Below are positions 1 to 64,000 of a stretch of 64,000 nt of DNA, piece after piece. Source of the DNA: Aurantiacibacter sediminis (GTDB lineage Bacteria; Pseudomonadota; Alphaproteobacteria; Sphingomonadales; Sphingomonadaceae); contig NZ_JAEANY010000001.1 of assembly GCF_016019885.1 (NCBI RefSeq), positions 1 through 64,000 of the forward strand, given 5' to 3'. Position 1 is the stretch's first letter. Each line of letters begins with the position of its first letter. A program made the position numbers and the translations under genes. The notes beneath the pieces were generated by a model. That model worked only from the letters and a program-made list of their open reading frames with translations. It searched no databases and was not told where the DNA came from.

Positions 1-103
1 TGCGGATCTTGTCTTCAGCAAAGAAGTGCCGGCGGGTCTTGCGGCGGATGTCCTTTACCACCTGCTCGGCAGGCTTTTTGGAGCTTGAGGATTTGGGCCT
101 CAT
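1..103 (-). CDS. IS3-family transposase OrfA, N-terminal fragment
   Basis: The first 34 residues of a transposase read MRPKSSSSKKPAEQVVKDIR followed by RKTRRHFFAEDKIR. This matches the start of IS3-group OrfA helix-turn-helix proteins, which typically open with 'AEKVVKDIRR.TR..YS.EEKIR'. The ATG is at 103-101, with an AGGAGG-like purine stretch about 40 nt upstream and CGAAG just before the start. The gene runs off the window, so completeness and the usual -1 frameshift into OrfB cannot be checked. OrfA binds the IS ends during transposition. Confidence 0.65.
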   Translation of the reverse strand, partial: MRPKSSSSKKPAEQVVKDIRRKTRRHFFAEDKIR

Positions 104-188
104 CTTCGTTTCTTCGTCACTACGACGAAGCCCAAATCCTCCTTAAATCACAACCTCAAATCTGTGCCATAGGTGCTGACGGGGGACA
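1..188 (-). mobile_element. IS3-family insertion sequence, terminal part
   Basis: One end of an insertion sequence that continues beyond the window start. On the minus strand it begins with TGTCCCCCGTCAGC at about 188, a plausible terminal inverted repeat. A leader of about 85 nt follows, then the start of a transposase gene. The other end and any target duplication are outside the window. The element lies directly against the open frame of a truncated methyltransferase-like gene, so it probably broke that gene. The exact border is inferred from the terminal TG and is uncertain by a few bases. Confidence 0.6.
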
Positions 189-659
189 CACCGGTCGGCC
201 AAGGTTCTCGCAGCGCCCGTTCACTGGCCCGGTCTTTCAACTCGGCTGATGGATTCGACCAGTGGCTTCGATCTATCCGCGTTCAATCATCTGGTAAGTG
301 CGCCGATCGCTATCCGCACGAACGAGCCGCTCGAAATGACTAGCGAGGCAATCGAGACCCTCGATTTCGACTTCGACCGTTCCGATGGAGTGCCTCCCCG
401 CAAGGTGCAATTCGAGGTAACTTCCAAAGGCGGCCCGATAAATGGCGTCCTTCAGTGGATGCGTATTTCACTCGACGGGGACTCAACTTACGACGTGCTG
501 GAGGAGAATAAGGGAAAAGGCGCGTGGACTCCCCAATTCTTTCCCTGCAGCCCGCAGCTTTTCAGCGATCCAGGTGACATTGTGCAAATTTACTCGCTGC
601 ATGACGGCTTGAGGGTAAGCAGCTGGGCTCTGAGCGACACGTCGGCTTCCCGTTTATAA
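189..659 (+). pseudogene. 5'-truncated SAM methyltransferase (PRMT-like C-terminus)
   Basis: The frame is open from the IS border (about 189) to the TAA at 657-659, and an internal ATG lies at 249. The 136 residues after that ATG contain GVLQWMRISLD, AWTPQFFPCSPQLFSDPGD and IYSLHDGLRVSSWAL. These resemble the C-terminal beta-barrel of protein-arginine-methyltransferase-like enzymes, where a Trp-rich strand and a 'PGD' turn recur. The SAM-binding Rossmann half is missing, so the fragment should be inactive. The most likely cause is the adjacent IS3 insertion or an IS-mediated deletion. The family call is moderate; truncation is well supported because the reading frame continues upstream of any start codon. 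Confidence 0.45.
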
Positions 660-686
660 GTCGGGAGGCGTGCAAATTCTCCCGAC
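660..686 (+). terminator. Hairpin after the methyltransferase remnant
   Basis: A perfect 8-bp stem, GTCGGGAG / CTCCCGAC, with an 11-nt loop starts at the base after the pseudogene stop codon. There is no T-run, so it is either a factor-assisted terminator or a 3' stabilising hairpin left over from the intact gene. Confidence 0.45.
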
Positions 687-1031
687 CAATGCATGCGCCG
701 TCGTGGGACTTTGTGCCCAGGGCGATGCCGAGCGCTTCCGCCTCAGCGATCACGCTACAAAGTTGGTAACAGAAGGACCCGGTTGGAAACGCTGGCGCAA
801 TTTCCGAAAGCGACCGATTTAAGGCACTTTGGCTCGATCAAAATTCGAGCCTAAGGAAAGTCGAAATCTGGATTTTGTTTGGGTTGTGCCATTTCTACGT
901 TCGCAGGAGCGCACGAATTTCTGGGACATGCTTCTGTCTCGCCCCTCCCGTGGTAGGATCTCGTAGCGATGCGGTCACATGTTCTAGCTATGTAAGCGGC
1001 ACCACTGCTTTTTTGCACAGCTGGTTCGCCT
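687..1031. other. Intergenic stretch without a recognisable gene
   Basis: About 345 bases lie between the methyltransferase remnant and the end of modC. Reading frames on both strands are short and show no recognisable family, and composition looks more AT-rich than the flanking mod genes. I see no tRNA, repeat array or convincing promoter. Given the neighbouring IS end, this may be leftover sequence from a rearrangement. Confidence 0.4.
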
Positions 1032-1655
1032 TCACCCCATCCGCACCGTTTTGCTCGCAAGCCTTGCGACATCGCGTTCGGAATGGCTGACAAGCATCAT
1101 GGGTATCTCCAGCCTGTCCCTAAGCCGCTCAATAAGGGTTGAGAGCCGTTCAGCGCGCTCTGGATCCAGCGCGGCTAAAGGCTCGTCAAGCAAGAGAAAG
1201 TCGGGCGCGCTCAGCAGGGCGCGGGCGATGGCGACGCGCCGGACTTCGCCGCCTGAAAGCGTATCGGGCCAGCGAACCAGAAGGCCGTCGATATCGAGCA
1301 AACGGACCACTTCGGCCCGCGCAATGATCGGCTTTCGGCCTTTTGCCAATTTCTCCGCATAGTCGAGATTGGCGGCGACCCGGCGATGCGGAAACAGCCG
1401 GGCATCCTGAAAGGCATATCCCGCGTGCCGCTTTTCCGGCGGGATATCGATACCGCGCTCCGCATCGAACAAGACGCGTCCTGCAACGGAAATACTCCCG
1501 GATATCGGTCTTAGCAGGCCGGCGATGGCGTTGAGCACACTAGTTTTGCCGATGCCCGAGGCGCCCACGAGAGCAGTCAGTCTCGCGTCCGAGCTGATCC
1601 TACCGCTGATCTCGCGCTCACCCGGCTGCACGGTGATCTCGACCTCAAAGGACAT
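1032..1655 (-). CDS. modC: Molybdate ABC transporter ATP-binding protein, short form
   Basis: ATPase of the molybdate importer, acting on the inner face of the cytoplasmic membrane with ModB. From the ATG at 1655 it is 207 aa. The Walker A is GASGIGKT (residues 31-38), the ABC signature LSGGE (133-137), the Walker B FLLLDEP (about 153-159), and an H-loop SH lies near the C-terminus. An upstream in-frame start would run into modB and lacks ABC similarity, so 1655 is preferred; it overlaps the modB end by 11 nt. Classical ModC is about 350 aa with a C-terminal molybdate-binding TOBE domain, which is absent here. The stop lies at the border with gene-poor DNA, so natural short form and truncation are both possible. 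Confidence 0.85.
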   Translation of the reverse strand: MSFEVEITVQPGEREISGRISSDARLTALVGASGIGKTSVLNAIAGLLRPISGSISVAGRVLFDAERGIDIPPEKRHAGYAFQDARLFPHRRVAANLDYAEKLAKGRKPIIARAEVVRLLDIDGLLVRWPDTLSGGEVRRVAIARALLSAPDFLLLDEPLAALDPERAERLSTLIERLRDRLEIPMMLVSHSERDVARLASKTVRMG

Positions 1656-2334
1656 GCGCGCGCCCTCCCTGTGCACGCCTGACCAGCCATTCCGATAGCA
1701 CCAGCGCGCCGAGCGAGAGGATGATCGAAATGATCGCGAGCCGGGTGACGGCGTCCTCCCCACCCGGTGTTTGCAGGCCTGTATAGATGGCGAGCGGGAG
1801 GGTGCGCGTCTCACCAGCGATATTGGCCGCAAAAGTAATCGTCGCCCCGAATTCTCCCAGCGAGCGCGCGAAGCCAAGCATTGCGCCAGCGGCGATCCCA
1901 GGGATCGAGAGCGGCAAGGTAACTGTCAGAAATGCTTTCCACGACGAAGCGCCGAGCGTGCGGGCAGCGCCAACGAGCCGCCTGTCCACCGCCTCGATCG
2001 AAAGCCGCATCGCTCTCACCATCAATGGCAGCGCCATGACAGCTGCCGCCAATGCTGCGCCGGTCCAATTGAATACCAAGGTAATGCCAAAGTTCTCATA
2101 TAGCCACGCGCCAATCTCTCCGCCGCGGCCGAACGCGATGAGCAGGAGCCAACCTGTTACGACCGGGGGCAGTACAAGCGGCAGATGGACGAGCGCATCG
2201 AGAACGATCATGCCGGGGAAGCGGCGCCGCGCGAGCAGCCATGCGAGCGCATATGCAATCGGCAGGCTCACCAGAACGGCCACAAAGCTCACCCGCAAGG
2301 ACAGCATCACGATGGCCCATTCCGCGCTCGTCAC
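1645..2334 (-). CDS. modB: Molybdate ABC transporter permease
   Basis: Inner-membrane channel of the molybdate importer (229 aa). It has about five hydrophobic helices. The cytoplasmic EAA loop that docks the ATPase appears as 'AARTLGASSWKAFLTVTLP' followed by GIAAG, and the family's 'RSLGEFGATI' motif is present near residue 160. It sits in a modA-modB-modC order: its ATG overlaps the modA stop by 4 nt (ATGA) and its 3' end overlaps modC. The three are therefore almost certainly one translationally coupled transcript. No ModE-like repressor gene or obvious ModE box is visible upstream of modA. Confidence 0.92.
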   Translation of the reverse strand: MTSAEWAIVMLSLRVSFVAVLVSLPIAYALAWLLARRRFPGMIVLDALVHLPLVLPPVVTGWLLLIAFGRGGEIGAWLYENFGITLVFNWTGAALAAAVMALPLMVRAMRLSIEAVDRRLVGAARTLGASSWKAFLTVTLPLSIPGIAAGAMLGFARSLGEFGATITFAANIAGETRTLPLAIYTGLQTPGGEDAVTRLAIISIILSLGALVLSEWLVRRAQGGRAHVL

Positions 2335-3104
2335 GATGATGGCCCGTTCACGGGATCGCTAAACCCATAAGCCACGAGAATCGCAGCTGCCTCAGGCGAT
2401 CGCAGGAAGTCAGAAAATCGCTTTGCGTCCGGATGGCTCGAGATCGCGGTCCGCGCGATAGGATAGGTGATCGGCAAATCCGGCGATGCCGGCCAAGTCG
2501 AAATGATTACGGCATCGGTCTTCCCCTCGCGCAAATCGCTGCCATAGACGAAAGCGAATTCGACTTCGCCGCGCTCCACCAATGCGAGCGCCGCGCGCAC
2601 ATTCTCTGTCGGCACGATGCGCGGCGCGATCTCGGCCCATTCGCCGGACCGGACCAGCACGGTGCGCGCATAGCGACCGGCAGGCACGCTTTCGGGATCG
2701 CCCAGCGCGATACGCGCATCCGGATCGTCCAGCGTGAGCTGCTGTGCCTCGCGTGTCGATGCGACAAGGACCAGACTATTCGACACCAGATCGGCGCGCG
2801 TCTGCGCTTGCAGCACATCGCGTTGTTCAAGCCAGTCCATCCATTGCGCATCGGCGGTAATCACGATGTCAGCCGGAGCGCCTTCTACCAGTTGGCGCGC
2901 GAGCGCGGGAGTGCCTGCGATGTTCAGCACGGGGCGAGAATTACCCTGTGCTTCCCAGCGAACCACAATGGCTGTCATCGCGTCCTGCATGCTGGCCGGT
3001 GCAAACACGACCGGGCCCGTCGCTTTAGAGGGCCCGCAGGCAGACAGCAGCGCCAACAGGCAGCACAGCGCCATAGCAGCGATGATGGGTGAACGCGTCA
3101 TCAA
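2331..3104 (-). CDS. modA: Molybdate-binding lipoprotein
   Basis: Periplasmic solute receptor that captures molybdate (or tungstate) and delivers it to ModB. The 257-aa product opens with a lipoprotein signal peptide ending LLSAC (Cys about 23). The mature part follows the ModA pattern: VFAPASMQDAM, NIAGTPALARQ, GAPADIVITAD, and a C-terminal 'YPIARTAISSHPDAKRFSDF' segment. It is the first gene of the mod operon. Being a lipoprotein rather than a free periplasmic protein is unusual for a textbook proteobacterial ModA, but occurs in the family. Molybdenum supplied here would serve molybdopterin enzymes encoded elsewhere. Confidence 0.9.
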   Translation of the reverse strand: MMTRSPIIAAMALCCLLALLSACGPSKATGPVVFAPASMQDAMTAIVVRWEAQGNSRPVLNIAGTPALARQLVEGAPADIVITADAQWMDWLEQRDVLQAQTRADLVSNSLVLVASTREAQQLTLDDPDARIALGDPESVPAGRYARTVLVRSGEWAEIAPRIVPTENVRAALALVERGEVEFAFVYGSDLREGKTDAVIISTWPASPDLPITYPIARTAISSHPDAKRFSDFLRSPEAAAILVAYGFSDPVNGPSS

Positions 3105-3151
3105 CCCTGCTGTAAGAGGAGGCTGATAAAGCGTCTAGCTGCCGCAAGACT

Positions 3152-4834
3152 TCAGGTGAGTTTCGTCGCTGCCTCGCGCTGGGCACGCATCTGGAATTCG
3201 CTTCGCGTGCGGATCGGAATGGTCAGCAAGCAGCGCACACCTGCCTCTTCGAAATCGAGTTGCACGGGATGGCGCAGCTCATGCGCGACGATCCGCTCGA
3301 TCAGATCGGTGCCGAAGCCGCGCTTGCGCTTCATCTTTACCGGCGGTCCGCCGCGCTCGAGCCATTCGATCTCAAGCCGCTCTTCCGACACACGCTCCCA
3401 GTGGACCGAAACATTGCCGCCCGGCTGGCTCAGCGCGCCATATTTTGCGGCATTGGTTGCAAGCTCATGAACGGCCAAACCGAGAGACAACGCATCATTG
3501 GGAGCAAGCTCCACATCCGGCCCCTGCAGATCGACTTGGTGATCTGCGCTATGCGCGTAAGGCAACAATTCGGCATCGATTACGGCGCGCACTGGCGTTG
3601 CGCCCCAATCGGATTGGGTGAGCAAATCGTGCGTCGCTGAAAGCGCCCTAATCCGCCCGTCGAGCGCATCGGCAAAATCCTCGACATTATCCGCGCGGCG
3701 ACGCGTCAGGGTGATGATGGAAAGAACATTGGCGAGCGTGTTCTTAACCCGATGATTGAGCTCACGCGTCAAGGAATTGCGAATACTCGCTTGTTCTTCA
3801 AACCAGCGCAGCGAAGCCTCATCCTCTTGCGCCTGCTGCGTCAAGATCCGCATCACCAGCAAGAGTAATCCACCGACAAGCAGCCCAAAAATCATTGTTG
3901 CCATGGAAAGCCCTGACAGCACCGGGCGCTGCCTCTCGCTGACGACAAGTGCGAAGGAGTTTTCGGCTATCGAAACATCCTGTTGCACGGTTCGCGCACG
4001 CGGCATTTCGCCTTCGAAAGTGCTCGCCATAAGAGAGCCTGAATGGGCATCGGGATCGTCCGAGTAAAGCTGGACTCCGTATACGCCTGCATCCTCCAGC
4101 TCGAGCGCGCTTTGCAGGAAATCCTGCGCGCTGAACGGGCTGTAGATAAACCCTTTCAGCCGGCGGCCGGATGGACCTGCCTCGAACACTGGCATGTAAA
4201 TGAGAAATCCGGGCGCCTCTCCATTGCCCTCCTGTCGCAACACGACTTTTTCGGTCGCCACCGGCCGCGCACTTGCTTCGGCCTCTTGCATGGCGGCGCG
4301 GCGGTTCGGCTCTGAATACATGTCGAAGCCCAGCGCGCGGCGATTTCGCTCGGTATCGGGCTGCAGAAACGTCACCGGGACAGCAATCGATTGTGCGCCG
4401 TCAAAGACGGGATAAAGCTGCGTCGCGCCAAGTCCCTGTCCTGCCAAAAGAGCGTTGAAAGCTTCGACTTCGTCGGGTCTGACTGCCTGCGCCCAACCGA
4501 TTCCTTCAGCCCCGCGATAGCCTGAATCCAGGCGCAATTCCGAAACGAAACGGCTGAATTCATCGGCCGGGACCTCATCCATGGTCGAAAGCAAAGCGGC
4601 GCCCGCGCGCAGATATGCACTGCTGGCATTGGAGCGGCGTTCCAATGCAGAGGAGATGGCCGTTGCGCGTGCATTGAGCTGCGCAGCGGCGCCCTCGGCC
4701 TCACCTCTTTCGATTGCGAACACGCTAAGAACCGTAATTGCAGCGATCAGGCCGAAAATGGCGAGCGGGAGCGCGCGCGGATAGCTTAAAAGCCACCGCT
4801 TCGTTCTGCTCCGCTTTTCAACCGTTTGCTGCAC
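3152..4834 (-). CDS. CHASE-domain HWE/HisKA_2 sensor histidine kinase
   Basis: Membrane sensor kinase, 560 aa. A first membrane helix lies near residues 20-41, an extracytoplasmic CHASE-type sensor spans about 75-290, and a second helix about 307-330. The phosphoacceptor His is at about 361 in ELNHRVKNTL. The ATPase domain has an N-box (ALSLGLAVHELATNAAKYGA, about 448-467) and a GFGTDLIERIV segment typical of the HWE/HisKA_2 group. Kinases of this group phosphorylate PhyR in the alphaproteobacterial general stress response. It diverges from nepR-ecfG across 185 bp, which supports that role, but no phyR lies in the window. A CHASE sensor suggests a small extracellular ligand; which one is unknown. 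Confidence 0.88.
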   Translation of the reverse strand: MQQTVEKRSRTKRWLLSYPRALPLAIFGLIAAITVLSVFAIERGEAEGAAAQLNARATAISSALERRSNASSAYLRAGAALLSTMDEVPADEFSRFVSELRLDSGYRGAEGIGWAQAVRPDEVEAFNALLAGQGLGATQLYPVFDGAQSIAVPVTFLQPDTERNRRALGFDMYSEPNRRAAMQEAEASARPVATEKVVLRQEGNGEAPGFLIYMPVFEAGPSGRRLKGFIYSPFSAQDFLQSALELEDAGVYGVQLYSDDPDAHSGSLMASTFEGEMPRARTVQQDVSIAENSFALVVSERQRPVLSGLSMATMIFGLLVGGLLLLVMRILTQQAQEDEASLRWFEEQASIRNSLTRELNHRVKNTLANVLSIITLTRRRADNVEDFADALDGRIRALSATHDLLTQSDWGATPVRAVIDAELLPYAHSADHQVDLQGPDVELAPNDALSLGLAVHELATNAAKYGALSQPGGNVSVHWERVSEERLEIEWLERGGPPVKMKRKRGFGTDLIERIVAHELRHPVQLDFEEAGVRCLLTIPIRTRSEFQMRAQREAATKLT

Positions 4835-4893
4835 AAATATCCCTCAGGTGGTCGCCCCGTTCTGACCGGGCCGAGAAGAAACGTCCTGACCGG

Positions 4894-4920
4894 GGAACCA
4901 GAGGCGGGGCATTCCGTTCC
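4894..4920. promoter_or_regulatory. Palindromic, possibly bidirectional EcfG promoter
   Basis: The element GGAAC (4894-4898), 17 bases, GTTCC (4916-4920) lies between the kinase and nepR. On the plus strand it reads GGAAC-N16-CGTT, the published -35/-10 pattern for EcfG-type sigma factors, and would start transcription near 4925 toward nepR (ATG 5020). Because it is symmetric, the minus strand also reads GGAAC-N17-GTT and would start near 4890 toward the kinase (ATG 4834). The plus-strand promoter is a strong match. Minus-strand use is inferred; its -10 reads GGTT rather than CGTT. Confidence 0.7.
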
Positions 4921-5019
4921 ATTTGCACGCAATATCGCTTGATGCGGGGTCACACGGACATTGGCAGTTCTGCCAGGTTGAAAATCAAGCGTCACACTAC
5001 GGGAAGTAACGCAAACCTC

Positions 5020-5202
5020 ATGGCACCACCCAAAGACGAAAAGAAGCTTGCTTCGTCGTCCGAAAAAGATGATGCTTCCAAGCAAATGGATCCGGAATGG
5101 ACGTCCGGGCTCAAACGCTTTTATGACAGCGTTCTCGATGAACCGCTGCCGGATAGCTTCAATGATCTTCTCTCCAAGCTGGATGAGAATGACAACGGAT
5201 GA
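5020..5202 (+). CDS. nepR: NepR family anti-sigma factor
   Basis: Small cytoplasmic anti-sigma factor, 60 aa. It holds EcfG inactive until phosphorylated PhyR captures it. The core MDPEWTSGLKRFYDSVLDEP then LPDSFNDLLSKL matches the two-helix NepR domain: the conserved 'LR.LYD..L.EPLPD.F..LL..L' pattern is intact. A longer reading frame extends upstream, but ATG 5020 gives the expected small size and lies downstream of the EcfG-type promoter. The stop overlaps the ecfG start by 4 nt (ATGA), so anti-sigma and sigma are translated together, giving stoichiometric control and positive autoregulation. Confidence 0.93.
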   Translation: MAPPKDEKKLASSSEKDDASKQMDPEWTSGLKRFYDSVLDEPLPDSFNDLLSKLDENDNG

Positions 5203-5834
5203 GCGATAAGAAAAAAAAGCGCGAGCTGCCGAAACGCAGCGCGGACGATAAACGCGCGTTCAAACGCGAGCTGACCGAAGTGGTCCCGCACCTGCGTGCC
5301 TTTGCGCGCGGCCTGTGCGGCCGTGCGGATATGGCCGACGATCTCGTTCAGGAAGCCCTGCTCAAGGCTTGGGCTGCGCAAGAGCGTTTCGAGCCCGGCA
5401 CATCCATGCGCGCATGGACATTCGTCATCCTTCGCAATGCCTATCTGACCGACATGCGCCGCAATCGTTTCCGCGGCGAATATGATGAAGGGGTGGCCGA
5501 GCGAATCCTGACTGCGCCTGCCGGCCAGGAAGAGCCGATCCATTTGTCCGATCTCCACCGCGCCTTGCTTACCCTGCCGCCCGAGCGGCGCGAGGCTCTG
5601 CTGCTGGTTGGTGCTGGCGGATTTTCTTACGAGGAAGCGGCCAATATCTGCGGCTGCGCTGTCGGCACGATCAAGAGCCGGGTTGGCCGCGCACGTGCTG
5701 CACTGTCGAGCATGATCCAGGATGGCGACATCCCCGATCGTTCGCTCGATGATCCAGGCGCGCATCGCGCCATTCTGGAAGAATTGGACGAAGTTGCTGC
5801 CGGTCGCGGGGAAACGGCTGCCATTACAAAATAG
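5199..5834 (+). CDS. ecfG: EcfG-type general stress sigma factor
   Basis: ECF sigma factor, 211 aa, directing RNA polymerase to GGAAC/CGTT promoters under general stress. Region 2 runs over LRAFARGLCGRADMADDLVQ and SMRAWTFVILRNAYLTDMRR; region 4 over LPPERREALLLVGAGGFSYE and GCAVGTIKSRVGRARAAL, giving the DNA-binding helix-turn-helix. Between them is the short linker typical of EcfG. A C-terminal tail of about 30 residues follows region 4. It overlaps nepR by 4 nt and is preceded by its own consensus promoter, so it likely amplifies its own expression. No second anti-sigma or phyR is adjacent. Confidence 0.93.
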   Translation: MSDKKKKRELPKRSADDKRAFKRELTEVVPHLRAFARGLCGRADMADDLVQEALLKAWAAQERFEPGTSMRAWTFVILRNAYLTDMRRNRFRGEYDEGVAERILTAPAGQEEPIHLSDLHRALLTLPPERREALLLVGAGGFSYEEAANICGCAVGTIKSRVGRARAALSSMIQDGDIPDRSLDDPGAHRAILEELDEVAAGRGETAAITK

Positions 5835-5857
5835 GTCGCACAGCCAAACCGCTGCGT

Positions 5858-7039
5858 ATGCAAGGGATATCGAAGAAACCGATGGATGCCGAGGGGGATA
5901 GCAACGACACGGCGGACATAGGCGCGGCACGGCGGCGCACGCTGGCCTTTGCAGCGCAGGAACTGCGCCTGATTTCCGCGCTTGTCGTCCTTCTAGCCAT
6001 TGGCCTGTTTTGCGCCCTGCCCTTCGTTTTGTCGATTGGTTCGGTGGTCTTCCTGCCGCTGGTAGCGGCTCTCATCCTCACAATCATCCTCTCTCCCCTT
6101 GCGGACAAGCTGGCGAGCTGGGGCATTCCCAATGTGTTGTCTTCGCTGCTGGCGTTGCTTGCATTCTTCGCCATTCTTGCGCTGGCACTCAGCGCCGTCT
6201 TCACGCCTGCCATTTCTTTATACGATCAAGTGCCGGCCATGTTCGATCAGGTTGAGGAGCATTTCAGCCAGTTGCGGATCACCTTTGCCTGGATCGGGCA
6301 ATTGAATGATGAACTCGCTGCGCTGACAGGCGAAGAGGGCTCCCAAGTCGTCCTAGCCAGCCCCACCATGCTCGAACAGGCGGCGCTGGCTACACCTACG
6401 GTCCTCCTCGAAACGCTGCTGACTTTCCTTCTCGCTTTTTTCATGATTGAAGCGCGCGTCCGCATGCGTCGCCGCCTTTTGCTGGAGCGCCAGCATGTGG
6501 GCGCGAGCCTCAAAGCAGCACGGGCCATGCGCGAAGTGCAAGACAGGGTTGCGGCCTATATCCTGACGGTCGGCCTTATCAATTTCGGCCTCGGCGTGAT
6601 CGTCGCGCTGGGCGCATGGGCTATCGGATTGGAAGCGCCGATCATGTGGGGCGGGCTTGCCGCGCTCCTCAATTTCGTTCCTTATATCGGTCCGCTGATC
6701 ATGGTCGTCTTGCTGAGCCTGTTCGGCATCGGTTCGGCTGAATCGCTGTGGGTGGGCATGATCCCGGCCGCCGCCTATCTCGCGGTCAATACCATCGAGG
6801 CCAATATCGTTACCCCAAGCGTTCTGGGCGCACGCTTTACGATCAATCCGGTCGCAATCCTTCTGGCGCTTTCCTATTTCGGCTGGATCTGGGGCGTTGC
6901 CGGTGCGCTGCTTTCAGTGCCCATCCTGCTGACTTTGACGGCGCTAGTGGATCATTTGGGCAGGCCCAATTTTATCGGCTTCATTTTCGGCGAACCATTG
7001 TTCGCCACTAATGTCCTCGACATGCAGCCGGACGATTAA
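5858..7039 (+). CDS. AI-2E family transporter (PerM-like)
   Basis: Polytopic inner-membrane protein, 393 aa, with about eight hydrophobic helices and the family's central 'LNFVPYIGPLIMVVLLSLFG' stretch, then NTIEANIVTPSVLGARFTIN and PVAILLALSYFGWIWGVAGA. The AI-2E/PerM (UPF0118) family includes exporters proposed for autoinducer-2 and some Na+/H+ antiporters, so the substrate cannot be predicted. A second ATG at 5882 is an alternative start; neither has an ideal ribosome site. It follows ecfG by 23 nt and may be read through from the stress operon. A strong hairpin terminator follows the stop. Confidence 0.85.
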   Translation: MQGISKKPMDAEGDSNDTADIGAARRRTLAFAAQELRLISALVVLLAIGLFCALPFVLSIGSVVFLPLVAALILTIILSPLADKLASWGIPNVLSSLLALLAFFAILALALSAVFTPAISLYDQVPAMFDQVEEHFSQLRITFAWIGQLNDELAALTGEEGSQVVLASPTMLEQAALATPTVLLETLLTFLLAFFMIEARVRMRRRLLLERQHVGASLKAARAMREVQDRVAAYILTVGLINFGLGVIVALGAWAIGLEAPIMWGGLAALLNFVPYIGPLIMVVLLSLFGIGSAESLWVGMIPAAAYLAVNTIEANIVTPSVLGARFTINPVAILLALSYFGWIWGVAGALLSVPILLTLTALVDHLGRPNFIGFIFGEPLFATNVLDMQPDD

Positions 7040-7040
7040 C

Positions 7041-7075
7041 GAAAAAGGCGCGCTCCAGCCGGAACGCGCCTCATC
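7041..7075. terminator. Bidirectional terminator between AI-2E transporter and sodB
   Basis: A 7-bp stem, AGGCGCG (7046-7052) / CGCGCCT (7065-7071), is flanked by an A-run on the left (GAAAAA) and a T-rich right side. It lies between two convergent genes, so it can end transcription from both. Confidence 0.75.
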
Positions 7076-7099
7076 AATTCTTTGTCTTACTGCGCCTGA

Positions 7100-7714
7100 T
7101 TAGGATTCAGGATAAGACCATGTGGATCCGCGAGCGAGGTTTTCGGCTGCAAAATCCCAATTCAGGTGATTGTCCACCACCGCATCGAGATAGCTTGGAC
7201 GCGCGTTCTGGTGATCGAGGTAGTAGGCGTGCTCCCACAAATCGATCACAAGCAGCGGATTATAGTCGCTGTCGACCAGCGTATCGGCATCATGCGTATC
7301 TACGACTTCGAGCTTGCCGTCCTTTTCTGCGAGCCATGCCCAGCCGCTGGCAAAGTGGCCGGCGCCCTTGCTTTTCAGCTTGTCCTTCAGATCATTGAGC
7401 GAGCCGAAGCTTTCATCGATCTTGTCGGCAAGATCTCCGGACGGTCCGGACGTACTCGGCGTCAGCGAGTGCCAGTAGAAGCCGTGGTTCCAGACCTGCG
7501 CTGAATTGTTGAAGAGTCCCTGATCGGAATTGCGCGAGGTGGAAATGATTTCCGCCAGCGACTTGTCGGCGTGGGCCGTGCCTTCGATCGCATCGTTGGT
7601 CTTGCTCACATAGGCGTTGTGGTGCTTGCCATGGTGGTAGCTGAAGGTTTCAGCAGAGATCGCAGGCGAAATTGCTTCGCTGTCATAGGGAAGCGGCATG
7701 AGGGTGAAAGCCAT
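7100..7714 (-). CDS. sodB: Fe superoxide dismutase
   Basis: Cytoplasmic enzyme converting superoxide to O2 and H2O2; 204 aa from ATG 7714, which has AAGGAT upstream. The longer upstream reading frame lacks homology. Metal ligands are visible: His in FSYHHGKHHNAYV (about 27), His in VWNHGFYWHSL (about 75), and Asp and His in VIDLWEHAYYLDHQN (about 159 and 163). NNSAQVWNHGFYW and GAGHFASGWAWL fit the iron-type more than the manganese-type signature. It stands alone between a terminator and the divergent glmM. With ahpCF and katG further on, it completes the oxygen-defence set in this window. Confidence 0.93.
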   Translation of the reverse strand: MAFTLMPLPYDSEAISPAISAETFSYHHGKHHNAYVSKTNDAIEGTAHADKSLAEIISTSRNSDQGLFNNSAQVWNHGFYWHSLTPSTSGPSGDLADKIDESFGSLNDLKDKLKSKGAGHFASGWAWLAEKDGKLEVVDTHDADTLVDSDYNPLLVIDLWEHAYYLDHQNARPSYLDAVVDNHLNWDFAAENLARGSTWSYPES

Positions 7715-7899
7715 ATTGGTCGATCCTTCTTGGTTTCGTGGAATTGTCGGTTGCCTTTGCAACGCATGAAAGCCTTGCGAGTTGCATAAAGGCCGAGAAT
7801 TCTCGAACCGCCGCCAATGCGCCGCTTCGCGCGTGACATTCCATGAGCAAATCGGCATTGCTCTTCGCAAGCAAAGACAAGGCAATTCAAGGGTTACGC

Positions 7900-9237
7900 A
7901 TGGGACGCACTTTTTTCGGCACCGACGGCATCCGCGGCCGCGCCAATGGCAAAAAACTGAATGCCAGCATCGCGATGAAAGTCGGGCAAGCCGCAGGTCG
8001 CCACTTCCAGCGGGGCGATCACAAGCACAGGGTGGTGATCGGGAAGGATACGCGCCTTTCCGGCTATATGATGGAAAACGCGCTGGTCGCAGGCTTCACC
8101 AGCGTCGGCATGGATGTGATCATGACCGGGCCCTTGCCGACCCCGGCGGTCGCCATGCTGACCCGCGAAATGCGCGCCGATCTGGGTGTGATGATCAGCG
8201 CCAGCCACAACGCTTATCCCGACAACGGCATCAAACTGTTCGGCCCCGATGGCTTCAAGCTTTCGGACGATGATGAGGAAGCGATCGAAGCGGCGATGTC
8301 GGCTGAGCCGGTGCTGGCAGAAGGCGATGCGATCGGCCGCGCAAGGCGGATCGAGGACGCGCGCGGTCGCTACATCCACGCGGTGAAGCGCGCCCTGCCT
8401 GCTGACCTGCGACTGGACGGGCTCAAGATCGTGGTCGATTGCGCGCATGGTGCGGCGTACAATGTCGCGCCGACGGCTATCTGGGAACTCGGCGCAGAAG
8501 TCATTGCCATGGGCGTCACCCCCAATGGCACCAACATAAATGATGGCGTGGGCTCCACTCATCTCGATGCTATCAAAGCGAAAGTCGTTGAGGAAGGCGC
8601 GGATATCGGGATTGCTCTCGATGGCGATGCGGACCGGCTGATCGTGATCGACGAGAAGGGTGAGAAGGTCGACGGCGACCAGATCATGGGCCTGATCGGC
8701 AGTCGCTGGAAGCTGAAAGGCTTACTTAAAGGAGATGGGATCGTCGCCACCGTCATGTCGAATCTCGGCCTTGAGCGTTTTCTCAATAGCCAGGGGTTGG
8801 AGCTTGTGCGTGCCAAGGTTGGCGATCGCTACGTGCTCGAAGAGATGAAGAAGCGCGGCTTCAACGTCGGCGGTGAGCAATCAGGGCATATGATCCTGCT
8901 CGACCATGCGACCACCGGCGATGGCACGATTGCTGCAATGCAGGTGCTCGCGGCGATGATCCGCACCGGCAAGCCTGCAAGCGAGTTGTTGCACCAGTTC
9001 GATCCCGTTCCGCAACTGCTGACCAATGTGGAATATGAGAACGACAACCCGCTGGATGATGCCAGCGTCAAACAGGCGATTGCCGATGGCGAGGCCGACC
9101 TTGGCGAAAGCGGCCGGGTAGTCATTCGCGCATCGGGCACCGAGCCGCTGATCCGCGTCATGGCCGAAGGCGATGACGAAGAGCAGGTGCACCGCGTGGT
9201 CGGCAGCATTTGCGATGCGGTGAAAAAGGCCGTCTAG
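7900..9237 (+). CDS. glmM: Phosphoglucosamine mutase
   Basis: Interconverts glucosamine-6-phosphate and glucosamine-1-phosphate for UDP-GlcNAc, feeding peptidoglycan and lipopolysaccharide. ATG 7900 gives 445 aa, the usual family length, and the expected [16 protein letters not shown] start; an ATG 57 nt upstream adds residues without similarity. The phosphoserine loop [17 protein letters not shown] is near residue 100, the Mg-binding loop [13 protein letters not shown] near 240, the sugar-binding GGEQSGH near 325 and the phosphate-binding [12 protein letters not shown] near 410. The next two genes follow at 3 and 6 nt, so it probably heads a glmM-DUF1272-thiD unit. Confidence 0.95.
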
Positions 9238-9240
9238 TCC

Positions 9241-9465
9241 ATGCCAGAGATGCGCCCTGACTGCGAACGCTGCGGCACTGATACACCCGCCGATTTGCCC
9301 GGTGCCTTCATCTGCAGCTTTGAATGCACCTTTTGTGCAGATTGCGCCGATGCGCTCGACGATGCCTGCCCAAATTGCGGTGGCGAGTTGACGGACCGCC
9401 CGACCCGCCATGGGGAAGCGCTGGCGAAACATCCGGCGAGCACCGAGCGCAGGTTCAAAGGCTAA
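9241..9465 (+). CDS. DUF1272 zinc-ribbon-like small protein
   Basis: A 74-aa protein with two cysteine pairs near the start (CERCGTDTP, FECTFCADCADALDDACPNCG), giving seven cysteines in the first half that could bind one or two zinc ions. This is the pattern of DUF1272 proteins, whose function is not established. The C-terminal half is charged. It begins 3 nt after glmM and ends 6 nt before thiD, so it is cotranscribed with them. Nothing in the sequence shows enzymatic activity. Confidence 0.85.
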   Translation: MPEMRPDCERCGTDTPADLPGAFICSFECTFCADCADALDDACPNCGGELTDRPTRHGEALAKHPASTERRFKG

Positions 9466-9471
9466 CCTGAC

Positions 9472-10224
9472 ATGGCCACTCGCCCTCCCCGCATTCTCGC
9501 CATTGCCGGATCGGACAGTTCGGGCGGCGCGGGAATTCAGGCGGACATCAAAACCATCACTATGCTCGGCGGTTATGCAATGACCGCGATCACTGCACTG
9601 ACTGCTCAGAACAGTCGCGGGGTGCGGGCGGTGGAGTCTTGCGATCCCGATTTCGTCGCCGCGCAGATGGATGCGTGTATGGAGGATATCGGCGTCGATG
9701 CGGTGAAGATCGGCATGCTCGGCAGTGCGGATATTGCGGAGGTTGTGGCAGACCGGCTGGAGGACCTGCCCTGCCCGATTGTCTTCGATCCGGTGATGGT
9801 CGCCACCAGCGGCAGCGTGCTGGCTGACGAGGCGACGGTGGAAGTCTTCGAATGGCTGATGGATCTGGCGACACTGACCACGCCCAACGTGCCCGAACTC
9901 GAAGCGCTCGGCGGCGCGGCGGGCATGGCGAAACGCGGTGTCACCTATCTCGCCACGGGTGGCGATGCCGATGGACCGATGGTCGAAGACCGTCTCGTGC
10001 GGCCCGACACGGACGATGTGGTGTGGAGCGAGGCGCGCATCGTTACCAAGCACACCCACGGCACTGGTTGCACTCTTTCGAGCGCAATTGCGACCAATCT
10101 CGCCAAAGGCCTGCCGCTAGAGGAAGCAGTCGCGCAAAGCCGCCGCTTCGTGCGCGAGGCTCTGATGAATGCGCCGGGTTTCGGCCAGGGGAATGGCCCG
10201 CTGGGACATCAGGCGGTTCGGTAG
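9472..10224 (+). CDS. thiD: Hydroxymethylpyrimidine / HMP-phosphate kinase
   Basis: Thiamine biosynthesis kinase, 250 aa, that phosphorylates hydroxymethylpyrimidine twice to HMP-PP in the cytoplasm. It shows the ribokinase-fold signatures: AIAGSDSSGGAGIQADIKT at the substrate site, KIGMLGSADIAEVV, VFDPVMVATSG, TPNVPELEALGG, and the C-terminal anion hole HTHGTGCTLSSAIATNLAKG with the catalytic Asp position occupied by Cys/Thr as in the family's GTGC motif. It ends 5 nt before the asparagine-synthetase-like gene, which has clearly different base composition. No TPP riboswitch is visible upstream because the gene sits inside the glmM unit. Confidence 0.93.
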   Translation: MATRPPRILAIAGSDSSGGAGIQADIKTITMLGGYAMTAITALTAQNSRGVRAVESCDPDFVAAQMDACMEDIGVDAVKIGMLGSADIAEVVADRLEDLPCPIVFDPVMVATSGSVLADEATVEVFEWLMDLATLTTPNVPELEALGGAAGMAKRGVTYLATGGDADGPMVEDRLVRPDTDDVVWSEARIVTKHTHGTGCTLSSAIATNLAKGLPLEEAVAQSRRFVREALMNAPGFGQGNGPLGHQAVR

Positions 10225-10228
10225 ACTT

Positions 10229-12088
10229 ATGTTTGCTGGAATAATTGGCCGTGGAGGTGCACCGGTGCCTGCGCAAAAAGCCTTGGAGCAGACTTTACTC
10301 GCCAGACTCCAGCCCCGCCGACCGGCTGATTTAAGCTGGACCTGGCGCAATCAAGGCGCCTTGCTGGTCCAGGCACTGCACCGCAATCTGCCTAATGATC
10401 CAAAAGGCAATCGACCTTTCAAATGCCCCGATAGTGGCAGAGTTATTATCGGTTGGATTCGACTGGATAATGGATGTGAACTGCGGACGCGTCTGAATTG
10501 CCGCGAAGATCTCCCAGACGCGGAAATTGTCTTGATGGCCTTCGGTGAATGGGGCGATCGCGCATGCGCTTTTTTGCGCGGCGATTTCGCATTCCTCATT
10601 TACGATCCGGAGACGAGGATGGCGTTGTGCGCGCGCGACCCATTTGGCGTGCGGCCATTCTATTGGTATGCTGACCAGAACCGCGTTGTCGTATCGAGCA
10701 CTGCAGCGATCTTTCCCTCGCTCGATCTTAACAACGTGGGTCCGGACGACCGATGGATCGGCGAGTTTTTGATCGGCTATCAGGCGGATGTTCGCAGGAG
10801 CGCCTTTACCAATGTTCACAGGCTCGCGCCCGGGCATATGCTCAGCCTCAATGGGGACGGGGAAATTCGAGAGACGCGGTCTCAAAGATTTGAAGACAAC
10901 GCACCGTTCTCAAAACGACCAAGTAAAGAGGCGGTTGATCGTTACCGCGCAGAATTTACAAATGCCGTCGCGATGCGATGTCGTAGCGCGTATGACATTG
11001 GCTCTGAAAATTCAGGGGGTCTCGATTCATCAACGATCACTGCCAGCGCAATATCCGCGCTGAGCAAAAGCGAGCGCGAAGTGTGTGGATTTGGCTTTGC
11101 AATCGCGGAGCATGAAAAGCGATTGATCGACGAAAATACACGGCATTGCGGTCTGCAACACAGCATCGTCTACGATGCCATGGCGGATCATACCGATGAA
11201 CTGTCTAGACTGACAATCGAGTGCCTTGGCTACCCATCGGAGCATGCCAATGCTCAGATGCATTGGGACTTTTATCGAGAATGCGAACGGCGGGAGATAC
11301 GCACGCTTCTCTCCGGGTTTGGTGGCGATGAGATTGTCACTTCACAAGCATTCCGATTAAACCGTGAATTATGGTCGAAACGCGCATTTATCCCGCTCCT
11401 TCGCAACATCAGCTCGCCGCGAGCTGATATCCTCCCTCAGCTTCGCGAACTGACGAGATGGCTGCGAGGGTCGGAGCCGATCGCGCCGCAACTACAACGA
11501 CTGTTTGAATGGCGGTGGAGTCATTCGGTCCTCGCCAGACACTGGCGAGAGGATGCTGCGCTCAGGGAGTTGAATGAAAGCAGAGCACATTCGGATGTGA
11601 GCGATACGGTGAATGGCCAAATCCTCAATTATGGAATGAGGCCCTATGTTCAAAGCCGCCTGGAAGGGTGCAGTCTTATCGCTCAGGCATTTGGCGTCGA
11701 GTATCGGTGGCCGCTCCTGGATCAGCAACTGGTGCAGACTTACCTCGACACACCATCGATCGAAAAAAGCACTGGCCTCACCGGACGCTGGCTGCATCGC
11801 AGAGCGACAAAGGGACTAGTTCCGGATTCGATCAACCAGCAACGCAGCAAGTCGATGGGATCTGTGCCCTTGCAAGCCATTCCAAGCTATGGGCGCTCCC
11901 TTGGTGCATTCATGGAAAAACTAAACCCTGCGACCTTCGACCATGTCGATCGAACCCGGCTGGTCAATCTGGAAAGAGCGCGCTCCTCGGCTCCGCAAAA
12001 TCAGGAAAGAAGGTTTACGCGCTTTTACATCGACACCCTCAATCGCGTCGCACAGCTCTCACACTGGCTTGACTTCAATCAGAATTAA
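10229..12088 (+). CDS. Asparagine-synthetase-like macrolactam synthetase (lasso cyclase candidate)
   Basis: A 619-aa protein with the AsnB two-domain plan. The N-terminal class II glutamine amidotransferase fold includes ARDPFGVRPFYWYADQ (about 135-150), and the C-terminal ATP-pyrophosphatase domain has SGGLDS (262-267) and SGFGGDEIV. True asparagine synthetases start MCGI with Cys as the glutaminase nucleophile; this one starts MFAGIIG, so that Cys is absent. Loss of the Cys is characteristic of lasso-peptide cyclases and beta-lactam synthetase, which use the ATP domain to activate a carboxylate for amide formation. A lasso-like precursor follows 63 nt downstream. GC is lower than in neighbours (27 of 60 bases in the line starting 10441), suggesting acquisition. 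A standalone AsnB-like enzyme with another amide product remains possible. Confidence 0.65.
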   Translation: MFAGIIGRGGAPVPAQKALEQTLLARLQPRRPADLSWTWRNQGALLVQALHRNLPNDPKGNRPFKCPDSGRVIIGWIRLDNGCELRTRLNCREDLPDAEIVLMAFGEWGDRACAFLRGDFAFLIYDPETRMALCARDPFGVRPFYWYADQNRVVVSSTAAIFPSLDLNNVGPDDRWIGEFLIGYQADVRRSAFTNVHRLAPGHMLSLNGDGEIRETRSQRFEDNAPFSKRPSKEAVDRYRAEFTNAVAMRCRSAYDIGSENSGGLDSSTITASAISALSKSEREVCGFGFAIAEHEKRLIDENTRHCGLQHSIVYDAMADHTDELSRLTIECLGYPSEHANAQMHWDFYRECERREIRTLLSGFGGDEIVTSQAFRLNRELWSKRAFIPLLRNISSPRADILPQLRELTRWLRGSEPIAPQLQRLFEWRWSHSVLARHWREDAALRELNESRAHSDVSDTVNGQILNYGMRPYVQSRLEGCSLIAQAFGVEYRWPLLDQQLVQTYLDTPSIEKSTGLTGRWLHRRATKGLVPDSINQQRSKSMGSVPLQAIPSYGRSLGAFMEKLNPATFDHVDRTRLVNLERARSSAPQNQERRFTRFYIDTLNRVAQLSHWLDFNQN

Positions 12089-12151
12089 GACGAGCCTTCG
12101 CAGTATGTTTCCAGCCGGGGCGAGAAACCCAAAAAAGACAAGGATCCGACA

Positions 12152-12298
12152 GTGAAGAACAAGAATAACAACACAGTCGCGGGTGTGAAAAAGACGTACG
12201 TAACGCCTTCAATCAAAGATCTGGACAACGCAAAGATCGAAACCGGCCCAGTTTCTTTCACGCAAGAGATCGGGATTTACTATACTAGGTCATCCTGA
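12152..12298 (+). CDS. Putative lasso-peptide-like RiPP precursor
   Basis: A 48-codon gene starting with GTG, with AAGGA seven bases upstream. The leader holds KKTYVTPSIKDLD, which matches the Y-x2-P-x-(L/I)-x2-L recognition pattern bound by PqqD-like elements in lasso and related RiPP systems. It is followed by AKIET and a candidate core GPVSFTQEIGIYYTRSS. Gly32 to Glu39 would form an 8-residue macrolactam ring, and the tail ends in Ser, as in lasso peptides of the C-terminally phosphorylated paeninodin group. The usual leader Thr is at -1 here, not -2, if Gly is core residue 1. The upstream gene encodes a cyclase-like enzyme. No B1/B2 maturation genes or transporter are nearby. Function is inferred; the small size also allows an unrelated peptide. 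Confidence 0.55.
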   Translation: MKNKNNNTVAGVKKTYVTPSIKDLDNAKIETGPVSFTQEIGIYYTRSS

Positions 12299-12316
12299 CG
12301 CCCTGATAGGCGCGGT

Positions 12317-13207
12317 TCATCGCTCCAAATCGTAAAACGACGCGATCGCGTCCCAGCCTTCGTCTGCGGTTTCGCACCAGGTGATGAGGTCGAGATCTTT
12401 CTTCGAGATCGTGCCCTCTTCGGCGATCGCTTCAAAATTGACGACGCGGGTCCAGAAGTCCTTGCCGAACAGCAAGATCGGGATCGGCTTCATCTTCCCG
12501 GTTTGCACCAGCGTCAGCAGCTCGAAGAATTCATCGAATGTGCCAAAGCCGCCGGGGAACACGGCCACCGCCCGCGCGCGCATCAAAAAATGCATTTTGC
12601 GCAGCGCGAAGTAGTGGAAATTGAGCGAAAGATAGGGCGTCACATAGGTGTTGGGCGCTTGTTCGTGCGGCAGGATGATATTGAGGCCGATGCTTTCCGC
12701 CCCCGCCTCGCTCGCACCGCGATTGGCCGCTTCCATAATTGACGGGCCGCCGCCGGAGCACACAACGAATTGGCGCTTGCCGTCCTCGATGATCGCTTTC
12801 TCGCCCGATATCTTCGCAAGATCATGGGCGACCTGATAATATTTCGCTTTCTCCGCTAGCCGTTGCGCGACGGTTTGTTCAAATTCGCTGCTATCCTTCG
12901 CCGCCTCGATCTTGGCCTCCGCCTCTTCAGGCGATGGAATGCGCGCCGAGCCGTACATGACCAGCGTGGAGCCTACGCCTGCCTCTTCAAGCAGCATTTC
13001 GGGTTTCAGCAATTCCAGCTGGAAGCGCACCGGACGTAGCTCTTCGCGCAGCAGGAAATCCGTATCGCGGAAAGCAAGTTTGTAAGCCGGATGCCGCGTT
13101 TGCGGCGTCGATTGCGGGATAGAGTCGGCAAATCCGGCTTCACTATCCGCGTGGTAAAATTTGTGATCTTTCAAGTCGCGCGACTTCTTTTCGTCATCCT
13201 TGCTCAC
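12317..13207 (-). CDS. LOG family protein (TIGR00730)
   Basis: Rossmann-type protein of 296 aa related to the LONELY GUY nucleoside-monophosphate phosphoribohydrolases, which release free cytokinin-like bases. It has VCSGGGPSIMEAANRGA (about 150-166) and the hallmark PGGFGTFDEFFELLTL (about 220-235), including the PGGxGTxxE active-site motif. The N-terminal extension of about 75 residues is typical of the longer bacterial subgroup. It ends 18 nt from the precursor gene on the opposite strand. The bacterial role of this subgroup is not settled; nucleotide salvage is plausible. Confidence 0.88.
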   Translation of the reverse strand: MSKDDEKKSRDLKDHKFYHADSEAGFADSIPQSTPQTRHPAYKLAFRDTDFLLREELRPVRFQLELLKPEMLLEEAGVGSTLVMYGSARIPSPEEAEAKIEAAKDSSEFEQTVAQRLAEKAKYYQVAHDLAKISGEKAIIEDGKRQFVVCSGGGPSIMEAANRGASEAGAESIGLNIILPHEQAPNTYVTPYLSLNFHYFALRKMHFLMRARAVAVFPGGFGTFDEFFELLTLVQTGKMKPIPILLFGKDFWTRVVNFEAIAEEGTISKKDLDLITWCETADEGWDAIASFYDLER

Positions 13208-13353
13208 GCAATACTCCTTTTCGGACAGAGCTCTGCCCTAGTGACGGCTATCCGAGTTGGAAAGTCTCGAGATGGGAAGATCCGCAGCGAAGCATTGGCC
13301 CTAGCAAAGGACGTTTCTCCGATAAGGCCTGATTGCCAGAATTGTCAGGAAGC

Positions 13354-13427
13354 TGGATGCCCCGCAAGGATTCGAACCTTGATTGACGGAGTCAGAGTCC
13401 GCTCTCTTACCGTTAGAGGACGGGGCA
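13354..13427 (-). tRNA. tRNA-Gln (anticodon CTG)
   Basis: The minus strand folds as a tRNA. The acceptor TGCCCCG pairs with CGGGGCA, the D-stem is CTCT/AGAG, the anticodon stem GCGGA/TCCGT has loop CTCTGAC (anticodon CTG at 34-36), and the T-arm includes GGTTCGAATCC. CCA is encoded (13354-13356). The U1-A72 pair fits tRNA-Gln. The discriminator base reads as T, which is not the usual G for glutamine tRNA and deserves a check, but the anticodon is unambiguous. Confidence 0.88.
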
Positions 13428-13482
13428 ACGCTTAGAGCGCGGGCCTCTAGAACGCGCGCCGGATTCGGTCAAGCCTCGGCGA

Positions 13483-13911
13483 TTAACCCGCAGGCGTCCA
13501 AGTGACTTCACGGCAGAACAGCGTCACGCAACCTTCGACACGCAGTGTGCCATTGCTGCCTGGACGGACGACCGCACGGTACGTGCCGCCGTCTTCCGGG
13601 TTGTAGACCTGCCCGCGCCACGCACCGTCATCCCAGCGCAAATTCTGCAGCACTTCGATGCCAAGGATGGGGCGATCGCGCAGGGCTGGATTGTCATTAT
13701 GCACATCGCGATTGGGCTCACCCGGCTTGCGGCGCACTATCCGGGTGATTTCCCCGCAGCGCGCGTTGCCGCACGGGCCGACTGTGATTTGGACATAGCC
13801 GCCCTGGTCGAGATACACGCCGTCAATACTGCGCTGAGCAGAAGCGGTGCTCGGCATGACCGCGATAGCGGCGGCGGCAGAGATGGCAGTGGCGATGGCT
13901 GATTTGATCAT
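13483..13911 (-). CDS. DUF2147 family periplasmic protein
   Basis: Secreted protein of 142 aa with a signal peptide cleaved near residue 25 (ASA-Q). The mature part contains SIDGVYLDQGGYVQITVG, four cysteines (CGNARCGEI and CVTLFC), DNPALRDRPILGIEVLQNLR and YNPEDGGTYRAVVRPG. This is the DUF2147 beta-barrel pattern ('G.W...DG.VYDPEDGKTY'). The function of DUF2147 proteins is not established; an extracytoplasmic binding role is often assumed. It is a single gene between tRNA-Gln and the end of the radical SAM gene. Confidence 0.82.
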   Translation of the reverse strand: MIKSAIATAISAAAAIAVMPSTASAQRSIDGVYLDQGGYVQITVGPCGNARCGEITRIVRRKPGEPNRDVHNDNPALRDRPILGIEVLQNLRWDDGAWRGQVYNPEDGGTYRAVVRPGSNGTLRVEGCVTLFCREVTWTPAG

Positions 13912-13944
13912 GGTAGGACTACGCTTAGCGACTGCGAAAGTGCC

Positions 13945-14931
13945 CTAGGATGAACAGCTTGCCCCGCCGAGCACGCAAAAGCGTGCGCAGTGCGGGTGAT
14001 TGAGCGGGACATCGCGGTGGGCTTCTTCCACGGTAGTGCCAAGATCAAATTCGCTATCATATGGCAACAGCGTGCAGGCGACGACGCGCGCTTCCGGCTC
14101 ACCCTTGCGGTGGACGACCATGCGCTGGCTGGCGCACATTATATCGTCCGGGCTCTTGCCCAAGATGCTCCAGCAATCGGTGGTAATCTCCGGCACGTCG
14201 GCACTGGCATCCATTTCCGGAAACAGGACCAGCCGCGCCGGATCGGCGGTGTTCACGGTGATCCCTTCACGCTCGAACAGCAGGCGATAGGCATTGCGCG
14301 CCTGTTCCTGCGTTTCACCCGCCAGACTGCGCCCGGCAGCCGCGACGGAAAAGCAGTTGCCAGAGAGCCATTTGAGCCCGTCGATCATCGGCTGCCAGCT
14401 GCGGGGGCCACGCTCCGCCTCATGCACCTTTTGCGTATGATGATCGATCGAAACGCGAATGGTCATTTTGTCGCCATAGGCCTCGCGCAGGCGCAGCAGT
14501 TCGGCCTCATGCCGACGCATCGGCTTCATCGCATTGGAGAGGACCAGCACGTCATGCCCACGGCTGAGCGCATCCTCCGCCATGGCGATGATTTCAGGAT
14601 TCATGAACGGCTCGCCGCCCGTAAAGCCGATTTCGCGGACGCCGCGCGGCGCGATTTCATCAAGGAATCGCGCAACTTCCTCAGCGGTGAGATAGACCAA
14701 CGCATCATTGGTCGGGCTGCTTTCGATGTAGCAATTGGCGCAGGCGAGATTGCACAGCGTGCCTGTGGCAAACCAAAGCGTATCGAGCTGGTTGAGCCTT
14801 ACAGAAGCGCGCGCCTCACCTTTTGCAGTCCAATGCGGATCACTGAATTTCTCGCGCGAAATTGCCTCCGCGCGGACGGCGAAGGGCGATGCGCCAGCTG
14901 GGACGCTGCGGGTTTTTGCGCGACTTGCCAT
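13945..14931 (-). CDS. Radical SAM protein in arsenic-type cluster
   Basis: Predicted [4Fe-4S] radical SAM enzyme of 328 aa. The cluster motif CNLACANC puts cysteines at 60, 64 and 67, and GFTGGEPFMNPEI gives the SAM-binding GGE motif. More cysteines lie in the second half (TTDCWSIL, IMCASQRM, ARVVACTLL, and a final HCARFCVLGGASCSS), so an auxiliary cluster is possible. The start at 14931 overlaps the upstream oxidoreductase stop by 4 nt (ATGA). Context with ArsM and two selenodomain-associated glycosyltransferases suggests arsenosugar-type metabolism. The N-terminus does not resemble ArsS, whose motif region reads differently, so the reaction is unknown. Confidence 0.75.
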   Translation of the reverse strand: MASRAKTRSVPAGASPFAVRAEAISREKFSDPHWTAKGEARASVRLNQLDTLWFATGTLCNLACANCYIESSPTNDALVYLTAEEVARFLDEIAPRGVREIGFTGGEPFMNPEIIAMAEDALSRGHDVLVLSNAMKPMRRHEAELLRLREAYGDKMTIRVSIDHHTQKVHEAERGPRSWQPMIDGLKWLSGNCFSVAAAGRSLAGETQEQARNAYRLLFEREGITVNTADPARLVLFPEMDASADVPEITTDCWSILGKSPDDIMCASQRMVVHRKGEPEARVVACTLLPYDSEFDLGTTVEEAHRDVPLNHPHCARFCVLGGASCSS

Positions 14932-16346
14932 CAGAACATCCGGCGGATTTTGGCGAGGAAAGCAACCCAGCGTTTGGGCCATGCGCCGAATACCGTCGGC
15001 TCCCAAGCGGCAAAGGTGGCGGCTTTCGTGATTTCGGACCGTGTGGGGTAGGAAATGATCGCCCCGCCCATATCGAATGTGCCGGATTTGCCGGTGATCA
15101 TCTGAGTGAAGGGAAGCAGCAGCTCGCCTGCGTTCACGCCGCAAATGCTCGCGCCGACGACTTTCTTGCCTTTCAGCATGACTTTGAGATGCCCTTTGGT
15201 CAGGCCCTCGGCAATCGCGCGCTCATTGTGGTCGAAGCCTTCGGTGACGACTGTCAGCTTGTCTCCCAGCTTCTCACGTGCCTCCTGTTCGGTCATGCCG
15301 ATCTGCGCGACTTCGGGCTCGGTATAGGTGCACCAGGGCAGCGCTTTGAAATCGGCTTTGGCGGGCAGGCCAAGCGCGATTTCGAGCACGACGTTGGAAC
15401 CTTCGTAGCCCGACACATGCGTTAGCCGTGGCCCCTCGCGGCAATCGCCGATGGCATAGATATGCTTGAGGTTTGTCCGACGACGCTGGTCCACCTTGAT
15501 GCCGTTCTTGCCGAGTGCGATGCCCAGCTCTTCCAGCCCGTAGCCTTCAGTGCGCGCCTTGCGTCCCACCGCGATCAGCAAATGGCTGCCGCTCACGTCC
15601 TCGCCGCCATCGGTGGTGACAGTGATGGCGCCCTCGCCGCTCGTGACCTTCGCCGCCTTCCCTTGCACGAAACGGACGCCTTCGTCCTCCATCACCGATT
15701 TGACGATGGCCGCGCTGTCGCGATCATCGCGTCCGAGCACATTGCCTGGCTCGATCACGGTAACCTCGCTGCCCAGACGGCGGAAACTTTGCGCCATTTC
15801 CATGCCGATCACCCCTCCGCCGATAATGACGAGATGGTCCGGCTGCGCGGTCAGATCGAACAGATTTTCATTGGTGAGATAGGGCACGCCATCCAGCCCC
15901 GGAATCGGCGGAACCAGCGGCCCGCTGCCCGTGGCGATAACGATGCGCGGCGCGGTAAGCTTGCGCCCGCCGACAGTGACCTCTTTCGGGCCGGTGATCT
16001 TGGCCCAATCCTGAATGACTTCGCAGCCCATTTCCTCGAACCGTTCTACGCTGTCATGCGGCTCGATATGGGCGATGGCATCGTGGACGTGCTTGTGGAC
16101 GCCGGACCAATCGACCACCGGCGCAGCGAGTTGCACGCCGGCGCGCTTTTCCTCTCGCGCCTCGGCAGCGCGGCGGGCCGAGGCGATCAGTGCCTTTGAT
16201 GGCACACAGCCATTGTTCAGGCATTCGCCGCCCATCTTGTGGCCTTCTATCAGCGCGGCCTTTAGGCCGAATAGCGCGCAGCCGCCTGCTGCGGTAAGCC
16301 CCGCAGCACCGCCGCCGATCACGATAACATCATGTGTGTAATTCAT
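14931..16346 (-). CDS. FAD/NAD(P) pyridine nucleotide-disulfide oxidoreductase (MerA/Lpd-like)
   Basis: Flavoprotein disulfide reductase of 471 aa. It has the FAD site VIVIGGGAAGLTAA (8-21), redox-active cysteines in GGECLNNGCVPSK (C42 and C47), an NAD(P) site VIIGGGVIGMEMA, IYAIGDCREGPRLTH, and a dimer domain ending GGAIISYPTRSEI. The catalytic His-Glu pair of lipoamide dehydrogenase is not seen in that last motif. It lacks the metal-binding N-terminal domain and paired C-terminal cysteines of true MerA. ATG 16346 has AAGGGGG upstream. It is cotranscribed with the radical SAM gene and divergent from arsM, a pairing seen in arsenic-methylation islands. Substrate unknown. Confidence 0.85.
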   Translation of the reverse strand: MNYTHDVIVIGGGAAGLTAAGGCALFGLKAALIEGHKMGGECLNNGCVPSKALIASARRAAEAREEKRAGVQLAAPVVDWSGVHKHVHDAIAHIEPHDSVERFEEMGCEVIQDWAKITGPKEVTVGGRKLTAPRIVIATGSGPLVPPIPGLDGVPYLTNENLFDLTAQPDHLVIIGGGVIGMEMAQSFRRLGSEVTVIEPGNVLGRDDRDSAAIVKSVMEDEGVRFVQGKAAKVTSGEGAITVTTDGGEDVSGSHLLIAVGRKARTEGYGLEELGIALGKNGIKVDQRRRTNLKHIYAIGDCREGPRLTHVSGYEGSNVVLEIALGLPAKADFKALPWCTYTEPEVAQIGMTEQEAREKLGDKLTVVTEGFDHNERAIAEGLTKGHLKVMLKGKKVVGASICGVNAGELLLPFTQMITGKSGTFDMGGAIISYPTRSEITKAATFAAWEPTVFGAWPKRWVAFLAKIRRMF

Positions 16347-16433
16347 ATGCCCCCTTGGGTAACGCAAACAGGCTGGGAAACGAAACGCTTCCTGCTATGG
16401 CCCTTCATTCGCTGACACGAGGCAAAGAGTTTC

Positions 16434-17483
16434 ATGAATCTGGAAAATTCGCAGGATTATTACGGCAAGGTTCTGGGCGGATCATCCGATCTGCGCACCG
16501 ATGCATGCTGCACTTTCGAAATGCCGTCAGACGCAGTGCAGCGTGCGCTCAAAAATGTGCATGAAGAGGTGAAGGCGCGCTATTACGGCTGCGGCCTCGT
16601 CGTCCCGCAAGCGCTGGATGGTTGCCGCGTTCTGGACCTGGGATCGGGCAGCGGACAGGACGCTTATCTGCTCGCGCAATTGGTGGGCGAGAATGGCCAC
16701 GTGACAGGTGTCGATGCGACACCTGAACAGCTTGCCGTCGCGCGCGAATACCAGAATTGGCACGCACTCGAATTCGGTTATGACAATGTCGACTTCATCG
16801 AAGGCGATATCGAGAAGCTGGGCGAGCTGGGCCTCGAAGAAGGTAGCTTCGATGTCATCGTGTCCAATTGCGTGATCAACCTCGTTGCCGACAAGGAAGC
16901 GGTATTCCTCGCCGCGCATCGCCTGCTGAAGCCGGGCGGTGAGTTGTATTTTTCCGACGTTTACGCAGACCGCCGCGTACCCCAGCACCTGCTCAGCGAC
17001 CCCGTGTTACATGGCGAGTGCCTGTCCGGCGCGCTGTATTGGGGTGATTTTGACAGGCTCGCCAAAGCAGCCGGTTTCGCCGATCCGCGCCTCGTCACTG
17101 ATCGCCCGCTCGGCATCAATGACCGCGAAGTGAAAGCCAAGCTCGACGGGATCAATTTCGTTTCCGCCACCTATCGCCTGTTCAAGCTCGATGGGCTGGA
17201 GCCGCAATGCGAGGATTACGGACAGGCCGTACGCTACAAGGGCTCGCTCGAAGGCCATCCGCGCGTCTTCGAACTGGATGCACACCATGCCATCGAAGCG
17301 GGCCGGACTTTTCCGATCTGCGGGAATAGCTGGCTGATGCTGGCCGACACGCGTTTTGCCGAGCATTTCGAATTCATCGGCGACTTCTCTCGGCATTATG
17401 GCGTCTTCCCCGGCTGCGGCACCGATGCGCCGTTTGGCCAAACCTCATCTGACGCTGCCGCTGCTGGCGCTGCCTGTTGCTGA
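16434..17483 (+). CDS. arsM: Arsenite S-adenosylmethionine methyltransferase
   Basis: Cytoplasmic SAM-dependent enzyme of 349 aa that methylates As(III). The start YYGKVLGGSSDLRTDACC is the ArsM signature, the SAM site is VLDLGSGSGQDAYLL (66-80), and VSNCVINL follows. Cysteines at 25/26, 53, 146 and 196 occupy the spacing of the four conserved As-binding cysteines of characterised ArsM proteins, so catalysis is expected. The C-terminal domain ends AACC, an extra Cys pair. It diverges from the oxidoreductase/radical SAM pair by 87 bp, and its stop overlaps the next gene by 7 nt. No arsR or arsenite efflux gene is in the window. Confidence 0.9.
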   Translation: MNLENSQDYYGKVLGGSSDLRTDACCTFEMPSDAVQRALKNVHEEVKARYYGCGLVVPQALDGCRVLDLGSGSGQDAYLLAQLVGENGHVTGVDATPEQLAVAREYQNWHALEFGYDNVDFIEGDIEKLGELGLEEGSFDVIVSNCVINLVADKEAVFLAAHRLLKPGGELYFSDVYADRRVPQHLLSDPVLHGECLSGALYWGDFDRLAKAAGFADPRLVTDRPLGINDREVKAKLDGINFVSATYRLFKLDGLEPQCEDYGQAVRYKGSLEGHPRVFELDAHHAIEAGRTFPICGNSWLMLADTRFAEHFEFIGDFSRHYGVFPGCGTDAPFGQTSSDAAAAGAACC

Positions 17484-18475
17484 AAATTCTCGTCACTGGT
17501 GCCGCCGGCCTGATCGGTGGTGAAGTCTGCGCGCGTCTTGTCGAGAAGGGCCACGCAGTCACCGGCATGGTGCGCCGCAATCCCGAAATTCGCGGCAATG
17601 ATGGCGCGCTGGTGGAAGGGATCGAAACCGTCAGCGGCGATGTGACCTTACCAATGATGGGTCTCGATCCCGCTCGCCATGATGTCGTCATACACTGCGC
17701 TGCCAGCCTCGAATTCGATGCGCCGGAGGAGGAACTTCGCGCGATCAATATCGAGGGTACGAAGAACGCGCTCGCCTATGCGAAGGCGGCAGGCGCGGCT
17801 TTCCTGCATGTCAGCACCGCCTATGTCTGCGGGCAGCAGGGCGGTGTGATCACGGAAGGCCGGGTGCCCGAGGGCCGCACATTCACCAATCGCTACGAAG
17901 CGAGCAAAGCGGCAGCAGAAGCGGTCGTCGCGGAGAGCAGCCTGCCCTTCGCGGTGGCGCGCCCCTCCATCGTGCTGGGCCATAGCGAGACAGGCATAAT
18001 CCGCGACTTCCCGTCACTCTGCAATGTCTTCCGCCTGATGGCGCGCGGCAAGGTCACGCAGTTTCCCTGTGTGCAGGGATCCACGTTGGACCTCGTCCCG
18101 ATCGACCATGTGGCCGAAGGTATTGCGCGTATTGCCGAGCGGATGGAGCAGGCCGACGGTGGCTATTTTCACCTCGTAGCCGAGAGCCCTCTTCTGGCGG
18201 CAGAATTGGCGCATGGTGTTGCGCGGGTGGACCATTTCCCGGATCCTGAAGTCGTCGCGCCCGAAGATTACGACCCCACGCAATTGCGCCCTGCCGAGCA
18301 GATGCTTGCGGGCCGGATGATCGGCACCTTCGGCCCCTATTTCACCCGCGATCCGCAATTTGACGACACAGAATTTCGCGCGCTGACCGGGCTGGAGTGC
18401 GGAGTGACGGATGCTGCGTGGCTGGACCGGCTTATCGCTTACGGGATTGAGGCTGGTTACCTGCCAGCGGCTTAG
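17477..18475 (+). CDS. NAD(P)-dependent epimerase/dehydratase family protein
   Basis: Extended short-chain dehydrogenase of 332 aa. It has the nucleotide site LVTGAAGLIGGEVC (5-18), VSTAYVCGQQGG and the catalytic YEASK. It begins with TTG inside the end of arsM (7-nt overlap), so its translation depends on arsM and its job is probably linked to the methylated product. In arsenosugar pathways a sugar-modifying or reducing step is needed, which an SDR could supply; this is inference. Its stop shares the TTAG tetramer with the convergent glycosyltransferase. The substrate cannot be read from sequence. Confidence 0.82.
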   Translation: MLKILVTGAAGLIGGEVCARLVEKGHAVTGMVRRNPEIRGNDGALVEGIETVSGDVTLPMMGLDPARHDVVIHCAASLEFDAPEEELRAINIEGTKNALAYAKAAGAAFLHVSTAYVCGQQGGVITEGRVPEGRTFTNRYEASKAAAEAVVAESSLPFAVARPSIVLGHSETGIIRDFPSLCNVFRLMARGKVTQFPCVQGSTLDLVPIDHVAEGIARIAERMEQADGGYFHLVAESPLLAAELAHGVARVDHFPDPEVVAPEDYDPTQLRPAEQMLAGRMIGTFGPYFTRDPQFDDTEFRALTGLECGVTDAAWLDRLIAYGIEAGYLPAA

Positions 18476-19197
18476 CGGACATCGGGATAATACCGCTCCA
18501 GCCGCTTCTTCGCGCCGAGCCCCCATAAAAAGCCGACTTTCAGGTAAATCCAGTTCGCTTTGAATGAGCCCCATTCGGCGATGCGGCGGTCTGACGTTTC
18601 AACGCGGTCTGCAATCATTTTGACCCGGCCAAAGCGCGTCATGCGGATGCACAAATCGGCCTCTTCCATCACTTTCGCCTCCGGATCGCAGCCGCCGCAG
18701 TCGAGAAATTGCGCGCGGCGGAAAAACATGGCGTGATCGCCGAACAGCAGGCGGCATCCGCGCACGAAAAGATGCGGGCGGAACAGGAGCGGCGCGTACC
18801 AGGTCTTCGCCCAATTGTGCAGCGTGGTGCCCCAGCGGGTCTTGTCCGGCCCGCGCAGGATCGGTCTGAAGCCCGCGAGGCTGATGCGTTCATCTGCCAG
18901 GGTCTCTTCAATTGCGGCGATGAAATGCATCGGGGGCACGGTATCGGCGTGCAGCACGACGACATACTCGCCCGCCGCTGCCTCGACGCCGGCATTGATC
19001 TGTCGACCCCGCCCTGCTTCCGTTTCGATCACCCGCCAGCCCTGTGCCTGCGCCAGCTCGACTGATCGATCCGTGCTGCCACCGTCCACCGCGACCACTT
19101 CCATCGGTTGCGGATCGAGTTTTGCCAGATGCTCTGCCAGCCGTGGCAGGGCGCGCTCTTCATTGAGCATGGGGATGACGATTGTCGTCCGGCTCAC
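18472..19197 (-). CDS. TIGR04283 family GT2 glycosyltransferase (arsenosugar-associated)
   Basis: GT-A glycosyltransferase of 241 aa. It starts SRTTIVIPMLNEERALPRL and continues with VVAVDGGSTDRSVELA, AGRGRQINAGVEAAAG and YVVVLHADTVPP, the exact layout of 'rSAM/selenodomain-associated transferase 2'. GTG 19197 is chosen because it overlaps the upstream stop as GTGA and gives the family's usual start; an ATG at 19215 is the alternative. Members co-occur with ArsM and ArsS in arsenosugar clusters. It pairs with the next gene on the same strand and converges on the arsM operon. Likely cytosolic or membrane-peripheral. Confidence 0.85.
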   Translation of the reverse strand: MSRTTIVIPMLNEERALPRLAEHLAKLDPQPMEVVAVDGGSTDRSVELAQAQGWRVIETEAGRGRQINAGVEAAAGEYVVVLHADTVPPMHFIAAIEETLADERISLAGFRPILRGPDKTRWGTTLHNWAKTWYAPLLFRPHLFVRGCRLLFGDHAMFFRRAQFLDCGGCDPEAKVMEEADLCIRMTRFGRVKMIADRVETSDRRIAEWGSFKANWIYLKVGFLWGLGAKKRLERYYPDVR

Positions 19198-19778
19198 GCA
19201 GTCAATTCCGGCCATGCGGCAAGGTCTTCGGGCCGATCACAATCGTCGAGTTCGGTAAGCTTCGCGTAAGCGATGTTATGAGCAACCAATCGCGCCTCGG
19301 TCTCTGCGAGCACGGCGTCAGTCCCCCACGCCATGTCCTGCCACAGGAATGGGAGTTTCCGCTGAAAGCCGAGCAAATAATAACCGCCATCGCTCGCCGG
19401 ACCGATCACTGCGTCATTGGTTTCCAAAGCCGCCACCGCATCGCAAAGATGCTGCGCGGTGAGGCCCGGAATATCCGCGCCAAGCAGGATCGCAGGGGCG
19501 GGCACACGGGAGAGCCGAGCACCCAGATCGCCCTCGCCCTGCTCGACGAGCGTCACATCATCGCCCAGCCAATCCGCAAAATCGCGGCCCATTGCGCCGG
19601 TGGTCCAGACGGCGAACGGCAGGCCGCTTTCCCTGATCGTAGCCAGCGTCCGCTCGACCAGCCGCCGATGAAGCGCCGCCGCGCCGTCCTCTCCCAGAGC
19701 CGGGATCAGCCGCGTCTTCGCCCTCCCCGCATGCGGGTATTTCGCGAACAGGGCGATGGTAGGAAGCGCGTCAGCCAT
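19194..19778 (-). CDS. TIGR04282 family glycosyltransferase (DUF2064)
   Basis: Nucleotidyl/glycosyltransferase-like protein of 194 aa. The N-terminal TIALFAKYPHAGRAKTRL resembles the MobA-type nucleotide site; ILLGADIPGLTAQHL gives the metal-binding Asp region and VIGPASDGGYYLLGF the substrate loop. This is the 'rSAM/selenodomain-associated transferase 1' family, which nearly always sits beside transferase 2, as here. ATG 19778 has GGGGAG upstream. Together with ArsM and the radical SAM protein it points to a glycosylated arsenical, but the exact product is inferred. Confidence 0.86.
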   Translation of the reverse strand: MADALPTIALFAKYPHAGRAKTRLIPALGEDGAAALHRRLVERTLATIRESGLPFAVWTTGAMGRDFADWLGDDVTLVEQGEGDLGARLSRVPAPAILLGADIPGLTAQHLCDAVAALETNDAVIGPASDGGYYLLGFQRKLPFLWQDMAWGTDAVLAETEARLVAHNIAYAKLTELDDCDRPEDLAAWPELTA

Positions 19779-19915
19779 AGTCTCCCCTACCGCCTCTCGA
19801 CTGCGCTGGCGAGCCGCCCTGTGCCCCAACTTGGCAAGAGGCCCCGCTTCGTCTAGCCTGTGATCAGGTTCCGCTCAGATGTGGCGGGTATTGGAATTTG
19901 GAAAGTACGTATCTC

Positions 19916-21109
19916 ATGGCGGATTATACTCCGCCGGATGGACGCGAGAAGGCCCCGAACGAGGCGAAAAACCAAAAAGGTTATCGCCCAAAAGCACAAA
20001 AAGGCCCGCAGCGCGCTCCCGGCGATAAAAAAGCTAAGAGCCAGCCGAACACAGGCAACGGGTCACCGCAATGGCGGCGTCCTCCCCACAAATCCTACAA
20101 GCAGGCCTATGCCGCGATCGACCTCGGCACCAACAATTGTCGCCTGCTGATTGCGCGCCCTTCGGATGAAAATTTCGTCGTGATCGACGCGTTCAGCCGC
20201 GTCGTCCGGCTGGGTGAGGGATTGGCGCAGACCGGGCGGCTATCCGATCACGCCATGGACCGCGCATTGGGTGCTCTGAAAATCTGCGCCGACAAATTGC
20301 GCAAACGCAATGTCCACCTCGCTCGCTCGGTCGCTACCGAAGCCTGCCGCCGGGCAAGCAATGGCGAAGCATTTATCGAGCGCGTGCGGCGCGAGACAGG
20401 CATCGTGCTGGATATCATCAGCGCGCAGGAAGAAGCGCGGCTGGCGGTGCTGGGCTGCCATATCCTGCTGGAAGACGGTGTCGGGCCGGCGATCATTTTC
20501 GATATCGGCGGCGGATCGACCGAGCTGGTGCTGATCGAGCCGGGCGCGCCGGTCCCCCGCATTCTGGACTGGCAAAGCGTGCCGTGGGGCGTTGTCTCGC
20601 TCACCGAAACAGTCGGCCATGAAAGCGGTTCTCGTGAAGATCGGCTGGCCCGCTATGCCAAGATGAAGCAGCTGGTGACCGATAGCTTTGCCGAGTTCTC
20701 GGAGCGGATTAGGCAGCATAGCGCGCCGGACCAGCGCCTGCTCGGAACCAGCGGCACGGTGACAACGCTGGCGAGCGTGCATCTGGGCCTGCCACATTAT
20801 GACCGCAGCCAGGTCGACGGGCTGATCGTGCCGACCGACAGTATGCGCGATATCTCTCAGGATCTCGCTGCCATGTCTCCCGGCGAGCGATCCGAACTGG
20901 ATTGCATCGGCCATGAGCGAGCGGAACTCGTGGTGGCGGGATGCGCAATTCTCGAAGCAATTCTCGACATTTGGCCAGCCCCGCGCCTTGGCGTTGCAGA
21001 CCGCGGCATTCGCGAAGGCATCTTGCGCAGCTTGATGACGGCGGACGCGGAAGGGCAACAGACTCAAGCCGCCATGCGGCGCGACAAATCTGCAGGAGCA
21101 AACGGCTGA
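19916..21109 (+). CDS. ppx: Ppx/GppA exopolyphosphatase family protein
   Basis: Hydrolyses terminal phosphate from polyphosphate or pppGpp in the cytoplasm. The first 60 residues are a basic, low-complexity extension (many Lys, Pro, Asn), then the ASKHA fold begins: AAIDLGTNNCRLLIARP, SVATEACRRASNG, IISAQEEARLAV, FDIGGGSTELVLI, and LLGTSGTVTTLASVHL. ATG 19916 gives 397 aa and is preferred over a TTG 18 nt upstream. The stop overlaps the rlmE start (TGATG). Ppx with rlmE is a common sphingomonad pair. Which substrate is preferred cannot be decided from sequence. Confidence 0.9.
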   Translation: MADYTPPDGREKAPNEAKNQKGYRPKAQKGPQRAPGDKKAKSQPNTGNGSPQWRRPPHKSYKQAYAAIDLGTNNCRLLIARPSDENFVVIDAFSRVVRLGEGLAQTGRLSDHAMDRALGALKICADKLRKRNVHLARSVATEACRRASNGEAFIERVRRETGIVLDIISAQEEARLAVLGCHILLEDGVGPAIIFDIGGGSTELVLIEPGAPVPRILDWQSVPWGVVSLTETVGHESGSREDRLARYAKMKQLVTDSFAEFSERIRQHSAPDQRLLGTSGTVTTLASVHLGLPHYDRSQVDGLIVPTDSMRDISQDLAAMSPGERSELDCIGHERAELVVAGCAILEAILDIWPAPRLGVADRGIREGILRSLMTADAEGQQTQAAMRRDKSAGANG

Positions 21110-21774
21110 TGGCGCGCGCAGGACAGGATTCGCAGCGGCGGCTGAAAACCGCAAAGAAGCGCAAGGCTAGTAGCCAGCGCTGGCTCGAGCGGCAATTGAA
21201 TGACCCTTATGTCAAAAAGGCCAAGGACGAGGGCTGGCGCAGCCGCGCGGCTTTCAAGCTGATCGAGCTCGATGACCGCTTTGGCCTTGTCAAAGGCGCG
21301 ACCCGCGTGATCGATCTCGGCATTGCACCGGGCGGCTGGAGCCAGGTCGTGCGAAAGCGCGCGCCCAAAGCGGCGGTGGTTGGCATTGACTATCTCGAGA
21401 CCGAGCCGATCGACGGTGTGACCATCCTGCAGATGGATTTTATGGACGATAAAGCGCCCGCCGCGCTAGAAGAGGCGCTGGGCGGCCCGGCTGACCTCGT
21501 GCTGTCAGACATGGCAGCCAATACCGTCGGCCACAAGCAGACAGATCACCTTCGCACCATGGCGCTGGTCGAAGCCGCCGCATGGTTTGCGGTCGAGAAC
21601 CTTGTCGAAGGTGGCGCTTTCGTGGCCAAAGGCTTTGCCGGCGGAACGGACAAGGAATTGCTCGACTTGCTGAAAAAGCATTTCAAGACGGTCAAACATG
21701 CCAAGCCGCCTGCCAGCCGCAAGGGTTCGAGCGAATGGTATGTGGTGGCGCAGGGCTTCAAGAAGACCGGGTAA
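21109..21774 (+). CDS. rlmE: 23S rRNA (uridine-2552) 2'-O-methyltransferase
   Basis: RlmE/RrmJ of 221 aa, which methylates U2552 in the A-loop of 23S rRNA late in ribosome assembly. It carries an RNA-binding basic N-terminus, SRAAFKLIELDDRFGLVKG with the first catalytic Lys, SAM site VIDLGIAPGGWSQVV, the catalytic Asp in LVLSDMAANTVG, Lys in FVAKGFAGG and the last catalytic Glu in SSEWYVVAQGF. This is the K-D-K-E tetrad. ATG 21109 overlaps ppx by one base. A strong terminator follows. Confidence 0.94.
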   Translation: MARAGQDSQRRLKTAKKRKASSQRWLERQLNDPYVKKAKDEGWRSRAAFKLIELDDRFGLVKGATRVIDLGIAPGGWSQVVRKRAPKAAVVGIDYLETEPIDGVTILQMDFMDDKAPAALEEALGGPADLVLSDMAANTVGHKQTDHLRTMALVEAAAWFAVENLVEGGAFVAKGFAGGTDKELLDLLKKHFKTVKHAKPPASRKGSSEWYVVAQGFKKTG

Positions 21775-21793
21775 CCGCGTCTGCGGCGCAAAC

Positions 21794-21823
21794 AAAAAGC
21801 CCCGGCGCTTGGCCGGGGCTTTT
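21794..21823. terminator. Bidirectional Rho-independent terminator
   Basis: A 12-bp perfect stem AAAAGCCCCGGC / GCCGGGGCTTTT lies between the convergent rlmE and cytochrome c genes, with A/T runs on both sides so that both transcripts can end here. Confidence 0.88.
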
Positions 21824-21846
21824 GCGTTTCACTGGAAGTGAAAGAA

Positions 21847-22506
21847 TTACTCGGCTGCAGCCTCTTCAGGAGCCGCGTCCCCAGCAGCAGCGTCTTCAGC
21901 GCCGTCTTCTGCCGGTGCTTCTTCGCCCTCAGCGCCTTCTTCACCCTCGGGTGCCTCTTCTTCCGGCACGAATTCGGGCAGAGCCGGGCCGCCGCCATTA
22001 TCACGCAGATAAAGAATCACGTCCGCGCGTTCCTGCGCATCGTTCAAGCCTGCGAACGTCATCTTGGTGCCAGCGGCAAAAGCAGCCGGGTTGGCAAGCC
22101 ATGCGTCCATCTGCTCGTAAGTCCACGCGCCGCCAACGCCGAGCAGGGCATCAGAATAGGCAAATCCCGGTGCGTGCTCGCCAATGGTCGCGCCCATCAC
22201 GCCATACAGGTTCGGGCCGATGCCGGTCGCGCCGCCCTGCTCGATCGTGTGACAGGCAGAGCACTTCGCGTAAACGGCAGCTCCAGATTCCGCAGAGCCA
22301 ATCGAAAGACGCTCGGCCAGCGAGGCTTCCGTCACCGCGCCAGCGGCGGTTTCTTCCGGTGCGTCAATGTAATAGCCCCAGGCGAATTCCTCGCCTTCTT
22401 CCGGCAAATCACTCTGGAAATACATGTCGGAGACAATGGCTCCGCCTAGTGCGACGATGCCAGCACCCAGGATCCAGCCAAAAGCGGTATTCATACGATC
22501 ATTCAT
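21847..22506 (-). CDS. Membrane-anchored class I cytochrome c
   Basis: Monohaem cytochrome of 219 aa with an N-terminal membrane anchor (about 8-30). The haem site CSACH has cysteines at 82 and 85 and His at 86, and the Met ligand is in GTKMTFAGL (about 155). The domain resembles CycM/cytochrome c552 proteins that carry electrons from the bc1 complex to the terminal oxidase. After residue about 180 comes an unusual tail rich in Glu, Ala and Gly with repeated EEAPEGEEGAEGEE-like units, likely flexible and strongly acidic. It is divergently transcribed from pheA. Confidence 0.9.
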   Translation of the reverse strand: MNDRMNTAFGWILGAGIVALGGAIVSDMYFQSDLPEEGEEFAWGYYIDAPEETAAGAVTEASLAERLSIGSAESGAAVYAKCSACHTIEQGGATGIGPNLYGVMGATIGEHAPGFAYSDALLGVGGAWTYEQMDAWLANPAAFAAGTKMTFAGLNDAQERADVILYLRDNGGGPALPEFVPEEEAPEGEEGAEGEEAPAEDGAEDAAAGDAAPEEAAAE

Positions 22507-22634
22507 GACAAGTCATTTCTAACGTGCGTTGAGATATGGGTGGCGACTTAGTGGGGTGAGGGCGCGCGCGCAAGGGGGCACGAAGGTCTAATCGCTTGTC
22601 GCTAAGGCGTCGCCGGGTTAGTCGCTCGGGTTCT

Positions 22635-23531
22635 ATGCAGAGTTTCCCCGCCCCAGCCCTCGCCATGGTCGAAAAAATGCGCGCCGCCGCTACTGCGGAA
22701 CCGGATCGGGCGATCGCCTTTCAGGGCTCGCCCGGAGCCAATTCGCATCGTGCCGTCAGCGAGTGGGACCCGGCTGCGCTGCCCCTGCCCTGCTTCAGCT
22801 TTGCCGCCGCGATTGATGCAGTGAAACGGGGCGAAGCATCCTGCGCAATGATCCCCATCGACAATTCTCAAGCAGGCCGGGTGGCCGATATACATTTCCT
22901 GCTTCCCGAAAGCGGTCTCTCCATCGTAGGCGAGCATTTCATGGCGATCCACCATGCGCTGATGGCGCTGGATGATGAAGGCCCGTTCGAGGCCGCCTAC
23001 AGCCACCCTCACGCATTGAGCCAAAGCCGTCATTACCTGCGCGAACGCGGCATCGTGCCGCTCAGCCATGCGGACACGGCGGGCGCTGCAGCCTATATTG
23101 CGGACAAGGGCGATCGCAAAGTCGCAGCCATTGCGCCTGCGCTCGCCGCCGATCTTTATGGGCTGAAAATCGTCGAGGAGAATGTCGAGGATAGCGCCGA
23201 CAATACCACGCGCTTCGTCGTCCTCGCGCGCGAAGCGCTAGATCCCGCCGTGCTCGAAGGGCAGGAAGCGATGACGACGTTCATTTTCGAAGTGAAGAAC
23301 ATTCCCGCCGCGCTGTACAAAGCGATGGGCGGCTTTGCGACCAATGGTGTGAATATGACGAAGCTGGAGAGCTATCAAAAGGGCACCAGCTTTGCCGCCA
23401 GCATGTTCTATGCCGACATCATCGGTGCGCCGGGGGATCCAGCTGTTGATCGGGCCTTGGAAGAGCTGGCTTTTCATTGCAAGGAACTGCGCTTGCTCGG
23501 CAGCTATCCCATGGCGCGCGAACGCGGTTGA
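22635..23531 (+). CDS. pheA: Prephenate dehydratase
   Basis: Converts prephenate to phenylpyruvate in phenylalanine synthesis. From ATG 22635 it is 298 aa; an in-frame start 39 nt upstream exists without better support. The catalytic PDT domain holds AFQGSPGANSHRAV, IPIDNSQAGRVADIHFLLP and the active-site Thr in DNTTRFVVLAR (about 200). An ACT regulatory domain follows (TFIFEVKNIPAALYKAMGGF, NMTKLESYQKG), which normally mediates feedback inhibition by phenylalanine. No chorismate mutase domain is fused. The gene precedes the DUF4129 operon by about 125 nt. Confidence 0.93.
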   Translation: MQSFPAPALAMVEKMRAAATAEPDRAIAFQGSPGANSHRAVSEWDPAALPLPCFSFAAAIDAVKRGEASCAMIPIDNSQAGRVADIHFLLPESGLSIVGEHFMAIHHALMALDDEGPFEAAYSHPHALSQSRHYLRERGIVPLSHADTAGAAAYIADKGDRKVAAIAPALAADLYGLKIVEENVEDSADNTTRFVVLAREALDPAVLEGQEAMTTFIFEVKNIPAALYKAMGGFATNGVNMTKLESYQKGTSFAASMFYADIIGAPGDPAVDRALEELAFHCKELRLLGSYPMARERG

Positions 23532-23656
23532 GCGCAGAGGATTGTGGTGCCTGCCTTTATTGCCGAGCAGACCCGTCTGACTCAATCGAGACTTTCTGGC
23601 CCAAAAGCCGCACCAATTCATTGCTTCGCAACAGATGCCATGCCAATTTGCGCAGC

Positions 23657-24352
23657 GTGACGATTTCATCGGGGACAGATGCGCTGCCACAGGTCGCGCA
23701 AAGGCAGCGGGGGGAGCTGGCACCACAGGGCGATTTCGATCAGACCTATGCCGATTTGCGCGCCGATGAGAGCATCCAGTTTGCCGAAGTCGAATTCCCT
23801 GCGCAGGAGCCGCCGCCCGATTGGCTCACCAATTTGCTCGAATGGCTTTCCGAAGTGCTCGCCCCGCTAGGCAGGTTCTTCGTCGCGATCTGGCCGGTGC
23901 TCCAATGGGTGCTGATTATTGCCGGGATTGCGCTGCTGGTGCTCCTGATCGTCCGCATGATCGAGCCTGATTTCCTTCGCCGGAAGAAACGCAGCGCAGC
24001 CAAGGACGAAGATTCTTGGGCTCCTGACGAAGGCGAGGCGCTCGCCCTGCTGGAAGAAGCCGACCGTCTTGCGAATGAAGGCCGCTATGATGAAGCAACA
24101 CATTTGCTGCTCAAACGATCGGTAGGGCAGATTGCCCAGGCGCGGCCGGATCTGGTCGAGCCATCGAGCACGGCGCGCGAGCTTTCGGCGGAGAGCCGCC
24201 TGCCGCAGGGCGCACGCGATGCCTTTGGGATCATTGCTGCGCGCGTAGAGCGGAGCTTGTTTGCGCTCAGCCCGCTGCATCAGGATGATTGGCAGGCGGC
24301 CCGCGCTGCCTATGCCGATTTCGCCCTCCAGCAAAAGGCGCTGGCGGCATGA
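23657..24352 (+). CDS. DUF4129 domain membrane protein
   Basis: First gene of a MoxR-type operon, 231 aa from the GTG at 23657; a TTG at 23648 is equally possible and neither has a clear ribosome site, so the start is uncertain. One strong membrane helix (WPVLQWVLIIAGIALLVLLI) lies near the middle, followed by a charged stretch and a cytoplasmic domain with ALALLEEADRLANEGRYDEA and LLLKRSVGQIAQ, the DUF4129 pattern. Its stop overlaps the next gene by 4 nt. DUF4129 proteins accompany MoxR/DUF58 systems and some resemble transglutaminase-associated membrane proteins; function unknown. Confidence 0.72.
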   Translation: MTISSGTDALPQVAQRQRGELAPQGDFDQTYADLRADESIQFAEVEFPAQEPPPDWLTNLLEWLSEVLAPLGRFFVAIWPVLQWVLIIAGIALLVLLIVRMIEPDFLRRKKRSAAKDEDSWAPDEGEALALLEEADRLANEGRYDEATHLLLKRSVGQIAQARPDLVEPSSTARELSAESRLPQGARDAFGIIAARVERSLFALSPLHQDDWQAARAAYADFALQQKALAA

Positions 24353-25614
24353 CACAGGTGAGTTCAAGTCGCGCCAATCCATTTCGCCCCGGCGTGGTGC
24401 TGGCGGTGCTAGCGATTGGCGCGAGTGCCTTCCTGCTGATGCTCTATGCCCTTGGCCAGGGCTGGACTGGCCAGCAAGACCGCGATGGCGGGACCCATGC
24501 AGCATCGAACGGCCTCACCGGTTTTGCAGGTCTGGTGCAGGTGGCGGAAGGCAGCGGCTATTCGGTCGAGCTTTCGCGCAATCGCGCGAGGACGAATGAT
24601 TACGGCCTCGTGGTGCTGACCCCGCAGCTTTACGGCGATATCGCAGAATTGTCGGAGCTGGTGGAGGAACGGCAGAATCTGGACTCCGGGCCGACTCTTA
24701 TCATCATGCCGAAATGGGCCGCCTATCCGATCCCGGCGCAGAACGAGGTCGAGACCGAAGAAGGCTGGGTCATGCTCGTCGATGCCCGGGCGCCGGGCTG
24801 GGTGAATGAGCTGGCGCTGACCGAAGGGGCGGAACTGTCGCTCGGCCAGACGAATGGCTGGAACGGCTTTGGCCGCAATGGCGATCTGCCCGATGAAACG
24901 CGGGTGCAGGCGCTGACCGGGCAGCCCGACCAACCTTTCAAGCCACTGGTCGTCGATAGCGAAGGCGATGTGCTGGTCGGCGCGCTTGAGCAGGAAACCA
25001 ATGGCTACGATTACGAGCCGTGGCCGGTGATCGTGGTGTTCGAGCCCGATTTGATGAACAATTACGGTATGGCTGACAGGGAGCGGGCGCGGACTGCAAT
25101 GTCCATCATCTCCGCCGCGACGCTTGGCGACGACATGCCGGTCAAATTCGATCTGACGCTGGCGGGCCTTGGCACATCGGAAAACCTGCTGACGCTGGCA
25201 TTCAGCCCGCCGTTCCTCGCCGCGACGCTTTGCCTCATCCTCGCCTCCATCGTGATCGCATGGCGCGCGTTCCGCCGTTTTGGCCCGCCGGCGGTGGAAG
25301 GCCCCGCCATCGCGCGCGGTAAACGCCAGCTCGCGCGCAATGGCGCAGCGCTGGTGGCGCAGCTGAAGCGCTTCCATTTGCTGAAAGAGCCCTACGAGGC
25401 GCTGATCGGCAAACGCGTCGCCAATCATCTTGGCCTGCGCATCGCTGATAATGATGCGCGCGAAATAGCCATTGATCGCAAACTGCAAGCGCGCGGGCAC
25501 ACCGGCCCCCGCTTCGTCGATCTTGCCGGAGATCTGCGCGAAGCAGAGCGCCCCGGAGACATTATTCGCGCCGCACGCGCGCTGAGACAATTTGAAAGGA
25601 ATCTGACGCAATGA
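24349..25614 (+). CDS. DUF4350 domain membrane protein
   Basis: A 421-aa protein with an N-terminal membrane helix (VVLAVLAIGASAFLLMLYAL), an extracytoplasmic DUF4350 domain (residues about 50-270, with YGLVVLTPQL and GPTLIIMPKWAAYP strands), a second helix near 285-305, and a cytoplasmic tail. DUF4350 has a GATase-like fold and is found next to MoxR ATPases; no catalytic triad is obvious. It overlaps both neighbours by 4 nt, so it is translated with them. The likely role is as membrane partner of the MoxR/DUF58 machine. Confidence 0.78.
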   Translation: MTQVSSSRANPFRPGVVLAVLAIGASAFLLMLYALGQGWTGQQDRDGGTHAASNGLTGFAGLVQVAEGSGYSVELSRNRARTNDYGLVVLTPQLYGDIAELSELVEERQNLDSGPTLIIMPKWAAYPIPAQNEVETEEGWVMLVDARAPGWVNELALTEGAELSLGQTNGWNGFGRNGDLPDETRVQALTGQPDQPFKPLVVDSEGDVLVGALEQETNGYDYEPWPVIVVFEPDLMNNYGMADRERARTAMSIISAATLGDDMPVKFDLTLAGLGTSENLLTLAFSPPFLAATLCLILASIVIAWRAFRRFGPPAVEGPAIARGKRQLARNGAALVAQLKRFHLLKEPYEALIGKRVANHLGLRIADNDAREIAIDRKLQARGHTGPRFVDLAGDLREAERPGDIIRAARALRQFERNLTQ

Positions 25615-26573
25615 GCATGACGCTGGAGGGCACTACGCAGCTCGCGGGTACGATCCGCAATGAAGTGAGCAAGGCGATCGTCGGCATGGACGACACGATC
25701 GAGCATCTGCTCATCGCTCTGGTGGCCAAGGGGCATGTGCTGATGGAAGGCCCGCCGGGAACGGCCAAGACGTTCCTCGCCAATTGCTTTGCTGCGGCAA
25801 CGGGCCTAGATTTCGGACGCATCCAGTTCACGCCGGATCTGCTGCCGGGCGATATCCTCGGCTCCAACCTTTTTAACTTTCAAACCAGCCAGTTCACGCT
25901 GACGCGCGGGCCAATTTTCTGTGAGCTGCTGCTTGCCGATGAAATCAATCGTACGCCGCCCAAGACGCAGGCCGCGCTGCTCGAAGCCATGCAGGAACGC
26001 AAGGTGACGCTGGATGGCGAGACGCACATGCTGTCCGAGCAGTTCATGGTCGTTGCTACGCAAAACCCGATCGAGAACCAGGGCGTCTACCCGCTTCCCG
26101 AAGCACAGCTCGATCGCTTCGCGTTCAAGCTGCTTGTGCCCTACCCCAGCGCCGAGGAAGAGGCGCGCATCGTCCACCGCTTTGGTGAGCGTAGCGGGCC
26201 GCAAAGGCCAGCCGATTTCGGGATTGCGCAAGTGGCCTCGCCGCAGGATATCGCCGGTGCGCAGGAAGCGGTGAAAAGCGTCACTTTGGCGCAGGATGTG
26301 ATCGATTACGCGGTTTCACTGGTGCGCGCGACGCGTGACAATCCCGATCTTGCTAGCGGCGCATCGCCGCGCGCCGCTGTGCTGCTCGCCAATGCCGCGC
26401 GCGCCCGTGCCGCGCTGCAGGGCCGCAATTACGTGATCCCCGATGATGTGAAGGCGCTCGCCACCTCAACACTTCGCCACCGCCTGCTGCTATCCCCTGC
26501 CGCCGAGATCGAGGGCAAGGAAGTCGAAACTCTGGTCGAACAGATGATCGAGCAGACAGAGGCGCCGCGGTGA
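25611..26573 (+). CDS. MoxR family AAA+ ATPase
   Basis: Chaperone-type AAA+ ATPase of 320 aa. Walker A GPPGTAKT (about 47-54), Walker B LLADEINRTPPKTQ, sensor 1 VVATQNPIENQGVYPLPEAQ and the arginine-rich lid are intact. MoxR proteins act with von Willebrand/DUF58 partners in metal insertion or envelope stress responses. It is the enzymatic core of this six-gene operon. A 51-nt gap with a hairpin follows, unlike the 1-4 nt overlaps elsewhere in the operon, so downstream expression may be tuned here. Confidence 0.93.
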   Translation: MSMTLEGTTQLAGTIRNEVSKAIVGMDDTIEHLLIALVAKGHVLMEGPPGTAKTFLANCFAAATGLDFGRIQFTPDLLPGDILGSNLFNFQTSQFTLTRGPIFCELLLADEINRTPPKTQAALLEAMQERKVTLDGETHMLSEQFMVVATQNPIENQGVYPLPEAQLDRFAFKLLVPYPSAEEEARIVHRFGERSGPQRPADFGIAQVASPQDIAGAQEAVKSVTLAQDVIDYAVSLVRATRDNPDLASGASPRAAVLLANAARARAALQGRNYVIPDDVKALATSTLRHRLLLSPAAEIEGKEVETLVEQMIEQTEAPR

Positions 26574-26591
26574 TCCTACTATTTACTGTCA

Positions 26592-26614
26592 CCTTCCCCC
26601 TCGATGGGGGAAGG
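26592..26614 (+). promoter_or_regulatory. Hairpin overlapping the DUF58 ribosome-binding site
   Basis: A perfect 9-bp stem CCTTCCCCC (26592-26600) / GGGGGAAGG (26606-26614) has a 5-nt loop. The 3' arm includes the start of AAGGAGG (26611-26617), the ribosome site for GTG 26625. When folded it would hide part of that site. It could limit DUF58 translation relative to MoxR, or it may be a dispersed hairpin repeat. Confidence 0.55.
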
Positions 26615-26624
26615 AGGTGCTGAG

Positions 26625-27995
26625 GTGATTCAACGCCTCCAGGCCCTCACGTCGCGGATCAATATCCCGGCCGTACCCATCGTGCCGACTGGCCGCACGC
26701 TGGTGATGCTTGGACTGCTCGCGCCGATTGCAGTCGTCATTGCCGCGACTGCGCCTGCCGCATGGATCGTCGCGCCAGCGGCTGCGGCGGCGCTGATTCT
26801 GGTCGCGCTGATCGATGGCTGGCTGGCTGGCGCAATGTCACATTTCGAATATGTCGTGCCGAGCGATGCCGAAGTCGGCCAGCCTGCGATGATCCGCGTG
26901 AATGCGGAGATCGAACGTGATGGCGATGCTACTCTGCCAGAAGCGGCCATTGGCTATGATCCCAGGCTAGGCGCAGACGGGGCGAGCCATTTCCGCCTCC
27001 AGCCCACGGGCAAGCCGGGGCAATTTTCCGGTGTGGGTGAAGCAGTGCCAGTGCGGCGCGGGACGGGTGAATTCCACGATCTCTGGCTCCGCTGGCCCGG
27101 GCCGCTGGGCCTCGCCGTGCGACAGACGCATGTTGAACTCGATGCGCGCATGCGCGTGTGGCCGGACCTCTCGCCGGTGCGCTCCCCTGTCTTGCAGGCC
27201 TTTATGCGGGACTCGCAATTCGGCCTCGTCGCGCGGCGCATTCGCGGAGAAGGCACGCAATTCGAAGCCTTGTCCGAATACGAACCCGGTATGGATCGCC
27301 GGCGCATCGACTGGAAAGCCAGTGCGCGGCACACAGCTCTCTACGCCCGCGAAAATGAAAGCGAGCGGGACAACCAGCTCGTCTTCGCTTTCGATTGCGG
27401 GCAGAGCATGTGCGAGCCGGTCGATGGCTTGCCGCGTATCGACAGGGCCGTCTCAGCGGCTCTCACCGCAGCCTATGTGGCGCTGAAAGGCGGCGACCGG
27501 GTGAGCCTGTTCGGCTTTGCCGATCACCCTCAGCTGATGACGCCATTCGTCAGCGATACGCGCGCTTTCCACCGTTTGCAGAGCGCCGCGGCAGAGCTCG
27601 ATTATATCCCGCGCGAGCCCAACTTCACTCTCGCTCTCGCCACGCTGACATCGCGGCTGAAACGCCGCAGCCTGATCGTGCTGTTTTCCGATTTTACCGA
27701 TCCGACGTCGGCGGAAATGATGGTCGAAAGCGTTGAGCGGCTGGTGCGCCATCACCTGGTGATTTTCGTCACCATGGTGGATACCGAATTGGAGGAGCTC
27801 GCGATCGAGGAGCCGGACAGCATGGGCGATATCGCCTCCGCCGTCAGCGCCGATGCCCTTGCCACTCAGCGCGCCATCGTACTGCAGAAACTGCGCCGCA
27901 TGGGCGTGAATGTGATCGAGGCGCCGCATGACAAGATCGGCTACCAGCTGATCGACAGCTATCTCGCGACCAAGCGGGCGGAGGCAATCGGCTGA
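26625..27995 (+). CDS. DUF58 domain protein
   Basis: Membrane-anchored partner of the MoxR ATPase, 456 aa. Two N-terminal helices (about 25-70) precede a beta domain and the DUF58 hallmark YEPGMDRRRIDWKASARHT (about 230). A von Willebrand A-like domain follows with FAFDCGQSMCEP; the usual DxSxS metal site is DCGQS here, so it is partly altered. GTG 26625 is chosen because AAGGAGG lies seven bases upstream; an ATG at 26604 would put the initiator inside the hairpin loop region. It overlaps the SpoIIM gene by one base. Confidence 0.85.
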   Translation: MIQRLQALTSRINIPAVPIVPTGRTLVMLGLLAPIAVVIAATAPAAWIVAPAAAAALILVALIDGWLAGAMSHFEYVVPSDAEVGQPAMIRVNAEIERDGDATLPEAAIGYDPRLGADGASHFRLQPTGKPGQFSGVGEAVPVRRGTGEFHDLWLRWPGPLGLAVRQTHVELDARMRVWPDLSPVRSPVLQAFMRDSQFGLVARRIRGEGTQFEALSEYEPGMDRRRIDWKASARHTALYARENESERDNQLVFAFDCGQSMCEPVDGLPRIDRAVSAALTAAYVALKGGDRVSLFGFADHPQLMTPFVSDTRAFHRLQSAAAELDYIPREPNFTLALATLTSRLKRRSLIVLFSDFTDPTSAEMMVESVERLVRHHLVIFVTMVDTELEELAIEEPDSMGDIASAVSADALATQRAIVLQKLRRMGVNVIEAPHDKIGYQLIDSYLATKRAEAIG

Positions 27996-29044
27996 TGGCG
28001 CTTTCCCTGTTCCGCAAGAATGAAATCGAACCGCCCGCCGATATTGAAGCGGCGAGCCTTCGCTCGGACAAATTCCGACTGGAGCGTGAAGTCGACTGGC
28101 AACGGCTCGATCAGATCGTCACCGCGCTCGAGAAGGGACGGCCCAAGCGCATCAGTGATGACGATCTGCTCAATTTGCCAGTGCTGTATCGCAAGACCGC
28201 GTCCAGCCTTGCGGTGGCGCGGGAGACATCGCTCGATGCCTCCACGCTCGATTATCTTGAGGCGTTGGTGCGCCGCGCGTGGTTCCAGATCTACGGCCCG
28301 CGGGTTGGCTTTTTCGGCTGGCTGAAGCGCTTTTTCCTCGGTGGATGGAGCGGAGCGATCCGAGCGATCTGGCTCGACATCTGTATCGCCTTTGCGGTGA
28401 TGGTCGCGGGAACGATAGTCGGCTGGCTGCTCGTCGCGCGCGATCAGGAATGGTTCTATGCGCTGGTCCCTGGCGGCATGGCAGGCGGCCGTGTGCCCGG
28501 TGCTCCGCGTGAAGTGCTGGAAGAAACGCTGGGCCATCAGGGCGGCGCGGATGGGCTAGGCGTCTTTGCCGCATCGCTGTTCTCCAACAATACGGGCGTG
28601 GCGATCATGGCCTTTGCATTAGGCTTTGCTTTCGGGATCCCGACGCTGCTGCTGCTCGTGTACAATATGGCGCTGCTGGGCGCGATGCTGTGGGTGTTCG
28701 ATGATGCAGGCCTCGGCACAGAATTTGCCGCTTGGCTGAGCGTGCACGGCACGACGGAGCTGGGCGCGATCATGTTGGCAGGCGCTGCAGGCATGCATGT
28801 CGGCCGCACCATGGCGTTTCCGGGCGATCGCTCGATCCTTTCCGCCATGCAGAGCGCTGGCGTACGCGCCGCGCAAGTCATGGCAGGCTGCACGATCATG
28901 CTGATCGTCGCCGGACTGCTGGAAGGCTATGCGCGCCAATTGGTCGATGGCACCGGCGCGCGCTTTGCCATTGGCGGCACAATGCTGGTGCTTTGGACAC
29001 TTTATTTCCTTGCCGTGCGCAGCCCGAAGGAGCGTGAGGCATGA
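27995..29044 (+). CDS. Stage II sporulation protein M-like membrane protein
   Basis: A 349-aa protein with a soluble N-terminal region of about 110 residues and about five membrane helices. It shows SLFSNNTGVAIMAFALGFAF and LLGAMLWVF, the SpoIIM (DUF95) pattern. Despite the name, non-sporulating bacteria carry it in MoxR operons, where its role is undefined. It begins on the last base of the DUF58 stop and overlaps the RDD gene by 4 nt, so it is part of the same translational chain. Confidence 0.87.
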   Translation: MALSLFRKNEIEPPADIEAASLRSDKFRLEREVDWQRLDQIVTALEKGRPKRISDDDLLNLPVLYRKTASSLAVARETSLDASTLDYLEALVRRAWFQIYGPRVGFFGWLKRFFLGGWSGAIRAIWLDICIAFAVMVAGTIVGWLLVARDQEWFYALVPGGMAGGRVPGAPREVLEETLGHQGGADGLGVFAASLFSNNTGVAIMAFALGFAFGIPTLLLLVYNMALLGAMLWVFDDAGLGTEFAAWLSVHGTTELGAIMLAGAAGMHVGRTMAFPGDRSILSAMQSAGVRAAQVMAGCTIMLIVAGLLEGYARQLVDGTGARFAIGGTMLVLWTLYFLAVRSPKEREA

Positions 29045-29928
29045 GCGCGGCGATGAATTTCATGCGCGGCGAGCCGGACAAGCGCGACCGTATGTTGGTA
29101 ACGCCCGAAGGCCTTGCCCTGCCGCTGACTGTCGGCAGCAGGGGCGCGCGTGCAGGTGCACTGATGCTCGACATAATTTTCATCGTGCTGGGCATCATCG
29201 TGTTCTTCATCGTGATGGGACTGCTGGGATTCAGCCTGATCGATGTCGGCGAATCCGGAGGAGCGGGGCCGATCGCCGAGTTCCTCATCATCCTGGTGAT
29301 TCTGTTCCTCTTCTTGGCCCGATACGGCTATTTCCTCTGGTTCGAGCTGGGCCCGCGTGGCGCCACGCCGGGAAAGAGATTGCTGGGCTTACGCGTTGCA
29401 GCGCGCGATGGTGGGCAGCTGACAGCCGAAATGGTGATTGCCCGCAATCTGGTGCGCGATGTGGAGGTGTTCCTGCCGCTGTTCTTCCTGCTTGGCGGCG
29501 GAGAGGATCAGGGTGTCGCTGGCCTTGCCGCTTTCATCTGGCTCGCGATCTTCGTCCTCTTTCCCTTCTTCAACAAGGATGCGTTGCGCGCAGGCGACGT
29601 GGTTGCGGGAACATGGGTGGTCGAAGCAAAGGCCGCCAAGCTGAAGGAAGCAATGTCACTCGCGCCCGATCGCAGCCGTGACTACCAGTTCGGAGAGGCC
29701 GAGCTTTCCGTCTATGGCGAGCACGAATTGCAGGTCCTCGAAACCGTTTTGCGGCAGGACCAGCCAGAAGCGCTTCGCGATGTGGCAGAGGCGATCACCG
29801 GCAAGATCGGATGGCGGCTTGGCCAAGGCGATGAGCGTGAATTCCTCGAAGCCTTCTACGCAGCTCTGCGCGCCCATCTTGAAAGCGGCATGCGCTTTGG
29901 CAAGCGCAAGCGCGATAAATTCTCGTAG
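29041..29928 (+). CDS. RDD family membrane protein
   Basis: A 295-aa protein. The RDD domain starts near residue 25 with the conserved Arg/Asp pair in RGARAGALMLDIIFIVLGII, and continues with RYGYFLWFELGPRGATPGKR and the final Asp region. About four hydrophobic segments are followed by a 90-residue cytoplasmic tail rich in charged residues. RDD proteins have been linked to ion transport; the substrate here is unknown. It closes the MoxR operon, and GNAT follows 14 nt later. Confidence 0.85.
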   Translation: MSAAMNFMRGEPDKRDRMLVTPEGLALPLTVGSRGARAGALMLDIIFIVLGIIVFFIVMGLLGFSLIDVGESGGAGPIAEFLIILVILFLFLARYGYFLWFELGPRGATPGKRLLGLRVAARDGGQLTAEMVIARNLVRDVEVFLPLFFLLGGGEDQGVAGLAAFIWLAIFVLFPFFNKDALRAGDVVAGTWVVEAKAAKLKEAMSLAPDRSRDYQFGEAELSVYGEHELQVLETVLRQDQPEALRDVAEAITGKIGWRLGQGDEREFLEAFYAALRAHLESGMRFGKRKRDKFS

Positions 29929-29942
29929 GAGCGATAAGTCAT

Positions 29943-30458
29943 ATGATCCTGCGCCCGGCAAAGCCTCAAGATGCCAAAGCTCTTGCTACGTTGGGCCGCG
30001 AAAGTTTCTGCGCGAAGTTCGCACATCTTTACGATCCGGCTGACCTCAACGCCTTCCTTAAGGAAGTGTATTCGGTCGAAGCAGTATCAGGAGAGCTCGC
30101 CGATCCGCAGCTGACGCACCGCTTGGCCGTTGATGACGAGGACACGCTCATCGGCTTTATCAAGCTGAAGGACCCTAGCGGATATGGCAAATATTCGGAC
30201 GCGACAAAACCTATCGGGCTGCAGCAGCTCTACTGCGCGCCGGACAGGACGGGCGAAGGCATCGGTGCCGCGCTGACGGATTGGGCACTCGCCGAAGCCC
30301 GGGCACGCGGCTGCGATGCCATCCAACTTTCGGTCTATTCGGATAATGACGGGGCGCAGCGTTTCTACCAGCGATACGGCTTTGCCAAGATCGCCGATAT
30401 TTATTTCATGGTCGGCAATCACCGTGACGATGAATATCTTTACGAGCTGCGGCTTTAG
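29943..30458 (+). CDS. GNAT family N-acetyltransferase
   Basis: A 171-aa acetyl-CoA-dependent transferase. The core has LQQLYCAPDRTGEGIGAALT, matching the acetyl-CoA pyrophosphate loop (R/Q-x-x-G-x-G/A), then AIQLSVYSDNDGAQRFYQRY and GFAKIADIYF, the usual C-terminal GNAT strands. The acceptor is not predictable. It follows the RDD gene by 14 nt and may be cotranscribed with the end of that operon. Confidence 0.9.
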   Translation: MILRPAKPQDAKALATLGRESFCAKFAHLYDPADLNAFLKEVYSVEAVSGELADPQLTHRLAVDDEDTLIGFIKLKDPSGYGKYSDATKPIGLQQLYCAPDRTGEGIGAALTDWALAEARARGCDAIQLSVYSDNDGAQRFYQRYGFAKIADIYFMVGNHRDDEYLYELRL

Positions 30459-30524
30459 CGCCGGAAAACTCTCATCAAACGCGGTTAAGCAGGCTTTAGG
30501 GCTTTTTCGCCATACCGGCGAGCA

Positions 30525-31775
30525 ATGGAACATGTTGCAATCAAGCTGCCCGACTTCGAGGCCCCTGTTGCGCCGCTTCCCGGCGAGCTGGTGCACAATG
30601 AAGCGATCGAACGCATTCTCGACAGCGTACGCGGTCACCTAGGTGTCGAGATCGCCTTCGTCTCGCGCTATATCGAAGGCGAACAGCGCGAGCTGACGCA
30701 TGTCAGTTCGGACCTTGACCTGCCCATGGGCCCGGGTTTTCGCGAGCCGCGCGAAGAAAGCTATTGCTGGCATATCCTCAACGGTCGGCTGCCAGAGCTT
30801 ATTCAGGACCCCGCCGATTTTCCGGCCACGAAAAAGCTCGCAATTACCGATTTCCTGCCGGTCGGAGCCCATGTGAATACACCCCTGCGCCTGTCCGACG
30901 GAACCGTCTGGGGCAGCTTCTGCGCCCTTGGCCGAGAGCCCGATCGTACGCTGACGGAACGTGACCTCAATATCCTCAAAAGCTTTGCCGGCCTCGCCGC
31001 CGAACGTATCGAGAGCTCTCTCGAACACGACATTCTGTCCATGCAAGCGCGCGAACGCGTCGAGTCGATGCTGGACGGACACGGAGTTTCGACTTTCCAG
31101 CAGCCCATCATTTCGCTCGAGACGGGTAAGCCGGTGGGCGTCGAGTGCCTGTCCCGCTTTCCCGACCTGACGAAGCGCGGCCCCGATGCGTGGTTCGAGG
31201 ATGCCGAACTGGTCGGCCTCGGCAAGGAGCTGGAAATGACAGCAGTGCGCTGCGCGCTGGAATCGCTGTCTTATATCCCGGACGGTCTCTACGCGACGGT
31301 AAACGTGTCGCCGCGAACGGTGGCTTCAGGCGCGGTGCGCGAATTGCTTGAAGAGGCAGGCACATCGAATGTCGTTGTCGAGATTACCGAGCATTGCCAA
31401 GTCGACGATTTCGAAGAGCTATCGCGCGAGATTTCCGCGCTGAAGGCGCATGCCAAAATCGCGATTGACGATGTCGGCACAGGCTATGCTGGCCTTCGCC
31501 ATATCGTTGATCTGCAACCCGACATCCTCAAGATGGATATGGTCCTGACACGCGGCATCGAGGCCGATCCGGCGCGCAAAGCCATGACGGCTGCGCTGGT
31601 TCAGCTTGCAAGAGAAATCGGCTGCACATTGGTAGCAGAAGGCGTGGAGACCGAGGCGGAAGCACGCACGATGAAAAAACTCGGCGTGGATTGCGGCCAA
31701 GGCTATTTGTATTCCCGGCCGCTACCCGTAGTTGCCGCCCAGCAATTCCTAATGGAAGCGGGCAAAGAACAGTAA
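30525..31775 (+). CDS. GAF-EAL cyclic-di-GMP phosphodiesterase
   Basis: Soluble signalling protein of 416 aa. An N-terminal GAF domain (about 20-170, containing EESYCWHILNGR and HVNTPLRLSDGTVWGSFCAL) is followed by an EAL domain (about 185-410). Key EAL residues are present: ECL in place of EAL, ATVNVSPRT, VVEITEHCQ, AIDDVGTGYAGLRHI, DILKMDMVLTRGI and LVAEGVETEAEA. Hydrolysis of c-di-GMP to pGpG is therefore likely. The GAF domain probably senses a small ligand. No GGDEF domain is fused. It stands alone, convergent with the KefB-like gene. Confidence 0.88.
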   Translation: MEHVAIKLPDFEAPVAPLPGELVHNEAIERILDSVRGHLGVEIAFVSRYIEGEQRELTHVSSDLDLPMGPGFREPREESYCWHILNGRLPELIQDPADFPATKKLAITDFLPVGAHVNTPLRLSDGTVWGSFCALGREPDRTLTERDLNILKSFAGLAAERIESSLEHDILSMQARERVESMLDGHGVSTFQQPIISLETGKPVGVECLSRFPDLTKRGPDAWFEDAELVGLGKELEMTAVRCALESLSYIPDGLYATVNVSPRTVASGAVRELLEEAGTSNVVVEITEHCQVDDFEELSREISALKAHAKIAIDDVGTGYAGLRHIVDLQPDILKMDMVLTRGIEADPARKAMTAALVQLAREIGCTLVAEGVETEAEARTMKKLGVDCGQGYLYSRPLPVVAAQQFLMEAGKEQ

Positions 31776-31779
31776 AGGG

Positions 31780-33564
31780 TCAGGACGCGCCTTCGGGCTC
31801 GCCATCCGTTCCGGCATCTATTGCCCGCTGCTGCTTGCGTGTCATTTCCCGCGCAGCATAAATATCGCCAGCCTCGATTTGCACGTCCATACGTTCGGAA
31901 TCGAATTTGCGATATTTGGCCTCGGCGCGGCTGATTTCGGTTTCACTCACGCCGACACTTTCCAGCGCGAGCATGGCCATGCGAATGGCGGATTCAAACA
32001 CTTCGCGCACCACGCTCCGCGCCGGATTGCCTGCCAATTCGATGACCGACCGGCGATCATAAGCACGAACGTAGATCTGCGCTTTCGGGAAGGTTTCATG
32101 GACTGAGCGAATGAGGGCAGGGTCGGGCGTATCGTCGATGCAGAACATGATGAGCTGCGCATCCGCGCCGCCTGCCTGACGCAGCAAATCCATCCGCGTG
32201 CCATCGCCATAATAGACCTTGCTGCCGAACTCCTCGGCAATGTCGATCTGCGAGGCTTTGCGATCGATCGCCGTCACGGAAAGGCCCGCGGATCTAAGCA
32301 TTTGCGAAACGCTCTGCCCGAAGCGTCCATAGCCCACCACGACGGCGCTCGCCCCCAGATTGCTCGGGGTCTCGCGTTCTTCTTCCTCGCCTTTCGGCTC
32401 TTCGCGAATGCGGCGGGTGGCGATCATCAGGAACGGCGTTGCAGCCATGCTGAGCGTAACAATCGCGCCGAAAATACTGGCGCTCTCAGGCGCGATCAGC
32501 AGCGCGGCCTGCGCCTGCGAATAAAGCACGAAGGCAAATTCACCACCTTGGCTCAGCAGCAGACCAAGCGCCAGCGCGCCTCGCCACGTCATGCCGACGA
32601 GCTTGCCGAGACCAAATATGATCGCGGCCTTCACGGCGATCAGGAGAATGGCAAAGCCGACGACGAAGAAGGGCCGTTCCGCGACAGCGCCGAGATCGAG
32701 CATCATGCCGACGGAAACGAAAAACAGGCCCAGCAGGATTGAGCGGAACGGCTCGATATCCGCCTCAAGCTCATGCCGGTAAGGCGTATCGGCCAGCATC
32801 ACGCCAGCGATGAATGCCCCTAACGCGGCTGACAGGCCCAGCGACTGCATTACGAACGCGCTGGCGATGACGGTGAAGAGAGCGGCGACGATAAACAATT
32901 CGCGCTCTCCAAGACCGCCGATCAGGCGGAACAGCGGCCGAATGACCAATCGCCCGGCCAATATCAGACCGACTATCGCGATCACGGCATAAAGTGCGAG
33001 CTGCCATCCGGCAGGGCCTTCCTGCGCAGATGGATTGCGGCTCATGGCGGCGACCAAAGTGATCAGCGGGATGATCGAAAGGTCCTGAAACAGCAAGATC
33101 GAAAATGCCCGCTCACCAAATGGGGTTCGCAAACGCCCGGCGGATTGCAGCATTGGCAGCACCTGCGCGGTGGAGCTGAGGCCCAGCGGCAGGCCAATCG
33201 CCAGCGCCGCTTCCATCGTATAGCCGGTCAAGGCGAGGATCGTGGCGGTTACCGCCAGGCCACAGGCGGCAACCTGCGCAAAACCAAGGCCGAAAATGGC
33301 CGACTTCATCCGCCACAGCCGAGCAGGACTAAGCTCTAGGCCGACCACGAACAGCAGCATCACGATGCCGAGCTCTGCGACCACGGCCATTTCTTCCGCG
33401 CCCGAGACCAGGGCGAAAACCTGCGGTCCGAGCAGCGCGCCGGCCACCAGATAGCCGAGCGTTGCCCCAAGGCCAGCGCGGCGGAACGCCAGCACTGCCA
33501 CCAACGCAAAGCCGAGGATCAGCAGCGCGTTCTGCAGGTCCAATCCGTGAGCACCGTGTTCCAT
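31780..33564 (-). CDS. Monovalent cation:proton antiporter-2 (KefB/C-like)
   Basis: Inner-membrane CPA2 transporter of 594 aa. About twelve helices include GLPLGLSSTAQVLPML and the family Asp region in FQDLSIIPL. After residue about 390 comes a cytoplasmic TrkA-N/RCK domain starting SAVVVGYGRFGQSVSQML, which binds NAD(H) or a related ligand and gates transport. K+ efflux coupled to H+ uptake is the expected role. ATG 33564 has AGGGGA upstream; an earlier in-frame start adds a Cys-rich stretch without homology. It lies 28 nt downstream of the CorA-like gene on the same strand, so they may form one unit. Confidence 0.88.
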   Translation of the reverse strand: MEHGAHGLDLQNALLILGFALVAVLAFRRAGLGATLGYLVAGALLGPQVFALVSGAEEMAVVAELGIVMLLFVVGLELSPARLWRMKSAIFGLGFAQVAACGLAVTATILALTGYTMEAALAIGLPLGLSSTAQVLPMLQSAGRLRTPFGERAFSILLFQDLSIIPLITLVAAMSRNPSAQEGPAGWQLALYAVIAIVGLILAGRLVIRPLFRLIGGLGERELFIVAALFTVIASAFVMQSLGLSAALGAFIAGVMLADTPYRHELEADIEPFRSILLGLFFVSVGMMLDLGAVAERPFFVVGFAILLIAVKAAIIFGLGKLVGMTWRGALALGLLLSQGGEFAFVLYSQAQAALLIAPESASIFGAIVTLSMAATPFLMIATRRIREEPKGEEEERETPSNLGASAVVVGYGRFGQSVSQMLRSAGLSVTAIDRKASQIDIAEEFGSKVYYGDGTRMDLLRQAGGADAQLIMFCIDDTPDPALIRSVHETFPKAQIYVRAYDRRSVIELAGNPARSVVREVFESAIRMAMLALESVGVSETEISRAEAKYRKFDSERMDVQIEAGDIYAAREMTRKQQRAIDAGTDGEPEGAS

Positions 33565-33592
33565 ATCGTCCCCTAAATTGACCCTCGCGGCC

Positions 33593-34633
33593 TCACAACC
33601 ATTTCCATTTCCAGAACAGCAGCAATTGCACAATCAGGATCGCACCGCACAGGCCGACAACCACCCAAAATGCATTGCCATCATCCATTCCCGGCACCCC
33701 GCCCACATTGATCCCGAGCAGACCGGTGATGAACCCGAGCGGCAGGAAAATGCCCGCGACAATCGTCAGCAGGTAAGTCGCCTGCTCACTGCGAGCGATC
33801 GAGCTGGCGCGAATATCGTCCATCATGACAACCGCGCTTTCTTTGCTGATATCGAGATCTTCCAGATAGCGCCGCAGCCTGTCGATACTCTCGGCAATCT
33901 CACGCCGGTCATGGTCTTCAAACCACGGCGGCGCATATCGAGAGATGGATTCGAGCGCCTCATGCATGGGCCCCATATGGCGTTTCAGGCCAAGGCAATT
34001 GCGGCGGATGATGGCGATCTCGTCCAGCATCTGCTCCGCATTGCCGTCATCCTCCATATGCTCCAGCCTGTCGAGATGCTGGTTCATATCGACGATGGAA
34101 CGGTTCATGCGATTGATCATCGCTTCAGTCAGTTCGGTGATCAGGGCGCCCGCGTCGGTGGGGCCGGCCTCACGCCTGTCGATCATTTTCAGCACCTGCC
34201 GCGGGGTCTGCAGCGGATTACGGCGCAGGGTCACCAGTCGCTTGCCGTCGCACCACATTTGCATGGACAGCATGTCTTCAGGCTCAGCGCCGGGATTGAA
34301 ATTGATGCCGCGCAATGTCGCTACCAGCGTATTGCCTTCGCGAAAGGCGCGCGGACGCGTCTTGTCGCTCACCATCAATTCGCGGGTAGGTTCGGGAATG
34401 CCGAGTTCGACCAGCCATGGATCGACTTGTGGCTCTTCGCGGGCGAGGTGGACCCACAGCACTTCCGGCGTGCGCGAAGGCTTCCAGGATTTTGCCTCTT
34501 CCCAGCTGAGCTCGCGACCGGCACCCTCCCCGTCAAGCACGCGCGCAAACAGCAGCGGAGTTCCGGGGATCGGATCGCCGGATGGATTATCTAGTGTGCC
34601 AGTCACTGGCTCAGCCGGAATCGGTTCGTCCAT
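33593..34633 (-). CDS. CorA/ZntB-like metal ion transporter
   Basis: A 346-aa member of the CorA superfamily. A long cytoplasmic alpha/beta and coiled region (about 30-285) is followed by two C-terminal helices, with the signature [12 protein letters not shown] between them in place of the classical GMN motif region. GIN-type members include the zinc exporter/importer ZntB, so Zn2+ is as likely as Mg2+. It is divergent from ispG (70 bp apart) and upstream of the KefB-like gene. Confidence 0.88.
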
Positions 34634-34703
34634 CGCGCATCCATGCAGCAAATCGGGCGGGCTGTCATTGCCCCGTCATCCTGCCTCGCCTATATGGCTT
34701 GCC

Positions 34704-35843
34704 ATGTCATCAATAAGACCTTGGCGCGACATCGCACGTCGCCAGTGCCGACAGATCATGGTGGGCGATGTCCCGGTGGGGGGCGATGCCCCTATCACCG
34801 TGCAGACCATGACCAATACGCCGACCGAAGATGTCGGCGCGACAATCGACCAGATCCGCCGGTGTGAGGATGTGGGTGCGGATATCATTCGCGTCTCCTG
34901 CCCCACCAAGGAAGCAACCGACCGCTTCGACGAGATCACCAAGGCCGCAAACGTCCCCATCGTTGCGGACATCCACTTTCACTACAAGCGCGCGCTGGAA
35001 GCCGCCGATAAAGGCGCTGCCTGCCTGCGGATCAATCCAGGCAATATCGGCTCGTCAGACAGAGTGGCCGAAGTCGTCCGCGCGGCAAAAGCCAATGGCT
35101 GCGCGATCCGCATCGGTGTGAACGCCGGCAGCCTCGAGAAGGATCTGCTCGAAAAATACGGTGAGCCTTGCCCCGAAGCGCTGATTGAAAGCGCGCTCGA
35201 TCATATCAAGCTGCTGCAGGATCACGACTTCCATGAATACAAGGTGGCGGTGAAAGCCAGCGACGTATTCCTGGCGGTTGCAGCTTACCACGGCCTTGCG
35301 GAAACGGTCGATTGCCCGCTGCACCTCGGCATTACTGAGGCGGGTGGATTGATTGGCGGCACGGTAAAAAGCTCCATCGGCATCGGCTCGCTGCTGTGGG
35401 CAGGCATCGGCGACACGATCCGTGTTTCGCTTTCGGCTGAGCCGGAGCAGGAAGTTAAAGTCGGCTTCGAAATGCTGAAAGCGCTGGGCCTGCGCACCCG
35501 CGGTGTTCGTGTGGTCTCCTGTCCCAGCTGTTCACGTCAGGGGTTCGATGTGATCCGCACCGTGGAAGCATTGGAAGCGCGGCTTGAGCACATAAAAACG
35601 CCGATGAGCCTTTCGGTGCTTGGCTGCGTGGTTAATGGCCCCGGCGAAGCGCGCGAAACCGATATCGGAATTACCGGTGGCGGTGCAGGCAAGCATATGG
35701 TGTATCTGTCCGGCGTGACCGATCACCACGTGGAGTCCGAAGACATGCTCGACCATATTGTCGCTCTGGTCGAGCAGAAGGCGGCGGAGATCGAGGCGGG
35801 CACCGCCACGGCCTTCGATCCGCATGCTGAAGCGGCAGAATGA
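34704..35843 (+). CDS. ispG: (E)-4-hydroxy-3-methylbut-2-enyl-diphosphate synthase
   Basis: Iron-sulfur enzyme of the MEP isoprenoid pathway, 379 aa, reducing MEcPP to HMBPP. It shows [35 protein letters not shown] and [10 protein letters not shown] in the TIM barrel. The [4Fe-4S] cysteines are in [11 protein letters not shown] and [14 protein letters not shown] 34704 is used; the reading frame is open far upstream only because it runs antisense to the CorA-like gene. The sequence ends with an Ala/Glu tail. A 38-aa gene follows after 15 nt. Confidence 0.95.
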
Positions 35844-35858
35844 TTGGGGGGAACACCA

Positions 35859-35975
35859 ATGAGTGAAGAAAAGAAAGTTACCAAGCTGTCACCTGAAGAG
35901 GAAAAGCGCATCATCCAGGAAAAGATGCAGAAATCCGGCGGTGGCGGTGACAAGGATGTGAAGCACAAGAAATGA
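35859..35975 (+). CDS. 38-aa charged small protein
   Basis: A short gene with GGGGGAA before its ATG. The peptide begins MSEEKKVTKLSPEEEKRIIQ, then EKMQKSGGGG and a Lys-rich end. It is highly charged, probably one helix followed by a flexible Gly/Lys tail, with no membrane segment or cysteines. It starts 15 nt after ispG and overlaps the next start by 4 nt (ATGATGA), which supports real translation. I do not recognise a family and assign no function. Confidence 0.65.
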   Translation: MSEEKKVTKLSPEEEKRIIQEKMQKSGGGGDKDVKHKK

Positions 35976-36580
35976 TGACGCAGGCGGGCGGCAAAATTCG
36001 CGCGGGGCTCACCCGCATGGCAATTACGCCGCTCGCCGCATTACTCGCGCTGCCCGGTTGTGTTGCGATTAACGTGTCCGATAACGGCCCTGCGGCAAGC
36101 GCCGACGCACCTGAGCATCACGATTATCCGGAAGCGACGCCCTACGATGTGACAGTCGATCCCATGGTGGAAGTCGATGCCGCTCTCGCACGCGCAGCAG
36201 AGCGGGACACGCGACTGCTGCTCGTAATGGGCGGCAACTGGTGTCATGACAGCCGCGCGCTCGCCGGATGGCTTGAGACAGAGCGTTTTGCCAATCTGAT
36301 CGAAGAGCATTACGAGCTTGTCTTCGTGAATATCGGCCTGCCGCAGACAGGCGATGGGCACAATCTCCATATTGCCGAGCGCTTCGGCGTAGTCGATATC
36401 GAAGGCACACCCAATGTTCTGGTCGTCACGCCCGATGGCCTGCTCGTCAATCGCGGTACCGCCAAAAGCTGGCGTAACGCCGCCAGCCGCAGCGAGGACG
36501 CGATTTACGACGAGCTTGTGGAGTTGGCGGATCGACCCGCAGGCATCCAACCGGTTGAAGGGATCGAAATCGCACAATGA
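35972..36580 (+). CDS. Thioredoxin-fold lipoprotein
   Basis: A 202-aa exported protein. The signal peptide ends LALPGC (Cys about 30), a lipobox, so it is probably anchored to a membrane facing the periplasm. The thioredoxin fold has LLLVMGGNWCHDSRALAGWL: the active-site pattern is WCHDS, with the resolving Cys replaced by Ser. GTPNVLVVTPDGLLVNRGTA supplies the cis-Pro region. Without a CxxC pair, a peroxidase- or chaperone-like role is more likely than classical disulfide exchange. It is translationally coupled to both neighbours (4-nt overlaps). Confidence 0.8.
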   Translation: MMTQAGGKIRAGLTRMAITPLAALLALPGCVAINVSDNGPAASADAPEHHDYPEATPYDVTVDPMVEVDAALARAAERDTRLLLVMGGNWCHDSRALAGWLETERFANLIEEHYELVFVNIGLPQTGDGHNLHIAERFGVVDIEGTPNVLVVTPDGLLVNRGTAKSWRNAASRSEDAIYDELVELADRPAGIQPVEGIEIAQ

Positions 36581-37119
36581 TCGGTCAGGCCGATATCGGC
36601 AGCATCCCTGCGCGCGATGACAATGGCCTGCTCCAGGCCTTCATTGAATGCCCAAGCGGCAGCCGACACAAGGTCGATCTCGACAAGAAACTTGGCGTGA
36701 TGCGCTGGGCGCTCGAATTGCCCGCAGGCGTGACTTTCCCTGCAAATTTCGGATTTGTCCCGTCTACCCTGGCTGATGATGGCGATGCACTGGACGTGAT
36801 TGTGCTGGCGGGCGGTCCTCTGCCAAGCGGCTCTATCGTCGCGGTGCGCCCGGTCGCCGTGCTTGCCATGTCGCAAACAGAGAATGGCGAAATGGTGCGC
36901 AATGACCGTATCGTATGTGTGCCGCCGCTTTGCCGAAGCTATGGCGAAATGCAGGATCTCGGCGATCTGCGCACCGGATTGATGTGGGAACTGGGCGACT
37001 TCTTCCGCAGTTACAACCACATGATCGACCGCGACATTGAAGTGCATGACGCCGAAGATCGCGAAGCGGCGGAGCAGGCAGTAGAAAAAGCCATCACCGC
37101 ATACGAACACGCGCAATAG
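36577..37119 (+). CDS. Family I inorganic pyrophosphatase-like protein, divergent
   Basis: A 180-aa member of the soluble pyrophosphatase fold. FIECPSGSRHKVDLDK and FVPSTLADDGDALDVIVL align with the family, and the three metal-binding aspartates of the DGDxLD motif are kept. Several other catalytic positions differ from the E. coli enzyme as I align them: the two Tyr near the first motif are Phe, Glu31 is Asp, the Lys after the second Asp group is Arg, and the Tyr-Lys pair near the end is Tyr-Asn. Activity may be weak or altered. It overlaps the thioredoxin gene by 4 nt. Confidence 0.75.
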   Translation: MIGQADIGSIPARDDNGLLQAFIECPSGSRHKVDLDKKLGVMRWALELPAGVTFPANFGFVPSTLADDGDALDVIVLAGGPLPSGSIVAVRPVAVLAMSQTENGEMVRNDRIVCVPPLCRSYGEMQDLGDLRTGLMWELGDFFRSYNHMIDRDIEVHDAEDREAAEQAVEKAITAYEHAQ

Positions 37120-37134
37120 AGGCGACTACGCGGC

Positions 37135-38076
37135 TTGCTTCACGTCGTCCATCACGCAGATTACATGGCTCCCCGCCCGAAGCGCGGGACGTTCAAATTC
37201 GACAAATATTATCTCGTCATGGAAGCGCTTCGGCAGAGCGGGTATGCGCTGACCGAGCATTCGCCTGAGCCTTCCCCGCGCGAATGGCTGGAGGCAGTGC
37301 ATTGCCCCGATTATGTCGAGCAGGTCTTCACTGCCAGCGTTCCGCGAGAGAAGGAACGGCGGATAGGCTTTCCCGTCACCCCCCATATTGCCAGCCGCGT
37401 GCGTCACACAAATGGCGGCACATGGCTCGCCGCCATGCTCGCCAAACAGCATGGCTATGCTGCCAATTCGGCTGCTGGCAGCCATCACGCGCTGCATGAT
37501 TCGGGCGCTGGCTATTGCGTGTTCAACGATCTCGCCGTCACCGCCAATCGCTTGCTGGCGACGGGCGAGGCGAGCCGCGTTCTGATCGTCGATCTCGATG
37601 TGCATCAGGGCGATGGCACGGCTAGCCTGCTGGCAGGGCGCGACAACGTGTTCACCCTGTCCTTCCATGCGGAGAAGAATTTTCCTGTCCGCAAAGCGCG
37701 CTCGACACTCGATATCGGCCTTCCGGATAAGATTGGCGACGATGATTATTTGGCCGAACTCGACTGCCATCTGCCATCGGTGATGCAGCAATTCGCGCCG
37801 GATTTCGTGCTCTATCAGGCGGGCGTCGATCCGCATCGCGATGACAAGCTTGGCCGTTTGGCGCTGAGCGATGAGGGTCTGATACGACGCGATCGTTATG
37901 TGCTGGAGCAAGCACGATTGCGCGCCCTGCCTGTCGCCAGCGCGCTGGGCGGCGGATATGGGGTAAACCAGCGCGAAGTCGCTGCGCGGCACGCCCGGTC
38001 TATGCTCGCGCTCGCCTTTCCGCAGGCGGATGCCAGCGACCTGATCGACGCGACTTCGATCTTTACCGGGGTTTAA
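37135..38076 (+). CDS. Histone-deacetylase family amidohydrolase
   Basis: Zinc-dependent deacetylase of 313 aa. It has SHHALHDSGAGYCVFNDLAV with the His-His charge relay, VLIVDLDVHQGDGTASLL with the zinc-binding Asp and His, YQAGVDPHRDDKLG with the second Asp, and the transition-state Tyr in GGGYGVN. Bacterial members act on acetylpolyamines or other small acetylated amines. The start is TTG (37135), giving the family's usual LHVVHHADYM opening; no ATG fits as well. It may be cotranscribed with the preceding PPase-like gene (15-nt gap). Confidence 0.88.
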   Translation: MLHVVHHADYMAPRPKRGTFKFDKYYLVMEALRQSGYALTEHSPEPSPREWLEAVHCPDYVEQVFTASVPREKERRIGFPVTPHIASRVRHTNGGTWLAAMLAKQHGYAANSAAGSHHALHDSGAGYCVFNDLAVTANRLLATGEASRVLIVDLDVHQGDGTASLLAGRDNVFTLSFHAEKNFPVRKARSTLDIGLPDKIGDDDYLAELDCHLPSVMQQFAPDFVLYQAGVDPHRDDKLGRLALSDEGLIRRDRYVLEQARLRALPVASALGGGYGVNQREVAARHARSMLALAFPQADASDLIDATSIFTGV

Positions 38077-38100
38077 GGCCCGCATCCTAAAGTCGGCGCA

Positions 38101-38654
38101 TGGATATCCGTGTTCCCTTTGCCTGCGTGTTGATTGCCGGCGGCGTGGTGGCATTCATGATGCCTGTGGCGGACGATGCTGCTAACGGTGCAAATGCTTC
38201 TGCGCTCGCCGAGACGGCGGCAGATACAGGCGATGCGCAATTGGCTTCGCTGGAGATGGATACGCCTGCGACATGGAACGATCAGGTCCGGCTCGATCGT
38301 GAAGGCGATGGCCATTTCTACGCCGAGGTCTTCGTCGATGGCACACCGTCTCGCATGATGGTCGATACCGGCGCCAGCGTTATCGCGCTGACGGGCGATG
38401 ATGCGGCGGCGATGGGCCTCTATTGGGACGAAAGCGAAGTCGGCCCCGTCGCTCAGGGCGCGAGCGGCGTTGTCTACGGGGTGCACACGCAGCTGAGCAC
38501 TGTGCGCCTCGGCAATTTCGAAGCGCGCGATGTGCAGGCGATGATCATTCCCGAAGGCCTTGGCATTTCGCTGCTCGGCCAATCTTTTCTCTCCACCATC
38601 AATTCGGTCGAAATCGCCGATGATCGCATGCTGCTCGAAAGCGAGCGGCCATGA
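38101..38654 (+). CDS. Retropepsin-like aspartic protease (TIGR02281 type)
   Basis: A 184-aa exported or membrane-anchored protein with an N-terminal hydrophobic segment (about 5-22), an Ala-rich linker, then a single-lobe aspartic protease domain. The active motif is MMVDTGASVIALTGDDA (about 82-98), followed by an Ala-Gln-Gly flap region and GLGISLLGQSFLS. This matches clan AA retropepsin-like proteins that dimerise to form the active site. Its substrate is unknown. It overlaps the next gene by 4 nt. Confidence 0.85.
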
Positions 38655-39583
38655 ACATGAATTCGCTCCTGCCGCGCCGATGGCGCGCGAAGAAGGAAGC
38701 TGCGGCGCACGCTGAGGCCATTTCCGCGATTCTCGACACGCCCCCCATCGTGCCCAAGCAGGATGGCGTTGTGCTGTTCTCCATGATCGGCACGGCGGTG
38801 CTCCTGCCCTACCTCGTCGCGGTGAAGAGCCTGTGGCACAATCTCCAGCGCGGGCGGGTCGCGATCCTCGATGACGGCACGCTGACCGCTCAGGACAAGG
38901 CCATCCTCGCCCACCACTGCGGCGATCCGGAAATCACGCGCATTTCCGATGTCGTGCTGAAAGAATTCCCGGCGGGCGGCACGTGGGAGCGTCTGCTCAC
39001 CATCCTCGACCGGCGCGAAAGCGAGTATTGGATCCAGCTCGACAGCGACACGGTGACGATTGGCGAGGTGCCCGAAATCGCCGAGGCGATCGCGCGCAAT
39101 CGCAGTTTCGTTTTTCTCGGCGGAGAAGATGCTTCGGTCGGCCCGCTTCCACTCAAGGAATTCCGCGAGCGCTTTTACCCCGATGGTCCGGCAGAGGGCC
39201 ATGTGCAGTCGCGCATCGAGTCTCGCCTCGACACGGTAGATGCTGAGCGCGGCTGGAAATATGTGCGCGGCTGCTCGGGATTTGCCGGCTTCTCAGCCAT
39301 GGGCGCAGGCCGCCCGCTCGCTTCAGCGTTTCTCACTGAGATGAAGCAACTGATCGGCGAGGACGATGTGACGATCTGGGGCACCGAGCAGGTCACGTCC
39401 AACTTCCACCTCGCCAATGAGCGCGAACCAGTGGTTCTGCCTTACGATCGTTTCATGAATTACTGGGCGGAAGATTGGGGCGATGACACCGCCTTCGTCC
39501 ATTTCGTCGGCACGCACCGGCATGACGATGGCGCCTACATTCGCGCGAGCCTGCAGGCGATCGAGGCGATCAAGCAAGGCTGA
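38651..39583 (+). CDS. GT-A-like glycosyltransferase or related protein
   Basis: A 310-aa cytosolic protein without a clear family name. GVVLFSMIGTAVLLPYLVAV looks like the first nucleotide-binding strand; YWIQLDSDTVTIGEVPEI carries a DxD motif typical of metal-dependent GT-A transferases; and IWGTEQVTSNFHLAN resembles the acceptor-side 'D/E.Q' loop. No transmembrane helix is certain. The 4-nt overlap with the aspartic protease gene implies cotranscription. Sugar and acceptor are unknown, and a non-catalytic GT-like fold is possible. Confidence 0.55.
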   Translation: MNMNSLLPRRWRAKKEAAAHAEAISAILDTPPIVPKQDGVVLFSMIGTAVLLPYLVAVKSLWHNLQRGRVAILDDGTLTAQDKAILAHHCGDPEITRISDVVLKEFPAGGTWERLLTILDRRESEYWIQLDSDTVTIGEVPEIAEAIARNRSFVFLGGEDASVGPLPLKEFRERFYPDGPAEGHVQSRIESRLDTVDAERGWKYVRGCSGFAGFSAMGAGRPLASAFLTEMKQLIGEDDVTIWGTEQVTSNFHLANEREPVVLPYDRFMNYWAEDWGDDTAFVHFVGTHRHDDGAYIRASLQAIEAIKQG

Positions 39584-39634
39584 GGCGGGAGGCGTATGGA
39601 CAAGGTTCATCCGCCATGTGACATATGCGGGGCC

Positions 39635-40399
39635 ATGAATCGCCGCCAGCTAATCACCGCTACCCTATCCGCCGGCGCCGCGCTTTCCGCCCCCGCTCGG
39701 GTGTTTGCACAGGCAGCGCCAGACCCGCGCACGCGCCGCTTGCTCGAAATCGCTCAGCGCGAAGTCGAGCGGGTTGGTACTACGTTATGGCAGCGCGATG
39801 TCGTGGGCATTGCCGATTTTGGCTTGCATTCTGCACAGCCGCGCTTTCACTTCGTCGATCTGCTGAATGGCCGCGTGAACAGCGCGCTGGTGACGCATGG
39901 CAGCGGCTCCGATCCCGAGCATGATGGCTGGCTAAACGACTTTTCCAACCTTCACGATAGCTGGGCGACCAGCCGCGGCGCTTATATCACCTGGGAGTGG
40001 TATGAAGGGCGCTATGGCACATCCGTGCGGCTTGGCGGGCTGGATGAAAGCAATTCCAATGCGCTGGACCGTGCGATTGTTCTGCATTCAGCGGGTTATG
40101 CGACGCCCGGGCATGTGTCGGAATGGGGGCGGCTCGGCCGCTCGAACGGCTGCCCCGCTTTCGGCACGGAGACTTTTCCTGAGGTGCTCGCTCGTCTCTC
40201 AGGCGGACGACTGATTCTCGCTGATACGCTGGGTATTGGCGCAAATGGCGAGGATATCGCCATGCCGCCGCAGGATCCGGTGGATTTCGAAGCGGCGATT
40301 GCCGAGCGCCGTGCGCGCAACATACCGGAGCCAGAGGCTAGCGAAAGTGAGCTGGAGCGGATTTACCGCGAGGCCAATCCGACGCTGCGCGAAAGCTGA
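39635..40399 (+). CDS. Murein L,D-transpeptidase catalytic-domain protein
   Basis: A 254-aa exported protein from ATG 39635. The N-terminus MNRRQLITATLSAGAALSAP and the following ARVFA have a twin-arginine-like pair and a cleavage site near residue 25. The domain contains FHFVDLLNGRVNSALVTHGS and AIVLHSAGYATPGHVSEWGR, then LGRSNGCPAFGTE, matching the YkuD-like (PF13645) Ser-x-Gly-Cys active site. It probably acts on peptidoglycan peptides in the periplasm. Its stop lies inside a 20-bp palindrome shared with the convergent L,D-transpeptidase gene. Confidence 0.8.
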   Translation: MNRRQLITATLSAGAALSAPARVFAQAAPDPRTRRLLEIAQREVERVGTTLWQRDVVGIADFGLHSAQPRFHFVDLLNGRVNSALVTHGSGSDPEHDGWLNDFSNLHDSWATSRGAYITWEWYEGRYGTSVRLGGLDESNSNALDRAIVLHSAGYATPGHVSEWGRLGRSNGCPAFGTETFPEVLARLSGGRLILADTLGIGANGEDIAMPPQDPVDFEAAIAERRARNIPEPEASESELERIYREANPTLRES

Positions 40400-40412
40400 T
40401 CGCGATCAGCTT
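40393..40412. terminator. Perfect 20-bp palindrome containing both convergent stop codons
   Basis: AAGCTGATCG followed by its exact complement CGATCAGCTT. The plus-strand stop TGA (40397-40399) and the minus-strand stop (40406-40408) are both inside. There is no T-run, so a Rho-independent terminator is only partly supported. It may act as a transcript-end hairpin for both genes. Confidence 0.45.
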
Positions 40413-41758
40413 GCGGTGGTGCGGGCGTCCTCGACAATCTCGATCACCTCCTCGCTCGTCGCGCGGTTGCGATTGCCCTGACGCGGTGCGTCGAGCGATG
40501 CGAGCACGGGTGCATCGCGATTGTAGATGTCATCAAAGCTGCGCAGATTGCCTTCTGCATCCAGCCCCATAGTGAAATAGGTGATGTAGACCGGCATGGT
40601 CCGCTCCACCGGCACGCGGGTGTAGTCGCCGCTCGCCGAGATCGCGACCGCCTCGTCCCGAGTTGCGCCGCGACCGAGGATAGCCACGGTCATCGCCAGT
40701 TCCAGCGCGCGTTCCACACGGATGCAGCCGTGGCTGCGTGCGCGATTGTCGCTGTCGAACAGATGGCGCTGCGGCGTGTCGTGCAAAAAGATCGCATGCG
40801 GATTGGGCATGTCGAGTTTCATCATGCCGAGCGAATTGCTTGGCCCCGGCTGCTGCACCACGGTGATCCAACCGTTGGCACCACGCGTGGCCGTATAGCC
40901 ATTGCGCCGCGCCCATTGCGGATTATTGAGCACGCGGTTGCCCAGCCCTTCGCCGCGCACGATGCTCTGCGGCACTGTCCATGTCGGGTTGAATACCACG
41001 CCTTCCACAGTCTCCATCAGCTGCGGCGTAGCGGTGCGCCCCGGCGCGCCGACGATAGTGCGATAGGTGCTGATGATGCGATCATTCACCATCAGGCGCA
41101 GCTGATATTCCGGAACGTTTGTGATTAGATATTGCCCGCCGAGATCGCGCGGCAGCCAGCGCCAGCGGTCCATATTAGCGCGTATGATTTGGCGGCGGCG
41201 CGTATCGCTTTCGGGCGTTTCTGCAAGCGCATCACGGAGCGCTGCGTAATCGGCATGCGCAGGATTGAGCGAAGACAGCACGCCTGCAATGTCGCCCGTT
41301 TCCATCGCCTCTGCGAGCAAAGGACCGACAGGCAGCAGGTCGGGATCGGGATCGACGACAAACCATTGCCGGCGCGATTCCATCGGTGTGCGGCCATCGC
41401 GCAGATCCTCGACAAGCCAGGCGAACACGCCGCTCGCGCGGGTGTTGAGCGCTTCGCTTTCCCCATTGGCGATTTCGGCACTCAGCAGATCCGGGCGATA
41501 GTCCCCGGGCACCAGACCCTCCGCATCGACGCTTTCGACGTAGGCCAGAAGTGCATTCGCTTGATCGAGCGACCATTGCTGGACGGCGGGGAAGGGATCG
41601 CTCTGGACGATCTCATTGCTTTGGAGGCCGGGCGTTGCCGTGACTTCGGCAGCGTCTTCCTGCTCCAGAATATCCTGAGCAAACAGCACCTGCGCCGTGC
41701 CCGGAGCGGCAATAACCGCCAGGCTCGCAAGCGCGCCGCTCCACCCTAGGAAACGCAT
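40406..41758 (-). CDS. L,D-transpeptidase (YcbB-like)
   Basis: Periplasmic peptidoglycan cross-linking enzyme, 450 aa from ATG 41758, giving the signal peptide MRFLGWSGALASLAVIAAPG. An earlier in-frame ATG at 41788 is possible. A peptidoglycan-binding-like region is followed by the YkuD catalytic domain with IFLHDTPQRHLFDSDNRARS and the nucleophile in HGCIRVERALELA. Such enzymes form 3-3 cross-links resistant to most beta-lactams. It faces a second L,D-transpeptidase-family gene across the palindrome at 40393-40412, an arrangement that suggests shared regulation. Confidence 0.9.
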   Translation of the reverse strand: MRFLGWSGALASLAVIAAPGTAQVLFAQDILEQEDAAEVTATPGLQSNEIVQSDPFPAVQQWSLDQANALLAYVESVDAEGLVPGDYRPDLLSAEIANGESEALNTRASGVFAWLVEDLRDGRTPMESRRQWFVVDPDPDLLPVGPLLAEAMETGDIAGVLSSLNPAHADYAALRDALAETPESDTRRRQIIRANMDRWRWLPRDLGGQYLITNVPEYQLRLMVNDRIISTYRTIVGAPGRTATPQLMETVEGVVFNPTWTVPQSIVRGEGLGNRVLNNPQWARRNGYTATRGANGWITVVQQPGPSNSLGMMKLDMPNPHAIFLHDTPQRHLFDSDNRARSHGCIRVERALELAMTVAILGRGATRDEAVAISASGDYTRVPVERTMPVYITYFTMGLDAEGNLRSFDDIYNRDAPVLASLDAPRQGNRNRATSEEVIEIVEDARTTAS

Positions 41759-41904
41759 CAGAATCGAGTCCCTGTTAACCATAATCATCGGCAGATAGTG
41801 CCGATTTGCGTCTCCGCTATCAAGCATGGCTGCTTTCGCGGTCCTGAACCGCGATAAAGAGAGATGACGAAACGTACCTCGCCGCCTAGAGCGCGTGACA
41901 CGTC

Positions 41905-42819
41905 ATGGAACACAAACAGCGCCTTCTCCTGCCCTTTCTGGCAGCCTTTATCGGAGTCGGTCTCCTATCCCTGATGGATGCGTTGATGAAAGGCGCGTCG
42001 CTGGCGACCGGAGTTTATACCGCCTCGCTTCTACGCTCGCTGCTGGCCGCCGCCATGCTCGCGCCGATCTGGCTCACGACCGGCTTTGTCTGGCCGAAGC
42101 GTGCAGTCCTGAAGCTGCATATCGAGCGCGGCGTTGTGTCAGCCGTGATGGCACTCACCTTCTTCTATGCGCTCACCAAACTTCCGATTGCCGAGGCCAT
42201 CGCGATCAGTTTCATCGCCCCGCTGATCGCCCTCTATTTTGCGCGGATTTTCTTGGGTGAGACAATCAGCCGCCAGGCAATTGTCGCCTCGCTGATCGGA
42301 TTTGCCGGGACAATCGTGATTGTCAGCGGCAGGCTTGGGCGCAGCGATTTTGACGAAGGCGTGGCGCTTGGTCTTGCCTCGCTGAGCATTTCCGCCCTGC
42401 TCTATGCCTATAATTTCGTCGTCATTCGCCGCCAGTCGCAAGTGGCCAAACCACTCGAATGCGCGACCTTCCATTCGGGTGTCGGCGGATTGGTTCAGGC
42501 GCTGGCGGCGCCCTTCTTCTTCCTCCTGCCCGATACCGAGACGCTTGGCATGATCGGCATTGCTGCCGCACTTACAGCGATTGCCTCCATGCTAATCGCG
42601 TGGACTTACGCGCGGGCTGAAGCGCAAGTGCTGGTGCCTGTCGAATATACCGGATTTTTGTGGGCCGCGCTGTTTGGCTGGCTGTTTTTCCGGGAAGACG
42701 TCACTCTCACCACCATACTGGGCGTATCGCTGATCGTCGCGGGATGCTGGCTCGCGATACCGCGCACCAAAGCCTCGGCGGACGCAGCCAAGCCAATTGC
42801 TAGCCCCAAGGCGGACTAG
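41905..42819 (+). CDS. EamA/DMT family permease
   Basis: Ten-helix drug/metabolite transporter of 304 aa with the typical duplication of two EamA halves. The first half includes TFFYALTKLPIAEAIAISFI and the second VPVEYTGFLWAALFGWLFFR, the recurrent 'Y.....W...G.L.F.E' motif. Substrates of this family range from amino acids to nucleotides and cannot be predicted. Its stop overlaps that of the small convergent gene in the tetramer CTAG. It is divergent from the L,D-transpeptidase gene across 146 bp. Confidence 0.88.
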   Translation: MEHKQRLLLPFLAAFIGVGLLSLMDALMKGASLATGVYTASLLRSLLAAAMLAPIWLTTGFVWPKRAVLKLHIERGVVSAVMALTFFYALTKLPIAEAIAISFIAPLIALYFARIFLGETISRQAIVASLIGFAGTIVIVSGRLGRSDFDEGVALGLASLSISALLYAYNFVVIRRQSQVAKPLECATFHSGVGGLVQALAAPFFFLLPDTETLGMIGIAAALTAIASMLIAWTYARAEAQVLVPVEYTGFLWAALFGWLFFREDVTLTTILGVSLIVAGCWLAIPRTKASADAAKPIASPKAD

Positions 42820-42992
42820 CCGGCACTGCCCTCACGGACCAGCACTTCTTCTTCGGGCTCATCTTCTGCCCAATCGGAGCTCTGCCACACTAAACCTGCT
42901 GCCGCTCCGAACACCGCAGAAAGGACCAGCGCGAGAAGCATGATGGGAACGCCTAGCGGAGCCTTGCGCCGGGAGGGCTTACTAAGGGCCAT
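42816..42992 (-). CDS. 58-aa single-helix membrane protein
   Basis: A small protein with a basic N-terminus (MALSKPSRRKAPLGV), one hydrophobic helix (PIMLLALVLSAVFGAAAGLV, about 16-35) and an acidic tail (DWAEDEPEEEVLV). The charge pattern predicts the N-terminus inside. AAGGAAAG lies upstream of the ATG. The stop overlaps that of the EamA gene. I do not recognise a family; the function is unknown. Confidence 0.65.
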   Translation of the reverse strand: MALSKPSRRKAPLGVPIMLLALVLSAVFGAAAGLVWQSSDWAEDEPEEEVLVREGSAG

Positions 42993-43014
42993 TCAGTTCA
43001 CTTTCCTTGCACCA

Positions 43015-43034
43015 TCACGAAACAATCTTCGTGA
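43015..43034. promoter_or_regulatory. Inverted repeat upstream of acnA and the small membrane protein
   Basis: TCACGAA (43015-43021), six bases, TTCGTGA (43028-43034) form a perfect 7-bp inverted repeat with operator-like spacing. It lies in the shared control region of two divergent genes. No regulator can be named from the sequence. Confidence 0.45.
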
Positions 43035-43159
43035 AACAGCGTTAAGACATAAGGCTACTTGACGAGTCCGCGACAAACGCGCAACTCGCCCCCCAAAACA
43101 CGGCCACTTTTCGCATTGGTAAGGCCGTTTTCGCAACACTTTAACAGGATCACTCATTC

Positions 43160-45832
43160 ATGACCCAGGTCGGCTCCAACACTCTCGGAACACGCAAGAC
43201 AATGGATGTGGGCGGCAAAACATACGCCTATTATTCGCTGAAAGCCGCGAGCGAGAAGTTTGGAGACGTCTCCCGCCTGCCGCATTCGATGAAAGTCCTG
43301 CTCGAAAACATGCTGCGGTTCGAGGATGAAGGTTTCACGGTCGGCGAAGAGCATGTGAAGGCGATTGTCGACTGGCAGAACGATCCGAAGACCGGCAGCG
43401 AGATCCAGTACCGCCCGGCGCGCGTGCTGCTGCAGGATTTCACCGGCGTGCCATGCGTTGTCGACCTTGCTGCCATGCGCGATGCGATCGGCAAACTTGG
43501 TGGCGACACCGCGAAAATCAATCCGCAGGTGCCGGTTAATCTCGTGATCGACCACTCGGTAATGGTCGACGAATTCGGCCACCCGCAGGCGTTCGAAATG
43601 AACATGGATCTCGAATACAAGCGCAATGCCGAGCGCTACGACTTCCTCAAGTGGGGTGCAAAGAGCCTCAAGAATTTCTCCGCCGTTCCTCCGGGCACCG
43701 GCATTTGCCACCAGGTGAACCTGGAACACATCGGCAAGGGCGTGTGGTCCTCCGAAGACCAGAACGGCGAAATGGTTGCCTATCCCGATACCTGCGTGGG
43801 TACCGACAGCCACACCACCATGATCAATGGCCTTGGCGTGCTAGGCTGGGGCGTTGGCGGTATCGAGGCCGAGGCCGCGATGCTTGGCCAGCCGATCTCC
43901 ATGCTGATCCCCGAAGTCGTCGGCTTCAAGCTGGACGGCAAGCTCGCTGAAGGCGTCACTGCCACCGACCTCGTGCTCACCTGCGTGCAAATGCTTCGCG
44001 AGCATGGCGTGGTTGGCCGCTTTGTCGAATTCTACGGCGAAGGCGTTGCAAACCTCAGCCTCGCCGACCGCGCGACGATCGCCAACATGGCACCCGAATA
44101 CGGCGCGACCTGCGGCTTCTTCGGCATTGACGACAAGACGCTCGAATATTTGCGCCTCACTGGCCGCAGCGAAGAGAGCATTGCGCTGGTCGAAGCTTAC
44201 GCCAAGGAACAGGGCATGTGGTTCACGCCGGATGCAGAGCCTGTTTTCTCCAGCACGCTGTCGCTCGACATGTCTTCGGTCGTCCCCAGCCTCGCTGGCC
44301 CGAAACGCCCGCAGGACAAGGTTGCGCTCCCCGAAGTGGACGAGCTGTTCAATGGCGAGCTCAAGAGCGTGTACAAGAAGGACGCAGCGGTGCGCGTGGA
44401 TGTCGATGGCAAGGACCACGATGTCGGCGACGGTGACGTTGTAATCGCGGCCATCACTAGCTGCACCAACACTTCCAACCCGGACGTTCTGATCGCCGCC
44501 GGCCTCGTCGCCAAAAAGGCGCGTGAGAAGGGCCTTGCGCCTAAGCCTTGGGTGAAGACTTCGCTCGCACCCGGTTCGCAGGTGGTGACCGACTATCTCG
44601 AAAAGAGCGGCCTGCAGGATGATCTCGACGCCATCGGCTTCGACCTTGTCGGCTATGGCTGCACAACCTGCATCGGGAACTCCGGCCCGCTCGCCCCGCC
44701 GATCAGCAATGCGATCAACAATAACGATATCGTTGCGGCCTCGGTGCTTTCGGGCAACCGCAACTTCGAAGGTCGTGTCTCGCCCGATGTGCGCGCCAAC
44801 TTCCTCGCTTCGCCTCCACTGGTGGTCGCTTACGCGCTGAAGGGTACGGTCACCCAAGACATCACCGAAACGCCGATTGGACAGGACCAGGACGGCAATG
44901 ACGTGATGCTCGCCGACCTGTGGCCCACCAATCAGGAAATCTACGACCACCGCGTCGCCAATATCGACCGCGAGATGTTCGAGAAGCGCTATGCCGACGT
45001 CTATAAGGGCGATGAGCACTGGCAGGCGATCAAGGTCGAAGCCAGCGACACCTACAATTGGAACCCATCGAGCACCTATGTCGCCAACCCGCCGTATTTC
45101 GACGGGATGAGCATGGAGCCGGAGGCCATCACAGATATCGAGGGCGCAAAGCCGCTCGCGATCCTCGGCGACTCGGTCACGACGGACCACATTTCTCCCG
45201 CCGGCTCGATCAAGGAAGACAGCCCCGCCGGCTCCTACCTCGTCAGCCACCAGGTGCCGAAGAAGGACTTCAATTCCTACGGCTCGCGCCGCGGCAATCA
45301 CGAAGTGATGATGCGCGGCACTTTCGCCAACATCCGCATCAAGAACGAGATGGTACCGGGCGTTGAAGGCGGTGAAACCGTCTACAATGGCGAGCAGATG
45401 CCGATCTACGATGCGGCGATGAAGCACAAGGAAGATGGCACGCCTTTGGTCGTCATCGGCGGCAAGGAATACGGCACGGGTTCGAGCCGTGACTGGGCCG
45501 CGAAGGGCACTATCCTGCTCGGCGTCCGCGCAGTGATCGTGGAAAGCTACGAGCGTATCCACCGCTCGAACCTGATCGGCATGGGCGTGCTCCCGCTGCA
45601 GTTCAAGGAAGGCGATGACCGCAATTCGCTTGGCCTCGATGGCGATTGCACCTTCAGCATCAAGGGCCTCGCCGATCTGACGCCAGGCCAGGATGTCGAA
45701 GTCGAAGTCACCAAGGCTGACGGCTCGACTTTCACCTTCACCGCGCTGTGCCGGATCGATACCGCCAACGAGCTTGAGTATTACAAGAACGGCGGCATCC
45801 TGCATTACGTGCTGCGCAAGCTCGCGGCGTAA
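43160..45832 (+). CDS. acnA: Aconitate hydratase A
   Basis: TCA-cycle enzyme of 890 aa interconverting citrate and isocitrate. The [4Fe-4S] cysteines are in [14 protein letters not shown] and [34 protein letters not shown] and the swivel-domain [12 protein letters not shown] with [19 protein letters not shown] are intact. It is full length for AcnA/IRP-type aconitases. A divergent inverted repeat and a short hairpin (43100-43128) lie upstream, and a rhodanese gene starts 2 nt after the stop. Oxidative damage to its cluster fits with the peroxide-defence genes elsewhere in the window, though no regulatory link is visible. Confidence 0.97.
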
Positions 45833-45834
45833 TC

Positions 45835-46263
45835 ATGCGGCTCGGAGCGGCATTGATCACAGTCCCTGCATTTGCACTGGCTCTATCCTCCTGCGCCACC
45901 ACACCGGCGGCGCAGGAAGAGATAGCCTCGGAGCAGGCTTCGGTCGAAACGCTGCCCGCTTCCGAGCTGATGGCACTGATCGCAGCGGGCGAAGTCGTGC
46001 TGGTCGACGTGCGCACGCCGGAAGAATTTGCCGCAGGTCGCCTGCCCGGTGCGCTCAATGCTCCTCTGCAGACTTTCATGCCGGCAAGTATCCCGATCGA
46101 AGCCGAGCGCGAAACGATCCTCTACTGCGGCAGCAGTCGTCGTTCGGGCATCGCGGCAGAGCAGCTCTCCAGCTACCTCGGCACGCGCGTGCGCCATCTG
46201 GAAGGCGGCATTCAGGCGTGGGATGCTGCTGGCGGCGAGGTGATTACGTTACCCGAAAGCTGA
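45835..46263 (+). CDS. Rhodanese-domain lipoprotein
   Basis: A 142-aa exported protein. The signal peptide ends LALSSC (Cys about 21), a lipobox, followed by a short linker and one rhodanese domain: VVLVDVRTPEEFAAGRLPGA, the catalytic Cys in LYCGSSRRSGIAA, and HLEGGIQAWDAAGG. The active loop CGSSRRSG is typical of sulfurtransferases. It would act in the periplasm on sulfane sulfur or cyanide. The gene starts 2 nt after acnA, so they are probably cotranscribed. Confidence 0.88.
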   Translation: MRLGAALITVPAFALALSSCATTPAAQEEIASEQASVETLPASELMALIAAGEVVLVDVRTPEEFAAGRLPGALNAPLQTFMPASIPIEAERETILYCGSSRRSGIAAEQLSSYLGTRVRHLEGGIQAWDAAGGEVITLPES

Positions 46264-46319
46264 TCGGCACACGCACCATTTAAAAGAATATTGACCGGAA
46301 TCTGCCATACCCCCGGCCC

Positions 46320-47033
46320 ATGGGGAATGAAGCCTCTCTGGTCAGCTCCAAGACGAGCAAAGGTAGCGATTCCGACCGCGAAAAGCTGGCTGCGATCGGC
46401 CATCAGGTGCGCAACTCACTCGCGCAAGTTAAAGAGGCCGTGCGCCTGCCGACAAGGCTCGCGGAAGTGTATCAGATCGACCGATTTCTCACCGGGCCTG
46501 ACTGCAAGCATATCGTTCGCGAGATCAACGCAAATGCGGTTCCCTCCACCCTCGCAGGTGAGAATGAGGTGACGATCCGCACCAGCAACACGCACCATTT
46601 CGAACCCGGAAATCCGCATACGAGCGAGCTGGAACGTTATATCTGCGAGATAGCAGGGCTCGATATCCTGCATGCCGAACGCATGCAGGGGCAACGTTAC
46701 CAGAAGGGCCAGCAGTACACGCATCACTTCGATTTCTTCCACACGGGCGAGCGCTATTGGCAACATGAAGCGACCCACGGCGGCCAGCGCACCTGGACAG
46801 CGATGCTGACTCTCAACCAGCCGCGCGAGGGCGGAGAGACCGATTTCCCGCATCTGGATCTGCGCATTCGTCCAGAGCCGGGCCGGTTGCTGCTCTGGAA
46901 CAACATGCTGCCCGACGGACGCCCGAATATGAAAACGCTGCATGCGGGCATGCCCGTGACGCGCGGCATCAAGCACATCGTAACACTGTGGTTCCGCGAG
47001 AACCCCTGGCGGCTGATCAACGGGTACGTCTGA
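46320..47033 (+). CDS. 2OG-Fe(II) dioxygenase (prolyl 4-hydroxylase-like)
   Basis: A 237-aa oxygenase. Iron ligands are His and Asp in YTHHFDFFHTG (about 140) and His in KTLHAGMPVTRGIKHIVTLW (about 200), with the 2-oxoglutarate-binding basic residue in the same C-terminal stretch. MLTLNQPREGGETDFPHLDL is the jelly-roll strand conserved in prolyl-4-hydroxylase alpha-like proteins. The target is unknown. It converges with the Ser/Thr/Gly-rich surface protein across a bidirectional terminator. Confidence 0.87.
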   Translation: MGNEASLVSSKTSKGSDSDREKLAAIGHQVRNSLAQVKEAVRLPTRLAEVYQIDRFLTGPDCKHIVREINANAVPSTLAGENEVTIRTSNTHHFEPGNPHTSELERYICEIAGLDILHAERMQGQRYQKGQQYTHHFDFFHTGERYWQHEATHGGQRTWTAMLTLNQPREGGETDFPHLDLRIRPEPGRLLLWNNMLPDGRPNMKTLHAGMPVTRGIKHIVTLWFRENPWRLINGYV

Positions 47034-47043
47034 TCGCCGCCAA

Positions 47044-47076
47044 GAGAAAAGGGCGGCCTGTTGAGACCGCCCTTCC
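47044..47076. terminator. Bidirectional terminator
   Basis: A perfect 8-bp stem AAGGGCGG (47049-47056) / CCGCCCTT (47067-47074) with a 10-nt loop. The A-rich left flank gives a U-run for the minus-strand transcript, so it mainly ends the PEP-CTERM gene and also the dioxygenase gene. Confidence 0.8.
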
Positions 47077-47098
47077 GCTTTCAGCTGTTGTCAGAGAC

Positions 47099-48787
47099 TT
47101 AGGCGGTCTCGAGTTCGCCTTCCTCAGCTTCGCTGCCATCCTTGCGGCGGCGGCGCAGGAATACCGCGCCTGCACCCGCGCCGAAGAGCAGCATCATGCC
47201 CGGCGCCGGGACCGGCGTTCCGGTTGTGCCCGAAGTACCGCTGGTGCCGGATGTGCCACTGGTTCCCGAAGTGCCGCTCGACGTGCTTGTCGACGAGGAC
47301 GTGCTCGTCGAGGTCGAGGTGCTGGTCGATGTCGAGCTCGATCCACTGGTGGAGCTCGACACATTGCCCGAAGAGGAGCTGGTGCTGCTCACCTGACCGG
47401 TGGTGCTCGTCACCGTTCCGCTCGTGCTGCTGATGCTGCCCGAACTGGTGGTCGTGGTGCTCGTCACACCGCCGGTGCTCGTACTGCCACCGCTCGCGCC
47501 AGGAGTACCGCTCGATCCACCGGTGGAGGTGGTCGTCGAGGTGATACCGCCGCTTGTGCTGACATTGCCGCTCGTGCTGGTCACGCCGCCCGATGTGGTC
47601 GAGGTGGTGTTTCCGCCGGTTGTAGTGCTGGACGTCACATTCCCGCTTGTCGTGCTCGTGCTGCTGCCCGAGGACGAGGACGTGGTCGAGCCACCCGAGC
47701 TGGTGATCCCGCCCGTGGTCGTGGTGCCGGACGTCGTCATGCCGCCCGAGGTTGTGCCCGGATGACCGGTCGTGCCGCTCGTTCCCGAAGTACCGGATGT
47801 GCCACTCGTACCGCTGCTGGTCGAAGTGCTCGATCCGCTGCCGCCCGACGTGCTTGAGGAGGTCGAGGACGAACTCGATCCGCTGGTCGAGGAGGACACG
47901 TTGCCGGACGACGAGCCCGTGCTCGACACCTGGCCAGATGTGCTGGTCACCGTCCCGCTCGTACTGGTGATGCTGCCGGACGAACTGGTCGTCGTGCTCG
48001 TTACGCCGCCGGTCGAGGAGGAGGTCGTGCTCGAGAATTCACCGGTCGAGCTTGTGCTCGTCACATTGCCCGAAGAGCTGCTGACATCGCCGGAACTCGA
48101 ACTGGAGACAGCGCCCGATGTAGACGTAGAGCCGCCCGAGCTTGATGTCGAAGTCGACGAGCCGGTTGAGCTGTTGTCGATATCGATGATGATGCTGATA
48201 CCGCCCGAGCTTTCGCCACCTGAAGTGGTCGTGCTTGTCGGCGGAGAGCCGGGATCGCCTGTCGAAGAAGGCGGCGGTGCCCCGGGATCGCCGGTAGACG
48301 AAGGCGGCTGCGGTTCGCCGCCAGTTGTCGTGGTGGTCGTGGTGCTCATATCGACGACTGCGCTGGCGTCTCCGCCGCCACCGCCGCCACCGAAGAAGCC
48401 GCCGAAGAAACCACCGCCGAAGCCGCCTCCAAAACCGCCCGAGCCGCCGATCACGACAGGCTGGCCACCACCGCCGCCGCGCACGGGTGCCGCGGGCAAG
48501 GGTGGAAGCGGGAGAGGAACTCCTGCGAGGGCATACTCTTCCTGAGGCTCTTCTACAGGTCGCTCAATCACACGGCGCAGGCGCCGCTGCGGGCGCGCCG
48601 GGATTTCGCGGCGCGCCGTGGTTTCCGGCTTCACACTGCGAAGCTGCGGCTCTCCTGCACTATCCTCATCCGATTTGTACCGGACATGCGAGGTCTGTGG
48701 CTCAGCCACGTGAACGGCGCCCCCACCGATGATTGCTCCGCCTGCTGCTGCGGCGCTGAGCTTTGCAATGGCCATGCGTACTGACAT
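47099..48787 (-). CDS. PEP-CTERM sorted Ser/Thr/Gly-rich surface protein
   Basis: A 562-aa secreted protein. A signal-like N-terminus is followed by a Pro/Arg region, a Gly/Phe stretch (about 110-140), and then about 360 residues made almost only of Ser, Thr and Gly. The C-terminus TPVPAPGMMLLFGAGAGAVF then LRRRRK is a PEP-CTERM signal: a PxPG motif, one helix and a basic end, recognised by an exosortase. The low-complexity part holds two long related copies, each with GTVTSTSGQVSS-like and SGTSGTSGTSGTSGT blocks. Such proteins are usually glycosylated and exported with exopolysaccharide. It has its own transcript: hairpins in the leader and a terminator after the stop. Confidence 0.8.
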   Translation of the reverse strand: MSVRMAIAKLSAAAAGGAIIGGGAVHVAEPQTSHVRYKSDEDSAGEPQLRSVKPETTARREIPARPQRRLRRVIERPVEEPQEEYALAGVPLPLPPLPAAPVRGGGGGQPVVIGGSGGFGGGFGGGFFGGFFGGGGGGGDASAVVDMSTTTTTTTGGEPQPPSSTGDPGAPPPSSTGDPGSPPTSTTTSGGESSGGISIIIDIDNSSTGSSTSTSSSGGSTSTSGAVSSSSSGDVSSSSGNVTSTSSTGEFSSTTSSSTGGVTSTTTSSSGSITSTSGTVTSTSGQVSSTGSSSGNVSSSTSGSSSSSTSSSTSGGSGSSTSTSSGTSGTSGTSGTSGTTGHPGTTSGGMTTSGTTTTGGITSSGGSTTSSSSGSSTSTTSGNVTSSTTTGGNTTSTTSGGVTSTSGNVSTSGGITSTTTSTGGSSGTPGASGGSTSTGGVTSTTTTSSGSISSTSGTVTSTTGQVSSTSSSSGNVSSSTSGSSSTSTSTSTSTSTSSSTSTSSGTSGTSGTSGTSGTSGTTGTPVPAPGMMLLFGAGAGAVFLRRRRKDGSEAEEGELETA

Positions 48788-48791
48788 GCGC

Positions 48792-48842
48792 TTGGTCTCT
48801 CTTCCTTCATCGGAAGCAGCCTGCAGCTCCCTTAGTGGAGCC
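48792..48842 (-). promoter_or_regulatory. Two small hairpins in the PEP-CTERM gene leader
   Basis: Read on the minus strand, GCTCC-ACTAAG-GGAGC and CTTCC-GATGAA-GGAAG are two perfect 5-bp inverted repeats within about 55 nt upstream of the start. The second includes purine-rich sequence upstream of the ribosome site. They could affect leader stability or translation. Evidence is limited to the inverted repeats. Confidence 0.35.
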
Positions 48843-49020
48843 GACGGCCTTTTCCGCTTCGTGCCAGAGAGACCTGCAAAAGCGCTTTGGGCAATCCCCT
48901 AAGACGCGATTCAAGCCTGCGTTAACCAGGAAAGTGGCGGTTTTTTGCGGCGCAGCACAGGTCTGTCCCACAATGGAACCGAAACTAGCCCGAATCCGAA
49001 CGGTTTGACTGCGACCTGCG

Positions 49021-50049
49021 TCACTTTCCGCTGTCGAAAAGGCCACTCTGTGGTGCAGACGGCGGGGTGATTCCCAAATGCGTCCACCCACCATCGTTGA
49101 GGCAGCGCCCGCGCGCGGTGCGCGCGATGAGGCCCAACTGGATGAGGTATGGCTCGACCACTTCCTCCACCGTATCGCGCGGCTCAGCGAGGCCAGCGGC
49201 CAGCGTTTCGACTCCCACAGGGCCACCTTTATAGGTCTCGGCAATCATGGTGAGGTAGCGCCTGTCCATTGCATCGAGGCCGAGCGAATCGATCTCCAGC
49301 CGGGTGAGCGCTTCATCGGCGATATCGGCAGTGACTTGGCCGCTGCCCTTCACCTGAGCAAAGTCTCGCACCCGGCGTAGCAGGCGCCCCGCCACACGCG
49401 GAGTTCCGCGGGCGCGCCGGGCAATTTCGCGCGCGCCTGCATCCGCCATCGCGACATCAAGCAGCCGCGCCCCGCGCCGCACGACTTCGGACAGTTCACC
49501 CTCTGTATAGAACTGCAGGCGCACCGGTATGCCGAAGCGATCACGCAAAGGCGTGGTCAGCAGCCCCTGCCGCGTCGTCGCGCCCACCAGCGTGAATGCC
49601 GGCAAATCAATCCGCACACTGCGTGCCGACGGACCTTCCCCTATTATGATGTCGAGCGCGCGGTCTTCCATCGCCGGATAGAGCACCTCCTCAACCACGG
49701 GATTGAGCCGGTGGATCTCGTCGATGAACAGCACGTCATGCGGTTCGAGATTGGTGAGGATCGCTGCAAGGTCACCCGCCTTGGCGATTACCGGTCCGGA
49801 TGTGGCGCGAAATCCCACGCCCAATTCCTTGGCGATGATCTGCGCAAGCGTCGTCTTGCCGAGCCCTGGCGGACCGAAGAACAGCGTATGATCCATCGCC
49901 TCGCCGCGCGACTTCGCGGCCTCGATAAAGACGCGAAGGTTATCGCGCGCCGCCTCCTGCCCGATGAACTCGGTGAGCGACTTCGGCCGCAGCGCCGCGT
50001 CAGGATCGTCCGGCTGACGATCGGGAGTATGGATGGGTTGGTCGGTCAA
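49021..50049 (-). CDS. ruvB: Holliday junction branch migration helicase RuvB
   Basis: AAA+ motor of 342 aa that drives branch migration with RuvA. It has [20 protein letters not shown], Walker [15 protein letters not shown] (about 60-73), Walker [21 protein letters not shown], sensor [19 protein letters not shown] and the winged-helix domain with [13 protein letters not shown]. Its ATG overlaps the dsrE-like stop by 4 nt, so it lies at the end of a ruvA-orf-dsrE-ruvB unit. RuvC is not in the window. Confidence 0.96.
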
Positions 50050-50597
50050 AACGGGTTCACCGTGTAGCCCTGCTGTTGCAGCAGCGCGTGGGCGGTCATC
50101 GCGGAGAGCGCCATTTCAACGCCGGGGATCAATTCGTCGCGAGACACACCCTGCGCGGTCGCGCTTTGGCCGCAGACGATGAAGCGGACGCCGCCGCCTA
50201 TCATCGCGCGCACCATGTCGCCGCTCGGATTGACTTCAGGTTCGCCCTCGCGCGTGGCGAGCGCTTCGTCGGTCAGCAGGTCGAGTACAGCGCTGCCATG
50301 CACCACCACGACTGCCGTGATCCGTTCGGCATTGACTCCGTTGGCGGCATGCATGTTCACGAAGCGCGCCGCGCTCTCGAAACCGCGATTGCGACGATCC
50401 AGTGACTGGGAAGCGACATCGAAGCTGTGCCGCAGCTCGGTGTGCGCGGGGAGTGCCTCCACGTCCTCGACCGAAGCATGCGGACCGAAATCCTCAAACA
50501 CCGGGCCGTTGGCGAAGCCTTCGGGCATGGACTGCGCAAAGGCAGGACTATAGGAAACCAGCATCGAAGCGACACAGGCGGCGAGCAATCGCATCAT
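50046..50597 (-). CDS. DsrE-family periplasmic protein
   Basis: A 183-aa protein from ATG 50597 with AGAGGAG upstream. The signal peptide [20 protein letters not shown] is cleaved near AFA-Q. The mature domain has [40 protein letters not shown] and [20 protein letters not shown]. That is the DsrE/DsrF-like fold, with the single Cys at the conserved position. Periplasmic DsrE proteins are of unknown role, perhaps sulfur relay. It overlaps both its upstream and downstream genes by 4 nt, a surprising place between ruvA and ruvB. Confidence 0.83.
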
Positions 50598-51019
50598 ACG
50601 TTCTCCTCTGAAACCGCGAACTTCCTGCGCAGCAGGAATGCGGCGACCAACCAATTGATCGCACCTCCCAGCAGATATGCGAACACGTCCATGACGTCAG
50701 GCACTGATGTGCTGTCCAGAAGCGGCACAAGGACTTCCCACGAAAAGGCTGCCGCGCCGGTGACGATGAGAGTGCCAAACAAGCTTCGCAGCGAAAGCTC
50801 GAACCATTTGCGGATCCCCGGCCATGCGGCCAAAACCGAGGGAATGATCGCCCCCGCAATCACATCGGTGAATTGACCTGCCATAAAGCCGGTCATTTCT
50901 GACCGGATATAGAGCTGGTATGGCGCGTAGATACCGATCCCCACGATGACAATCAGCAGGTTGGCAACCCTTGAGAGACGCGCCGCGCCTGCTTCTTTGA
51001 CAGCTTTGGTGAAGCTCAT
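50594..51019 (-). CDS. Small polytopic membrane protein of unknown family
   Basis: A 141-aa protein with about four hydrophobic segments: VANLLIVIVGIGIYAPYQLY, the region near FTDVIAGAIIPSVLAA, GTLIVTGAAAFSWEVLVPLL and FAYLLGGAINWLVAAFLLRR. I do not recognise the family. It overlaps the ruvA stop by 4 nt at its start and the dsrE-like start by 4 nt at its end, so it is cotranslated with ruvA. Nothing suggests a role in recombination. Confidence 0.7.
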   Translation of the reverse strand: MSFTKAVKEAGAARLSRVANLLIVIVGIGIYAPYQLYIRSEMTGFMAGQFTDVIAGAIIPSVLAAWPGIRKWFELSLRSLFGTLIVTGAAAFSWEVLVPLLDSTSVPDVMDVFAYLLGGAINWLVAAFLLRRKFAVSEENV

Positions 51020-51618
51020 CCCGCCGCCTTCTTCAGTGCCACGCGGATGAGGTCGCCCTCGCCCGCGCCTTCGCCCAGTTCCTCTTGCGCGCGGGCCACG
51101 GCCTGTGCGGCCACGGCGGGTTTGAAGCCGAGGTTCTGCAGGGCGCTCACGGCATCGGCGCTCGCACCGCCTGCTGGGGAGACCGCTGCGGTGCCAGCCA
51201 CGCCGCCGCCGGGCAGAGCGCCGGCTTTGTCCTTCAGCTCATTCACGATGCGTCCGGCAAGCTTGGGCCCGACACCCTGCGCGCGTGCCACGGTCGCCGC
51301 GTCCTGTGCGGCGCAGGCATCGCGCAGTTCTCCGGTTGAAAGCGCGGAGAGGATGGCCAGGGCGACCTTGCTGCCCACACCCTGCACCTGCGTGAGCAGG
51401 CGGAACCAGTCGCGCTCGCCCGCTTCGGCAAAGCCTAGCAGGCGCATGTCGTTCTCGCTCACCTGCAAGTCGGTGTGGACGGTGCACGCCTCGCCCACTT
51501 CTCCGAGCGCTGCCAGCGTCTTGGTCGAGCAGTGGACGAGGTAGCCCACGCCCTGCACATCCACGATGGCCCAATCCTCGCCGGTTTCGTCCAGTCTGCC
51601 ACTCAGTTTCGCGATCAT
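51016..51618 (-). CDS. ruvA: Holliday junction branch migration protein RuvA
   Basis: DNA-binding partner of RuvB, 200 aa from ATG 51618. It starts [20 protein letters not shown] (OB fold), has the two helix-hairpin-helix motifs around [19 protein letters not shown] and [20 protein letters not shown], and a C-terminal UBA-like domain ([20 protein letters not shown]) that contacts RuvB. A longer upstream frame is not conserved. It heads the ruvA-orf-dsrE-ruvB unit. Three tandem 9-bp repeats lie upstream (51694-51720). Confidence 0.95.
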
Positions 51619-51693
51619 GGTCTGTTCCTGCCGCAGAGCGACGCATTTGGCCAGTCTCTTACCGCCCTTGTCCGCGATTCGGCGAGAGGGGGG

Positions 51694-51720
51694 GTGTGAC
51701 AGGTGTGACAGGTGTGACAG
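51694..51720. repeat. Three perfect 9-bp tandem repeats upstream of ruvA
   Basis: GTGTGACAG occurs three times head to tail in the 271-bp region between ruvA and the divergent aroC. The position fits a promoter region. It may be an array of regulator sites or simple slippage. Confidence 0.7.
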
Positions 51721-51889
51721 TGTCCTAAGGCAAAAATTCTGCTGCCCTCGCGGGGCGCAGAATTCTGCGGTTCTTGCGCCAAAATGGATCGTGACGATGG
51801 CCATGCTGAAACGCTGCAACAGGCCCTATGCTGTAGGAAAGTTTCCCTGCGCTCGACAGGCCTGCAATTTTCGCTCTAGGACGTGGCCC

Positions 51890-52966
51890 ATGAGCTGGAA
51901 CACATTCGGACGCGTATTTCGCTTTACCACCTGGGGAGAAAGCCACGGGCCTGCGCTGGGCGTGGTGGTGGACGGCTGCCCGCCAGGGATTGCGCTCTCC
52001 GAAGAACATATCCAGCCGTTCCTCGATGCGCGGAAACCCGGGCAGAACCGCTTCACCACCCAACGGCGCGAGGCGGATGAAGTGCGCATCCTGTCAGGCG
52101 TGTTCGACGGGCGCACCACTGGCACGCCGATCAGCCTGATGATCGAGAATACGGACCAGCGCAGCAAGGATTACAGCGAGGTCGCCAAGGCATACCGCCC
52201 CGGTCACGCCGACTACACCTATGACGCGAAATACGGATTTCGCGATTACCGCGGCGGCGGCAGATCAAGTGCGCGTGAGACTGCAGCGCGGGTGGCGGCA
52301 GGTGCGATTGCGCGGCTTGTCATTCCGGAAGTCACCATCACCGGCTGGACCGAGGCCATCGGCCCGCATTCCATAGACTATGCCAATTTCGATGCAGAGC
52401 AGACCCGCTCCAACCCGTTCTTCTGCCCCGATGCGGAAGCCGCAAGGGCATGGGAAGGCGTGATCGATGCGACGCGCAAGGCCGGGTCGTCGCTCGGGGC
52501 GACAGTCGCTTGCGAAGCACGCGGCGTGCCCGCCGGTTGGGGCGCACCGATCTATGCCAAGCTCGACAGCGAACTCGCCGCTGCGATGATGACGATCAAT
52601 GCCACCAAAGGCGTCGAAATCGGCGACGGTTTTGCTGCGGCGAGACTCTCAGGCGAAGAGAATGCCGACACGATGCAACCGGGCGAGAATGGCGAGATTG
52701 CCTTTGGTGCGAACCATTCCGGGGGTACGGCGGGGGGCATCTCCACCGGCCAACCGGTGCTCACCCGCGTGGCGTTCAAGCCCACCAGTTCCATCCTGAC
52801 GCCGGTCGATACGATCACGAAGGAAGGCGAAGCGACCCAAATCCAGACCAAAGGCCGGCACGATCCCTGCGTCGGCATCCGCGGCGTTCCGGTGGTCGAA
52901 GCAATGATGGCGCTAGTACTCGCGGATCAGAAGCTGCTGCACCGCGCTCAAATGGGTGAGCGATAA
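51890..52966 (+). CDS. aroC: Chorismate synthase
   Basis: Last step of the shikimate pathway, 358 aa from ATG 51890, using reduced FMN to make chorismate from EPSP. Conserved blocks are [20 protein letters not shown] (with the catalytic His), [40 protein letters not shown] and [19 protein letters not shown]. Upstream sequence in the same frame has no similarity. Chorismate made here feeds the prephenate branch served by pheA. It is divergent from ruvA. Confidence 0.96.
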
Positions 52967-53013
52967 CTCGCGTCTATACCTTTTGGATTGGCGCGAAAGG
53001 CCAGTCTCTTTTC

Positions 53014-53039
53014 GGAACTGCACTGCGCTGGCCCGCGTT
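53014..53039 (+). promoter_or_regulatory. Putative EcfG-type promoter before the Na+/H+ antiporter
   Basis: GGAAC (53014-53018), 17 bases, CGTT (53036-53039), matching the EcfG -35/-10 pattern. The predicted start near 53046 is about 46 nt upstream of GTG 53092. This would place the antiporter in the general stress regulon. Confidence 0.55.
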
Positions 53040-53091
53040 TCATGCGCAAATCCACCGAGGTGAGTGAGGGCTGAGGCAACAGGGTGACGGC

Positions 53092-54384
53092 GTGATTGAT
53101 CCCAAGGATATTGTTTATCTGGCGATTGGCCTCGCGCTGTTTGGCCTGTCATCCATACCGCTGGCATGCGGGAAGCGCTTTATCAGCGTTCCGACCATGT
53201 ATGTCGCAGCAGGCGCGCTGCTGGCGTTGACGCCGTTTGCGGTGCCTATGCCCGATCCGCTCGATGGCTATCTCTCGCTGCGCGTGGTCGAACATGCGAC
53301 CGAGCTCATCGTGATCATCGCGCTTGCAGCTGCCGGGCTGGCCGTGGACCGGCAGGCAGGGGGCGCAGAATGGCAGCATAGCTGGGCGTTGCTAGGCCTC
53401 ACCATGCCGCTCACCATCATTGGTATTTATGTGCTTGGCACATGGACCGGGCTGAGCGTGGGCGCGGCCCTGCTGCTGGCCGCATCGCTTGCACCGACTG
53501 ATCCGGTGCTGGCGCGGTCGGTCGCAGTCGAAGGGCCGAATGAAGGGGATGAAGACGATGTGCGCGTCTCCCTCACCACAGAGGCAGGCCTAAACGATGG
53601 TCTCGCCTTCCCCTTTGTGTGGCTGGCCATCGGCGTGGCGGAGTTTGCTGGTGACGGCCTGTTCGATAGCCTTGCAGGCGTGGCGCAGGATTGGCTGCTG
53701 ATGGATGTGCTGTGGCGGATCGCGGCAGCCGTCGGGATCGGCTGGTGCATCGGGCTGCTGTCAGGCAAATTCGTCACCAGCAAATATGGCGATATGGAGA
53801 ACGATGGTGAGAACGCGGGCCTCGTGTTTCTCGGCACGACCTTCCTCGCTTACGGTGTAACCGAAGCTGCAGAGGGTTATGGCTTCCTGGCCGTCTTCAT
53901 TGCCGCGCGCGCGGGCCGGGCGAACACGCGCGGGACGGAGAATGACGATTACGTTCGCAAGCCGCATGTCTTCGGCGATCAGGCGGAAAAGGTTCTGCTC
54001 GGCATATTGCTTGTCTGGCTCGGCACCTTCGCCGCATCCGGCGTGCTCGAAGGGCTGACCTGGCGCGAAGTCGCGCTGGCGCTGGCCGTCGTGTTCATGC
54101 TGCGACCGGTGGCGGGATATTTGTCGCTGCTCTGCACGCGCGGGACGCATTTCCAGCGCCTCGCCATCGCGTTTTTCGGCATTCGCGGCATGGGCAGCTT
54201 CTTCTATGTCGCATTCGGATTGGCCACAGCGGAAAGCGGCGCGTTCGGCGATCCGGAGCCGATCTGGCGCATCACCGTCATCACCGTGCTCATTTCCATC
54301 GTGGTTCACGGGGCACTGGCGCCGCTAGCAATGGCGCGTGTCGATCGGGAGCGCGCATCGCAGAAAACTCCCGCTACGTCGTGA
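53092..54384 (+). CDS. CPA1-type Na+/H+ antiporter
   Basis: A 430-aa polytopic membrane protein with about twelve helices. It starts with GTG and contains SLAPTDPVLARSVAVEGPNE and RVSLTTEAGLNDGLAFPFVW, the CPA1/NhaP signature with the ion-binding Asp residues, and GIRGMGSFFYVAFGLA near the end. Exchange of Na+ or K+ for H+ is expected. An EcfG-type promoter lies 53 nt upstream of the start. The short hydrophilic C-terminus suggests no RCK domain. It is not in an operon with neighbours. Confidence 0.87.
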   Translation: MIDPKDIVYLAIGLALFGLSSIPLACGKRFISVPTMYVAAGALLALTPFAVPMPDPLDGYLSLRVVEHATELIVIIALAAAGLAVDRQAGGAEWQHSWALLGLTMPLTIIGIYVLGTWTGLSVGAALLLAASLAPTDPVLARSVAVEGPNEGDEDDVRVSLTTEAGLNDGLAFPFVWLAIGVAEFAGDGLFDSLAGVAQDWLLMDVLWRIAAAVGIGWCIGLLSGKFVTSKYGDMENDGENAGLVFLGTTFLAYGVTEAAEGYGFLAVFIAARAGRANTRGTENDDYVRKPHVFGDQAEKVLLGILLVWLGTFAASGVLEGLTWREVALALAVVFMLRPVAGYLSLLCTRGTHFQRLAIAFFGIRGMGSFFYVAFGLATAESGAFGDPEPIWRITVITVLISIVVHGALAPLAMARVDRERASQKTPATS

Positions 54385-54632
54385 CAGTTCGACTGTGAAA
54401 TTTTATTTCGTCGGCGCATTTGCAGATGCAATAATGGCAGTGCACCTTTATCCGGACTGCCCATTAGCTGCGTACGCGAAGCTACCGCGTAAATGATCGA
54501 AAAATCCGATGTTAGCAATCGCACAAAATCGCTGTTGTGCGGCGCAACCAAACCCATATTCCAAACGTTGAGAGTTTAATCGCTGCGTCCGGTCACGGTC
54601 GCAGTCGCACCCAGACATACAGGAGAATTCAC

Positions 54633-55199
54633 TTGGGTATTATCGGAAGCCAGATCAAACCGTTCAAAGCCACCGCTTTCCAGGCTGGCAAGGACTTTTT
54701 CGACATCACTGACGAAGACGTGAAAGGGAAGTGGGCCGTGTTTTTCTTCTACCCGGCGGACTTCACCTTCGTGTGCCCGACCGAGCTGGAAGACATGGGC
54801 GAAAAATACGAAATGCTCCAGAAAATGGGCGTCGAAGTCTATGGCGTGTCGACCGATACCCACTTCAGCCACAAGGCATGGCACGACACCAGCGAGAAGA
54901 TCGGCAAGCTGCAGTTCCCGTTCCTGGGTGACCAGAACCACATCCTCGCGCGCAATTTCGATGTGCTGCGTGAAGAAATGGGCCTTGCCGACCGTGCGAC
55001 TTTCGTCGTCGATCCCGATGGCGTGATCCAGATCATGGAGCAAACCTGTGAAGGCGTTGGCCGCAACGCCAACGAACTGACGCGCAAGATCAAGGCCGCT
55101 CAGTATGTCCGCGAAAACCCTGGCCAGGTGTGCCCGGCCGCATGGGAAGAAGATAGCGAGACGCTGAGCCCGTCGCTAGATCTCGTCGGCAAGATCTAA
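54633..55199 (+). CDS. ahpC: Alkyl hydroperoxide reductase subunit C (peroxiredoxin)
   Basis: Two-Cys peroxiredoxin of 188 aa that reduces H2O2 and organic peroxides. The peroxidatic Cys is in FFYPADFTFVCPTELEDMGE (about 48), the resolving Cys in NPGQVCPAAWEE (about 167), with the helper Thr and Arg positions intact. The start is TTG 54633 with AGGAG upstream, giving the normal MGIIGSQIKPFKA opening. AhpF follows after a hairpin, so AhpC is probably made in excess. No OxyR gene is in the window. Confidence 0.95.
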   Translation: MGIIGSQIKPFKATAFQAGKDFFDITDEDVKGKWAVFFFYPADFTFVCPTELEDMGEKYEMLQKMGVEVYGVSTDTHFSHKAWHDTSEKIGKLQFPFLGDQNHILARNFDVLREEMGLADRATFVVDPDGVIQIMEQTCEGVGRNANELTRKIKAAQYVRENPGQVCPAAWEEDSETLSPSLDLVGKI

Positions 55200-55276
55200 G
55201 CCGATAATCGGTCGCTGCAGGGCACTCTCTCTCCCCCGCCCTGCAGACCCCCCGGGCCGTGACGCCCGGAATAAAG

Positions 55277-55322
55277 AAGGCCCGGAGCATCTCTCCGCCC
55301 TCCCGCTCCGGGCCTTCCACTT
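55277..55322 (+). terminator. Intra-operon hairpin between ahpC and ahpF
   Basis: A 12-bp stem AAGGCCCGGAGC (55277-55288) / GCTCCGGGCCTT (55305-55316) with a 16-nt loop, then CCACTTTTCC. The weak T-run fits partial termination, which would give more ahpC than ahpF message, as is usual for this pair. Confidence 0.65.
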
Positions 55323-55359
55323 TTCCTGAAAACCCGATTTTTCGAAAGGCACCGCGCCC

Positions 55360-56961
55360 ATGCTCGATGCGAACATGACGACACAGCTCAAGACCTATCT
55401 CGGCAATTTGCGCGAGCCGATCACGCTCGTCGGATCGCTGGACGATGGGAAAAAGTCTGCGGATACGCGCGCTTTGCTCGAAGAGATCGCAGCGCTGTCC
55501 GACAAGGTGAGTGCCAGCTTCGATGGCGATGATGCGCGCAAGCCCAGTTTTGCCGTGACCCGCGCTTCGGACGAGACGCGCTCGGTCCGCTTTGCCGGCC
55601 TGCCGATGGGCCACGAGTTTACTTCGCTGGTGCTGGCGCTGCTCTGGGCAGGCGGTCATCCGCCGAAAGTCGAGCAGGATGTGCTCGACACGATCCGCGC
55701 GCTCGATAACGATTTTGATTTCGAGATGTATTTCTCGCTGAGCTGCCACAACTGCCCTGACGTGGTGCAGGCGCTGACGCTCATGGCGCTCGAGAACCCG
55801 CGCATCTCCGCAACGCTTATCGAAGGTGGGACATTCCAGTCCGAAGTCGACGAACGCGATGTGATGGCGGTCCCCTCGACCTATTTGAACGGCGATCTGT
55901 TCTACAACGGGAAGATGAGCCTTGAGGAAATCCTCGCCAAGCTGGACGATGGCGCAGATGCCAAGGCCGCAGAAAAGCTGTCCGCCAAGGAGCCGTTCGA
56001 GGTCCTGGTGATCGGTGGAGGTCCGGGCGGTGTCGCCTCGGCCATTTACACCGCGCGCAAGGGCACTCGCACGGGTATTGCGGCTGAGCGCTTTGGCGGC
56101 CAGCTGAACGATACGCTCGGGATCGAGAATCTGCCCGGCACAGAATATACCGAAGGCCCGAAGCTAACCTCGGATCTCGAACGCCAGGTGGCTGCGCAGG
56201 GCGATATCGACCTGATGAACCTCGCGACAGCCAGCAAGCTGATCCCGGCGGAAACCAAGGGCGGCCTGCACACGGTCGAACTGACAAATGGCGGTACGCT
56301 GAAGGCACGTTCATTGATCCTGTCGACCGGTGCGCGGTGGAAGCAGCTCGGCGTGCCGGGTGAAGAGGAGTACCGGAACAAGGGTGTCGCCTATTGCCCG
56401 CATTGCGATGGCCCGTTGTTCAAGGGCAAGCGCGTCGCCGTGATCGGAGGTGGCAATTCAGGCGTGGAAGCCGCGATCGACCTTGCTGGCGTGGTCGGCC
56501 ACGTCACCGTGATCGAATTTGCCGAGGAATTGCGCGCGGACAAGGTGCTGGTCGACAAGCTGGAAAGCCTTTCCAATGTCGACATCATCACGAGCGCCCA
56601 GACCACCGAAATCACCGGCGATGGCAGCCGCGTTTCGGAGCTGACTTATTTGGACCGCGCGACGGAGAACAGCCATACGCTGGAGCTTGAAGGCGTCTTC
56701 ATCCAGATCGGCCTTGTCCCGAACACCGAATGGCTGAAAAACAGCGATCTCGAACTAAGCCAATATGGCGAAGTCGTGATCGACAGCCACGGTGCGTCCA
56801 ATTTGCCCGGCATCTTTGCCGCAGGCGATTGCACCAATGTGCCGTACAAGCAGATCGTGGTGGCGATGGGCGCAGGCTCCAAGGCGGCGCTTTCCGCTTT
56901 CGACTACCTCATCCGCAACGAAGCATCGCCGCAGGAGGAGCGGGTTCTGGAGCCCGCATAG
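55360..56961 (+). CDS. ahpF: Alkyl hydroperoxide reductase subunit F
   Basis: NAD(P)H-dependent disulfide reductase that recharges AhpC, 533 aa. The N-terminal double-thioredoxin domain carries [14 protein letters not shown] (CHNC at about 130); the flavin domain has [20 protein letters not shown], the redox pair in [20 protein letters not shown], and a C-terminal [20 protein letters not shown]. Both disulfide centres are intact. It lies 160 nt after ahpC with a hairpin between. A terminator follows before katG. Confidence 0.94.
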
Positions 56962-56985
56962 GGCTCGCCAGAAGCAAAAAACTGC

Positions 56986-57019
56986 AAGGCCCGTCCGGAT
57001 CAGCCGCGGCGGGCTTTTT
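56986..57019 (+). terminator. Terminator after ahpF
   Basis: GCCCG (56989-56993) pairs with CGGGC (57010-57014), followed by TTTTT. The flanking A and T bases can extend the stem with one mismatch. It separates ahpF from katG. Confidence 0.65.
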
Positions 57020-57173
57020 GCATCTTGGCGATGTGCAGCACCGCTTCATCGAAAGAACGGCTGATCCGATCATTGAGTGCCAACTAATCGATTGGACTAA
57101 TGAAGGCCGACAGTCCATTCCTGCATCATCAGGGGACATACGAGTCCCGATTATTGGAGAGAGGAACACTACA

Positions 57174-59390
57174 ATGGACGCAAAGACCGGTTCAATTTCA
57201 GGCGGATGTCCCTTCCACGGCGATGGCGGCGTGCGCGATTTGCTCGGCCGGACCAATCGGGATTGGTGGCCTGATGCGCTGCAGCTCGACATTCTCACCC
57301 AGCAGGGCCGCAGCGCAGACCCGATGGACGAGAAATTCGACTATGCAGAGGCGTTCAACACGGTCGATTATAACGCTCTGAAAGCAGATATCACTGCCTT
57401 GATGACCGACAGCAAGGAATGGTGGCCTGCCGATTACGGGCATTACGGCCCCTTCTTCATCCGCATGGCATGGCACGCAGCCGGCACATATCGCACCGGC
57501 GATGGGCGTGGCGGCTCTTCCAGCGGACAGCAGCGCTTTGCTCCGCTTAACAGCTGGCCGGACAATGGCAATCTCGACAAGGCGCGCCGCCTGCTTTGGC
57601 CGATCAAGCAGAAATACGGCAAGAAGATCAGCTGGGCTGACCTGTTCATCCTGACCGGCAATGTCGCCATCGAAAGCATGGGCGGCCCGGTCTTCGGCTT
57701 TGGCGGTGGGCGTGCAGACGTCTATGAGCCCGAAACCGTGTATTGGGGCACCGAAGAAGAGTGGGTCGACGAAGGCGTTGAAACCCGCATCATCCCCGAC
57801 GAGGGCAAGGCGCTGGAAAACCCGCTCGCGGCGATCCAGATGGGCCTTATCTATGTCAATCCGGAAGGTCCGGGCGGCAATCCCGATCCACTTCAGTCTG
57901 CCCGCGACATGCGCGAGACTTTCGCCCGCATGGCTATGAATGACGAAGAAACCGTCGCTCTCACCGCTGGCGGTCACGCCTTCGGCAAGGCGCATGGTGC
58001 AAAGCCTGCCGATTCCTTCGGCGGCGCGCCGGAAAGCGAAGTCCTTGCGCTGCAGGGTTTTGGCTGGCTGCACGATGAGGAAGAAATCGCCGCTGGCAAT
58101 ATCACCACTTCGGGCATCGAAGGCGCGTGGACGCCCAACCCGACGCAGTGGGGTGGCGACTATTTCCGTCTGCTGTTCAAATATGATTACGAGCTTGTCG
58201 AAAGTCCGGCAGGCGCGAAGCAGTGGCAGCCGGTGAACCCGGATGAGGAAGACATGGCGCCCGATGCGCGCGATCCTTCCAAGAAGGTGCCGACCATGAT
58301 GACCACCGCCGACATGGCGCTGAAGATGGACCCGGATTATCGCAAGATTTCGGAGCGCTTCCGCGATGATCAGGCCGCGCTGGACGATGCCTTTGCGCGT
58401 GCATGGTTCAAGCTGTGCCACCGCGATCTGGGCCCGAAAGCCTGCTATCTCGGCCCGGAAGTTCCGGCAGAAGACCTGATCTGGCAGGATCCAACCCCCG
58501 CTGGCACGACCCCGTCCGACAGCGATGTATCGAGCTTCAAATCGGCAGTGCTCGATAGCGGGCTGACCGTCTCCGAACTGGTGAAGGCGGCTTGGGCCTC
58601 GGCCTCGACCTTCCGCAATTCGGACCGCCGCGGCGGTGCCAATGGTGCGCGTGTTCGCCTTGCCCCGCAAAAGGACTGGGCGGCGAACGATCCGGAGGAG
58701 CTCAGCAAAGTCCTCGGCAAGCTCGATGAACTGCGCGGTTCGCTATCGATGGCCGATGCCATCATGCTGGCTGGTGCGGCGGCTGTCGAGAAGGCAGCCA
58801 AGGATGGCGGTTTCGACGTGCATGTCGATGTCACCACCGGGCGCGGCGATGCCACCGAAGAGCATACCGATGCCGAAAGCTTCGAGCCGCTCGAGCCCTT
58901 CGCCGATGGTTTCCGCAACTACCTGAAGACCAAGGCCAATGTGAAGACCGAAGACATGCTGGTGGACAAGGCTCACCTGCTCGGCCTGTCCATTCCGGAA
59001 ATGACGGCGCTGGTCGGCGGCATGCGCGCGCTTGGCGCGGTCAGCCATCATGCCGAGCATGGCGACCGGATCGGAGTGCTGACGGATCGCCCGGGCGTGC
59101 TGTCCAACGACTTCTTCACCAACCTGCTCGACATGGGCACGAAATGGGAAGTGGTCGATGAAAGCGGCGACGAGGAATTTGTCGGCCGTGACCGCGACAG
59201 TGGCGATGAAAAATATCGCGCCACCCGCACCGATCTCGTCTTCGGATCGAACTCGCAGCTGCGCGCGATTTCCGAAGTATATGCCGAGAATGGCGGGGAA
59301 AAACGCTTCGTCGATACGTTCGTGCGTGCATGGATCAAGGTGATGGACGCAGATCGGTTTGACATCCGCTACGCAAAGTATAGTGGCTGA
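57174..59390 (+). CDS. katG: Catalase-peroxidase
   Basis: Bifunctional haem enzyme of 738 aa that decomposes H2O2. The distal pocket [20 protein letters not shown] contains the Trp of the Met-Tyr-Trp adduct and the catalytic His and Arg; the Tyr is in [19 protein letters not shown]; the proximal haem His is in [20 protein letters not shown]. Both the active N-terminal and the degenerate C-terminal halves are complete. The ATG follows GGAGAGAGGAA. A terminator follows. It adds to ahpCF and sodB as an oxidative stress block, though with its own promoter. Confidence 0.97.
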
Positions 59391-59453
59391 CGCATTGGTT
59401 TAACGGCCAAAGCCCGGAGAGCTTGCCCCCCAAGTATTCTTCGGGTCGCTGGG

Positions 59454-59487
59454 AGGCCCCTGGCAGCTTGCTGTCAGGGGTCTTTTC
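59454..59487 (+). terminator. Rho-independent terminator after katG
   Basis: CCCCTGGCAG (59457-59466) / CTGTCAGGGG (59471-59480) forms a 10-bp stem with one G-U pair and a CTTG loop, followed by TCTTTTCCTTT. Confidence 0.82.
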
Positions 59488-59516
59488 CTTTCTGTCGTCC
59501 GTCTCGAAGGCTTCGT

Positions 59517-60137
59517 ATGGCCACGCCCTCTACCACTTCCACCACCGCCCGTGCGCTCGCCGTACTGATCGTGATTGTCGCGCTGGGCAGTGTGGCAATG
59601 CAAGTAGGGCTGAACATGCGCGACGGAGCGAGCCTTGCGGAAGTGCTGGCAGGGATGAGTCGCTACTTCACCATTCTTACCAATGTGCTGGTGGCCGCGA
59701 CGTTTGCACTGGTCGCTGCAAACAGAGCCGTTTCGCCGCGTTGGCTGCTATGCATGGCTTCGGCCATTGCCGGGGTCGGAATCGTCTATCATGCAGCTCT
59801 GGCGCGATATCTCACCCATGAGGGCTGGGAAATCATCGCCGATCAGGGCGTGCATACCGCCGCGCCGATGCTGACGGTGATGTGGTTTATCGCGCTGATT
59901 CCGAAACGCATAGTGCGTTGGCGCGACGTGCCACTCGTCGTGATCTGGCCGATGCTTTATTGCTTCTATGCGCTGGGACGGGGAAGCCTGACGGGTGATT
60001 ATGTGTACTTCTTCATCGATGCGAATACGCTGAGCGTCACGCAGATGACGGCGAATATCGCCGGGCTGACGGTGTTTTTCGCACTGCTGGGTGCAGCATG
60101 CGTCTGGTTCGTAAAATTGCGGCCCGCGCGGCGTTAG
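59517..60137 (+). CDS. Pr6Pr family membrane protein
   Basis: A 206-aa protein with six predicted helices. MSRYFTILTNVLVAATFALV and the His/Asp-rich turn HEGWEIIADQGVHTAAPMLT, then YFFIDANTLSVTQM, match the 'FAR-17a/AIG1-like' Pr6Pr family, some members of which in animals hydrolyse branched fatty esters. The conserved Thr and His positions are present, so a hydrolase role is possible but untested for bacteria. Its stop shares TTAG with the convergent LytTR gene. Confidence 0.82.
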   Translation: MATPSTTSTTARALAVLIVIVALGSVAMQVGLNMRDGASLAEVLAGMSRYFTILTNVLVAATFALVAANRAVSPRWLLCMASAIAGVGIVYHAALARYLTHEGWEIIADQGVHTAAPMLTVMWFIALIPKRIVRWRDVPLVVIWPMLYCFYALGRGSLTGDYVYFFIDANTLSVTQMTANIAGLTVFFALLGAACVWFVKLRPARR

Positions 60138-60931
60138 AACCAACCTGCATCCTTCAGCGGCGCGACATTTGCACGGCTGACCGGGGCCTCTATGCCATTG
60201 TCCAGCACCAACCGTACGTTGCGACCCTCTCGCTTAACATCGGCGACCGAACCGCGCGCGACCCACCAGCTGCGATGGACCTGTTCGCCTTCCATCCCGT
60301 CCAACTCTGCCACCGCATCGCGCATTCGCAGCAACACCAATTCACTGCCGAGCGCGGTGTAGGCGCGGACGTAATGGTCCTCCATCTCCAGCGCGATCAG
60401 CTGCGTGCCAAGCTCCGGAGGCAGGCGGTCGAGGAAGCGTGCTGGCGAGGGCGTTTCCGTTTGCGACACAATTGTCGAAGGCGTCGAAGCTGGTTCAACA
60501 GAGGGCTGCGCCTGCCGCTGGATCAACTGATTTGCCAGCGCGATGAGCGCGCCAATCATCGCCACATAGACATAATGCGTCATAGCAACATCGAGGCCGG
60601 GCCAGCCCCACCGCTCCGGTCCGCGCTGGATCATCCACACCACGGCCGCCATGGGAACGGATGAAATCAATACTCCGGCAATTCGCAACGCCCATGCGGG
60701 AAGCTGGAGTATCGGCGCGAGGCGCTGGGCGAGAGTGTCGATAGGTGCGTAGAGCGCATATCCCAGCACCGCAAAACCGATCCACACAACCAGCCTTATC
60801 GGCAATGGATCGTTGAAGCTGCCGAATGGCCCGATCAGCGCGAGCACCACGCCGATTGCCACCATGGTGGCGAGATCGACCAGCAATCGGCTGACGAAAG
60901 GCTTCTGATCGCGCGGCGTGCTCGTGCTCAT
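60134..60931 (-). CDS. Membrane-anchored LytTR DNA-binding protein
   Basis: A 265-aa regulator from ATG 60931. Four hydrophobic helices in the first 140 residues (for example TMVAIGVVLALIGPF and VWIGFAVLGYALYAPIDTLA) are followed by a LytTR domain: LIALEMEDHYVRAYTALGSE, LVLLRMRDAVAELDGM and VHRSWWVARGSVADVKREGR. LytTR proteins bind direct repeats upstream of target genes. Having it tethered in the membrane suggests direct sensing. Its targets are unknown; no LytTR repeats were recognised nearby. Confidence 0.87.
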   Translation of the reverse strand: MSTSTPRDQKPFVSRLLVDLATMVAIGVVLALIGPFGSFNDPLPIRLVVWIGFAVLGYALYAPIDTLAQRLAPILQLPAWALRIAGVLISSVPMAAVVWMIQRGPERWGWPGLDVAMTHYVYVAMIGALIALANQLIQRQAQPSVEPASTPSTIVSQTETPSPARFLDRLPPELGTQLIALEMEDHYVRAYTALGSELVLLRMRDAVAELDGMEGEQVHRSWWVARGSVADVKREGRNVRLVLDNGIEAPVSRANVAPLKDAGWF

Positions 60932-61086
60932 GGTCGCAAGCCTAGCGCCCGTTCGCGCTTCGTAAAGTGGCAATCAGGCGTAAATCCGCGCTTTTCACGC
61001 ATGCGCCGCACCGCTGCCGCAAATGGCATTGCCCGCAAATGGGCATGAGGCAGACAGGGTCTCGACACATCACAGGGAGACCTCAC

Positions 61087-61641
61087 ATGACAACCGCCAC
61101 TGCCAATCCGCTGCAATTCTTCAATCCCTTCCACCGCCCCGCAGGCGCGCTGGACCTCGGTCCTTGGATCAAGGGGCTGGTGATCCTGTCGGGCACTTTC
61201 ATGACGGCCATGTGCGTGCTGGCGATCGGCAAGGCCGCGCTCGGCCTGTCGGGCGACCTGCCGCATCTCAGGCACTTCGTCATCATGTTTCATGTCAGCA
61301 CCGTGCTGCCCTGCGTGCCGCTGGGTCTTTACCTGCTGCTCGCCCCGAAAGGCACGCCGATGCACAAACAGCTGGGCATGCTGTGGCTCACGCTGATGGT
61401 CGTCACCGCACTCAGCACGCTGTTTATCCATGACGGCATGCGCCTGTCCTGGATCCACATTTTCGTGCCGCTGACCCTGCGCGCCGCCTGGCTGACGATT
61501 TCCAAGGCTCGCCGTGGCGATATCAAGGGACACCGGAATGAGATTGTGAGCCTTTATCTCGGCGCGCTGATGATCCCCGGCATCTTCGCATTCGTCATCG
61601 AAGGCCGCATGATGAACGCCATGCTTTTCGGCTGGGGCTGA
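61087..61641 (+). CDS. DUF2306 family membrane protein
   Basis: A 184-aa protein with about four helices, from ATG 61087 with AGGGAG upstream. FVIMFHVSTVLPCVPLGLYL, PMHKQLGMLWLTLMVVTALS and DGMRLSWIHIFVPLTLRAAW carry the conserved His residues of DUF2306 (His in 'HR..G'), and KGHRNEIVSLYLGALMIPGI follows. No function is established for the family. It converges with the Smr gene. Confidence 0.82.
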   Translation: MTTATANPLQFFNPFHRPAGALDLGPWIKGLVILSGTFMTAMCVLAIGKAALGLSGDLPHLRHFVIMFHVSTVLPCVPLGLYLLLAPKGTPMHKQLGMLWLTLMVVTALSTLFIHDGMRLSWIHIFVPLTLRAAWLTISKARRGDIKGHRNEIVSLYLGALMIPGIFAFVIEGRMMNAMLFGWG

Positions 61642-61644
61642 GCC

Positions 61645-62217
61645 TCAGCGTCGCCGCTTGAGCACGATATAAAGCGCACCCTCGCCCCCGTGGCGGCGGT
61701 GCGCCTTTCGTATGGCGGCAATATCGGAGGCGTGCTGACCCGCAGCCAGCCAGTCGAGGATTTTCGCGCGGATCGCGCCGCGCTTGCTAGAGCGGTCCGC
61801 TGCATCGACCGGGCGCGACTTGCCGGTCACCACCAGCACCAGCCGCGCGCCCATGGCTTTGGCCTGCACAAGCCCGTCATTCAGCCGCACATAGGCCTGA
61901 TCGAGCGTGTGACCGTGCAGGTCGAGCGAGAAGTCAGGTTCGGTTGCCGTACGCGAAAGTCGGCGCTCCCAATGCGAATCGAGACCGTGGGGAGCTTGCG
62001 TTGCAAGCGGTTGTGGTGCGGAAACGGTCTGCGGCCTGTCTCGCACACTGCCGGGAACGGGACGCGGAGTAGCGGGCTGCACAGGCTTCTTCGGTTTGGC
62101 CGTGGATGGCGATGCAGGTTTGACAGTTTGCCGACCGGGATGCAGCGGCGTGACCGTGCTCGCGACCTTGTTCCATAGCGCAGCCTCTTCGGGCGAAAGG
62201 CCGCGCGGTGCGCTCAT
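61645..62217 (-). CDS. Smr domain protein
   Basis: A 190-aa protein with a Pro/Thr-rich linker (about 20-95) and a C-terminal Smr domain: FSLDLHGHTLDQAYVRLNDG (LDLHG motif), LVVTGKSRP and HRRHGGEGALYIVLKRR (GGxGA region). Smr domains have nuclease or nucleic-acid-binding activity; here there is no MutS fusion. It overlaps mltA by 4 nt (ATGA). The tim44-mltA-smr order is a conserved sphingomonad arrangement. Confidence 0.9.
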   Translation of the reverse strand: MSAPRGLSPEEAALWNKVASTVTPLHPGRQTVKPASPSTAKPKKPVQPATPRPVPGSVRDRPQTVSAPQPLATQAPHGLDSHWERRLSRTATEPDFSLDLHGHTLDQAYVRLNDGLVQAKAMGARLVLVVTGKSRPVDAADRSSKRGAIRAKILDWLAAGQHASDIAAIRKAHRRHGGEGALYIVLKRRR

Positions 62218-63398
62218 CGGCTGAGGCGTGCAGCAGAGGCGTGTGGCAGCAGAATTACGGCCGGGCCGCGCCCGCTCATGCCGCCGGCGATCTCACGTGC
62301 TTCTGCGCCGCCACCCCAGAAAGTGTCGAAGCGATTGGCCCCACGAATCGCTCCGCCTGTGTCCTGCGCGATCCAGATGCCGTCTGCGACGTCACGGTCG
62401 AGATCGAGCAGCACCGGTGCGCCATAAGGCACATATTTGGGATCGACTGCGACGGCGTTGCGCGCGCGCACGGGCACGCCGATCGAGCCGATGGGCCCCT
62501 CGCCTTCCAGCTCGCGGAAAAACACCCAGCTTTCATTGAGGCGCATCAGCTCCGCGCCCTCTTGAGGGTTCTCGCGGATATATTGCATGATGCCCTGCAT
62601 CGATCCGGCAAATTGGCCCGGCCCGTCTCCCAGCAGGCCACGCTCCCGCATTACGCCGCCAATGCCGGTGTAGGCATGACCATTCTGATTGGCATAGCCG
62701 ATGCGGATGATCTCGCCGGTCTGCGGATCACGAATGCGGCCAGAACCCTGGATCTGCAGGAAGAAGAATTCGACCGGATCGCTGGCATAGGCGAGCACCT
62801 CAGAACTGCCATCGAGCGCGCCCTGCTCGATCTCGGCCCGTGTATAATGTGGCACGCAGCCTCCGTCCGGCGTGCGGCGGCTGAGAGGCGCGCGACCGGT
62901 GCGCTCGCGTTCGGGAATATCGTCTCGCCAGCAGCGTTCCAGATCACGCGGCGGGGCATAGACCGGCACATCGCCGGCCGAACGGCGGGTGCGGCTGCCG
63001 AGAATTTCGGGCTCGAAATAGCCGGTCGCAAAGGCGCTGCCATCGCCCACGCGAACTGGCACGAATTGGGTCGCAAAGAATTCGGCTGCGCGTTCGCGGG
63101 GCCATTCTGTTGCAGCATTGCACGGCGCTTCCCAATCCTCAGTACGCGTGAGGCCGGACTGGTCCTCGCGGCTGGTCGCAACGCGACATGACAGGCGAAA
63201 CGCGTCAAAATCGGCGCGCAATTCGCTTCCGGAAATGCTCGCGAAAGATAGCGCGGGCACCTGCACTGCGCCCATGGCCGCAGCCGTTGCACCAGCAGGC
63301 GGAACAGGGCCAGGTCCGTCAGTTGCAGGAATCACCCGTGCGCATGCAGCAAGCAGGCCGATCGCACATAATGGGAGGAGGTGGCGCAGTTTTCTCAC
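62214..63398 (-). CDS. mltA: Membrane-bound lytic murein transglycosylase A
   Basis: Outer-membrane lipoprotein of 394 aa that cleaves peptidoglycan. GTG 63398 is chosen because it gives a lipoprotein signal (MRKLRHLLPLCAIGLLAAC) and follows the upstream stop by 13 nt; the longer frame inside the neighbouring gene is not conserved. MltA and 3D domains are present: GYFEPEILGSRTRRSAGDVP, FFLQIQGSGRIRDPQTGEII, and the catalytic Asp region DGIWIAQDTGGAIRGANRFD with FWGGG. It overlaps smr by 4 nt. Confidence 0.92.
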   Translation of the reverse strand: MRKLRHLLPLCAIGLLAACARVIPATDGPGPVPPAGATAAAMGAVQVPALSFASISGSELRADFDAFRLSCRVATSREDQSGLTRTEDWEAPCNAATEWPRERAAEFFATQFVPVRVGDGSAFATGYFEPEILGSRTRRSAGDVPVYAPPRDLERCWRDDIPERERTGRAPLSRRTPDGGCVPHYTRAEIEQGALDGSSEVLAYASDPVEFFFLQIQGSGRIRDPQTGEIIRIGYANQNGHAYTGIGGVMRERGLLGDGPGQFAGSMQGIMQYIRENPQEGAELMRLNESWVFFRELEGEGPIGSIGVPVRARNAVAVDPKYVPYGAPVLLDLDRDVADGIWIAQDTGGAIRGANRFDTFWGGGAEAREIAGGMSGRGPAVILLPHASAARLSR

Positions 63399-63411
63399 GC
63401 CGCCATTGCTA

Positions 63412-64000
63412 TCAACCAGCGTCGGTCTCGTCGAGCAGCCAATTCGGATCGCTCGAGCGCGTATCGCGGCTGAAAGTCCAGATATCGCGGCTTTCGATCG
63501 CATCGTCGAGCGAGCCGGCCACCACATTGCCATCCTTGTCGCGCGTCACGCTGGCGATATCGGCCACGAAACGCACGGCGATGCGGGCAATCTTGCCGTC
63601 GAGCACGGCGGAATGGACCGTCTCATCTTCGATGCGGATCAGGCGATTGTCGAGCTTCAGGCCATTGGCCTCGCGATCATCGATTGCAGCGACGAAGCTT
63701 TCGTAGACATCGTCATCGCACAGATCGCGCAGCTCTTCCTTGTCGCCGCGCCAGAAGGCTTCGAGCACGAGCTCGTAAGCACCCTTCGCGCCTTCCAAGA
63801 AAGGCAGCAATTCAAAGCTGCGATCGGCGGCCTGAATGTCACGCAGGCCGGATTCGATTGCGGGGGAGAAGCCTGCGATGGCACGTTCGGTGCGCGCGGG
63901 TTCACCGGCGGGAGCGGCAGCATTCTGCTGCGCATCTGCTTCGGCATCGGCTTCCTGCTGGGCGCGTTCCAGCCGGTTGGCAATCAGCTCCTCCTCATGC
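63412..64000 (-). CDS. Tim44-like domain protein, 5' end beyond the window
   Basis: The frame is open from the TGA at 63412 to the window edge, about 196 residues. SGLRDIQAADRSFELLPFLE, GAYELVLEAFWRGDKEELRD, and DIWTFSRDTRSSDPNWLLDE match the Tim44/TimA domain found as a membrane-associated protein in alphaproteobacteria. The N-terminal signal anchor is outside the window. It precedes mltA by 13 nt and is likely the first gene of the unit seen here. Confidence 0.88.
   Translation of the reverse strand, partial: HEEELIANRLERAQQEADAEADAQQNAAAPAGEPARTERAIAGFSPAIESGLRDIQAADRSFELLPFLEGAKGAYELVLEAFWRGDKEELRDLCDDDVYESFVAAIDDREANGLKLDNRLIRIEDETVHSAVLDGKIARIAVRFVADIASVTRDKDGNVVAGSLDDAIESRDIWTFSRDTRSSDPNWLLDETDAG

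Follow-up and report, generated by a model that had tools for sequence, protein, structure and literature searches.

In the 64,000-nucleotide stretch of Aurantiacibacter sediminis DNA analyzed here (the window), homology identifies a 48-codon frame, A, as a real gene, which very probably encodes the precursor of a lasso-type peptide and lies beside the enzyme that would close its ring. The reading of this locus in which we place moderate confidence is that A encodes the precursor of a lasso peptide of the paeninodin-like, Ser-ended kind and the adjoining gene C its dedicated macrolactam synthetase, the two genes standing away from the remaining pathway and working by a mechanism that would operate in trans. 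Gene A, its conservation, the intact cyclase and the genome positions of the partner genes are established at the level of sequence.

A lasso-type precursor frame next to a cyclase gene

The translation of gene A is MKNKNNNTVAGVKKTYVTPSIKDLDNAKIETGPVSFTQEIGIYYTRSS, and its features are collected in Table 1. The initial annotation had described a 48-codon frame with a good ribosome site, and the GTG at 12152 is indeed preceded, 7 nt upstream, by AAGGA. The PqqD-type leader motif that it pointed out is present as YVTPSI, with a Pro that is kept in 12/12 rows of the alignment, and the frame has both the leader pattern [YW]xxPx[LIV] and the lasso-type acid spacing of 7-9 (Glu at 9, or 8). When the 1581 window frames of at least 20 aa were searched with a profile of five homologues from which the window was left out, A ranked first at E 9.5e-10 and the runner-up reached E 1.6; the A peptide has no family match in Pfam or NCBIfam. 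Short frames are common, as the 1581 themselves attest, but that A is a chance open frame beside an asparagine-synthetase-like gene is extremely improbable, and the homologues refute it: independent relatives, matched at E 9.5e-10, have their frame in the corresponding position and on the same strand, with the same enzyme adjoining. The idea that A is part of a LOG-like gene on the opposite strand was rejected, as the two do not overlap (12298 vs 12317). A repeat scan and a promoter/terminator scan of the A-C locus gave nothing useful.

Table 1. Features of the A-C locus, in window coordinates.
Feature	Position	Strand	Remarks
thiD-like gene, outside the system	9472..10224	+	PF08543 E 1.4e-75; ends 4 nt before C
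Lasso-cyclase-like protein C (AsnB family)	10229..12088	+	619 aa, intact; PF00733 E 5.1e-31, GATase_7 4.3e-16
Shine-Dalgarno-like AAGGA	12140..12144	+	7 nt before GTG; read from sequence
Lasso-type precursor gene A	12152..12298	+	48 codons, GTG start, TGA stop; E 9.5e-10 to the profile of five relatives
Predicted leader, aa 1-30, preferred register	12152..12241	+	Tyr-15, Pro-12, Ile-10, Ile-2, Glu-1; from alignment and motif+13 position; putative cut site
Putative RRE-binding motif YVTPSI (YxxPxI)	12197..12214	+	Pro 12/12 and Tyr at least 90% of alignment rows; would bind by analogy
Predicted core TGPVSFTQEIGIYYTRSS, aa 31-48	12242..12295	+	proposed Thr1-Glu9 ring (predicted), C-terminal Ser18

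The cyclase-like neighbor noted in the initial annotation is an intact AsnB-family gene of 619 codons, whose stop lies 63 nt upstream of A. In NCBIfam it matches best to NF033535, a lasso cyclase model (E 1.9e-59), at 201.9 bits against a cut-off of 525 for this "exception" model; the cyclases on contigs C8 and C6 of the same genome also fall under that cut-off, at 222.0 and 285.6 bits. The motifs GGxDS and SGxGGDE are invariant in the 7/7 aligned cyclases (window and six relatives), and position 2 is Phe, not Cys, in the same 7/7. Phe2 together with intact GGxDS and SGxGGDE is what a synthetase without glutaminase, such as a lasso cyclase, would be expected to show. Solved relatives at E ≤ 1e-10 are asparagine synthetases and one "hydroxyamidotransferase" only.

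Homologous frames and partner enzymes at related cyclases

We compared the locus with 397 genomes drawn from the larger family, and the relatives called nearest here are the nearest within those 397. A cyclase match at E ≤ 1e-30 is found in 17/397 genomes, its own included, and six relatives exceed 250 bits at 33-41% identity (G041, G284, G195, G134, G127 and G032). Just 3' of the cyclase and on the same strand, 5/6 of these have a homologous leader-motif frame; in the sixth, G127, no motif-bearing frame was found beside the cyclase, and nine lie elsewhere in the genome. The five homologues keep Tyr/Phe (Tyr is replaced by Phe in one), Pro, one Gly, one Glu and the last Ser. This was the comparison that the initial annotation had proposed, and it supports its claim of a RiPP precursor. 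In the window peptide and the five homologues, Lys13, Pro19, Gly32 and Glu39 are invariant (6/6), FTQE occurs in 4/6, and the last residue is Ser in 6/6, in keeping with the paeninodin-type C-terminal Ser that had been suggested. In tblastn searches of a small locus set, the window peptide matches the loci of three relatives at E 8e-7 to 1e-4; with the homologue adjoining the G041 cyclase it shares 45% identity across 38 aa (E 8e-7 in that set).

Partner enzymes of the relatives were sought within 18-kb stretches round the cyclase. A B2 protease is present in 6/6 (over the NF033537 and PF13471 cut-offs), as are a PqqD-type B1 (over cut-off) and an HprK-like kinase (Hpr_kinase_C PF07475, E 1e-3 to 8e-9, over cut-off in 2), and a PF00685 sulfotransferase is over cut-off in 5/6. 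Our own enzyme profiles drew in part on these very loci, so the six nearest were re-tested with Pfam and NCBIfam, whereas the results for the other loci come from our profiles. Scanning genome contigs with one sequence turned up no relative, whereas an alignment scan did: run on a collection of 84,980 species, it yielded 53 loci (two of which repeat G284 and G032, and many of which are contig ends) from Alpha-, Gamma- and Deltaproteobacteria, Anaerolineae, Lentisphaerae and others. With our own profiles, B1 was found in 35 of these, kinase in 34, B2 in 25, sulfotransferase in 23 and nucleotidyltransferase in 14; B1, B2 and kinase occur together in 22, and 13 have none of the five enzyme types. 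By these gene neighborhoods, the cyclase family normally sits with B1, B2 and kinase, and the presence of B1, B2, kinase and sulfotransferase beside the relatives' cyclases therefore makes this a branch of phosphorylated-lasso-type biosynthesis.

A rather improbable alternative is that the AsnB-like enzyme does not make a lasso, and instead forms another amide or ring, such as an unthreaded macrolactam or a side-chain amide, on a leader-guided peptide. The score of C under the NF033535 cut-off would agree with this, threading is unreadable from sequence, and phosphorylated linear relatives (LPP) share the RRE, the motif and the kinase (PMC13381572). LPP systems lack a cyclase, however, whereas in 6/6 relatives the enzyme is accompanied by a B2 that passes the lasso B2 cut-off, and 5/6 have a precursor with an acid at position 9.

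Several other arrangements were seen among the loci. An Anaerolineales contig (L119 6191-7066, +) carries four tandem precursor frames with a WSKPRFW leader, all Ser-ended, followed by B1, B2 and cyclase. One precursor has a Cys pair in its predicted ring (SGVCKKNCE; L143 10000-10137, +) and another a Trp-rich predicted ring (GGWIHWWYE; L140 4387-4557, -). The 3' end of the G127 cyclase is overlapped by a 453-aa frame that gives an ATP-grasp-like impression (L095 7102-8463, -).

Register of the predicted core

In 5/5 homologues a Thr lies 13 residues past the motif aromatic, followed by one residue and then Thr/Ser/Val-Gly, with a Glu 23 residues past the aromatic. The homologues thus read Tyr(-15), Pro(-12), Leu/Met(-10), Thr(-2), residue 1, Gly2 and Glu9, and the window has Ile29 where they have Thr(-2). 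Because Ile29 aligns with this conserved Thr, the core probably begins at Thr31 and the ring would be Thr1-Glu9 rather than Gly1-Glu8. The Gly1 and Glu8 of the initial annotation are both invariant in 6/6 and have lasso-type spacing, although its numbering is probably one residue short; its own objection, a leader Thr at -1 instead of -2, falls away once Thr31 is residue 1. At -2, then, the window would have Ile and its five relatives Thr. Ile(-2) has been shown for BsfA, and Ile or Val(-2) predicted in Sphingomonadales, in the portion of PMC10368454 consulted. The leader spacing of PbaA is the same (W-15, P-12, L-10), and the leader motif has been shown to bind B1/RRE in other systems (both PMC13381572). 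Paeninodin, AGPGTSTPD..., has the same xGP...acid-9 layout in the sequence excerpted from PMC12427821. Thr1 would be unusual, as it is outside the list of N-terminal residues seen in lasso peptides (Gly, Cys, Ser and Ala, with Asn added) in the consulted section of PMC12670498.

The register of the initial annotation, with a Gly1-Glu8 ring, the core GPVSFTQEIGIYYTRSS, an odd Thr at -1 and a system that is otherwise the same, is to our minds unlikely. In its favor, lasso rings usually start with Gly, rings of eight residues are standard, and Gly32 and Glu39 are the residues conserved in 6/6. In that register, however, position -2 shows no conservation, with Glu, Ala, Glu, Arg, Ala and Gly across the six peptides, while the residue before it is Thr in 5/6 and Ile in the window; and distant members such as GKFSELGE and GKTIYNFE start at the same place, motif+15, with Thr or Ile at -2. 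A wider count of 412 small motif frames in 58 loci gave 32 with Thr/Ile/Val at motif+13 and Asp/Glu at core position 8 or 9; 27/32 of these are Ser-ended, against 42/380 of the other motif frames (21/26 when the window and its five relatives are removed), a statistic that was framed after the relatives had been seen and is partly circular, and a few of the 32 frames look like chance.

Partner enzymes encoded elsewhere in the genome

The initial annotation found no B1 or B2 genes nearby, and a profile search of the 64,000 nt agrees, detecting no B1, B2, kinase, sulfotransferase or nucleotidyltransferase in the window; the kinase within the cluster that typifies paeninodin-type systems was thus not found by this search. 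It had also recommended a search of the rest of the genome (G000; 2.67 Mb in 14 contigs, 99.98% complete), which finds one PqqD-like gene at C6:270 kb, another at C8:388 kb and a single B2, at C8:382 kb on another contig. The C8 locus comprises this B2, an ABC exporter, a nucleotidyltransferase (PF14907), a lasso-cyclase-like enzyme of 662 aa, an HprK-like kinase, a sulfotransferase (PF00685) and a PqqD-type B1, and no motif-bearing precursor frame was seen in its gaps. A locus at C6:266-272 kb has a cyclase, a YxxP precursor, a methyltransferase, an HprK-like kinase, a B1 and a nucleotidyltransferase, and is without B2. The C8 and C6:269 kb kinases are weak matches to HPr kinase models. As only one B2 was found, any leader removal by a lasso-type B2, for the window gene or the C6 gene, would fall to the C8 protein, barring a B2 that the search missed. 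A minimal two-gene RiPP locus, which the initial annotation had envisaged, is therefore unsupported if taken to be self-sufficient: B1, B2 and kinase are near the cyclase in 6/6 relatives, and here they are at other loci.

The precursor at C6:268 kb (L005 5732-6088, +) is unusually long, as is one at L031 3173-3547 (+); these lasso-type precursors of 118-124 aa have a Thr-Gly-Gly-Ser core start and run on into a domain with a possible likeness to a phage tail-fiber/S74 chaperone.

The C8 B1 shares 64-69% identity with the B1 of five sister C8-type loci. Against the counterparts in the clusters of the nearest relatives, identity does not exceed about 26% for the C8 B1 and B2, and about 25% for the B1 by itself. 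In Bacillota, RRE choice depends on whether the motif has Trp or Tyr, although RREs outside that phylum are described as relaxed (PMC13381572). A YxxP leader may be a poor ligand for the C8 B1, because C8-type precursors are mostly WxxP, the C8 B1 and B2 are distant from those of the nearest relatives and Trp/Tyr steers RRE choice in Bacillota. The alternative B1, at C6:270 kb, comes from a YxxP locus that has no B2 of its own.

The GC content is 0.449 for the precursor, 0.542 for the cyclase and 0.607 for the window, which points to import of the A-C pair, and the best counterpart of the cyclase among 39 other genomes of the genus is 33% identical (G032). With GC this low, the pair may have been imported into a genome unable to finish the product. 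A stranded remnant of this kind, a laterally acquired C-A pair without B1, B2 and kinase that yields no product here, or yields one only with the partners of another host, would suit the low GC of A and C, the 33% identity of the best match in the genus, the partners near the cyclase in all six nearest relatives and a C8 RRE that may prefer WxxP. We nevertheless regard it as doubtful: cyclase and precursor are intact, the conserved residues are all present, the ribosome site is good, and precursors away from enzymes recur in sister genomes.

Precursor genes away from C8-type loci

A C8-type cyclase is found at E ≤ 1e-60 in 11/40 genomes of the genus. Precursors beside it are WxxP at 6/7 loci (G022, at two loci, G030, G031, G034 and G035) and YxxP at 1/7 (G032); no precursor was found beside the C8-type cyclase of G000, G004, G008, G009 or G015, in the last of which the contig ends there. 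At E ≤ 0.01, an 11-sequence WxxP profile matches 32 places, every one of them in a genome that has a C8-type cyclase (G000, G004, G008, G009, G015, G022, G030 and G035), and the 29 genomes of the genus without one have no match at E ≤ 0.1; the contrast of 8/11 with 0/29 (Fisher test) is biased by the training genomes. The profile was trained on six C8-cyclase genomes (G004, G008, G009, G015, G022 and G035), and from outside these the only matches at E ≤ 0.01 are in G000 (3.2e-6, and 0.003 for a stop-bearing frame) and, weakly, G030 (0.005), whose gene was in an earlier six-sequence profile.

Thirty of the 32 matches read as unbroken small frames (G008 C1:516 kb lacks such a frame and G000 C6:898 kb has an internal stop), and 30/30 of these are Ser-ended, which is partly built in since the profile has a Ser column. 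Four of the 30 are within 3 kb of a C8-type cyclase (two in G022, and those of G030 and G035), and 26 are more than 40 kb from one or on other contigs, the distance not being measurable in G015, a draft of 240 contigs. Four sister genomes with a C8-type locus each have 4-8 WxxP, Ser-ended precursor genes away from it. In the window's own genome, the WxxP precursor-like gene at C6:896 kb matches the 11-sequence profile, of which it is not a part, at E 3.2e-6; the same frame is L213 1498-1650 (-) and L248 6467-6619 (-), and a similar one 1.6 kb off, at C6:898 kb, is interrupted by a stop. Other searches of this genome gave less: a single C8-type precursor as protein query found nothing, the six-sequence WxxP profile (which was run on ten genomes picked for having a C8-type cyclase) found nothing, its best match being at E 1.01 inside a 241-aa frame, and a Phe-type leader pattern found one match vs four for the control.

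The more distant genome G127 has nine YxxP, Ser-ended frames between 1.56 and 3.10 Mb, spread over 1.5 Mb of one chromosome (L193, L194, L198 and L200-L205), with its cyclase at 1.72 Mb and no precursor found beside the cyclase/B1/B2/kinase locus. Five of the nine are at E ≤ 0.014 and four at 0.04-0.81, and they were accepted for their mutual likeness; 8/9 have a Gly-Lys...Glu core and the ninth does not. A tenth match lies inside an 875-aa frame and was rejected.

Lasso-enzyme profiles found nothing in the 2.3-3.1 kb round 23 precursor places (the nine of G127 and 14 of the genus, the interrupted one included), in the 15 kb round the G000 C6:896 kb precursor, or in stretches of 0.5-1.5 kb and one of 3.1 kb round other scattered precursors. 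The same profiles do match in the stretches of precursors local to C8-type loci. By eye, most of 18 inspected precursor starts have a ribosome site. Two WxxP precursors that adjoin C8-type cyclases (L105 4221-4355, -, and L106 346-495, +) have no Asp or Glu in the predicted core.

Discussion

For the product of gene A we infer a supply of enzymes in trans, a cut site, a ring, threading and tailoring as follows, the pair borrowing B1 and B2, and perhaps a kinase, from other loci. The YVTPSI motif of the leader would bind a stand-alone PqqD-type RRE (B1) from C8 or from the C6:266-272 kb locus, and the B2 protease at C8:382 kb would cleave on the C-terminal side of Glu30, accepting Ile rather than Thr at -2. 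The window cyclase would then activate the Glu9 side chain with ATP and join it to the Thr1 amine, giving a 9-residue ring round a 9-residue tail. An HprK-like kinase from C8 or C6 could phosphorylate the C-terminal Ser; such kinases modify the last Ser in the linear precursor, in the parts of PMC9266682 and PMC8498205 consulted. A part may also be played by the sulfotransferase, the nucleotidyltransferase and the ABC exporter of C8.

Supply in trans is suggested by the single B2 found in the genome, by the B2 locus, where no precursor frame was seen, and by the scattered precursors in sister genomes. Against it stand the absence of B1 and B2 at the A-C locus, a product that is so far a prediction, and the candidate precursor that the C8 machinery has at C6:896 kb, which means that this machinery needs no window gene to have a purpose.

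Among known systems, the paeninodin/pseudomycoidin type (Bacillota, and SyanA/SyanK of Sphingobium) resembles the one proposed here in its split B1/B2, its HprK-like kinase and nucleotidyltransferase in wider clusters, its C-terminal Ser, its motif at -15/-12/-10 and its xGP...acid at 9. It differs in having one cluster, Trp in the motif and Ala1/Asp9, whereas the window has a Tyr motif, Ile(-2), a predicted Thr1/Glu9 and an A-C pair apart from B1, B2 and kinase. Bsf, a lasso peptide from Bradymonas, and the precursors predicted in Sphingomonadales share Ile(-2) (Ile/Val in the predicted ones), a YxxPxL leader, an HprK-like kinase and split B1/B2, but Bsf has Tyr(-17), Gly1-Asp8, a C-terminal Asp, phospho-Ser3 and a single cluster (PMC10368454, from the portion consulted). 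Prochlorosins, for which one ProcM serves many precursors, are alike in pairing promiscuous machinery with many precursors, and unlike in being lanthipeptides made by other enzymes, the pattern here being lasso-type and putative (passages of PMC10783134). Citrulassin also needs an enzyme encoded outside its cluster, a deiminase; that enzyme is a tailoring one, whereas here essential B1 and B2 would be supplied. Genes for a sulfotransferase and a nucleotidyltransferase had already been noticed next to lasso clusters (both points from passages of PMC8498205). The consulted portion of a 2026 review (PMC13352647) has no mention of "orphan" or "sulfotransferase".

Lasso peptides with a kinase, with sulfotransferase genes or with Ile(-2) are thus already known kinds. 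As far as the consulted portion of the open-access literature shows, what is new is a precursor and cyclase apart from the only protease, together with scattered precursors; that portion nowhere describes a single locus serving lasso precursors dispersed over the genome, an absence that is not proof.

A broader proposal, whose chances we judge to be evenly balanced, is that sphingomonads run lasso-type biosynthesis in trans: a central, precursor-less locus (B1, B2, kinase, sulfotransferase, nucleotidyltransferase, exporter and cyclase) would serve several scattered Ser-ended precursors, and satellite A-C pairs would add peptides with their own cyclase while borrowing B1 and B2, in a prochlorosin-like combinatorial system. 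Genome mining usually seeks lasso precursors beside their enzymes. If machinery and precursors are separate, as they are in the window, in four sister genomes (4 to 8 scattered precursors each) and in a distant genome (nine), lasso-type peptides will have been missed and "precursor-less" loci perhaps misread as broken. If true, the proposal would show how one RRE/protease pair handles several leaders, with Tyr or Trp in the motif and Thr, Ile or Val at -2.
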